In this document: positions 1 to 28,267 of the stretch, piece by piece
Numbering within the stretch: the stretch's first letter is position 1
How the letters are laid out: every line of letters begins with the position of its first letter
From: a virus
DNA: 28,267 bases
Direction: 5' to 3' (one strand)
IMG/VR virus record: IMGVR_UViG_3300032242_000325
Location: 1 to 28,267 of that record
Translations under genes and position numbers: made by a program
The notes under the pieces: model-generated
The model's input: the letters and a program-made list of their open reading frames with translations, nothing else
Database searches by the model: none
What the model was told of the DNA's origin: nothing

Positions 1-60
1 GCCTTTGCAGCCATCGTTGTAGGTGTGTGGATGCTTGTTGCAGCGGTGGTGGTGAAATGA
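1..60 (+). CDS. C-terminal end of a membrane protein (partial, 5' end outside window)
   Basis: Frame 1 is open from the first base and ends in TGA at 58-60. The 19 visible residues (AFAAIVVGVWMLVAAVVVK) are almost entirely hydrophobic and end in one lysine, as expected for a C-terminal membrane-spanning helix. The stop overlaps the next start as ATGA, the same coupling used throughout this operon, which supports this being a real gene end. The function cannot be told from so little. Confidence 0.6.
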   Translation, partial: AFAAIVVGVWMLVAAVVVK

Positions 61-278
61 CTGATGACGACATTCTCCGCATGGCAATTGAATGCCAACT
101 TGTAACGACTGGAAACCGCGAAGGAATTTACGCAGAAGCTCTTATGCGTTTTGCCCGTATGGCAATGCAGCATGAGCGTGAGAAATGCGCCAAGTTGTGC
201 GATAAATTTCGCAAAGAAAGCGCAAGCCACTGGCCTCTCAGGTTTGCAAACATGATACGAGCAAGGAGCAACACATGA
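57..278 (+). CDS. Small conserved phage protein, paralogue of the next gene
   Basis: A 73-residue soluble protein. I chose the ATG at 57 because it overlaps the upstream stop as ATGA; an in-frame GTG at 27 would add ten residues (MDACCSGGGE) that lie inside the upstream gene. Visible signature: ECQLV near residue 13, GIYAEALMRFARM, then HEREKCAKLCDKF and the end MIRARSNT. The E-L/A-RFA...HERE.CAKLC pattern is one I know from many small phage and prophage proteins of Burkholderiales; no function is known to me. It is clearly related to the downstream gene (ECKLV, GIYLKSLERFAEL, HEREECAKLC), which points to a tandem duplication. The gene end carries the Shine-Dalgarno sequence of the next gene (AAGGAG at 263-268). 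Confidence 0.85.
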   Translation: MTDDDILRMAIECQLVTTGNREGIYAEALMRFARMAMQHEREKCAKLCDKFRKESASHWPLRFANMIRARSNT

Positions 279-496
279 ACATCATTGAACTAGCACAGGA
301 GTGCAAACTTGTAGGTGAGCACCCGCACTTGGCGGGCATTTACCTAAAGTCCTTGGAACGCTTTGCCGAGTTGGTAGCAGCGCATGAGCGTGAGGAGTGT
401 GCCAAGTTGTGTTCTGCAATAAATAGTGAGTATGACGGGGAAGGAGTTTCAGCAAGTTGGATTGCCGAAGCAATTAGAGAAAGGAACAACACATGA
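275..496 (+). CDS. Small conserved phage protein, tandem paralogue of the preceding gene
   Basis: A 73-residue protein that starts at an ATGA overlap with the preceding gene. It shares with that gene the ECKLV motif, a GIY segment, an RFAEL helix, the HEREECAKLC block and an arginine-rich end closing in Asn-Thr (AIRERNNT against MIRARSNT). The two proteins have exactly equal length. The middle differs (GEHPHLA against TTGNREG), so the pair has diverged well past a recent copy. The two cysteines in CAKLC are conserved in both copies and could bind metal or simply be structural; this is inference. No function is known. The gene ends in AAGGAACAACACATGA, supplying the ribosome-binding site of the following gene. 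Confidence 0.85.
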   Translation: MNIIELAQECKLVGEHPHLAGIYLKSLERFAELVAAHEREECAKLCSAINSEYDGEGVSASWIAEAIRERNNT

Positions 497-792
497 ACAA
501 ACCACATAAACACGCAGAACTAATCAAGGCATGGGCCGATGGTGCTGAAATTGAATTTAGATGGGGTTGTCTTAATGATTGGACAAAACTTACAACCCCA
601 CGCTGGGATCAAGATGGTGATTACCGCATCAAGCCTGAGCCTAAGCCTGATGTTGTTAGATATTGGGAAGTATCATTTTTCGATTGTGAAATAAAAGGCT
701 CCGGTACTAAATACCAGAATAGTTTTGACAACCTCAAACTTACTTTTGATGGTGAGACAGGCAAACTCAAAGCAGCGGAGGTGTTGAAATGA
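493..792 (+). CDS. Conserved small phage protein (PRWDxDGDYRIKPEPK family)
   Basis: A 99-residue protein of a type often found in phages of Proteobacteria. The first half has an AWADGAEIEFRW segment followed by W...TTPRWDQDGDYRIKPEPKPD, a pattern I recognise as recurrent but of unknown function. The second half (VRYWEVSFFDCEIKG ... NLKLTFDGETGKLKAAEV) looks like a small beta-rich domain that binds or displays a loop. It starts at ATGA overlapping the preceding stop, with AAGGA at 481-485 as the ribosome-binding site. It ends in ATGA overlapping the next gene, with GGAGG just before that start. Probably cytoplasmic, early expressed, and of accessory role by position. Confidence 0.85.
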   Translation: MNKPHKHAELIKAWADGAEIEFRWGCLNDWTKLTTPRWDQDGDYRIKPEPKPDVVRYWEVSFFDCEIKGSGTKYQNSFDNLKLTFDGETGKLKAAEVLK

Positions 793-1004
793 CAGGCTAC
801 AAATCAAAGAAAGCAGCAGCGCAGGACAAACTGGAGCCGCCAGCATCACGGGCTTACGCTGTAATTGAAATGCGGGTAGGGGATGTGAAAACAAGATATT
901 GTTTAACGCAGGAACAGTTACATAATGCAACTGACCCTTGGCTGCTCATGGAAGTTTGCGCGGAGCGGTGCATAAGAGACCTCAAGGAAAGCACCAATGA
1001 CTAA
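789..1004 (+). CDS. Small hypothetical phage protein
   Basis: A 71-residue soluble protein whose start overlaps the preceding stop (ATGA) behind a strong GGAGGTG site. The N-terminus is basic (GYKSKKAAAQDK). The core SRAYAVIEMRVGDVKTRYCLTQEQL reads as two beta strands and a turn, followed by a helix (WLLMEVCAERCIRDLKE) with two cysteines. I do not recognise a named family. The last eight bases are shared with the next gene (ATGACTAA), so the two are translationally coupled. Confidence 0.75.
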   Translation: MTGYKSKKAAAQDKLEPPASRAYAVIEMRVGDVKTRYCLTQEQLHNATDPWLLMEVCAERCIRDLKESTND

Positions 1005-1374
1005 AACACAGCCAACACAAGATGCGTTTGACGAGTGGTGGGATAGCAATCACAACTTAAACGAAATCAACCCCTGCATGTATCACAGCTTTGAGTATTG
1101 GGCATGGGAAGGGTGGCACGCAGCCTTAGCACAGCCAGCGCAGGAGCCTGTGGCGTGGCAATGGTTAAATTCTGCACATTTTCGAAAAAAAATTCCTAAA
1201 AGCGCTAACAAAACTGAATGGAGCTCCGTTTACACCGTCCCACAACAGCGCCCTTGGGTAGGGCTGACGGAGGAAGAAGTAAATAATTTTTTAAAGGCTG
1301 TGTGGCCCCGTGAGGCTACGCCAGCAGACTACATCAGAGCCATAGAAGCCAAACTCAAGGAGAAGAACACATGA
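997..1374 (+). CDS. Conserved phage protein with FDEWW...AWEGWHAAL motif
   Basis: A 125-residue tryptophan-rich protein. The N-terminal third has FDEWWDSN, then FEYWAWEGWHAAL, a helical signature seen in many small phage and prophage proteins, often followed as here by a QPAQEPVAW linker. The C-terminal part (RPWVGLTEEEV ... YIRAIEAKLKEKN) is another module that recurs in these families. The modular look (motif, linker, motif) fits an exchangeable small phage gene; no function is known to me. It shares eight bases with the preceding gene and ends AAGGAGAAGAACACATGA, giving the next gene its ribosome-binding site. Confidence 0.8.
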   Translation: MTKTQPTQDAFDEWWDSNHNLNEINPCMYHSFEYWAWEGWHAALAQPAQEPVAWQWLNSAHFRKKIPKSANKTEWSSVYTVPQQRPWVGLTEEEVNNFLKAVWPREATPADYIRAIEAKLKEKNT

Positions 1375-1571
1375 CTTTTACACTAAAAATTGAGTCAAAT
1401 TCAGCACGTAAGACGTTGAACATAGTTACCCCCTGGAAACGCCGTGAAAGGGTCCAAAACGAGGCTTTAGCAAACTCTATAAACATTTGGGCGCAACCGG
1501 TCTATCAGCCGCCTAAAGACGAATACGTTCGTCCTGGTGCTTTGGACTACAAAAGGATAAAAGGAAAATGA
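1371..1571 (+). CDS. Small basic hypothetical protein
   Basis: A 66-residue, strongly basic protein (TPWKRRERVQNEA, then a PPKDEYVRPGALDYKRIKGK end). The opening MTFTLKIES is a plausible beta strand. It is joined to both neighbours by ATGA overlaps, which is the main reason to accept it as real. The charge would allow nucleic-acid binding, but no domain is recognisable, so that is only a possibility. Confidence 0.7.
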   Translation: MTFTLKIESNSARKTLNIVTPWKRRERVQNEALANSINIWAQPVYQPPKDEYVRPGALDYKRIKGK

Positions 1572-1792
1572 ATTACTTTGCAGACGGACAGGAATTTTTG
1601 TACCCAGTTGCAGGTGACCCTAGACCACCAGAGGATCATAAGGTGATCCTGTTAACCAAAGGTGGTGTATGTGTTGTTGGATCATGGAATGATTTTTTTT
1701 ACTTAGGCTGGTTACCCCTCCCCAAAAGAAATAAAGATAAGGAATTACAAATTGAGCAAATCAAGGCATCCAGACATCAGAAACGTGCTTAA
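1568..1792 (+). CDS. DUF551-like small phage protein
   Basis: A 74-residue protein with the layout of DUF551-type phage proteins: a short lead, then P.D.KVILLTKGGVCVVGSWND and a closing aromatic-proline element GWLPLPKR. In that family the motif usually reads as ...VLV...G....G.W......W.PLP. The family is widespread in phages and has no known function. The start overlaps the preceding stop (ATGA) and an AAGGA site lies just before it. Its last 41 bases overlap the next gene in another frame. A nested inverted repeat lies inside the gene at 1624-1666. Confidence 0.7.
   Translation: MNYFADGQEFLYPVAGDPRPPEDHKVILLTKGGVCVVGSWNDFFYLGWLPLPKRNKDKELQIEQIKASRHQKRA
1624..1666. repeat. Nested inverted repeat inside the DUF551-like gene
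   Basis: The inner arms AGGATCA (1632-1638) and TGATCCT (1644-1650) are perfect 7-base inverted repeats around TAAGG. The outer arms ACCACC (1624-1629) and GGTGGT (1661-1666) also match perfectly. It could be an mRNA hairpin or a dyad site for a DNA-binding protein. It lies about 90 bases upstream of the start of the HTH gene at 1752. Confidence 0.35.
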
Positions 1793-1994
1793 ACAGCACG
1801 AAGATGGCCTGACAGCAAATGAAATAAGCGAATTACTTAAACTTAATAAGGATTCAGTTAGAAACGCATTAACTTATATGCCTGATGTTTACATAGACAG
1901 ATGGCTTGAGGCACGACAGGGATTACGAGAACAAGCAGTGTGGTGTGTTGCCAACATACCGGAGAACTGTCCTAAACCAAACAGGAAAACGTAA
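1752..1994 (+). CDS. Small winged-helix/HTH DNA-binding protein, TTG start
   Basis: An 80-residue protein with a clear helix-turn-helix: residues 9-45 give helix (DIRNVLKQHEDG), then LTANEISELLKLNKDSVRNAL, the typical two-helix DNA reader, then TYMPDVYIDRW as a probable wing. The form matches small MarR/IclR-like winged helices used by phages as regulators. No effector or dimer domain is seen, so it probably acts by itself. I chose TTG at 1752 because AAGGAAT lies seven bases upstream and no ATG sits at the front of the domain; the rare start and the 41-base overlap with the preceding gene predict low expression. A role in controlling this operon is inference. Confidence 0.75.
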   Translation: MSKSRHPDIRNVLKQHEDGLTANEISELLKLNKDSVRNALTYMPDVYIDRWLEARQGLREQAVWCVANIPENCPKPNRKT

Positions 1995-2161
1995 TGAGTG
2001 ATTTGCCCAATTTTGGTGCTTGGTCCAACGAAAACTTAGCTAATTTCTGCAAAGATTCATATATTCGTATGCAAGAACAGCAGCAAGAATTACAACGTAT
2101 AAAACTATGTTTGCTGGCTATAAAGGACTTATTGTCTGACATAGAAACCGCAAAAGAATAG
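1994..2161 (+). CDS. 55-residue helical phage protein
   Basis: A short gene starting at a TAATG overlap with the HTH gene, behind AGGAAAA. The protein begins MSDLPNFGAWSNENLANFCK and continues as one long heptad-like helix (YIRMQEQQQELQRIKLCLLAIKDLLSDI), so it may be a coiled coil. The WSNENLANFC opening resembles small helical proteins I have seen in phage early regions; no function is known. It ends in TAG at 2159-2161, leaving 50 bases before the next start. Confidence 0.75.
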   Translation: MSDLPNFGAWSNENLANFCKDSYIRMQEQQQELQRIKLCLLAIKDLLSDIETAKE

Positions 2162-2211
2162 GCTAGGATGTGGCTGCAGCGACTTGCTGTAACCACATTT
2201 TTGGAGTTTTT

Positions 2212-2427
2212 ATGTATACGTTTGCTATTGTTTTTGATTTCGAAGACTTGCTGGATCTAATGGGTTTTGAAGAGATCATTGAAGACGAAGAAGTCGAAGA
2301 AGAGTACGAGTACGATGACGAAGGTACGGCGTATTGGTTCGATGAGGAAAATGATGTGTGGTACTGGTACGACGAGGAGTCGGATGACTGGTACGAATGC
2401 GAAGACGAAATTGAATACGAGTTTTAA
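2212..2427 (+). CDS. Hyperacidic, Trp/Tyr-rich small protein (possible DNA mimic)
   Basis: A 71-residue protein starting at ATG 2212 with GGAG seven bases before it; an in-frame GTG at 2170 lacks a site and would add an unrelated lead. By my count it has 32 Asp/Glu and no Lys, Arg or His, with 8 Tyr, 4 Trp and 6 Phe. The first 20 residues (MYTFAIVFDFEDLLDLMGFE) are partly hydrophobic; the rest alternates acidic runs with aromatic pairs (TAYWFDEEN, VWYWYDEES, DDWYECEDE), a repeat of roughly nine residues. Such composition is typical of proteins that imitate DNA, for example Ocr or Arn of other phages, but no sequence similarity to those is claimed. It is the last plus-strand gene before the terminator. 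Confidence 0.8.
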   Translation: MYTFAIVFDFEDLLDLMGFEEIIEDEEVEEEYEYDDEGTAYWFDEENDVWYWYDEESDDWYECEDEIEYEF

Positions 2428-2441
2428 TTTTGTCCATAAGA

Positions 2442-2468
2442 GTGGGCGGCTAATAACCGCCTACTTTT
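2442..2468 (+). terminator. Intrinsic terminator of the plus-strand operon
   Basis: GTGGGCGG (2442-2449) pairs with CCGCCTAC (2457-2464) as an 8-bp stem with one G-U wobble, loop CTAATAA, followed by TTTT. On the minus strand the wobble becomes an A-C mismatch and no T run follows, so it should stop plus-strand transcription better than minus. The stop codon of the convergent phosphoesterase gene (2450-2452) lies in the loop. Confidence 0.7.
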
Positions 2469-3403
2469 ATAACCTCACCCCTAAACTCAATCTCATCTTT
2501 ATTCCAGAAATGGAATAACTCAGGCCACAATAAACGCCCATTTTTGAGCGTCAGCATGGCAAATCCAGACCTGTGATTCAACGGATTATGTTCCGAGTAC
2601 GAAAATTGTGGTCCATAAGGGTCCGCTAATGTGCCTGTATCCACGCCAAACCGGTTTCCATTGTAATCAGCGTATGGAGTCACCTTCAAGCTGTGCAAAT
2701 GGCCTGTAACGATGGATGTACCGGCTCCAACAGTATTGTTATGGGTGGCATGGACTCCACCCTTGTAACGGTGCTTAACGATTAGGTCTTCTGTTATCCA
2801 GGCAGACCAACAAAAATTCCAGTCTTCAAAGTGGTCTTCTAGCTTAAATCCTGGGGTTTGAACATACTGTGGTGCATTAGATGCCAATCTCGCAGCAAAT
2901 CTCGCATCATGGTTGCCCATTGTCCATATCAGCTTTACATTTCGTCTGGCTTGTTTGGCAGTCTCCGAAACTTCCGACAGCATTGCTTTACAGGCATTCA
3001 GTTCTTGGATTACAGATGGAAGTTTTTCCCAACCCATAGGCGGGTGACGAGATATAGCAGCGCCATCAAAGGCATCCCCATTACAAATAACTGCTTTTGG
3101 GGAATACGTTTCAATCGCATATAGTAGAGCCTTAAACGCCGTTGAACGAATGCCAGGCCAAAAGTGAGCGTCCGAAAAAACGATGACTGTGCCATTTTCT
3201 ATCCCCAGATCAACTTTGTTTGGGAAGATGTGTTGCCGATAAACCCAACGCTGATCGTTTACCGGCAATACTTTCCCATGCTTTTCTTCTTGTCTTCTAC
3301 GTCTTCCATGCACTGCTCTTTCCGTAACGCCCAGTTCGTCTGCCACTAACTTTGCAGACTTTAATCTATTCCAAGATTCCAAAAACTGTTCTTCAGAAAT
3401 CAT
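2450..3403 (-). CDS. Calcineurin-like metallophosphoesterase with N-terminal HTH
   Basis: A 317-residue protein. I placed the start at 3403 (AAGGA five bases upstream); the frame stays open further, but that extension lies inside the lysozyme gene and has no site. Residues 8-42 form an HTH-like basic segment (KLVADELGVTERAVHGRRRR). The catalytic domain has the family motifs in order: SDAHFW with D78 and H80, NGDAFDG with D110 and D113, GNHD at 163-166, a histidine block HATH at 218-221, and GHLH at 234-237. These bind two metal ions in phosphoesterases of the Mre11/calcineurin fold, so it probably hydrolyses a phosphodiester or phosphomonoester; the HTH suggests a nucleic-acid substrate, as inference. 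It is the last gene of the late operon, eight bases after lysozyme. Confidence 0.9.
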   Translation of the reverse strand: MISEEQFLESWNRLKSAKLVADELGVTERAVHGRRRRQEEKHGKVLPVNDQRWVYRQHIFPNKVDLGIENGTVIVFSDAHFWPGIRSTAFKALLYAIETYSPKAVICNGDAFDGAAISRHPPMGWEKLPSVIQELNACKAMLSEVSETAKQARRNVKLIWTMGNHDARFAARLASNAPQYVQTPGFKLEDHFEDWNFCWSAWITEDLIVKHRYKGGVHATHNNTVGAGTSIVTGHLHSLKVTPYADYNGNRFGVDTGTLADPYGPQFSYSEHNPLNHRSGFAMLTLKNGRLLWPELFHFWNKDEIEFRGEVIKVGGY

Positions 3404-3411
3404 ACAAATCC

Positions 3412-3852
3412 TTATAGGAGCAGGGCTTCTGCTTTTCGGCGTTTGTCTAATCCTGGAAGGACTTTGCCACCGCCTTTGTTCCACAATAACAATTGTTCCT
3501 TGGCGGCTTCCCAGTCTTGCTCATTGATTTTTCGCTTCAATGTACTGGTTTGGAGTCTGCCAACTCCGAGGTTATAACAGAAGTCTATGATGGCATTACA
3601 CTTACGTTCATCTGTTAACAAAATAGGACAATTACGCAACACACCTGGCAGATAGGTAAATTGCAGTTCGTGAAGCAGTAACGTTTCAGCAATTGTTTCA
3701 CTAATCGGCTCATCAGATAGTGCAACCTTTGCACCACTTGCGTAATAGGTAGACCCATATCCAATAGTGGGTACACCAGCAGGGCAGAGATAGGGTTTAC
3801 TTCTAAATCCTTCAAACTGCTTACATAGTGCTGCTGCTATATCGAGGTTCAT
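3412..3852 (-). CDS. Endolysin, GH24 (T4-type) lysozyme
   Basis: A 146-residue muramidase that cuts the glycan strands of peptidoglycan to release progeny. The N-terminal motif FEGFRSKPYLCPAGVPTIGYG is diagnostic of GH24. The catalytic positions follow the known Glu-8aa-(Asp/Cys)-5aa-Thr spacing: E14, C23, T29; the middle residue is Cys rather than Asp, as in a known subset of phage endolysins. The C-terminal part (ERKCNAIIDFCYNLGVGRLQTSTLKRKIN ... GLDKRRKAEALLL) matches the family's helical lobe, including the GL..RR.AE ending. There is no signal peptide or SAR segment, so it should need a holin. The ATGA overlap with the holin-like gene supports this start. Confidence 0.93.
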   Translation of the reverse strand: MNLDIAAALCKQFEGFRSKPYLCPAGVPTIGYGSTYYASGAKVALSDEPISETIAETLLLHELQFTYLPGVLRNCPILLTDERKCNAIIDFCYNLGVGRLQTSTLKRKINEQDWEAAKEQLLLWNKGGGKVLPGLDKRRKAEALLL

Positions 3853-4343
3853 AGTCCACGTTTAGACAATGTACGATCAAGGAACCAGTAGTTTAACGTA
3901 CCGGAAACCAGAGCAGCAAAGTCTCCCGACATCATCAAATTGAACACTACGGCAGGTGGATCACCCAACAACCAGGAATTCCACGCAAACCAAACGTGAA
4001 TAAAGGACCAGATAAACAGAATCCAATAGGTGACGATAGGACGCACAGAAGCAGAAAGACTGGCTACCCATCCACCAGCCGCTTTAACCATTTCTGTTTG
4101 CTGTTCTATGGCTGAATTGAAGGCATTCATAACCCCTGCGTCTACAGTGGCTTCCCGCTGGGCTCCAATCTCTGCCAGTTTTTGTTGACCACGCAGGGTC
4201 TCGAGTTGGCATTGCTGACCAAACATTAGCAACTCATGGGCTCGTTCATCCTTTTTGTCCAACCACTTCAGGACTTCAGGAGCTAAACGGAATATGCCAC
4301 CAAGCAATGAGCCAAAAATACCGCCAGAAAGTATCTCAAACAT
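3849..4343 (-). CDS. Holin-like protein of the 3TM (GTA-type) family
   Basis: A 164-residue protein: a short amphipathic glycine-rich N-terminus (GGIFGSLLGGIFRL), a charged helical middle (about 25-90, LDKKDERAHELL ... QREATVDAG), then ASVRPIVTYWILFIWSFIH, a strong membrane helix at about 103-121, and a second hydrophobic stretch at about 130-155. The order (amphipathic start, coiled coil, W..S.RP, membrane helices) is that of the GTA_holin_3TM family, which I know as holins releasing gene transfer agents and phages. It overlaps the lysozyme start by ATGA, the expected holin-endolysin arrangement. Its site GAGAGG lies five bases from the ATG. Confidence 0.65.
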   Translation of the reverse strand: MFEILSGGIFGSLLGGIFRLAPEVLKWLDKKDERAHELLMFGQQCQLETLRGQQKLAEIGAQREATVDAGVMNAFNSAIEQQTEMVKAAGGWVASLSASVRPIVTYWILFIWSFIHVWFAWNSWLLGDPPAVVFNLMMSGDFAALVSGTLNYWFLDRTLSKRGL

Positions 4344-4345
4344 AA

Positions 4346-4840
4346 TTACCTCTCAATCAAAAACTGCCATGCCAAACCGCCCAGAGGGACCAAAACTGCT
4401 ATACCAGCCACAAATAGCAAGGCATTCATTATTGCCTCACCAAATGCCTCTTTGTCCTTTTGCTTCTTCTCTGCTATCACACGTTCCATTTCGGCACGTT
4501 CTTTGTGCATTCGGACTCTCTCTGCCATCATTTCTTCCCAGACCGGAGCATTGCCGGTCATAAACAACAAATCCTTTAATTCCCTTTCATGGTCCCTCAA
4601 AGCCTTGGAGGCCATTGCTATCTTGAGGGATTCTGAGTTTATTTGTGCATCTGTCTTTTGTAGATCAGCTATTCGGGCTTTAGTTGATGCCGAGTGAACT
4701 TGGTCCGCTGCTGTGTAAAAGGCAGAGAATTGCCCATAAAGTGACTTTACATCCTTGCCCAGAGCCACCGCATCCTTGATGTGCTTCACCACGGACTGTG
4801 CCGTAGCAAATGCCACTGTAATGCTGATGGGGTCTATCAC
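4346..4840 (-). CDS. Coiled-coil protein with C-terminal membrane anchor
   Basis: A 164-residue protein starting at GTG (GTGA overlap with the preceding gene's stop). The N-terminus MIDPISITVAFATAQSVV is amphipathic and followed by HIKDAVALGKDVKSLYGQF. Residues about 45-135 are a highly charged, probably coiled-coil helix (ERVRMHKERAEMERVIAEKK). Residues about 138-160 (ALLFVAGIAVLVPLGGLAW) make a membrane helix. I recognise the general type from podovirus lysis or tail regions but know no function. It has no lipobox cysteine, so it is not a u-spanin by sequence. It may be part of the lysis machinery or a membrane factor for DNA entry. Confidence 0.75.
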   Translation of the reverse strand: MIDPISITVAFATAQSVVKHIKDAVALGKDVKSLYGQFSAFYTAADQVHSASTKARIADLQKTDAQINSESLKIAMASKALRDHERELKDLLFMTGNAPVWEEMMAERVRMHKERAEMERVIAEKKQKDKEAFGEAIMNALLFVAGIAVLVPLGGLAWQFLIER

Positions 4841-5058
4841 TTCTTGGGCTCATGTTTCAGTACCAGTGTCCATCGGCAGAGTTTGCCATCCTTTACAAAT
4901 TCGTTTACACCAATCTTTTGATCGGGTTTTAATTCTTTACAAACTAGTTCTATTTTTTGCTGAGTGTTGGGCCAGGGATTTTCACCAGAAGCAATCTGGT
5001 TATTTAAATCCATGATCCCGAAGAAAATCAAGAAAAACGTAACCAATGCCAACAACAA
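4837..5058 (-). CDS. Small protein with uncertain start; possible N-terminal membrane segment
   Basis: Translated from TTG at 5058 it has 73 residues with a hydrophobic lead (LLALVTFFLIFFGIM) and a short polar part with two cysteines (IELVCKELK, GKLCRWTLVL). An ATG at 5013 would give a 58-residue soluble form starting MDLNNQIASGENPWPN; neither start has a strong ribosome-binding site. The first 59 bases overlap the end of the preceding gene, and both frames there encode hydrophobic residues. Its stop overlaps the next start (GTGA). If the long form is made it would be an inner-membrane or secreted protein, possibly part of lysis; this is inference. Confidence 0.6.
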   Translation of the reverse strand: MLLALVTFFLIFFGIMDLNNQIASGENPWPNTQQKIELVCKELKPDQKIGVNEFVKDGKLCRWTLVLKHEPKK

Positions 5059-5236
5059 TCATCCAGATCAGACTAGTCAAAGTCTTTTCAATGATTGCTT
5101 TACGAAGGGCAATAGACTGAGCCTCTTTTTCTATTGCCATACGAACCCAACGTTGTTCATCATCGGTCAACGAATTAACCGTTTTGAGTTGGTCCATCAA
5201 CTCCGTAATTAATTCTTTGCGGTCTTCTGGGCTCAT
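5000..5236 (-). CDS. Small tail-anchored membrane protein
   Basis: A 78-residue protein. The N-terminal two thirds are charged helix (SPEDRKELITELMDQLKTV, then DDEQRWVRMAIEKEAQ and RKAIIEKTLTS); residues 54-72 (SLIWMIVVGIGYVFLDFL) form one membrane helix, with a basic tail RDHGFK. AGGAC seven bases before the ATG supports the start, eight bases after the upstream stop. The RKAIIEKT..LIW pattern occurs in small membrane proteins near lysis genes of other podoviruses as I recall, so a holin or antiholin-like role is possible but unproved. Confidence 0.7.
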   Translation of the reverse strand: MSPEDRKELITELMDQLKTVNSLTDDEQRWVRMAIEKEAQSIALRKAIIEKTLTSLIWMIVVGIGYVFLDFLRDHGFK

Positions 5237-5244
5237 GTTAAGTC

Positions 5245-6600
5245 CTATCGTGTTGGGGGTGCTATTCCACGGAAACCTTGACCACCACCGGCAGAACCTT
5301 GAAGTCCTCGTCCACCGCCAGTGCGTTGAATATATTCTAATCTTTTACCAAGTTCATTAAGCTGTTCTGGACTTTCTCCAAGACCCATTCCAGACAATGA
5401 TGTTTTTGCAGCATTAACACCAGGAATGTAATCAGTAGCTAAATCTGCGGCTCGTAATCCTGCTTCCGCATAATTTCCTTTAGTTGCCGCTTTAGCAATA
5501 TCAGGTAGTGCAACCAATGCACCAAGAATGCCACCAACTTGCACAATCTTTTTGCCAGCAATTAATTTTGTAATTCCTGGGGTTCCTGTTGGAGGTTTAA
5601 CGCCTTGTTCAATCAATTGCTGATTAGTAGGCCGTCCCAATGTACGGTTAATTTCATTGCTTATAGTTTCTGATTCTTTATTGGTTGCTGGAAAATCTCG
5701 TTTAGAAAATTCTTGTGTATATACATCTTGTCCAAGATTATTTCTTGCAACGTCAATAGTGTTAGCACCAGGAACAAAAGCGTATCCCTTTGGTACATCG
5801 TGAACGCTTGCATATTGCGTTTTAAATTTCTTTGGATTTTCAGGACCTTGACCAACAAATGCAGGTTTGCCAGTACCGGTTCTAATTTCTTCTACTGGTG
5901 GAGGTACTGCTTCTTTAGCAGGAACAGGTTGCTCTACTGAAGTTTTTGCGACAGGTTGAGTTTCAATGGGTGCTTGTGCAACAGGTGCAGGAGGTGCAAC
6001 AGCTTCAGCCGGTGCACTAGGGGCTTCTGGTGGAGTTGTAGATTGGCCTTTTGATGCCCACTCAGATAATTTTGGAGGCTCTAAAGGTACTTCTGGTGCA
6101 ACTTCAGCAGGAGGAGCAACGCCTAGCTTCTGTTTTAGTTGTTCAACAGTAGGCTTTGGTTGTGGCTCTGGAGGCGTTGGAGGAACAGGAGGAGTGTTAA
6201 TAGGTGGAAAGTCAAATGTAGGCTCACCAGCTACAGGCTTATTAGAAGTATTTAACTGAGGTTCTACACGTTTGGCTTCAACATCTGCTGCCATTTTGTC
6301 GGTCAGAGAGTTGTAGATTTTTTTACTTGCACCTTTTACAGCAGCAGCGGCAAGAGCGCCAACACCACCAGCAACCAAATATGGAATTGCAGGATTAATT
6401 TCAGAGGCTTTTTGTTCTAAACGTTTTGCAGCAGATGGCTGGTTTGCCATATCTTTGCCAGCAAAATCTTCATAAGTATTTGCTTCAGGCAATTTAGGCT
6501 CTGCACCCTGCTTTTCTTTGGCTACATGAGATTCAATCTCATCTGCGCTATAGCCAGCAGCAGCCGCAGCCTTTCTAAAACCTTGTTCGTCAAAAGCCAT
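5245..6600 (-). CDS. Proline-rich internal virion (ejection-type) protein
   Basis: A 451-residue protein in three parts. Residues 1-30 (GFRKAAAAAGYSADEIESHV) form a small helical module seen at the start of other phage virion proteins. Residues 72-90 (IPYLVAGGVGALAAAAVKG) and 352-368 (IVQVGGILGALVALP) are hydrophobic and could span or perturb a membrane. Residues 122-236 are a long Pro/Ala/Glu-rich linker with many PP and PxxP runs. The end is glycine-arginine-rich. This design (disordered spacer plus amphipathic helices) suits a protein ejected with DNA, and it sits with the other virion proteins. No enzymatic motif is visible. AGGAA precedes the ATG. Confidence 0.7.
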   Translation of the reverse strand: MAFDEQGFRKAAAAAGYSADEIESHVAKEKQGAEPKLPEANTYEDFAGKDMANQPSAAKRLEQKASEINPAIPYLVAGGVGALAAAAVKGASKKIYNSLTDKMAADVEAKRVEPQLNTSNKPVAGEPTFDFPPINTPPVPPTPPEPQPKPTVEQLKQKLGVAPPAEVAPEVPLEPPKLSEWASKGQSTTPPEAPSAPAEAVAPPAPVAQAPIETQPVAKTSVEQPVPAKEAVPPPVEEIRTGTGKPAFVGQGPENPKKFKTQYASVHDVPKGYAFVPGANTIDVARNNLGQDVYTQEFSKRDFPATNKESETISNEINRTLGRPTNQQLIEQGVKPPTGTPGITKLIAGKKIVQVGGILGALVALPDIAKAATKGNYAEAGLRAADLATDYIPGVNAAKTSLSGMGLGESPEQLNELGKRLEYIQRTGGGRGLQGSAGGGQGFRGIAPPTR

Positions 6601-6602
6601 GA

Positions 6603-8150
6603 TTATTTCCTAAATTGAGAAGCCAAATCAGAAAGGCTAGGTTTATTGCCGGTGGTCTTTTTTGGTGCATTTGCAGCAGGTGTTGGAGGTACAGCAGCTT
6701 CTCCACTAGGCATTCCAATACCTGTATTTGCAACACTCACATTTTTTGCAAATGTACGGGGTTCTTTCAAAATTGCATCTGCTTTTGTAGAGTACTCTGT
6801 AATCAATGATTGATACAACGGAGTTTTAACAAAAGCTGCTTCCAACTCTGCTGGCTTTGGAGCAGAATCTTTAGGATAGTTTTTGAGTTGTTGAGCAGCC
6901 CATTGACCAAATGCAGCATTAGCTTTTGCGTTTAGTAAACCTTGTTCTGCTTGGATGCGTCCACGAGCATATTCGTCGGTAACACCAAAGCCTACTGTAG
7001 GAACATTAAACGGATGATCTGGCACTTCTGTTTGCTTTTGAGCAATCATTTTTGCCACCTCAAGAGCCCTGTTCAACTTCAATTGAAGTTCAGGCTTGTC
7101 TGCCAATGCACCTGTTTTAAGATATTTAGCCAGGTCTTCTTGTTTTTGTGAATAATTGCGTTCAATCTGACTATTAAGATTAGTGCTGTTTTGATCTTGA
7201 GCAAGATCATTTAGGCTTTTGCTTTTTCCATTGCTAAGAGAAATGCCACCTTTACCGTTAAAGTGAGCAGCACCTTCAATTCCAAGTCCAGCAGCAATAC
7301 CTGAATCTACTTGATCGCCTTCTTTTACGCTACCACTTCTAATCAATTGACCAAGTTTGGTAAGTGCTTGGCTTCTTGCTTGAGAAGTGCCAATTGAACT
7401 TGTGGAAAACTGAGCAACTTTTGCCAATACATCTGGTGGCAAATCGCTGTTTTTAAGATCAGACAACAATGCACCAAACTCTTGGTTCATTTGAATTTGA
7501 GCAGGAGCAGCAGCCAATGCTTTGTTTGCTTTATCAATAGTTAAATTTGTTGCAGCAATATTTGTTTCAAGATTTTTCTTTTCTGCAAGATAGCCAAGAG
7601 TATCTGCCAGTTTGTCTTGACCCCCTTTACGCATTGCGTATTCTTGTGGACCAACTTGTTTTCCTGTTGCAAGATCAATAACGGAATGCTTATCTGCTGC
7701 TTCATCAACTTTTTCCATTAATTGATTGCCAGCATTGTCATAAGTAATCTTGGTGGTAATAGTACCGCCAGTAATTAATTTACGAGCGCCTTCTTTATTG
7801 CCAAGAACAAATTCAATTAAAGCATCTCCGTACTTTGGATTTTGACTGTTGTTTTTCCAAGTGTCTGCGATTTTTACTCGACCTTCTTGGGTTGCTGGAC
7901 CACCGGCTTTTTCAATAGGACCAAAAGTATCGTTATATTCTTTATTGCCACGATGTATTACTTCTGCTACATGGTTTGCAGCATCAGCAATAGGAGTGCC
8001 ATCATTGTTGGCAGCAATTTGACGCAATTGTTTGGTATCACGGTTATCTACTGCTTGTCCAAATTGAGCAGAAGTGTCAGCAATATTGCCTGGTCCCATA
8101 GTGGGAAAGTTGTCTTCAACAGGAGTTAATGGAATTAGTGGTTCTGCCAT
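6603..8150 (-). CDS. Internal virion / ejection-type structural protein
   Basis: A 515-residue, mostly helical, soluble protein rich in Ala, Gln, Asn and Lys. There is an N-terminal proline segment (PLIPLTPVEDNFP), a long alpha-helical body including AEKKNLETNIAATNLTIDK and LKLNRALEVAKMIAQK, and a C-terminal proline/lysine linker ending in a short helix (PSLSDLASQFRK). No catalytic motif or membrane helix is visible. It stands two bases upstream of the proline-rich protein and downstream of other low-complexity virion genes, with AGGA seven bases before its ATG. By context I read it as a core or ejection protein like the internal proteins of podoviruses; sequence alone does not prove it. Confidence 0.65.
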   Translation of the reverse strand: MAEPLIPLTPVEDNFPTMGPGNIADTSAQFGQAVDNRDTKQLRQIAANNDGTPIADAANHVAEVIHRGNKEYNDTFGPIEKAGGPATQEGRVKIADTWKNNSQNPKYGDALIEFVLGNKEGARKLITGGTITTKITYDNAGNQLMEKVDEAADKHSVIDLATGKQVGPQEYAMRKGGQDKLADTLGYLAEKKNLETNIAATNLTIDKANKALAAAPAQIQMNQEFGALLSDLKNSDLPPDVLAKVAQFSTSSIGTSQARSQALTKLGQLIRSGSVKEGDQVDSGIAAGLGIEGAAHFNGKGGISLSNGKSKSLNDLAQDQNSTNLNSQIERNYSQKQEDLAKYLKTGALADKPELQLKLNRALEVAKMIAQKQTEVPDHPFNVPTVGFGVTDEYARGRIQAEQGLLNAKANAAFGQWAAQQLKNYPKDSAPKPAELEAAFVKTPLYQSLITEYSTKADAILKEPRTFAKNVSVANTGIGMPSGEAAVPPTPAANAPKKTTGNKPSLSDLASQFRK

Positions 8151-8161
8151 GATTTATCCTA

Positions 8162-8500
8162 TTAGAACAACGTAGTTAATAGTGTGCTTGATACTTCTGG
8201 ATGAAGCATAGAGTCCATAACGCCAGCAGAACCCATATCCATAACAGGAGCAACAGGAGGTGCGACAGTAGGAGCAACAGGAGCCATAGGAGCAACAGGC
8301 GCAGATGTTGGAGGAGGAACTGCAGAGTTACCACTAAGTTCGTTTAAATAATCTTGAATTCCACTTGCTTTTAGTCCTCTGGTTATTAAAACATCTTTAA
8401 CACCAGAAATAGCATTACTTAAAGGACCTCCTCCAGCAGAATAACTTTGGTCTTGACCAAATTGCCCCAAACCGGCACTACCAAAAGGATTTGTAGCCAT
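8162..8500 (-). CDS. Small Pro/Ala-repeat virion-region protein
   Basis: A 112-residue protein. The glycine-rich start (NPFGSAGLGQFGQ) resembles those of its neighbours, followed by a helical segment (LSNAISGVKDVLITRGLKA, SGIQDYLNEL) and a repeat APVAPMAPVAPTVAPPVAPV at about 67-86. It ends in a short helix. AAGGA seven bases before the ATG marks the start, and it fits between two virion genes with gaps of nine and eleven bases. The role is unknown; a small ejection or scaffold partner of the neighbouring proteins is plausible. Confidence 0.65.
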   Translation of the reverse strand: MATNPFGSAGLGQFGQDQSYSAGGGPLSNAISGVKDVLITRGLKASGIQDYLNELSGNSAVPPPTSAPVAPMAPVAPTVAPPVAPVMDMGSAGVMDSMLHPEVSSTLLTTLF

Positions 8501-8509
8501 AATTTATCC

Positions 8510-9712
8510 TTAAAGTTTAAAGCCGCTGCTTTTGCTACCACCGCTAGATGTGCTACCTTGAGTACCAGCATAGTTCGGAGTAGTAGATGCTTGAGGTGTA
8601 CCAAATACGATACCCGCATATTTAGAGAACAAGTCCTGTGGGGCTCCAGCATAGGCCAGTTGAGCGCCAACACCTTGATTAGCAGCATTAAGATTGGTTG
8701 TACCCTGGTTAGCCAGGTTGCCATACAAACCAGCAGAAAGGCCAGAAGCGCCTTGACCATAGTTCATCAAGTTACCAGCAGCAGTATTGGCCTGACCAAT
8801 AGCATTTTGACCACCGCCCAACAATGAGGTATATAAATTACCAGCATTTTGAGTTGCACCTTGACCAGCGCCAAGTACTGTACTTGCTAGATTTCCAGCG
8901 TTTTGAGTAGCTGCTTGTCCAGTTCCAAGAATTGTATTTGCAGCATTTTGACGTTGAGCCTCAACAGCAGCAGCAGTTTGAGCAGCAGCAGATTGAAGAC
9001 GTTGTTGTCCAAGTTGAGATAAGTTTTGATTAGCTAAAGCCATACGAGAAGAACCTAGCCCACCAGCGCCACCAAACATGGCATTCTGGCCTCCTAGCTG
9101 TTCACGGATCTCTTCTCTAGCCGGTTGCAATGAAGCCTGAATTTGCTGGTTTTTGTAATCAGGAGAAAACAATCCTGCAAGAGCAGTTGCACCTGCATTA
9201 GTAAAGTTCTGACCAATTTGTTGCTGATAATTGGTTGTGTTTGCCAAAGAATTTGCACCGGCACCAGTAAGATTTTGACCAACACGTTGTTGATAGTCTG
9301 CTGTATTACCAGCACCAGCACCACCAAAAGTTTGCAGTTTGTTGCCAACAACATTTTGATCTTGTGCAATATTACCGGCAGTTCCCTGACCAGCAGCAGT
9401 CATTCCTTGACCAGTGTTTTGCAATTGACCAGCAAGACCTAGTTGCCCTAACGTTCCAGCATTAAGTCCAACTTGTCCTGCATTGCGCTGCATATTGGCA
9501 TTGCTACCAGTAATAGCAGCAGCGTTTTGTGCAGCAGCATTTACATTAGGTGCAGTTTGGTTGTATACGTTTGTAGCACCAGCAACAGTATTTTGATAAG
9601 CAGGAAGAAACGTGTTTCTTAAAGCATCGTTTTGAATGCGAAGCGTTTCCTGCTGTTCAGGAGTCATTTGAACAGTGGTTTGTTGATTACCTGATGATTT
9701 ACCCATTCCCAT
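8510..9712 (-). CDS. Ala/Asn/Gln/Gly-rich virion protein with internal repeats (ejection-type)
   Basis: A 400-residue protein with a conserved block at 181-262 that I recognise from phage injection-type proteins: FSPDYKNQQIQASLQPAREE, then GGQNAMFGGAGGLGSSRMAL and NLSQLGQQRLQSAAAQ. Around it are degenerate repeats. About 22 residues recur at 138-157 and 160-179 (DYQQRVGQNLTGAGANSLA against NYQQQIGQNFTNAGATALA); about 18 residues recur from 258 (NTILGTGQAATQNAGNLA, then STVLGAGQGATQNAGNLY, then a weaker TSLLGGGQNAIGQA). The ends are low complexity. A strong AAAGGAG lies eight bases before the ATG. It is probably part of the internal core or delivered with DNA. Confidence 0.7.
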   Translation of the reverse strand: MGMGKSSGNQQTTVQMTPEQQETLRIQNDALRNTFLPAYQNTVAGATNVYNQTAPNVNAAAQNAAAITGSNANMQRNAGQVGLNAGTLGQLGLAGQLQNTGQGMTAAGQGTAGNIAQDQNVVGNKLQTFGGAGAGNTADYQQRVGQNLTGAGANSLANTTNYQQQIGQNFTNAGATALAGLFSPDYKNQQIQASLQPAREEIREQLGGQNAMFGGAGGLGSSRMALANQNLSQLGQQRLQSAAAQTAAAVEAQRQNAANTILGTGQAATQNAGNLASTVLGAGQGATQNAGNLYTSLLGGGQNAIGQANTAAGNLMNYGQGASGLSAGLYGNLANQGTTNLNAANQGVGAQLAYAGAPQDLFSKYAGIVFGTPQASTTPNYAGTQGSTSSGGSKSSGFKL

Positions 9713-9723
9713 GATTTGCTCCT

Positions 9724-10266
9724 TTAAGCGCCAGAACTGCGGCTTGAGCTACCAGCACCTTTGCCACTACTAGCATTTTTACCGCTACCAGGTCCTTGAT
9801 AAGCAGAACCTTCTTCCATTCCTTGTCCAGGCCGTCCAACAGTGTTTGAATATTGATTTGGCATTCCCATCATTGGCTGACCACTTTGACTAGGATAAGT
9901 TACGTTTCCTTGACCCATTCCCTGACCTATTGCAGCAACAGATCCTGAAGCGCCAACAGCTTGTTGCGGATTAGTTGATTGCCCAACACCACTTCCATAC
10001 ATATCCCCGCCAGGATTGGTTTGTTGCATTCCTTGGCTAGAGCCACCCATAGGTTGCATGGGTCCACCCATAGGAGGCAAAGGATCGCCCATTCCCATGT
10101 TGCCATCTGCCTGTTGCGGCATTGATTGCTGCATTTGTTGCGGATTGGAAGCAGCATTCATCATTCCACCTGCCATACCTTTGCCCCCAGCTTGTCCTGG
10201 TTGACCGTACTGGCCCGTTTTCCCACCTGTTTGCGGGGATTGGTTTGACATTGTGGCTTGGCCCAT
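9724..10266 (-). CDS. Gly/Met/Gln/Ser-rich low-complexity virion-region protein
   Basis: A 180-residue protein with almost no regular hydrophobic core: GQYGQPGQAGGKGMAGGMM, MPPMGG-type runs, PQQMQQSMPQQ, and a terminal serine/glycine/lysine tail (GKGAGSSSRSSGA). AAAGGACAGATC before the ATG at 10266 supports this start over an inner Met six codons on. Such proteins are usually disordered; in virions they can act as glue, as a DNA-ejection partner, or as an assembly helper. No homologous domain is recognised. Confidence 0.6.
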   Translation of the reverse strand: MGQATMSNQSPQTGGKTGQYGQPGQAGGKGMAGGMMNAASNPQQMQQSMPQQADGNMGMGDPLPPMGGPMQPMGGSSQGMQQTNPGGDMYGSGVGQSTNPQQAVGASGSVAAIGQGMGQGNVTYPSQSGQPMMGMPNQYSNTVGRPGQGMEEGSAYQGPGSGKNASSGKGAGSSSRSSGA

Positions 10267-10287
10267 GATCTGTCCTTTGAAGATAAG

Positions 10288-10641
10288 TTATTTTACAGGG
10301 TTTGCAGCATCTCGTGCTTTAGCTGTCGCAATATAAAGACTATACAAAATATTGTATAAATTTTGCTGGGTAACAGTTTCACCAGTTGGATTATTGGTTG
10401 CAGGGTCAAGAATCTGAATAACAGCACTTGGCACATATAAAGTCTGGCAAGCACCAGAATCAAATGTTAACGTTTCTGTATCCAAAGCTACAGCAGTTTC
10501 TTCTGTAAAAACGCAATTTGGACCAATTGGTTGTCCAGTAAGCAAACTAATTGCTCCTTTGCCAGACAATGGATTGTTAATAGTTACAGCACGGCATCTT
10601 GTCCATGATGTACCAGAAACGTTGCTTTCGTTGTAATTCAT
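10288..10641 (-). CDS. Small conserved virion-region protein
   Basis: A 117-residue protein with a beta-rich core (SWTRCRAVTINNPLSGKGAI, FTEETAVALDTETLTFDSG, TLYVPSAVIQILDP) and a C-terminal helix (TQQNLYNILYSLYIATAKAR). It looks like a folded structural subunit; I recall relatives among podoviral tail or neck genes but cannot name a function. It lies just after the second tail fibre gene, eight bases from its stop, with AAGGTG before the ATG. A fibre-adaptor or neck role is inferred from position only. Confidence 0.65.
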   Translation of the reverse strand: MNYNESNVSGTSWTRCRAVTINNPLSGKGAISLLTGQPIGPNCVFTEETAVALDTETLTFDSGACQTLYVPSAVIQILDPATNNPTGETVTQQNLYNILYSLYIATAKARDAANPVK

Positions 10642-10649
10642 TTTGCACC

Positions 10650-12809
10650 TTAAATATAAACAGGTATATAACCAGTAATACCGCCAACATCTACTTGCAA
10701 ATATTTAACAAGGTTATATGTCAATGTAACTGGTGGATAAGCCATAGGCAATACTCCAACTGTTCCATTGTTTACTGTTGTAACACCTTTAACTCCAGAC
10801 CAATATTGAGCATTTAAATTAGTAACAAGAACATTACTATTAATTGTCATTGGGGCAACAGATGTGCCACCAGTTAAATTAAGAGGAACTCCAGATGATG
10901 TTAGTGTTAACGCATTACCTGAAAGAGCATTATAAAAATATCCTGTTGCAATAGAATTAGATATATTAGATGCTGTTAATGCTTGTCCTGATATAGAACT
11001 AACTATTGCACCCGTTCCACTAGAACTAGAAGCATTTAATCCAGTTCCTGCACCGCTACTAATACCAAATATCCCAGTGCCAGATGTTCCAGAATAAGCT
11101 ACAACTCCATTAGGCGCACTTCCAGATCCATTAATATGCGCTGCTGCTGAATAAGAATAAAGCGTGTAATTTCCAGAAATAACAGCATATCCTGTGGTAT
11201 TAATGTTTCCACCAACAGTTACATTTGTTCCATCAAAATTAAAATAACTGGTTGATGTACCAATAGACAGCCTTGGTGTTCCGGAATCATTGCCCAAAAA
11301 GAAACCAGGAGTAGTATCTGCAAATGATGTTTTGCCAGAATTAAGATTTCCTGATGTGGCAATATTCACAATACCAAGATTGGCAGAAATAGCAGATAGT
11401 GAACCAACTTTTAAGTTACTAAGGTATGGAGTAGACCAACTAATAGTATTGGTGCTTAAAACATAAATACCATCAGTTTGATATAAATATTCTCCAGAAG
11501 CCGTTAATGCTGGAGGAGATGTGGAAAAAGTCGATCCTGTTAAACCAAAAGAACCTGTTGCAGGAAGTGAGGTAGATCCCGTACTAGTTGTGGTTCCTGC
11601 TGGTGAAGCAATTGTGCTTTTGGTGTATGCAATCCTAGCACCGTCACCCTGGGGTCCAATGCTTCCGTCTTGCCGGTAACCAATGCTTCCAATTGATCCA
11701 CCGCTCCAGTTGGTTGATGTTGTGGTAGCAGTAGCAGTGTCTGTAATTACCAGATTTAATTGGTAAAGCGTGTAGCCAGTAGCAGGGGCTGTTGATGCAG
11801 TAGCAGTCCATCCTGCTGGAAAAGCACTAATTAACCCGCCACTCCATGTATAGGTAAATGCTTGTGAAGGTACGCTAGGGGTTGATGTAGCCCATTGGAA
11901 TGCGCTTACTGTTATAGACTTTGTTCCAGATGCACCCGTTGCTCCAGTTGCACCAGTAGCACCAGGATCAGAAAACAAAAATTGTGTGCTTAATACAACC
12001 GATTGAATAACAACGCCAGCACTTGTTTTATATCGTATTGGCACTGCCATGTACGCAGGACTTGCAGACATTGCCGTTGGATTGGGCCAAAGGGCATGGT
12101 CACCAGAAACAGACGGACTACCAATCGTAATATTGGTATACATAATGTCTGCATTTCCTGTGGTGGAAGAAGCACCAATACGCCAGGTGTTGTTTACAAA
12201 GGTACTTGCAGAATCTGTTTGTCCACTAGAAAACTGAACAATTACACCTTTGTTTGTTGCATACAAAGCAGGTGTTATTGAAGTAAATACAGGAGTTGGT
12301 CCTGAACCAGTTCTTGGAACTTGATAAACACTAGGAGAAAAGTAAGCAGCAAACGCAATAATTGAAGTGGACGTTACGACATCTAAATCAATAGCAGTTG
12401 CTGGATCAACTAACCAGCCACCATCAGGGGCGGTTGTAGCTACAGAAAACTGTATTTGCCTACCACCTGTTGTTAGGTAATAAAGAAATTTAGTAGTGCC
12501 AAATCCACCTGTTACTTTATTCCAAATGTAATCTGTAGGATTTGTAGATTCTGTTGAATTATTGGTATTTCTAATACCAAAGTATGCTTTATTGGTAGGA
12601 GTATCGCTAAACCCTACAGAACCATCAAAAGAATCTGCATACTTGATTGCCATGTACTTATACAAGTAACCAAGAATTGCACCTGTTGGACCCTTTACTT
12701 CTCCAGTAACTGCATTGCTACTTACAGTTGTGTTGAAATTTGAAAGTAAATAATTTACCGCATCAGACAACTCTGACGTTGAGGGGTCACTATCAAGTAA
12801 AAAAGGCAT
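10650..12809 (-). CDS. Tail fibre / host-recognition protein with collagen-like segment
   Basis: A 719-residue, Ser/Thr/Gly-rich protein. Residues 62-147 form a domain I have seen in phage fibres (DGSVGFSDTPTNKAYFGIRN ... GRQIQFSVATTAPDGGW). Residues 282-295 are collagen-like (GATGATGATGASG). Residues about 296-380 look Ig-like (QAFTYTWSGG, TLYQLNLVITDTA). About 390-560 hold a tip-protein style module (DGSIGPQGDGARIAYTKST, LSNLKVGSLSAISANLGIV, GFFLGNDSGTPRLSIGTS). The C-terminal third is repetitive (SGTGIFGISSGAG, SGTGAIVSS) and probably carries the receptor-binding tip. The start overlaps the nozzle stop (TAATG). Confidence 0.8.
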   Translation of the reverse strand: MPFLLDSDPSTSELSDAVNYLLSNFNTTVSSNAVTGEVKGPTGAILGYLYKYMAIKYADSFDGSVGFSDTPTNKAYFGIRNTNNSTESTNPTDYIWNKVTGGFGTTKFLYYLTTGGRQIQFSVATTAPDGGWLVDPATAIDLDVVTSTSIIAFAAYFSPSVYQVPRTGSGPTPVFTSITPALYATNKGVIVQFSSGQTDSASTFVNNTWRIGASSTTGNADIMYTNITIGSPSVSGDHALWPNPTAMSASPAYMAVPIRYKTSAGVVIQSVVLSTQFLFSDPGATGATGATGASGTKSITVSAFQWATSTPSVPSQAFTYTWSGGLISAFPAGWTATASTAPATGYTLYQLNLVITDTATATTTSTNWSGGSIGSIGYRQDGSIGPQGDGARIAYTKSTIASPAGTTTSTGSTSLPATGSFGLTGSTFSTSPPALTASGEYLYQTDGIYVLSTNTISWSTPYLSNLKVGSLSAISANLGIVNIATSGNLNSGKTSFADTTPGFFLGNDSGTPRLSIGTSTSYFNFDGTNVTVGGNINTTGYAVISGNYTLYSYSAAAHINGSGSAPNGVVAYSGTSGTGIFGISSGAGTGLNASSSSGTGAIVSSISGQALTASNISNSIATGYFYNALSGNALTLTSSGVPLNLTGGTSVAPMTINSNVLVTNLNAQYWSGVKGVTTVNNGTVGVLPMAYPPVTLTYNLVKYLQVDVGGITGYIPVYI

Positions 12810-14428
12810 TAAAACGCATCCTCGACAACGGTTGCTTGCCAGTTAATTGCAGTCAGATTCCAAGTATCTGTTGCATCATTGGATTCGACTTTAACAGAAA
12901 CCGTTCTTACGTTGTTTTGTTGGGTAGTAACCCAAGGATTATCCGTAACTACAGCAACTTTGCCAGTCTGACCATAAGTAGGAGCCTGGGCGGTGGAGTT
13001 TGAGCCACCTGTAGTAATGTTGATAGTCCCGCTACCTGAGATTTCAGGAAGCAATCGGTGAACATAAAGTTTAGAACTGTACGGAACTGGACCATTTGAA
13101 GTCTGAAGCGTAAGGTTGTTACGCTCAAACAATGTAGGAATAGCAGCACTGTTGATAAACGAATTACCTACACCGGTCTGGACCAGCTTAGAACTAGCTG
13201 TTCCACCACGAGCATATGTAACCGTCCTAGAAGCGTATTTAAAGGCTCCGCTTACCAGCTTGGGGGCTTCACACCCACTACAGGCGTTTGCTACGTCCTT
13301 AGGGGCATTCCAGATCTGCAGATCGTATCTCCACGACAACATCTTGTTGCACCAGCCAGTGGACGTTTGGTCTGGGTAATAAATCTCAATCTGATTTTTC
13401 TGTGTGTTGTTAATCATAAACACACGATCAGAGTACGTTGTATTTAGATTGGTAAAGAAGTAATCACGGACTCGTTGGTTGCCAAGCGGATTAAAGTTGG
13501 AGCCGTCAAAAATCCAAATATCCCTGCTATCAATGCCATAAACGTTTGCGTCTGTATTGGACCAGCAATTGTTGTTAATCAATCCACGACCTTGATTGAA
13601 CAGGCGAATGCCAAATACAGGCGCTGTACTGTTTTGATAAGCAATAGGGGATAAAACTACTGTATCCCAATAAGAGCAAATGTAAAAATTTCCACCAAGG
13701 AAAAAGCCGTCAACAATAGGACCACGAACAGGGATTTCCTGCTCATTGGCTACGTTGGTAAGAGTAGGCATCCAGGAGGCTGCTACACCGGTATTAGCAA
13801 AGGCTTGGGACCAACGGACAGTAGTTGGGTAGTTAACCGTCAATCCACTGCTTGTGTAATCCTTAGTGATGTTTCCAGCAATCAGGATATTGCCAACGTT
13901 TGGAGAGCAATAATTGCGTACAAATTCAGCACGAGTTGCAGACACTCCAATGTCGTAGTTCCAAATGTAATTGTCTGGAGCAGCATCGTACAAATAAATT
14001 TCCGTTGCTGTTGGCAGAAAATACATCGGAGAACGCAAAGTATCGTTGATGAAAAACACTTCACCCACCCATGATGTGGTGATGTTAATGTCATCAGAAT
14101 AACCAGACAATGCTACGTTGGGATTTGCTCCAACGCCAGGGGTAATATTGCTAATGCCACTGGCGGTAACCATGTACCACTTACCTTCACGGGTAGCAGC
14201 AATGTAGACCCAAGCATTGTTAGTGCGGAATCCACCATCCATAAAGACCACGTTACCAGGAATGGTAGACAAGATTTCCTGCTCGCCAGAAACCTTTTTA
14301 ATCCCACGAACATCAGCCTCAACATTTAAACCGCTGTTGTATTCATTAGGTCCAAGAGCATTGGACGGCACATCCGGTGTAAAACTCATGTTTACAAACG
14401 GAGTACGGAGTCTAGAGTAGTCGGTCAT
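12809..14428 (-). CDS. Tail nozzle / stabilisation protein (T7 gp12- or P22 gp10-like)
   Basis: A 539-residue beta-rich protein. The N-terminus (NMSFTPDVPSNALGPNEYNS, GLNVEADVRGIKKVSGEQEI) matches the usual opening of podoviral nozzle/stabilisation proteins. It is followed by repeated blade-like strands (FMDGGFRTNNAWVYIAATRE, GNFYICSYWDTVVLSPIAY, VYGIDSRDIWIFDGSNFNPL, IEIYYPDQTSTGWCNKMLSW) expected for a beta-propeller, and a C-terminal beta domain. In T7 and P22 this protein closes the tail channel and holds the fibres. Here it sits between two fibre modules, which fits. I base the call on layout and neighbourhood; exact family assignment needs a profile search. Confidence 0.75.
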   Translation of the reverse strand: MTDYSRLRTPFVNMSFTPDVPSNALGPNEYNSGLNVEADVRGIKKVSGEQEILSTIPGNVVFMDGGFRTNNAWVYIAATREGKWYMVTASGISNITPGVGANPNVALSGYSDDINITTSWVGEVFFINDTLRSPMYFLPTATEIYLYDAAPDNYIWNYDIGVSATRAEFVRNYCSPNVGNILIAGNITKDYTSSGLTVNYPTTVRWSQAFANTGVAASWMPTLTNVANEQEIPVRGPIVDGFFLGGNFYICSYWDTVVLSPIAYQNSTAPVFGIRLFNQGRGLINNNCWSNTDANVYGIDSRDIWIFDGSNFNPLGNQRVRDYFFTNLNTTYSDRVFMINNTQKNQIEIYYPDQTSTGWCNKMLSWRYDLQIWNAPKDVANACSGCEAPKLVSGAFKYASRTVTYARGGTASSKLVQTGVGNSFINSAAIPTLFERNNLTLQTSNGPVPYSSKLYVHRLLPEISGSGTINITTGGSNSTAQAPTYGQTGKVAVVTDNPWVTTQQNNVRTVSVKVESNDATDTWNLTAINWQATVVEDAF

Positions 14429-14431
14429 AAA

Positions 14432-14665
14432 TTACTTCAAGTTAATAATTGCCGTTGAAGTTTCTCGGTCAATAGTCATTACACCTTGGCACACCACGTT
14501 CCAGTCCTCGCTGTCGGCTGCTTTCTCACTTTGAGAAGGCACATTAAGGATGAAATGTTTAAACAGATATTCCTTGCCGTTTTCAAACACACGCCAGCAA
14601 TGATCCAACGTTCCACGGCCTTCCATGCCACGGGACTTATTGAACCTAATTGCATATTTATTCAT
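14432..14665 (-). CDS. Conserved 77-residue phage protein (KYAIRFNKxRG family)
   Basis: A 77-residue protein starting MNKYAIRFNKSRGMEGRGTL, then DHCWRVFENGKEYLFKHFIL, DWNVVCQGVMTID and RETSTAIINL. I recognise this compact beta-rich protein from aquatic phages, including T4-like cyanophages, where it also lies near tail and oxygenase genes; its function is unknown to me. It overlaps the oxygenase stop by ATGA, so the two are co-translated, and it ends three bases before the nozzle gene. Two cysteines occur (C23, C59). Confidence 0.8.
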   Translation of the reverse strand: MNKYAIRFNKSRGMEGRGTLDHCWRVFENGKEYLFKHFILNVPSQSEKAADSEDWNVVCQGVMTIDRETSTAIINLK

Positions 14666-15345
14666 ATTACTTCAGCAGTGGGAGCAGGGCAAGCCTGTTG
14701 CGGCTCAGCGTACTGCACTCCAATGGTGAAATGTATAAATCTCAATGGCTCATCAGACCCGTGGCGGCTAAAAGAATGCGGCAGCCACGAATTTGTAAAT
14801 ATCAACATCCCTGGTTTTGGTTGAAAATTAACTTTGTCGCTGGCGGGCGTTACTTTACTCATGTCCGCTTCTGGCAAATTAATCTGTGTTTTGCCAGAGC
14901 GAGGGTCATGCAGCACAGGGCGAGAACAATTCTCTGGGGTATCAATAAAGTAAAACCCCACCAATTGAGCGCCCCTACCGTGGATATGCTCATCCATCGC
15001 CGAGTGCTTGTAATGTTCTTGACACCACAACTCTTGGAATACGGTAGTCATGCCTTGCGTAAAGTGGCCTTGTCCTTCAAGAATGTTCCACGCAGTTTCA
15101 GCAACAAATTTTGCAAAGTCCGTTATGCGAACATCGTTAAACAAGTTGTCCGTCATGTATGCGGGATACAACTCATCTAATTGAGATTGAACTTTTTTGC
15201 GAGTTTCAAGTGCGTCAAGACAGACCTGTTTTACATTTGCAAGGAACTCAGGCTTTTGAAGTGTGTACACAAGCGCAGGGAAATACGCTTCTACCATTAT
15301 TTCATTGGTAGTTTTAACAACTTCAGCAGAACTGAGGACACACAT
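14662..15345 (-). CDS. 2-oxoglutarate/Fe(II)-dependent oxygenase-like protein
   Basis: A 227-residue protein of the family of putative 2OG-Fe(II) oxygenases common in aquatic phages. The jelly-roll core carries MDEHIHGRGAQLVGFYFIDT, with D118, H120 and H122 as metal-ligand candidates, then an LHDPRSG turn, PKPGMLIFTNSWLPHSF with H190 as the distal ligand, and EPLRFIHFTI with R202 as the 2-oxoglutarate-binding candidate. The opening EAYFPALVYT is also typical. Such enzymes hydroxylate proteins or nucleic acids; the substrate here is unknown. GGAG seven bases before the ATG at 15345 supports the start; M17 (VEAYFP) is an alternative. It lies amid tail-fibre genes. Confidence 0.8.
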   Translation of the reverse strand: MCVLSSAEVVKTTNEIMVEAYFPALVYTLQKPEFLANVKQVCLDALETRKKVQSQLDELYPAYMTDNLFNDVRITDFAKFVAETAWNILEGQGHFTQGMTTVFQELWCQEHYKHSAMDEHIHGRGAQLVGFYFIDTPENCSRPVLHDPRSGKTQINLPEADMSKVTPASDKVNFQPKPGMLIFTNSWLPHSFSRHGSDEPLRFIHFTIGVQYAEPQQACPAPTAEVI

Positions 15346-15346
15346 A

Positions 15347-15847
15347 TTAATTCTCCGCCAATGCTTTAAATACTGTAGTATCTGGCTGAAACCATTCTTG
15401 GTTCATATCACGTCTTGGAAAAATGGGGAAAGGTGGGGTTACTGGATTAACAGATTCCAACACCCAATTTTGATGCGCCGTTAAACAAACTGTCCAAAGT
15501 TGAACGCCAACAATTTCCGATTGGGTTTGGCATTGATAAAGCATATTTGTGCATTGTTCAGTCCTAAACTTTGCAAGATTATTAGCATTATCTTCAAGAA
15601 ATTTTGTTTTTTCTGCTTTTTCTTCATCAGTCATATTTACGATAGACCAACTATCTTCCCATGTATCATTATTTTTTACATAGGTGCAAACAGATTTTTG
15701 ATATATATTAGGCTTTGACGCATCAGGTTTTCTTACAAACGGCTCCCAATTAGATGGTATGCCATCTGGGAATGCTTGCAATAAATTTGTTTCGGTAGCT
15801 GGGTGGTTAACCGTTTCACCATTTTCTACTTGAATATACAATTTCAT
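15347..15847 (-). CDS. Possible tail-fibre assembly/accessory protein
   Basis: A 166-residue soluble protein: MKLYIQVENGETVNHPATET, then LLQAFPDGIPSNWEPFVRK, a strand region ending in DTWEDSWSIVNMTDEEKAEK, then a long helix (FLEDNANNLAKFRTEQC), and a conserved end (PFPIFPRRDMNQEWFQPD). The early GIPSNW.PF and W.I..MT.EEK motifs are familiar from small proteins downstream of fibre genes in aquatic phages. Its place directly after a fibre and an adhesin gene suggests a chaperone or fibre-attachment role, which is inference. It has no clear ribosome-binding site close to the ATG (AGGA lies about 12 bases away), so coupling to the upstream gene is likely. Confidence 0.65.
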   Translation of the reverse strand: MKLYIQVENGETVNHPATETNLLQAFPDGIPSNWEPFVRKPDASKPNIYQKSVCTYVKNNDTWEDSWSIVNMTDEEKAEKTKFLEDNANNLAKFRTEQCTNMLYQCQTQSEIVGVQLWTVCLTAHQNWVLESVNPVTPPFPIFPRRDMNQEWFQPDTTVFKALAEN

Positions 15848-15848
15848 T

Positions 15849-16799
15849 TTAAGGGCATCCTACGTTAGTTGACGGATAAGAGCGAGTGTTACCAGGCCAA
15901 ATAATTCTTATAATTCCTGCGCCCCCAGTTCCCCCTCCACCAACAAAAATTGTACAACCACCATAACAATAATTATTTTCGGTGCCTCCTCCTCCTCCCC
16001 CTCCATACCAAGCGCCCCTTCCACCGTAAGCATATGGATATACAGCTTGCGCAATACCCGAAGAGCCTAATCCAGCATTGTCAGACCAAGGGTACGGAGC
16101 GTAACAAGACGGAGTAGCATTTGGAATAGTTCCAGAAGCAGAAGAACCCGTCCCACCAGCTGTTGAAGAACCGCCGCAAATATTATAGACACCGCCAGCG
16201 CCGTTAGAACCTTGCCCTTTTGCGCCAGTTCCTCCACCGCCATTAGAGACACCAACTCCATATATTAAGCAGCTATACCGAACTCCACCACCCCCGCCTC
16301 CACCACTTCCAGCCAAGCCATTGCCAGAAGTAGTATTAGCAGCCCTACCACCATTACCAGCATATCCAGCAGCGCCCCCACCGCCATAATTGAGATACCC
16401 GCCATCACCGCCAGAATATTTTACTGTCCCTGTGCTGGCAGCCGCCGAACCACCAGTGCTGCCCTGAATACCATTAGCTGCGGCTACAGTTGCTCCTGTT
16501 CCTTGAAACCGCATAGTAGAACCACTACTTGAGTCAGCATAAACATTGTATGAAACCCCCGGAGTAACTGATATGTTATTGGTATATGCTAAAGCACCGC
16601 CGCCCCCGCCAAAATTACCACAAGTTGAGTTTCCTTGTCCATTGCCACCCGCACCTATTGCAAGAACTGAAATATTTGTAACTCCCGTAGGAACAACCCA
16701 ACTATAAATACTAACAGAGTTGCTTGCTATAAAAGCAGCGCTACTGCTGGCAACATCAGAACTACGCATAAAAGCAAAGGCTTGAAAAATACCGCTCAT
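15849..16799 (-). CDS. Glycine-rich adhesin / receptor-binding tail protein
   Basis: A 316-residue protein; I start it at 16799, where ATGA overlaps the preceding stop and GGGAG lies eight bases upstream. A beta-strand opening WVVPTGVTNISVLAIGAGG is followed by a large glycine-rich region with GGGGGALAYTN, GGYLNYGGGGAAGY and GSGGGGGGG runs, then the conserved closing strand GGAGIIRIIWPGNTRSYPST. This is the layout of phage Gly-rich adhesin domains, whose glycine stretches can form polyglycine-II sheets that display variable loops. Seven cysteines are present (SCLIYG, ICGG, NNYCYGGCTIF and others), unusual for an exposed virion protein. It follows the long fibre gene directly and is probably its tip. 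Confidence 0.8.
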   Translation of the reverse strand: MSGIFQAFAFMRSSDVASSSAAFIASNSVSIYSWVVPTGVTNISVLAIGAGGNGQGNSTCGNFGGGGGALAYTNNISVTPGVSYNVYADSSSGSTMRFQGTGATVAAANGIQGSTGGSAAASTGTVKYSGGDGGYLNYGGGGAAGYAGNGGRAANTTSGNGLAGSGGGGGGGVRYSCLIYGVGVSNGGGGTGAKGQGSNGAGGVYNICGGSSTAGGTGSSASGTIPNATPSCYAPYPWSDNAGLGSSGIAQAVYPYAYGGRGAWYGGGGGGGTENNYCYGGCTIFVGGGGTGGAGIIRIIWPGNTRSYPSTNVGCP

Positions 16800-19700
16800 G
16801 TCAAACCGCTCCCAGAAATAATCCAAATACCAGAAGATGATAGGCCCGATACTTTAACAGCAGTCGCTGTTCCATATTGAGCCAGTGTGCGCGTGCCGGT
16901 AGTGCCAGTGCTTGAAAGATACATCGTGTCTGTGGTAATTGCAATGCTGATCGACGTTGTAGATAAATTTACAAAGCTAATTGCTGTGCCAATTGGATAC
17001 GCAACAGAAGTTGCGGCGGGAATTGTGTAAGTAGCCGCACCAGCGCCAGAAGCATGGTAAATGTGTTTTCCAGAATCTGCCAGCACCATTGTGTAGCTGC
17101 CAGTTTGGGCATTTTGCGGGATGTTTTTAAAACCAACAGAGTTTGTGCCATCGACAGTACAGTTACTTAATGTTCCAGAAGTTGGTGTTCCAAGAATCGG
17201 AGTTACTAATGTTGGGCTTGTGGCAAATACCGCAGAGCCTGTGCCAGTTTCATCGGTCAACAAAGCTGCCAAGTTTGCGCTGGTAGGTGTTCCAAGAAAC
17301 GTCAAAGCGCCAGTAGCCGTTGTTGTAGTGCTTGGAGCAGCACCTGCACCACCTCCAATAACCAAAGCATTTGCGGCTAATGCGGCAGATGTTGCCCACG
17401 TTGATGCACTAGAAAAGTATGGAATACCGCCAGACGTACCGGCAACTGTAAATGCAGGAGTTGTAGTTCCCGTAGCAACTGATACCACACCACCTGTAAA
17501 ACTTACAGAAGTTACAGTTCCAGAACCTTTGCCGTTAAACGTAGTCCAATCAGCAGCAGTCAATAATCCACGATTTGTTGCAGAAGATGATGGCAAATTA
17601 AGAGTAATAACTGGCGTTGTTGTTCCTGTTGCAACACTAGAAGAAACATCAGTACCTGTTGTACCAAGAGTTAAAGCTGCTACTGAAGTTACAGTACCTG
17701 TTCCATATCCAGAAGGATTTGATGCAGGATAAGCGCCTAAAGCAGTAAGCGCAGCAGATGCTGTGGTAGATCCAGTACCACCATTAGCAATTGCCACTGT
17801 ACCTGTTACGTTAGAAGCAGTTCCTGTGGTGTTTTGATTTAGTGTTGGAATGTCAGCAGCAACAATGGCTCTAAACGTAGGAACACCAGAAGTACCGTTA
17901 GGAGCAGCAAGTACATAGTTTGCAGTTTTACTTGCATATGGATTTTGTGTATCTCCATATCCTGTTGCCAAAGCAATCGTTGTTGCTGCGCTTCCGTTAA
18001 AACTTGTTCCGCTTAATGGGCTGCTAATTGTTAATGTATTAGCAACAGAACCAGCAGAACCTGTAGTATTTTGATTTAATGTAGGTACATCAGCGGCTTG
18101 TATTGTGGATAAAACTACGTTTGTTCCATTGCCACGCAAATACGATCCACTTGTAACGCCACCAGCAAGTGCATTAATTGCAGTTTGAGCAGTAGTTGCC
18201 CCAGTTCCACCACGGTTAATTGCAACAGTTGTTCCGTTCCATGTTGCTGATGTGATTGAACCAGGATAATCAAATGTGTTTGTACTCCAAGATACGTTTG
18301 AAGGTGCTTGGTTATGTACATCCCAAGAACCAGCAGAAGTTGCATTGGACAACAAAACAACTTCAACATATCCACCAGCTTGAATAGTTGCAACTGTTGT
18401 AGAAGAATTGTTCTTTACAACGATGGTTCCGCTTGTTTGGTTGTTGTTGAAAACAAAATTTGCACCGTTTTGCAAAGTTGTTGCATCAGGCAATTGATAG
18501 GTTTGACCACCAGAACCTGTAACAACGTAATTTGGAACAGAAGCTACTGTAAGTACAGTTGTCGTTCCTGCTGCTGCAACATTGCTATAACCTTCAGAAA
18601 TAGAGTTTGCAATAATATTTTGATTAGCATCACGCAAAACAACACTATTTGCACCTGTTGATGCAGTTACACCTGTACCACCATTTGCCACCGGAAGAGC
18701 AGTTCCGGAATAAGAAAGCGCAAGTGTTCCAGATGTCGTAACAGGACTTCCGCTTACCGACAAAAATGAAGGTGCGCTTAATGCAACAGAAGTTACCGAT
18801 CCAGCACCAGATCCATTTGCACCTTTTTGGGCAAGTAAGTTCCAATATGTAGCATTAGGAGGCTGTTGGTTCGTATTTGCAGCAATCGCAATGTAAGAAC
18901 TACCGCTAGTTGCATCAAATACACCATCATTGATAGCATAGGTAGTAGCACTGGACCAGTTACCTTTCCAGTTCATACCAATTGGGCCAGTGGCTCCAGT
19001 AGCACCGGTGGCCCCTGTTGTACCTTGCGGAATACCAAAGTTAAATACTGCGGCAGACGATGTGCCTGAATTGGTAACAGTAGCAGAAGATCCTGCCGAC
19101 AATGTTGTCGTAGTTCCAGCAGCAATAGTTGCAGCAGTTCCAGTTGTTCCTTGAGGAATACCGAAATTAAATACTGCAGCGCTAGAAGTTCCTGAGTTAG
19201 TTACGGTTGCAGAAGAACCTGGACTTAGTGTTGTCGTTGTCCCAGCCGCAATGGTTGCCGCAGCACCTGCAGCACCAGTAGCACCCTGTGGAATACCAAA
19301 GTTAAAAACAGCAGCACTTGATGTACCTGAGTTTGTAACTGTGGCAGATGTTCCAGGTGTCAGGGTTGTTGTTGTACCAGCTGCAATAGTTGCTGCGGTT
19401 CCAGTAGCACCAGTTGCTCCGGTAGCACCCGTTGCTCCGGTATCACCACGAGGAATGGTGAAGTTAAAAACAGCAGCAGAAGTTGTGCCAGAGTTTGTAA
19501 CACTTGCTGAAGTACCAGCAGCACCTGTAGTAGTTGTACCGGCTGCAACAGTGGCGGCAGATCCTGTGGCTCCAGTGGCTCCTGTGGCTCCTGTAGCGCC
19601 TGTTGGTCCTTGAGTCCCCTGTGGGATTCCAAAGTTAAATACGGCAGCAGTAGAGGTTCCAGAGTTTGCAACAGTTGCAGAAGCACCAGGCGAAAGAGTG

Positions 19701-20041
19701 GTGGTGGTTCCTACTGCAATAGTGGCTGCTGTGCCAGGTGTTCCAGCACGAACCCAAGTTGCAGGTGTTGACCAAGTAAAGCTGGACGTTGTTTTGGAGT
19801 TAACAATCGCAATAGATGCCCACACAATATTTGTGGGGCTGGTAGGAGGCGTTGAAGACCATCCACTGGGAGGAACACCAACATTGGTTGTAAAGTCCCA
19901 AGAGCCACCGGTTGGAGTGGCTGGTGCTGTTGCAGATTCTTGGAAGATGAACCATTCAAAGTATGTTCCACCAAAAACAGTTGTATTGCCGTATAGGCCA
20001 ACTGATTCTGCGCTAGTTCCGTAAAGACCGCCTGTAGCCAT
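16796..20041 (-). CDS. Long tail fibre with tandem repeats and collagen-like segments
   Basis: A 1081-residue protein. Residues 1-100 (GLYGTSAESVGLYG, GGTYFEWFIFQ, PTSPTNIVWASIAIV) form an N-terminal virion-attachment-like domain. Residues 101-352 hold five tandem repeats of about 40-60 residues (AATIAAGTTTTLSPG ... AVFNFGIPQG), separated by collagen-like GAT(GAT)n runs. Residues about 356-405 (GNWSSATTYAINDGV ... TYWNLLAQKG) look like a small carbohydrate-binding-type module. The rest, to 1081, is repetitive beta structure with recurrent NGGTG and TVTSV motifs, ending in a beta-barrel-like domain (SGKHIYHASGAGAATYTIP). TAGGA seven bases before the ATG marks the start. Probably trimeric; it binds the host surface. 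Confidence 0.85.
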   Translation of the reverse strand: MATGGLYGTSAESVGLYGNTTVFGGTYFEWFIFQESATAPATPTGGSWDFTTNVGVPPSGWSSTPPTSPTNIVWASIAIVNSKTTSSFTWSTPATWVRAGTPGTAATIAVGTTTTLSPGASATVANSGTSTAAVFNFGIPQGTQGPTGATGATGATGATGSAATVAAGTTTTGAAGTSASVTNSGTTSAAVFNFTIPRGDTGATGATGATGATGTAATIAAGTTTTLTPGTSATVTNSGTSSAAVFNFGIPQGATGAAGAAATIAAGTTTTLSPGSSATVTNSGTSSAAVFNFGIPQGTTGTAATIAAGTTTTLSAGSSATVTNSGTSSAAVFNFGIPQGTTGATGATGATGPIGMNWKGNWSSATTYAINDGVFDATSGSSYIAIAANTNQQPPNATYWNLLAQKGANGSGAGSVTSVALSAPSFLSVSGSPVTTSGTLALSYSGTALPVANGGTGVTASTGANSVVLRDANQNIIANSISEGYSNVAAAGTTTVLTVASVPNYVVTGSGGQTYQLPDATTLQNGANFVFNNNQTSGTIVVKNNSSTTVATIQAGGYVEVVLLSNATSAGSWDVHNQAPSNVSWSTNTFDYPGSITSATWNGTTVAINRGGTGATTAQTAINALAGGVTSGSYLRGNGTNVVLSTIQAADVPTLNQNTTGSAGSVANTLTISSPLSGTSFNGSAATTIALATGYGDTQNPYASKTANYVLAAPNGTSGVPTFRAIVAADIPTLNQNTTGTASNVTGTVAIANGGTGSTTASAALTALGAYPASNPSGYGTGTVTSVAALTLGTTGTDVSSSVATGTTTPVITLNLPSSSATNRGLLTAADWTTFNGKGSGTVTSVSFTGGVVSVATGTTTPAFTVAGTSGGIPYFSSASTWATSAALAANALVIGGGAGAAPSTTTTATGALTFLGTPTSANLAALLTDETGTGSAVFATSPTLVTPILGTPTSGTLSNCTVDGTNSVGFKNIPQNAQTGSYTMVLADSGKHIYHASGAGAATYTIPAATSVAYPIGTAISFVNLSTTSISIAITTDTMYLSSTGTTGTRTLAQYGTATAVKVSGLSSSGIWIISGSGLT
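18986..19741 (-). repeat. Five tandem fibre repeats with collagen-like spacers
   Basis: The region encodes residues 101-352 of the long fibre. Each unit carries AAT(I/V)A.GTTTT, a TNSGT(S)(S)AAVFNF strand pair and IPQG or IPRG, followed by zero to four GAT triplets. Units 3-5 are nearly identical in the strand pair, units 1 and 2 more divergent, suggesting expansion by unequal recombination. Confidence 0.75.
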
Positions 20042-20049
20042 ATTAATTC

Positions 20050-21033
20050 CTACTTGAATGAGTAACGGTAATTGCGAGGCTGATATTCACTTGTTAAGTG
20101 CTGATCTCCACCACGCCATTTGTTCTTGAAGTTCTGATCCTCAATCAATCCATACGAATCATCAAATCGTGCTATCCATTTCTGTGCTTCATCTACGTTT
20201 TTGTTTTTGTCATAGTAAGCCCACAACGTTCCGTAAAAATATCCTTCTGGGAAAGAAGCTAATACAGAGTTGTTTTGAATCAACGGATTTAATGTATCCG
20301 CAGTAGGGCTAAACAAAAATGGGAATGTCTTTTGGTAGTAAGCCTTGATTACTGTATTTTCACCAGGGTTGGGAGTAAATACATAGTTAGGACCTACTTC
20401 AGAGAATGATGCACGAATAACCCTTGGTACTCCAAAAGGTTTGACGTACAACTGGTCAATCATTCGACGGCGAATAATTTCCCGATCACCAACACGGTCA
20501 TAAATAATCCAAGGGCCAACATTTCCAGTGGTTGTCTGTGATGTAGTACTGTAAGTTTCCTGAAAGAAAAGGATTGGCATATTCATATCCGCAGGGATAG
20601 GAGCCAAACCTTGAGCGTTTACAGTAAGAATTGAAGGACTTGTTAAGCTGTATGGATCAGAACGCAATGCTGGCAACTCAATTGTCCGCATTTTTAGTTC
20701 AGCCATTTGGATGCAACCCAGAATTTCAATAGAAGATTGGGTAGGAACTTTAAGAATGGCTACAGGAAGGCTTAAACCAGCCCATACGCCGTCTGGATCT
20801 GAAACTGTGACAGATGTACTGGTTACGGCTGTAACGGCTGTATAAGGCCCAATAGCAGATGGACCAATAAAGTCGCCAACAATCAAAGATGAGACAGCAG
20901 AAGCAGATGTTGTAATAACGTTGGTAGAAGTATTAACTGCCGTAGCGTTAATTGAGATTGAGGAAGGAATGGCCCCTACCCACTGTGCTACTCGACTAAC
21001 CAAAACGTTAGCGGATTGGATGAAAAGGGCCAT
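20050..21033 (-). CDS. Head-to-tail adaptor (T7 gp11 / P22 gp4-like)
   Basis: A 327-residue protein with a helical N- and C-terminal frame around a beta insertion. The opening has NVLVSRVAQWVGAI, a Thr/Val-rich beta part and VTVSDPDGVW. The middle has the helical LGCIQMAELKMRTIEL and REIIRRRMIDQLYV. The C-terminal LASFPEGYFYGTLWAYYDKN and DEAQKWIARFDDSY resemble the adaptor family (DUF6682-like) in which Y..Y..LA / A..W..R motifs close the fold. Such proteins join the portal to the tail nozzle. AAGGA six bases before the ATG, and its place downstream of the capsid genes and upstream of the fibres, agree. No catalytic residues are seen. Confidence 0.75.
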   Translation of the reverse strand: MALFIQSANVLVSRVAQWVGAIPSSISINATAVNTSTNVITTSASAVSSLIVGDFIGPSAIGPYTAVTAVTSTSVTVSDPDGVWAGLSLPVAILKVPTQSSIEILGCIQMAELKMRTIELPALRSDPYSLTSPSILTVNAQGLAPIPADMNMPILFFQETYSTTSQTTTGNVGPWIIYDRVGDREIIRRRMIDQLYVKPFGVPRVIRASFSEVGPNYVFTPNPGENTVIKAYYQKTFPFLFSPTADTLNPLIQNNSVLASFPEGYFYGTLWAYYDKNKNVDEAQKWIARFDDSYGLIEDQNFKNKWRGGDQHLTSEYQPRNYRYSFK

Positions 21034-21042
21034 GTTCGTTCC

Positions 21043-21561
21043 TTACTTTGTCGGAATAGCTGGATTATAGGGTAAAGGTATTTTACCCGTGGGGTGACAT
21101 ACAAAGTCAGAATAATATTCGTTGACAATAGCGTAAAACAGAATTTTGTCTGCTTTTACCTGTTTAATTAATTCCCAAGGACGGTTATTAAACCATTTGG
21201 AACTGATTTCGTGGGCAAAACACTTTGGCAACTCCATTGCATGAAATGTTCCAGCAAAGAATGGGTTGTCAGTACCGTGTTCTTTGTAAAACTCACGCCT
21301 ATCTTTGCAAGCCTGTCGTATTGCTTCTACGTTTTTTTGGTTATATTGAACATAACGTTCTCCGTCAATAGCACCAATTTTGTAGTCAATATTTTTTGTG
21401 TTAAATGTTTGGGACCAAGTACCAGACTTGATCTCATTGAACATTTTGTCATTCTTAATCAATGCGCCTTCAATGCCAGCCTCAAGGTTGCCTTTGAGGA
21501 AGTAATCCTCATTGACCTTGGCCTCTTCATTGTTTAGGTTTAGTTCCATACTTTGCTCCAT
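21043..21561 (-). CDS. Unknown protein between capsid and adaptor genes
   Basis: A 172-residue soluble protein, or 168 if it starts at the second Met (ATG at 21549), which has the better site (GGAG six bases upstream). Visible parts: an acidic helix (NLNNEEAKVNEDYFLKGN), a GTWSQTFNTKNIDYKIGAI strand segment, a basic helix (YNQKNVEAIRQACKDRREFY), and a tyrosine/proline-rich end (VNEYYSDFVCHPTGKIPLPY). No known fold or motif is recognised. It follows two stem-loops after the capsid gene and precedes the adaptor, so it is probably a late, low-copy neck, decoration or assembly protein. Confidence 0.7.
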   Translation of the reverse strand: MEQSMELNLNNEEAKVNEDYFLKGNLEAGIEGALIKNDKMFNEIKSGTWSQTFNTKNIDYKIGAIDGERYVQYNQKNVEAIRQACKDRREFYKEHGTDNPFFAGTFHAMELPKCFAHEISSKWFNNRPWELIKQVKADKILFYAIVNEYYSDFVCHPTGKIPLPYNPAIPTK

Positions 21562-21572
21562 GTCTTTCCAAA

Positions 21573-21593
21573 GGAAACCCCTTTCGGGATTCC
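21573..21593 (-). terminator. Stem-loop with GAAA loop downstream of the capsid gene
   Basis: On the minus strand GGAATCCC pairs with GGGGTTTCC around a GAAA tetraloop, with one bulged T and one T-G wobble, followed by TTTGG. It may be a weak terminator or mRNA-stabilising hairpin. Confidence 0.4.
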
Positions 21594-21600
21594 CTTCAGA

Positions 21601-21618
21601 AAACCTACGAAGAGGTTT
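21601..21618 (-). terminator. Hairpin at the capsid stop codon (AAACCT/AGGTTT)
   Basis: A perfect 6-bp stem with the six-base loop CTTCGT (minus strand) immediately after and overlapping the capsid gene stop, followed by TTCTG. With the hairpin at 21573-21593 it may set the ratio of capsid to downstream messages. Confidence 0.45.
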
Positions 21619-22774
21619 ATGCCAGGTAACGCTTGACCTGGGCAGTCGGACGAGGACCGGTTACAGCAGCACCAGTAGAACTGATAGCAGCCAAAACGCC
21701 CACACCGGCAGGGTTACGCACAATCAGCGTACCTTCCATGATGTACTGGTCCAACGAAGCGTCAGCATTGCTGAATACTTCATTGTTTGGTCCCAGTTCA
21801 CGCAACGAACCCCACTGAATAACGTCAGGATTCATAAACAAAGCGGAGGTGTTATCCGAGCCGGTTTGGTCCATGACCCATGAATCGTCGATCTGGTAGG
21901 TGTAGTTGAAGTCACCCTCGTAAGTACCAATCGTGTCGCCCTTGTCAGCAGGGTTGAAACGGTTGATCGAACGGCTGGTGGGCATCATGTCGCTGATGTG
22001 AGTACGCATCGACGTTGGGACCACCATGTTGGTGATCTTGGCGTTGAAACGTTGCTCGGCAACAGTAACCAACTGCTTGTACAGGTACGGGCTGAATTGC
22101 TGCAACGTCACACCAGTGCTGAAGGTGAAATAACCCAAACCGGCATTAGCCAAAACACCGTTGAACGGGGTGTTGGTGTCAGTAGCGGTTGTGGTGTCAG
22201 TACCATCAGACGAAGCCAGGTTCAGAATTGAAGTTCCGTCTGTGTCGTTACCGGAACGAGTTCCAGCAAAGGCAAACAGCGAACCAAAACGGCGACCGTT
22301 GTTGGGCGAAGAACCTTGCGAAGCGGATTGACCAGAGTATTTGATCGAAGCGCCGTCAGCACGAAGCATCTGGAGTTCAACGTCAAACATAATCTCAGTC
22401 AGCTGCTTGACTTCTTGGTATGCCTGGGGATCACCACCAGCCTGTTCCACAGCACGAGCAGTACCAGTAGCACCGATTGTGGTTGTGAAAATCTGGGTGT
22501 AGTTACCCAAGTTAGAACGGGTGTTAGAAGCGGCATCAGATGCAGCAACCGAAGCACCTTCCAACTTTGCATTCAAAGCGGGTACACGGAAATAGTCATT
22601 GGGCCAAATGTGCAGAGTCGAGTTGACTTTGCGTTTTTTGCTCATAGCCATGTTGGTAACCGGAGTGCGGTCTTTAACATAGTTAGAAACTGTCAAATCC
22701 AGATCCTTAACCACGATGTCAGTGGTGTAAGCACCTGCGCCATTGCCGAGTGCGGCAGAGGTAATGGTAGCCAT
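21617..22774 (-). CDS. Major capsid protein, SU10-type (DUF5309)
   Basis: A 385-residue HK97-fold capsid subunit. The order of motifs matches the SU10 family: RTPVTNMAMSKKRKV, then STLHIWPNDYF, NYTQIFTTTIGATGTARAV, NMVVPTSMRTHISD with SRSINR, DTIGTYEGDFNYTYQIDDSW and the closing ALFMNPDVIQWGSLREL ... EGTLIVRNPAGVGVLA. There is no long N-terminal delta domain, which agrees with the separate scaffold gene upstream. AGGAG eight bases before the ATG is the strongest site in the operon, as expected for the most abundant virion protein, and its codon-level GC looks higher than in neighbouring genes. It lies between scaffold and adaptor genes. Confidence 0.92.
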   Translation of the reverse strand: MATITSAALGNGAGAYTTDIVVKDLDLTVSNYVKDRTPVTNMAMSKKRKVNSTLHIWPNDYFRVPALNAKLEGASVAASDAASNTRSNLGNYTQIFTTTIGATGTARAVEQAGGDPQAYQEVKQLTEIMFDVELQMLRADGASIKYSGQSASQGSSPNNGRRFGSLFAFAGTRSGNDTDGTSILNLASSDGTDTTTATDTNTPFNGVLANAGLGYFTFSTGVTLQQFSPYLYKQLVTVAEQRFNAKITNMVVPTSMRTHISDMMPTSRSINRFNPADKGDTIGTYEGDFNYTYQIDDSWVMDQTGSDNTSALFMNPDVIQWGSLRELGPNNEVFSNADASLDQYIMEGTLIVRNPAGVGVLAAISSTGAAVTGPRPTAQVKRYLA

Positions 22775-22791
22775 AATAAAACTCCTAAAGA

Positions 22792-23898
22792 TTAACGGCG
22801 GCGTGTTTTGTTTGCCGCCAACATTGTTGCCAAAAGATCACGGGCCGCAGACTTATCGCCTGAATTAGCTTTCTTTTGAAGTTCTGTAGTCTTATCTTCA
22901 GGTGCAGTTTTAGCCCGTGATGTAGATTTACTAGCAGCAGCTAGAGAACCTCCAACATTTCGTACTTTAGGCCCTTCACGGAATTTCATTCCATCTCGGA
23001 GTAGCCCTAAAATAAACTCATCACTGGATACCAAATCAATGTTTGGTACACCAGGGACAAACCCTGCGTTAGCACCTTTCCAGTCCTTTGCCAGCTTTTC
23101 ACGAAGTTCGTTAAAGTTGGCTTTATTGGCTAGTTCTTTATCAGAGAAACTTTGTCGAGCAGCTTCTAGTTGCTGTTTAACTACTTGGCTTCTATGATTA
23201 TAAAAATAGTCAATTTTCGGACGGTTCGCTTGGATAAACTGCGACTTTTCCTCGATCAACTTAGCGTTCTGTCGCATTGCTGCTTCAGCCTCGCTACGCT
23301 GTACCTCAGAAGTCGCACTGTCGTAGATTTGCCGCCATTGCTGGTTATATTGTTGAAGGGTTATCAGTTCGTCTGCGGCTCCTTGAAGCTGCGGAATTAC
23401 TGTTAACTCTAGACCAATTTGCAATCCATCTAGTTCAGCCTTGCGTTTCGACTCATACTCTTCAAAATCAGCTCGTTCTGCTTTCAGTTTGCGAGCGTTT
23501 TCATGGATAGCACTACCTTGACCAAGGATAGCAGCCGCTTTTGATACGGGTATCTCAATAAAACCGCCTTCTGCGTCTTTATTGGGAATCCTCCACATCA
23601 TGTCGGGATTCTGCTCTGCAAACTCCAGAAAATTAATCGGATCGTTTACTCCATCGGAGGACTCACCAGAATCTTCTGCATCCGCAGTTTCTTCAGTCTC
23701 AATCGAACTACCTTCAGGTTCAACGCCTTCTTCAGGTGTTGCCTCGGGGGAAACTTTCGTTTCTTGTCCCGCTGGTGGTGGCGTACTACCATCTGGCTGC
23801 GGACTGTTACGCCGGTTGGCGGCAATCATCGCTGCAATAGTATCTACTTGACTACCAGTTTGTTCAGGGGCGGTTGCTTCTGCAATTACGTCTGACAT
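22792..23898 (-). CDS. Capsid scaffolding protein
   Basis: A 368-residue protein in the usual scaffold place and form. The N-terminus is acidic and disordered (about 36-85, PEATPEEGVEPEGSSIETE). A long, charged helical/coiled-coil middle spans about 115-260 (NARKLKAERADFEEYESKRK, AEAAMRQNAKLIEEK). The C-terminus is basic and low in complexity (KSTSRAKTAPEDK, then LATMLAANKTRRR), as expected for binding the capsid shell. It is upstream of the capsid gene with AGGA seven bases before the ATG. No protease motif is visible. Confidence 0.8.
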   Translation of the reverse strand: MSDVIAEATAPEQTGSQVDTIAAMIAANRRNSPQPDGSTPPPAGQETKVSPEATPEEGVEPEGSSIETEETADAEDSGESSDGVNDPINFLEFAEQNPDMMWRIPNKDAEGGFIEIPVSKAAAILGQGSAIHENARKLKAERADFEEYESKRKAELDGLQIGLELTVIPQLQGAADELITLQQYNQQWRQIYDSATSEVQRSEAEAAMRQNAKLIEEKSQFIQANRPKIDYFYNHRSQVVKQQLEAARQSFSDKELANKANFNELREKLAKDWKGANAGFVPGVPNIDLVSSDEFILGLLRDGMKFREGPKVRNVGGSLAAASKSTSRAKTAPEDKTTELQKKANSGDKSAARDLLATMLAANKTRRR

Positions 23899-23914
23899 AT
23901 CTTATCCTATTTCG

Positions 23915-24235
23915 TTAAGTTTCGGCTTTTTTATTAGCCATCTTGACGAGATATTCATTTTTCTCAATGAAGTCAATGAAATCTCGGGCTCCAGCAACAT
24001 AATATGCGTTGCCTATTCTTTGTGAATCGTCCGTACTCTCTTCTAGACGCTCAAGTATGTGAAACCGATAAAGGTTAAACATTAATGCAAAATCTTCATT
24101 ACGAAGTAAACGGGAGGCTGATTCCCCGTTTTCCATTATTAGAGCCTTTCGACTTGCACTTGCCTCCTTGTGTGTATCTGTTGCTCGGGTTCGCTTATTA
24201 AAATAAGCACGTATATTCGATACTAGTCTTTTCAT
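23915..24235 (-). CDS. Small basic protein between portal and scaffold genes
   Basis: A 106-residue protein: a basic N-terminus (MKRLVSNIRAYFNKRTRA), then a conserved helical part (LLRNEDFALMFNLYRFHIL, YVAGARDFIDFIEKNEY). It looks like a small virion or assembly protein and has no known motif. AAGGA five bases before the ATG and an eight-base gap to the portal stop support it. A gene of this size between portal and scaffold is common in podoviruses; its role is unknown. Confidence 0.7.
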   Translation of the reverse strand: MKRLVSNIRAYFNKRTRATDTHKEASASRKALIMENGESASRLLRNEDFALMFNLYRFHILERLEESTDDSQRIGNAYYVAGARDFIDFIEKNEYLVKMANKKAET

Positions 24236-24243
24236 TTCAATCC

Positions 24244-26427
24244 TTAATCTATTTCAACGGCCTTTAACTTTCCTGCCCTTGCCGCCATTGCGGTAAATTG
24301 GTCATCAATAGCTATGTCTTTTGTCTGGGCAGCAATCAAACCAGCTTTAGCCTGGGTTTCTCCAGTGCGAGCATTGTTCAAATCAGTCTTAGATTTCAAC
24401 TCTTGCTCTTCTGGGCTTGGCGGCTTTTGTGATTTAGCTGTAGCCATCTTGGTTGCTTCTTCCATTGTCGGCAAGTAAGCGTCAACGTCTTTGACTCCCA
24501 AGACTCGCAGGGTATCCTCAAACGGACGGCGAACCTTGACAAACAACTCAGGAACGCTTGGGTCAATTTGCATCATGGATTGAGCAAAACCTTGTTGTGC
24601 CTGGATAATCATTTGCTGGCGGGTAAGGCGGTTTTCATCCGACATAAAGCCCAACGCCAGATCAATGTTAATCATCTTGCGGTCAATAAACTCGAAATTC
24701 TCTACCGACTTGGCATCTAGAAAAGGCTGGCCTTGTAGGCAGGTGTTAGCCAATTGCTGGATGTTGTAATCGTCAGAATACTGAACCAAAGTTTTCCACA
24801 TAATGTAGATAACTTCACGCAGACCAATGGCACAGTTCTTGACCATCTCATCTTGGATCAGTTGATTGGGACCCATAGCCAGTTGCAACTTATAACCGCT
24901 ATTGCCATCCTTCATAACCTCTGGATTCAATACGTCACCAGGGCTGGTCATACCAATCATTGCCATCTTGTCAGCATCGAACCGGTCCATAGAGGACTGG
25001 ACGTAAGCAAGATTACCCTGCATTGGCTGAAACTCAAAAATGTGCTTGGACGGATCAAACTTGCGGTCCAAGATAAACATTGCGCTTACACCACGCTGGA
25101 TTTCCTCGGCATCCAAGAACTCGGGGTTGACACCGATACGTGGAGTAGATGATTGCATGGCAAAAGCCATCTCTGCCCTGCGGATAGCCGTAGCGTATTC
25201 CTGCATCGGAACCAGGCGCTCACCCAGAGAGTATCCAAAGAAGTTGCCAACAATAGGCTTGGGACACATATTCGCCAAGGGAATAAAGTCAACTTCCTTG
25301 ACGTACAAGATATAAGAGCCAGAGAAGCAAGCCTCAATAATCTCTTCCTCACCATCACCGTCAACGTCCTTGCGAATCCAGGCGGTGGTTAGCATAATGA
25401 CTCGGCTGTACCGGTCTGCTCCTTGGGAGGCAATAACGCCTTGTCCTGGCACTGGAGTGGAATCACGAGCATGGAGAGCCAAATCGTTCTCTAAAGCGCC
25501 AGCTTGATAGGCTCCAGCGGGTCCGTAGGCAGCGTGATCGGCTAGTTTCTCGAGATCCACAAAAGGAAACTGGGCCTTGCACTCATGGATCGTCATTGGA
25601 TCGTAAAAACCAACAAAGTCCTGATCTTGGATTGTGGAGATTGTCGGATTACAGACAAAATAATGCTGGGCAACGTGCTTAATTCTGATGTTGGTTGAAT
25701 AACCAGTCAGCTTGTACTTGGCACGGTAAATAGTATTTTTACGGATTGCTTCTGAAACCTCATCACTCTGGTCTTCTTGTTCAACCATTTGTTGAGATTC
25801 TTGTTCATCAGGAGACATCATTTCTTGCATTGCACCATGCAAGTCAACGTCAATCTTACGCATATTCTGACGCTTGGCAGTAAGACCTTTCTCACCGGCA
25901 AGTGTTTCAAATGTACGCAACTGATCCTTAGTGCCTTCAACTTCCTTGTACTGCGTAATAGGCTCACGCACAGGGGAAAGCATCACAATGCCGTTTTTAT
26001 GTAGCAGAGCATCTTGAGCCCAGTCACGAATGATTTGATATGAATCATTCTTGCTGTTAATCATATATTTGACCATCTCGGTGGCTTGTCGAGCCTGGTC
26101 ACTGTCGTTTTCTGTAAACCGTTCAAACTCAAAGTTTACTTTTCCGTTGGGCATCAAACATTTAGTAATAATGGCAGTTGCATAATCAATGCCAGGTGTT
26201 ACTACTGGGTGGATGTAATCAATGCCTCGTACCGGTTCAGTAGAGTTTGATACCGGAATGTTGAGATAATGGTAGTCGCTAAAACGGTTGTAAGTATTTT
26301 TGGATTGTGTCAGTCGAAGATAATCGACCATCTTGACATAAACCTCATGTACGGTTTGCTCTGTAATCCCACGATTACCCGTTGGGCTTTCTAGGCTTTC
26401 AACAACGAGGTTTTGTTTGTCCAGCAT
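24244..26427 (-). CDS. Portal protein
   Basis: A 727-residue portal of the large (P22/SU10-like) class. Visible parts: FSDYHYLNIPVSNSTEPVRG with IHPVVTPGIDYATAI in the N-terminal body, IIRDWAQDALLHKNGIVML, an acidic insert at about 205-235 (MMSPDEQESQQMVEQEDQSD), SLGERLVPMQEYATAIRRAE near the middle, GMTSPGDVLNPEVM, and a C-terminal helical part (LKSKTDLNNARTGETQAKA), a typical portal barrel helix. The portal forms the ring through which DNA is packed and ejected. It follows TerL with one base between them and carries AAGGA before its ATG. Confidence 0.92.
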   Translation of the reverse strand: MLDKQNLVVESLESPTGNRGITEQTVHEVYVKMVDYLRLTQSKNTYNRFSDYHYLNIPVSNSTEPVRGIDYIHPVVTPGIDYATAIITKCLMPNGKVNFEFERFTENDSDQARQATEMVKYMINSKNDSYQIIRDWAQDALLHKNGIVMLSPVREPITQYKEVEGTKDQLRTFETLAGEKGLTAKRQNMRKIDVDLHGAMQEMMSPDEQESQQMVEQEDQSDEVSEAIRKNTIYRAKYKLTGYSTNIRIKHVAQHYFVCNPTISTIQDQDFVGFYDPMTIHECKAQFPFVDLEKLADHAAYGPAGAYQAGALENDLALHARDSTPVPGQGVIASQGADRYSRVIMLTTAWIRKDVDGDGEEEIIEACFSGSYILYVKEVDFIPLANMCPKPIVGNFFGYSLGERLVPMQEYATAIRRAEMAFAMQSSTPRIGVNPEFLDAEEIQRGVSAMFILDRKFDPSKHIFEFQPMQGNLAYVQSSMDRFDADKMAMIGMTSPGDVLNPEVMKDGNSGYKLQLAMGPNQLIQDEMVKNCAIGLREVIYIMWKTLVQYSDDYNIQQLANTCLQGQPFLDAKSVENFEFIDRKMINIDLALGFMSDENRLTRQQMIIQAQQGFAQSMMQIDPSVPELFVKVRRPFEDTLRVLGVKDVDAYLPTMEEATKMATAKSQKPPSPEEQELKSKTDLNNARTGETQAKAGLIAAQTKDIAIDDQFTAMAARAGKLKAVEID

Positions 26428-26428
26428 A

Positions 26429-28021
26429 TTAAATCCTTTGTGCCTTGCCTTCTAGCGGGGCGAATCGACGGGCGGTAAAGTTGTTTGATCTGCTTACCAC
26501 AGATTCACCGTGACCTTGAATTAATGCGAGTATACCAATACGAGCAGAATCAATGTGATCGTCTGGATCAGAAAACTTGCCATTTTCGTCAATTGCATAA
26601 TTTCTGGCCTCGTCAAGGAACTGGACGCAGGACTCGTTAATCATAAAAGTCTGCCGTTCCATACCCATTCGCATTACGTTTATTCCGTAGGCTTTATGGT
26701 TAGTTACCTTGCCCTGGTCATTTGGCGGGTTCAAAATAGCACCAGCAATACAGTTTAAATTGTAGCTATCTTCAAATACTTCACGGACAGATTGCTCCGT
26801 CAGGGTATATCTGCCAGCAGTAGCAGCATCGTGGGGCAGAGCAATAGGAACGTTTCTGGAGTCACGGTCAAGCAAATAGTGGACATACTCATCAGGAGTT
26901 TCTCCCTTATCCACAGTAACTTGTCGGTGCAAATAGATAATTTGCTCCACAGGGTCTCGAAAGAAAAACGAAATAACGGTAGGGTCATTTTTAATCCCCA
27001 AGTCAAATGATATCAATCGTTCCAGATTGTCGTTTTCCCGCAAATTAATATCGGTAGATTTGTAAGTAGGCCATTTTAACAATGGGAATACTACACCTTT
27101 TCCGACCAAAGGTATACCGTTCATACGGCATTCTCGCTCCCAAGGCATAAAGTCTCGGGATAACTGTTCCCGCTCTTTCTTGGAAAAGAATACTTCGCCC
27201 CATTCGTTCTCATAGGGAATATCGTCCCAGGTTACTCGTACATGGCAATAGCCTTCAACGTTGTCCCAGAACTTGCGAACTAGTCCTGAGAGTCCTTTAA
27301 GCGGGGTAAATGAGCATATGACTTGTCCATCCCTAGCAGCCGTCCGGACAACAAGTTCTGAGAAGGTTTCGTCTGGTGGTTGTTCGTCCAGGACAACGAG
27401 GTCAAGTTCAAAACCCTGCAAGTGACGGACTTGTTGGGTGTAGTTGGAGAAATAGAGTTTGGACTTTCCTCCAGTGATGTGCCAGACTTCAATAGCCAGC
27501 ACGTTCGCTCCGTCCGTTCGTATGGATTTTTCATCAATAGCATCCCTTGGAATAGACCCAGAACCTAGCTTATAGGACTGCTTGATATCATCACAACCCA
27601 GTAGTTTGGACTGTAGCGTTTTTGCAACTTGTTCCCAGGATTCACCTGCCGCCATAGCAATAATTGGCTTGTCCCAGCGTTTACCCTTCCAGTCATCAGG
27701 GTATTTGCCGGTCAGGTGATAGGCAGTTTCGTAGGTGGAGGCAATTGTTTTACCGGCACGATTAGCAGCAATCATTCCACGGCGGGAATAATTTGCACCG
27801 GTTTCAAAGAACTTCTTTTGGTAGTCAAAGGGTTTGAACCACTTGATAGCATTGAATTGCATATCATAGGCAATCTTATCCCTGGCACGGTGCATGGAAC
27901 GCAGTTGGTCAGCATCCAAATACTTGATGTATTGTTTGCCACCAGCCAGTTTAACCAGGTGCTTTAATGCTCGGTTCTTGTAGACCGGTAAGATGTAATC
28001 ACTGGCTTCACTCTTTGCCAT
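26429..28021 (-). CDS. terL: Terminase large subunit (packaging ATPase-nuclease)
   Basis: A 530-residue packaging motor. The N-terminal ATPase domain has FDYQKKFFETG before a Walker A-like AANRAGKT (85-92) and a Walker B ELDLVVLDEQPP with catalytic D212-E213, followed by the coupling motif SFTP at 237-240. The C-terminal RNase-H-like nuclease has its acidic residues at D340 (SFDLGIKNDP), D398 (LPHDAAT) and D491 (HIDSARIGIL). It pumps genome DNA into the prohead and cuts it. The gene overlaps the preceding small gene by 14 bases. The ribosome-binding site is weak (GAG six bases upstream), so coupling is likely. Confidence 0.96.
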   Translation of the reverse strand: MAKSEASDYILPVYKNRALKHLVKLAGGKQYIKYLDADQLRSMHRARDKIAYDMQFNAIKWFKPFDYQKKFFETGANYSRRGMIAANRAGKTIASTYETAYHLTGKYPDDWKGKRWDKPIIAMAAGESWEQVAKTLQSKLLGCDDIKQSYKLGSGSIPRDAIDEKSIRTDGANVLAIEVWHITGGKSKLYFSNYTQQVRHLQGFELDLVVLDEQPPDETFSELVVRTAARDGQVICSFTPLKGLSGLVRKFWDNVEGYCHVRVTWDDIPYENEWGEVFFSKKEREQLSRDFMPWERECRMNGIPLVGKGVVFPLLKWPTYKSTDINLRENDNLERLISFDLGIKNDPTVISFFFRDPVEQIIYLHRQVTVDKGETPDEYVHYLLDRDSRNVPIALPHDAATAGRYTLTEQSVREVFEDSYNLNCIAGAILNPPNDQGKVTNHKAYGINVMRMGMERQTFMINESCVQFLDEARNYAIDENGKFSDPDDHIDSARIGILALIQGHGESVVSRSNNFTARRFAPLEGKAQRI

Positions 28022-28196
28022 AGCGATCTCGTATCTCTAAAAAGATTTGCGCTGCACAGGCCAAATAATAAACATCCTCGGGCAGAAGTTTGTGCGTAGA
28101 TTGGAGGTCTTTTTGCAACCATTCCAAACTCTTTCGAGCGCAAACTTCTGCTTGAGAGGAAAGCCTTTCATTAAAGGCTGAATGGATATTTTCCAT
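28008..28196 (-). CDS. 62-residue protein next to TerL (candidate small terminase part)
   Basis: A short, helical, soluble protein (SAFNERLSSQAEVCARKSLE, WLQKDLQSTHKLLPEDVYYL, ACAAQIFLEIRDRYGK). It starts at a TAATG overlap with the gene upstream and its last 14 bases overlap the TerL start, so it belongs to the packaging operon. Small terminases often occupy this place but are usually longer than 100 residues, and no HTH is visible here, so the identity is uncertain. Confidence 0.65.
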   Translation of the reverse strand: MENIHSAFNERLSSQAEVCARKSLEWLQKDLQSTHKLLPEDVYYLACAAQIFLEIRDRYGKE

Positions 28197-28267
28197 TAGG
28201 CCCAGGGGTCAGCAATATTCTTCTGAGAAATACTAACGATGTCTCGGTCAATCAGATTCCAGACACC
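28196..28267 (-). CDS. C-terminal end of an unknown gene (partial, 5' end outside window)
   Basis: The minus-strand frame from the right edge is open for 23 codons (GVWNLIDRDIVSISQKNIAD, PWA) and ends in TAA overlapping the next start as TAATG. The overlap pattern matches the rest of the operon, so it is probably the end of a real gene. A small terminase or other early-late gene is possible; too little is visible to say. Confidence 0.55.
   Translation of the reverse strand, partial: GVWNLIDRDIVSISQKNIADPWA

Follow-up and report, generated by a model that had tools for sequence, protein, structure and literature searches.

A hyperacidic acid-aromatic phage protein carried by a moron-like cassette with a candidate phosphate-responsive leader

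Introduction

What could a phage gain from a small protein that combines an extreme negative charge with many aromatic side chains, and under which conditions would it be made? The question is raised by a gene of 71 codons in the window, by which we mean the whole stretch of 28,267 bases analysed here, a virus record. Among named phages the podovirus MW202484 (Manatee Spring) comes closest to it, with 74.8% identity across terminase and portal. A preliminary description of the sequence had seen in this gene the last member of an early-type operon, and in its product a candidate DNA mimic for counter-defence that could instead bind a cationic host partner. The coordinates of the features discussed are collected in Table 1.

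Table 1. Features at the locus of the hyperacidic protein (positions refer to the window)
Feature	Position	Strand	Basis or remark
Degenerate PhoB box	2136..2154	+	CTGACAT (2136-2142, 6/7) and a weak second half; 19-mer CTGACATAGAAACCGCAAA, 12/19
-10 element TAGGAT (family consensus TANGAT)	2164..2169	+	TANGAT-type hexamer, same place in all aligned leaders
5' leader hairpin TGCAGC-GACTT-GCTGTA	2175..2191	+	Covariation; predicted at the extreme 5' end of the mRNA
Shine-Dalgarno GGAG	2203..2206	+	5 nt 5' of the ATG; GGGG, GGAG or GAGG kept in relatives
Hyperacidic acid-aromatic protein, 71 aa	2212..2427	+	ORF translation, composition, family conservation
Conserved C-terminal module, residues 31-62	2302..2397	+	Alignment and predicted four-stranded antiparallel beta meander
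Hairpin GTGGGCGG..CCGCCTAC, A/T flanks	2436..2470	+	Bidirectional terminator between convergent genes
Metallophosphoesterase gene	2450..3403	-	Conserved neighbour in 40 loci, before or behind the cassette, to which it does not belong

Results

The gene and its protein family

Translation of the gene gives MYTFAIVFDFEDLLDLMGFEEIIEDEEVEEEYEYDDEGTAYWFDEENDVWYWYDEESDDWYECEDEIEYEF (P0001), and a count of its residues confirmed the composition first reported: 32 of the 71 are acidic (20 Glu and 12 Asp), 18 are aromatic (8 Tyr, 6 Phe and 4 Trp), and Lys, Arg and His are lacking. The net charge computed at pH 7 is about -32, and in a six-frame scan of the entire window the runner-up 71-residue stretch outside the gene reached only -18. 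The ATG at 2212 is the start in all close relatives. An upstream GTG (2170) was rejected as a start codon, since it lacks conservation and translation from it would run through the leader hairpin.

Two scans of the viral collection yielded a family of 64 loci in IMG/VR viral contigs, with 48 distinct proteins. The C-terminal module (YEYDDEGTAYWFDEENDVWYWYDEESDDWY) is nearly invariant across the family, with a mean pN of 0.11 versus a mean pS of 0.81. Since 48 distinct homologous proteins were found and pN is low relative to pS in the module, a chance origin is excluded; as judged from these comparisons, positions 2212-2427 are a real gene of an undescribed viral family under strong purifying selection, and the acid/aromatic composition is itself under strong selection. 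Of 47 proteins, 46 have no basic residue in the 30-residue module and one has a single His there. For the entire protein, the lack of basic residues holds in the window and its closest relatives, but most other members carry one to five Lys, Arg or His outside the module. Y41, W42, Y51, Y53 and W60 are the invariant aromatics of the predicted sheet.

The N-terminus occurs in a short form, found in the window and in L015, L018 and L022, and in a long form (MEFTLTIDFGFGE...) for which a beta-hairpin and a helix are predicted. At the other end, the window protein terminates in EYEF and many long forms in VAA, SAA, SAE or IAE (L020, L051, L060, L053). An ssrA-like degron was considered for the VAA and SAA endings and dropped, as they are not universal and the window protein ends differently.

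Neither Pfam nor PHROGs returned any match to P0001 alone. When a 29-member alignment was used against the same two libraries, scattered weak matches appeared (best E 0.04 in each) which pointed to no consistent family, and a profile search of PDB sequences gave nothing convincing. No relative was found among named phages by tblastn, a result weakened by the BLAST masking of low-complexity acidic sequence. Family members were absent from 84,980 bacterial and archaeal genomes, with no prophage copy there either, and the window's terminase had no relative in the bacterial genomes searched. A Foldseek search of predicted viral structures (BFVD) gave A0A6J5NEZ6, A0A6J7WGB1 and A0A6J7WIK2 (E 0.006-0.05, probability 1.0), which are 35-40% identical in the aligned parts, uncharacterized and all from uncultured Caudovirales phage; they are probably family members. 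Protein family libraries are thus far without this family, whose highly conserved 30-residue module offers a convenient starting point in the search for its target in the host.

Leader and terminator

The leaders of the family, aligned as 43 distinct sequences, share one layout which is conserved in all 43: TANGAT, 4-5 nt, a TGCAGC-GNNNT-GCTGCA hairpin, a CCATTTTT stretch, the Shine-Dalgarno motif and ATG. Pairing of the hairpin stem is formed in 98.9% of the sequence-pair cells and is accompanied by 8 compensatory double changes (C-G/U-A, A-U/G-C and C-G/A-U), a covariation that exceeds all 500 shuffles (0/500) and all slid controls. Rfam returned nothing at the leader hairpin, and a plain sigma70 promoter scan called no promoter around the gene. 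Because of the place of the -10 element (2164-2169), the first transcribed base would lie near the foot of the hairpin, which would then cap the 5' end of the mRNA. When the viral collection was searched with the leader-DNA pattern alone, 24 stretches were obtained, and all 24 turned out to precede a family member, including some which the protein search had missed.

Behind the gene, the terminator hairpin has a folding energy of -20.4 kcal/mol (z -4.8), equalled by 0 of 200 shuffles, and hairpins 3' of the gene were also seen in the relatives that were folded. A second hairpin (GGGTA..TACCC or ACTCA..TGAGT) stands right behind the stop codon, ahead of the terminator, in L018, L020, L053, L060 and L065.

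Candidate control by PhoB

A sigma70 -35 is lacking upstream of the -10 element of the leaders; what is conserved there is a TGTCATAAAT block, and most leaders contain PhoB-like half-sites of the form CTGTCAY. The PhoB box is described as tandem CTGTCAT repeats with 4-bp linkers that overlap the -35 region (PMC3511308). Between the best 19-mer and the -10 element, 28 of the 46 distinct leaders have a gap of 9 nt, 2 have one of 8 nt and 12 have one of 19-20 nt, longer by an 11-bp unit; the E. coli controls phoA, pstS and phoB have the same 9-nt gap. Among 15 clade representatives the in-phase half-site scored 6.13/7 on average, compared with 3.57 after dinucleotide shuffling (p about 0.0003). 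The half-site test was also passed by the three context groups one by one; as the leaders are related by descent, the tests are not fully independent. In nearly all of these representatives the best half-site lies in the 10 or 20/21 phase. A second in-register half-site is present in some clades only (L010, L014).

The combination is also specific. A box of at least 15/19 followed after 8-10 nt by TA...T was confined to family leaders in the 805 kb of DNA examined, and the half-site pattern TGTCAYA-N9-TA...T gave 17 distinct matches, every one of them a family leader. As a positive control, a strict two-half-site box scan of the viral collection recovered phage pstS genes; strict boxes (at most one mismatch) were absent from six phage records searched. 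These data suggest that the cassette is under phosphate-starvation (PhoB) control by the host, which for the family as a whole we consider reasonably probable, the consensus used being the enterobacterial one of E. coli, from which the box of the host concerned may differ.

Sister loci carry much stronger boxes than the window, where one good half-site is joined by a poor one. The window's box ends 9 nt before the -10 element, overlaps the end of the preceding ORF and was matched in quality by 9 of 200 shuffles; another possible reading of its CTGACA is a sigma70 -35, separated by a 17-nt spacer from TAGGCT. PhoB control of the window's own gene is accordingly proposed only tentatively, with less certainty than for the family.

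Two further kinds of gene were seen behind Pho-like sites. In five viral contigs (L096, L101, L108, L118 and L123), a small secreted porin-like protein (PYLEYKYKSLLEDP...) is encoded behind two or three Pho half-sites, which are perfect and lie at a fitting distance from a -10 element, and the sites suggest that this gene is probably under host PhoB. In L097 and L124 (contigs of 378-388 kb, L124 being a viral one of 379 kb), a PstS-like gene lies directly behind a perfect Pho box and a -10 element; the PstS-like phosphate-binding protein of L097 belongs to Pfam PBP_like_2.

Position and mobility of the cassette

In the window, the gene lies 50 nt behind the early genes on the same strand. This arrangement is one of several. 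The window is one of 16 loci where the cassette and the metallophosphoesterase (MPE) gene converge, the latter lying 15-31 nt downstream; in 24 loci the cassette is found at the same junction, codirectional behind the MPE gene and on the strand opposite to the early genes. A different group of phages, with a portal gene, GroES and an HTVC023P-type capsid gene, has the cassette behind the major capsid gene (13 loci). The preliminary description was correct about the position in the window; the interpretation as a member of an early-type operon calls for revision, given the gene's own leader and terminator, its opposite strand in 24 sister loci and its place behind the capsid gene elsewhere. Because the cassette moves and flips, the argument from operon position to counter-defence carries little weight.

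The same observations bear on the possibility that this is an ordinary early gene, co-transcribed from upstream early promoters, with a leader that is incidental or serves merely to stabilise the message. Its orientation and its distance from the early genes in the window would fit, as would the weakness of the window's own Pho-like box, but such a gene would hardly be expected in reversed orientation at this junction in sister loci, nor would it account for a leader conserved in all members, -10 element included, whose pattern, wherever it is matched in the viral collection, is followed by a family member. We therefore regard co-transcription as quite improbable.

At the junction of capsid and cement genes, loci with and without the cassette could be compared, a comparison that covers the capsid-gene junction of DSL-LC04 and HTVC023P. 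DSL-LC04 (capsid gene 73.5% shared) has the capsid-cement junction without the cassette and HTVC023P has the next gene directly behind the capsid gene, while the L064, L060, L065 and L020 types carry the cassette and an HNH endonuclease gene at this place. Downstream of the cassette, 23 loci, most of them from the capsid-gene group (L020, L022, L051, L060, L065 and others), have a convergent HNH gene, which may help the cassette to spread.

The frequent neighbourhood of the MPE gene raises the question whether the protein is a phosphate-related regulator or adaptor, whose acidic sheet would prolong phosphate uptake or release during infection, alongside the MPE, by binding a part of the host's phosphate machinery (PhoU, Pst, polyphosphate or phosphatase proteins). 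Such a role would be in keeping with the Pho-like leader of most relatives, with the 40 loci in which the two genes adjoin and with the phage genes known to be controlled by host PhoBR in cyanophages (PMC10976474). However, no MPE adjoins the cassette in the capsid-gene group, and some phages carry an MPE without an adjoining cassette; the MPE was not retained as a functional partner, and an adaptor role appears improbable.

Taken by sequence, the locus is a moron-like autonomous cassette of freshwater phages, consisting of a leader, one small gene and a terminator, which are kept together across positions, orientations and unrelated phages; a promoter-like leader and a terminator of its own, as expected of a moron, are both recognizable.

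Some other features of the window were noted. The MPE has a helix-turn-helix-like N-terminus and a 59% identical copy in the Manatee Spring phage MW202879. Two adjacent small early ORFs (27-278 and 275-496, + strand) look like paralogues which share F-A-x(3)-A/M-x-H-E-R-E-x-C-A-K-L-C, and a putative 2OG-Fe(II) oxygenase (PF13759) is encoded among the structural genes (14662-15345, - strand).

Predicted structure

Both the short and the long form were modelled with AlphaFold2 from 28-29 sequences. In both forms the module was modelled as a compact four-stranded antiparallel beta meander (pLDDT about 86-91) with predicted strands at residues 31-34, 40-44, 49-54 and 59-62; outside the module, including the N-terminal parts, confidence was low. 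Neither model had a match at E<=0.001 in a PDB fold search. Among the fold matches listed, WW domains and isolated blades of beta-propellers appeared with weak scores (Foldseek E>=1.6; VIA Z<=3.6); none was significant, and homology to these was not accepted.

These models bear on the idea that the protein is a DNA mimic which, like T7 Ocr, T4 Arn or lambda Gam, would block restriction, CRISPR, recombination or a nucleoid protein. Its extreme negative charge without any basic residue is what such a mimic would be expected to have, the leader suggests abundant expression, as is known for Ocr (PMC7064336), and a small accessory gene that moves between phages would suit counter-defence. Nevertheless, the predicted fold is a small, flat and short beta meander with a low-confidence N-terminus, and the elongated rod that an Ocr-type mimic would show was not predicted. 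Comparison of profiles and folds with Ocr, Arn, Gam and other mimics gave no match in sequence or fold, and the 29-member alignment had none in PADLOC, although a missing match does not exclude a relationship. In addition, control of the Pho type, to which most leaders point, is atypical of early counter-defence genes, and a literature search for a link between PhoBR and the regulation of CRISPR that might explain such control found no supporting paper; the invariant aromatics of the sheet are left unexplained by charge mimicry. We consider a DNA mimic unlikely, as nothing tested spoke for counter-defence beyond the charge.

Binding of metal ions or polyamines is another role that might be proposed for acidic clusters, which could chelate Ca/Mg or other cations and act as a buffer. 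The acidic side chains and the high expression expected would be suitable, but there is no conserved metal-site pattern, the sole Cys is not invariant (it is missing in the L049, L053, L060 and L065 types), and many of the invariant positions are aromatic or turn residues, so that this role is very improbable.

Discussion

The reading we favour, to which we give a probability of roughly 0.45, is that of a moron-like, probably phosphate-responsive cassette which delivers a polyanionic beta-sheet decoy. The gene would then probably encode a conditionally made decoy for a positively charged host molecule, rather than being merely the last gene of an early operon. The host RNA polymerase would transcribe the cassette from its own start, and in most family members, with half-sites in 11-bp phase, host PhoB would assist under phosphate scarcity; we infer this assistance because the phased half-sites lie 9 nt before the -10 element and a sigma70 -35 is lacking. 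The 5' stem-loop would protect the mRNA and lead to the synthesis of much protein. The small acidic and aromatic beta sheet with its acidic tails might serve as a polyanion in solution: during infection, and preferentially in phosphate-starved cells, it would bind a cationic partner of the host, such as a protein that binds nucleic acid, ribosomes or polyphosphate, and keep it occupied.

This action on a cationic partner is suggested by composition alone. It retains one part of the preliminary description, since, in general terms, a hyperacidic protein that binds something cationic in the host is still the most natural reading, and parts with the other, the DNA mimic in counter-defence, for which positive support was not obtained. 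A more specific version, which we put forward as a speculation of low probability, is that a protein polyanion induced by phosphate starvation mimics nucleic acid or polyphosphate without containing phosphorus, and strips or occupies cationic host proteins, for example ribosomal or nucleoid ones. If it were true, host nucleic acid or phosphate would be freed for phage DNA synthesis.

With T7 Ocr and other acidic DNA mimics the family protein has in common that it is a small, hyperacidic and probably abundant phage protein. Ocr, in contrast, is a 117-aa protein that forms a rigid dimer in the shape of bent DNA (PMC7064336), whereas the family protein is a predicted beta meander with many invariant aromatics and no match to the mimics.

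The likeness to phage morons lies in the promoter-like leader and terminator of its own, the presence or absence at a site in relatives, the varied position and the accessory context. Classical morons have been described in temperate phages and are expressed from the prophage (PMC7067206). The cassette differs from them in that no prophage or bacterial-genome copy was found and in that its leader looks environmentally regulated. It would thus be a compact mobile unit, with a regulated leader, an mRNA-capping hairpin, an acidic beta-sheet protein and a terminator, common to unrelated freshwater phages.

Finally, the cassette resembles the PhoB-controlled genes of cyanophages in being a phage gene behind a Pho-like box. 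In cyanophages, pstS, S-PM2d004 and other genes are under host PhoBR, and binding of PhoB has been shown by EMSA (PMC10976474). The cyanophage Pho box is PyTTAAPyPyT/A, while that of the cassette is of the enterobacterial CTGTCAT type, and the cyanophage genes under PhoB serve uptake or nucleotide functions, whereas the cassette gene encodes a tiny protein of neither kind. If the Pho control holds, these phages would sense the phosphate stress of the host in order to switch on a gene for neither a metabolic enzyme nor a transporter. Expression conditional on phosphate starvation of the host would put a known strategy to new use.

Follow-up and report, generated by a model that had tools for sequence, protein, structure and literature searches.

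An oxygenase-like gene (OXY) and the gene of a 77-residue protein that directly follows it (SM) occur side by side in diverse uncultured phages far beyond chance, and we tentatively read the two, at not quite an even chance, as a mobile cassette of a protein-modifying oxygenase and its partner, in which SM would be either the substrate or an adaptor. The basis of this reading observed here is the gene structure, the adjacency, the conservation, the predicted folds and the invariant putative metal ligands. The window, namely the whole stretch of DNA analysed, is the 28,267-base virus record IMGVR_UViG_3300032242_000325. The following features of the window, all on the minus strand, are referred to below:

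12809..14428, minus strand, gene of the phrog_3287 virion protein, downstream of SM
14432..14665, minus strand, SM, small partner gene, 77 aa, all-beta model, without a named family
14597..14641, minus strand, residues 9-23 of SM, conserved loop without regular secondary structure at high pLDDT
14662..14665, minus strand, ATGA stop/start overlap of OXY and SM (OXY stop TGA 14664-14662, SM ATG 14665-14663)
14662..15345, minus strand, OXY, oxygenase-like gene, 227 aa, PF13759 / phrog_81 (open reading frame and profile matches)
14665..14673, minus strand, C-terminal E-V-I tail of OXY, preceded by a linker with Pro/Gln
14740..14742, minus strand, R202 of OXY, candidate 2-oxoglutarate-binding basic residue with a putative role (K or R in 140 of 160 clade members)
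14776..14778, minus strand, H190, distal histidine of OXY (159 of 160 clade members, 9 of 9 distant relatives)
14905..14907, minus strand, D147 of the DPR motif of OXY, clade-specific carboxylate (D in 155 and E in 5 of 160)
14980..14988, minus strand, H120-I-H122 motif of OXY, at the place of the usual HxD (sequence alignment)
15347..15847, minus strand, 166-aa ORF directly upstream of OXY
15849..16826, minus strand, Gly-rich ORF
16796..20041, minus strand, fibre-like ORF of 1081 aa that contains three GAT runs, all short
near 19562-19618, 19400-19447 and 18977-19024, minus strand, GAT runs of the 1081-aa ORF

The overlapping pair with its ATGA junction, as described in an earlier note on this DNA, is present at these positions. 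Its placement in a tail operon also holds, because the pair sits in a tight minus-strand run that leads from the 1081-aa fibre-like ORF through the Gly-rich ORF, the 166-aa ORF, OXY and SM to the phrog_3287 virion protein gene. The GAT repeats ascribed to the fibres do exist, three runs in the 1081-aa ORF and one in a 719-aa ORF, but they are short. Other genes of the window match SU10-type capsid and adaptor, portal and terminase families.

With regard to OXY, its description as oxygenase-like agrees with the profile searches. The protein clears the Pfam gathering cut-off of PF13759 (2OG-FeII_Oxy_5; E 1.8e-9, 38.3 bits against a cut-off of 27) and matches the PHROG profile phrog_81, '2OG-Fe(II) oxygenase' (E 9.5e-15), while it stays under the NCBIfam cut-off of TIGR02466 (44.7 bits against 62.5). 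A defence role was looked for in PADLOC, where both OXY and SM are without a match. The AlphaFold model of OXY, built from a 38-row alignment (pLDDT 90.8), has its best PDB matches in two uncharacterised proteins, 3bvc (Z 20.4, 186 aligned residues, rmsd 3.1) and 2rg4 (Z 19.9), and the predicted model has the double-stranded beta-helix fold of these solved PF13759 relatives. The next matches are prolyl hydroxylases at Z 15-17, including the P. putida P4H solved with EF-Tu, and the small-molecule enzyme SnoN, an epimerase, is also matched at Z 16. OXY thus shares the double-stranded beta-helix with protein prolyl hydroxylases (algal P4H, P. putida P4H, PHD2, OGFOD1), from which it differs in its low identity (7-14%), in having HxH instead of HxD and in the rarity of collagen-type repeats near its gene.

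The canonical motif of Fe(II)/2OG oxygenases is HxD/E...H, which forms a 2-His-1-carboxylate triad. By comparison with PHD2, we take H120-I-H122 of OXY to be the equivalent of the HxD metal motif. Both H120 and H122 are kept in all 160 clade members and in all 9 distant relatives. The HxD/E...H triad is absent in the OXY clade, which has HxH in 160 of 160 members and the distal histidine in 159. HxH instead of HxD is common to OXY and both solved relatives, 3bvc and 2rg4, in which the distal histidine is aligned too. A carboxylate at position 147 is found in 160 of the 160 clade members against 3 of the 9 distant relatives, and it might substitute for the missing carboxylate of the triad, judging from the alignment. 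Therefore, 2OG/Fe(II) chemistry is likely for OXY by family but not assured, because HxH...H stands where HxD...H is usual.

On the other side of the junction, searches of Pfam, PHROGs, NCBIfam and PADLOC left SM of the window unmatched, and 46 SM members gave scattered weak matches only (best E 0.0037 in PHROGs and 0.0047 in Pfam). One of the weak profile matches, to diamine acetyltransferase (E 0.013), was set aside, as this enzyme is absent from the fold search lists. The 46 aligned members have 19 invariant positions, among them N9, R12, G13, G18, H22, W24 and R25, and the conserved loop reads NKSRGxxGRGTxDHxW. The predicted model of SM is all-beta (pLDDT 96.2); against the PDB, Foldseek gave no match at E <= 0.001 and the best VIA match reached Z 2.9. 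In BFVD, an SM-like predicted fold occurs within longer phage proteins such as A0A6J5L4Y1, A0A6J5PX74 and B2ZYE1. The stretch concerned matches with E 8.8e-6 and TMq 0.76 in A0A6J5L4Y1, a phage protein named DUF2061, and with E 1.2e-4 and TMq 0.61 in B2ZYE1 of phiRSL1, named APS kinase; both differ from SM in being longer and are 23-25% identical to it. These predicted folds suggest a wider domain family, and no SM-like sequence was seen in E. coli cysC, a huge-phage APS kinase or bacterial DUF2061 genes. In prokaryotes, a scan of genome contigs found SM at 2 loci, both on MAG contigs, and 399 genomes of one order gave one strong match, in a genome already known, and one weak match (E 0.008).

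The association of SM with tail and oxygenase genes in other phages was borne out: relatives are encoded on 133 stretches in one IMG/VR scan, and a profile scan gave at least 575 matches. For the IMG/VR scans at most the best 80 loci per scan were taken, so that the sample is not random. Removal of 88 duplicates left 204 distinct SM-seeded junctions, two of which were too near the contig start, and 202 were scored. The OXY-seeded loci were left out of these 202 and included in the counts of identity, residues, co-divergence, tails (230), collagen-like runs, flanks and neighbours. Within this sample of the best 80 loci per scan, a 2OG-type oxygenase abuts SM in 191 of 202 junctions, 186 times OXY and 5 times a PKHD-type enzyme. 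The 186 OXY-SM junctions from these best loci have offsets of -4 (151), -1 (24) or other values (11); SM starts were set by a motif rule, and offsets from -28 to -37 are possibly miscalled starts. In the five PKHD-type loci (the L042 type) OXY lies one gene upstream, in L053 just as a fragment at the contig start. In 7 of the remaining 11 junctions a single inserted gene separates OXY from SM. The insert, which SM then abuts, is a phrog_7084 gene in L094, L106, L326 and L329 and a QueC-like gene in L254, L260 and L269, so called from phrog_1550 in L254 and L269 and from a Pfam match just under the cut-off in L260.

In all, OXY lies at most two genes upstream of SM in 198 of the 202 scorable loci (best 80 loci per scan). 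Reverse searches from OXY gave 73 loci, and SM is next in 71 of 71 scorable clade members (68 by script, 3 by eye; again the best 80 loci per scan); the rest of this set comprises a second, distant oxygenase at 1.3 kb from SM, and 2 genes located at a contig end. The two sets are not independent: the SM sequence of 26 of the 73 OXY-seeded loci also occurs in the SM-seeded set. The earlier suggestion that SM could be the partner of OXY is thus strengthened as far as constant companionship goes. The four exceptional loci, L097, L103, L286 and L295, have no OXY-family match on their contigs, all of which are possibly fragments. In L097 and L103 a 94-aa gene (L097:2920-3204, L103:895-1179) abuts SM in the place of OXY. 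We read these two genes as cupin-like from their sequences; PHROGs gave no match for either, and the one in L097 matches Pfam AraC_binding at E 0.056, below the cut-off. In L286 and L295, SM occurs without OXY or a cupin-like gene, beside ORFs with Gly-Tyr-Ser/Gly-Phe-Ser repeats.

The neighbours other than OXY and SM change. The commonest upstream family, the 166-aa one, is found immediately before OXY in 98 of 203 pair loci. Downstream of SM, 193 loci were scored: in 16 of them no ORF follows on the same strand within 300 nt, and those of the others form 70 clusters, of which the biggest counts 30. That the pair can stand alone is seen in 9 of 180 loci, where the genes on both sides are encoded on the opposite strand. 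Of the 105 pair loci for which 4 kb or more of upstream sequence exist, 83 have fibre-region genes like those of the window; irrespective of its target, the pair is thus most often at home in fibre regions. Beyond fibres, the pair lies beside a DNA polymerase gene (L029, phrog_262; T4-type in our reading), a ClpA-like gene (L045, phrog_4871) and a primase gene (L083).

Moreover, OXY that abuts SM has a characteristic ending, [ETPIV][VI][VI] in 215 of 230 cases. For this count, 121 identical junctions were removed, and L086, L146 and L220-L236 had been left out beforehand; in an earlier set, before divergent loci joined, the tail was present in 154 of 156, and a tail-like ending was found in 13 of 1332 other ORFs. 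The tail is absent from 9 of 9 distant relatives of OXY. It is kept where SM does not abut (L094, L106, the L042-type loci, L018, L254, L260 and L269), and the gene overlap therefore does not force it. An explanation of the AEVI tail as merely the ribosome-binding site of SM was ruled out, since its codons vary synonymously and tails persist in these loci. On the other hand, the tail is changed (for example to AVIL) or gone in 15 of the 230, thus it is not essential to pairing. We infer that the tail may be a docking peptide. Similar endings were seen in other proteins: an upstream protein of 106-112 aa ends in TTVI in L097 and L103, which are without OXY, and proteins of 125-126 aa end in ATII, AVVI or ATVI (L094:1902-2282, L113:2519-2896, L117:2521-2901), of which the L117 protein has no PHROG or NCBIfam match.

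Regarding sequence divergence, SM varies less than OXY: its median identity is 0.64, that of OXY 0.52, and SM has the higher value in 81% of 11,026 comparisons. The distances of OXY and SM are correlated (rho 0.45), with a partial correlation of 0.32, which none of 500 permutations attained. However, OXY and the 166-aa neighbour family, taken as control, give rho 0.69, and as the value for OXY and SM lies below it, specific co-evolution of the two is not demonstrated; no such signal rises above this neighbour control.

The cassette of our preferred reading would consist of a prolyl-hydroxylase-fold, probably metal-dependent OXY and an all-beta SM that is made together with it, probably by coupled translation. 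OXY would modify a protein, and SM would bind OXY, either as a dedicated substrate or as an adaptor that brings the substrate, and the flexible C-terminal tail of OXY may help the docking; the data examined hold no direct sign of contact between the two. The target, rather than being the collagen-like repeat in general, would be either SM or some protein of phage or host that many phages have in common. A narrower form, which we consider rather unlikely, says that the SM loop NKSRGxxGRGTxDHxW is the dedicated substrate of the HxH...H enzyme, docked via its tail, that the unit spreads together and that PKHD-type or cupin-like enzymes join or replace OXY. If true, this would be a phage-encoded enzyme-substrate pair, in which an unusual HxH...H oxygenase hydroxylates a small beta protein.

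The earlier note had proposed hydroxylation of fibre or collagen-like residues made next to OXY, or modification of a host target. Collagen-like runs, defined as at least 4 triplets, were found near just 14 of 105 pair loci, where the Y position is mostly Thr or Ser and is Pro in 8 of 612 triplets, and the runs of the window itself have no Pro in Y; a larger set gave runs near 21 of 152 loci and Pro in Y in 24 of 739 triplets. Since both the runs and Pro in Y are rare and the pair also adjoins replication-type and ClpA-like genes named above, the collagen-like part of the proposal is not upheld: prolyl 4-hydroxylation of collagen-like fibres is not the general function, and a collagen prolyl 4-hydroxylase with a co-encoded Gly-X-Pro substrate was rejected on the same figures. 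A non-collagen fibre residue or a host protein is a possible target. The wider idea that OXY hydroxylates fibre proteins encoded nearby, beyond collagen-like repeats, with the help of SM, fits the fibre genes and GAT runs of the window, the frequency of fibre regions around the pair and the Gly-x-Ser repeat ORFs beside SM in L286 and L295. It also fits the lone pairs of L266 and L273, whose flanking genes match tail fibre, spike or other virion PHROGs (four flanking genes scanned). These flanks moved our estimate of the wider fibre reading up from very unlikely to unlikely and slightly lowered the other readings, and they keep a fibre target in play together with the 83 of 105 loci. Nevertheless, the DNA polymerase, ClpA-like and primase contexts speak against it, and the fibre regions may just be places where the cassette inserts.

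Another explanation regards SM as an independent structural or host-directed protein and OXY as a mere neighbour, the junction being kept by translational coupling and linked inheritance. We judge it about as doubtful as the loop-as-substrate form and a little less so than the fibre idea. It is favoured by loci in which SM persists beside a cupin-like gene (L097, L103) or with no enzyme nearby (L286, L295), by co-divergence that is not above the neighbour control and by the genes inserted between OXY and SM, but it hardly accounts for OXY staying within two genes of SM in nearly every SM locus while other neighbours change, nor for SM beside every scorable OXY, both in the best 80 loci per scan. 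The least probable of the explanations weighed, by our analysis, is that OXY would have a small molecule as its substrate or would influence the 2-oxoglutarate level of the cell, SM being a regulatory subunit. The match to SnoN is in line with it, as is the proposal that phage oxygenases modulate 2-oxoglutarate, made for cyanophages and NtcA (PMC3037559), but the loci inspected by eye have no link to metabolic genes.

In known phages, 2OG-type oxygenases are common in some groups, and the passages covered report a demonstrated protein substrate for none. According to such passages, 14 of 16 cyanophages carry 2OG oxygenases, for which 2OG-NtcA modulation is proposed (PMC3037559), an AlkB-like repair role has been considered for phage oxygenases (PMC2984593), a fold similarity to EGLN3 is described (PMC12774648), S-CREM1 has ten 2OG oxygenase genes (PMC9964418) and an algal-virus enzyme is treated in one of PMC10142737 and PMC9611531; the passages covered of these six papers do not mention a small overlapping partner. 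A literature search of titles and abstract openings, with few subscription journals, found no paper on the OXY-SM pair, and nothing in it linked a phage prolyl hydroxylase with collagen-like tail fibres. Pelagiphage and cyanophage 2OG-Fe(II) oxygenases belong to the same superfamily as OXY, and the genes of HTVC023P and HTVC033P are 28-29% identical to it, but they lack the tail, have no SM in the surrounding stretches and adjoin other oxygenases and a 'putative ferrochelatase'. Similarly, the proteins of PF13759, phrog_81 and TIGR02466 share with OXY the sequence family, the fold of 3bvc and 2rg4 and HxH with the distal histidine, whereas OXY falls below the TIGR02466 cut-off and its tail is missing in the nine distant relatives. 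The constant 77-aa companion is a concrete and testable candidate for a substrate or adaptor of the OXY clade. SM also marks an unnamed protein family, for which IMG/VR gave at least 575 matches and yet a search of 50,697 annotated phage records gave one.
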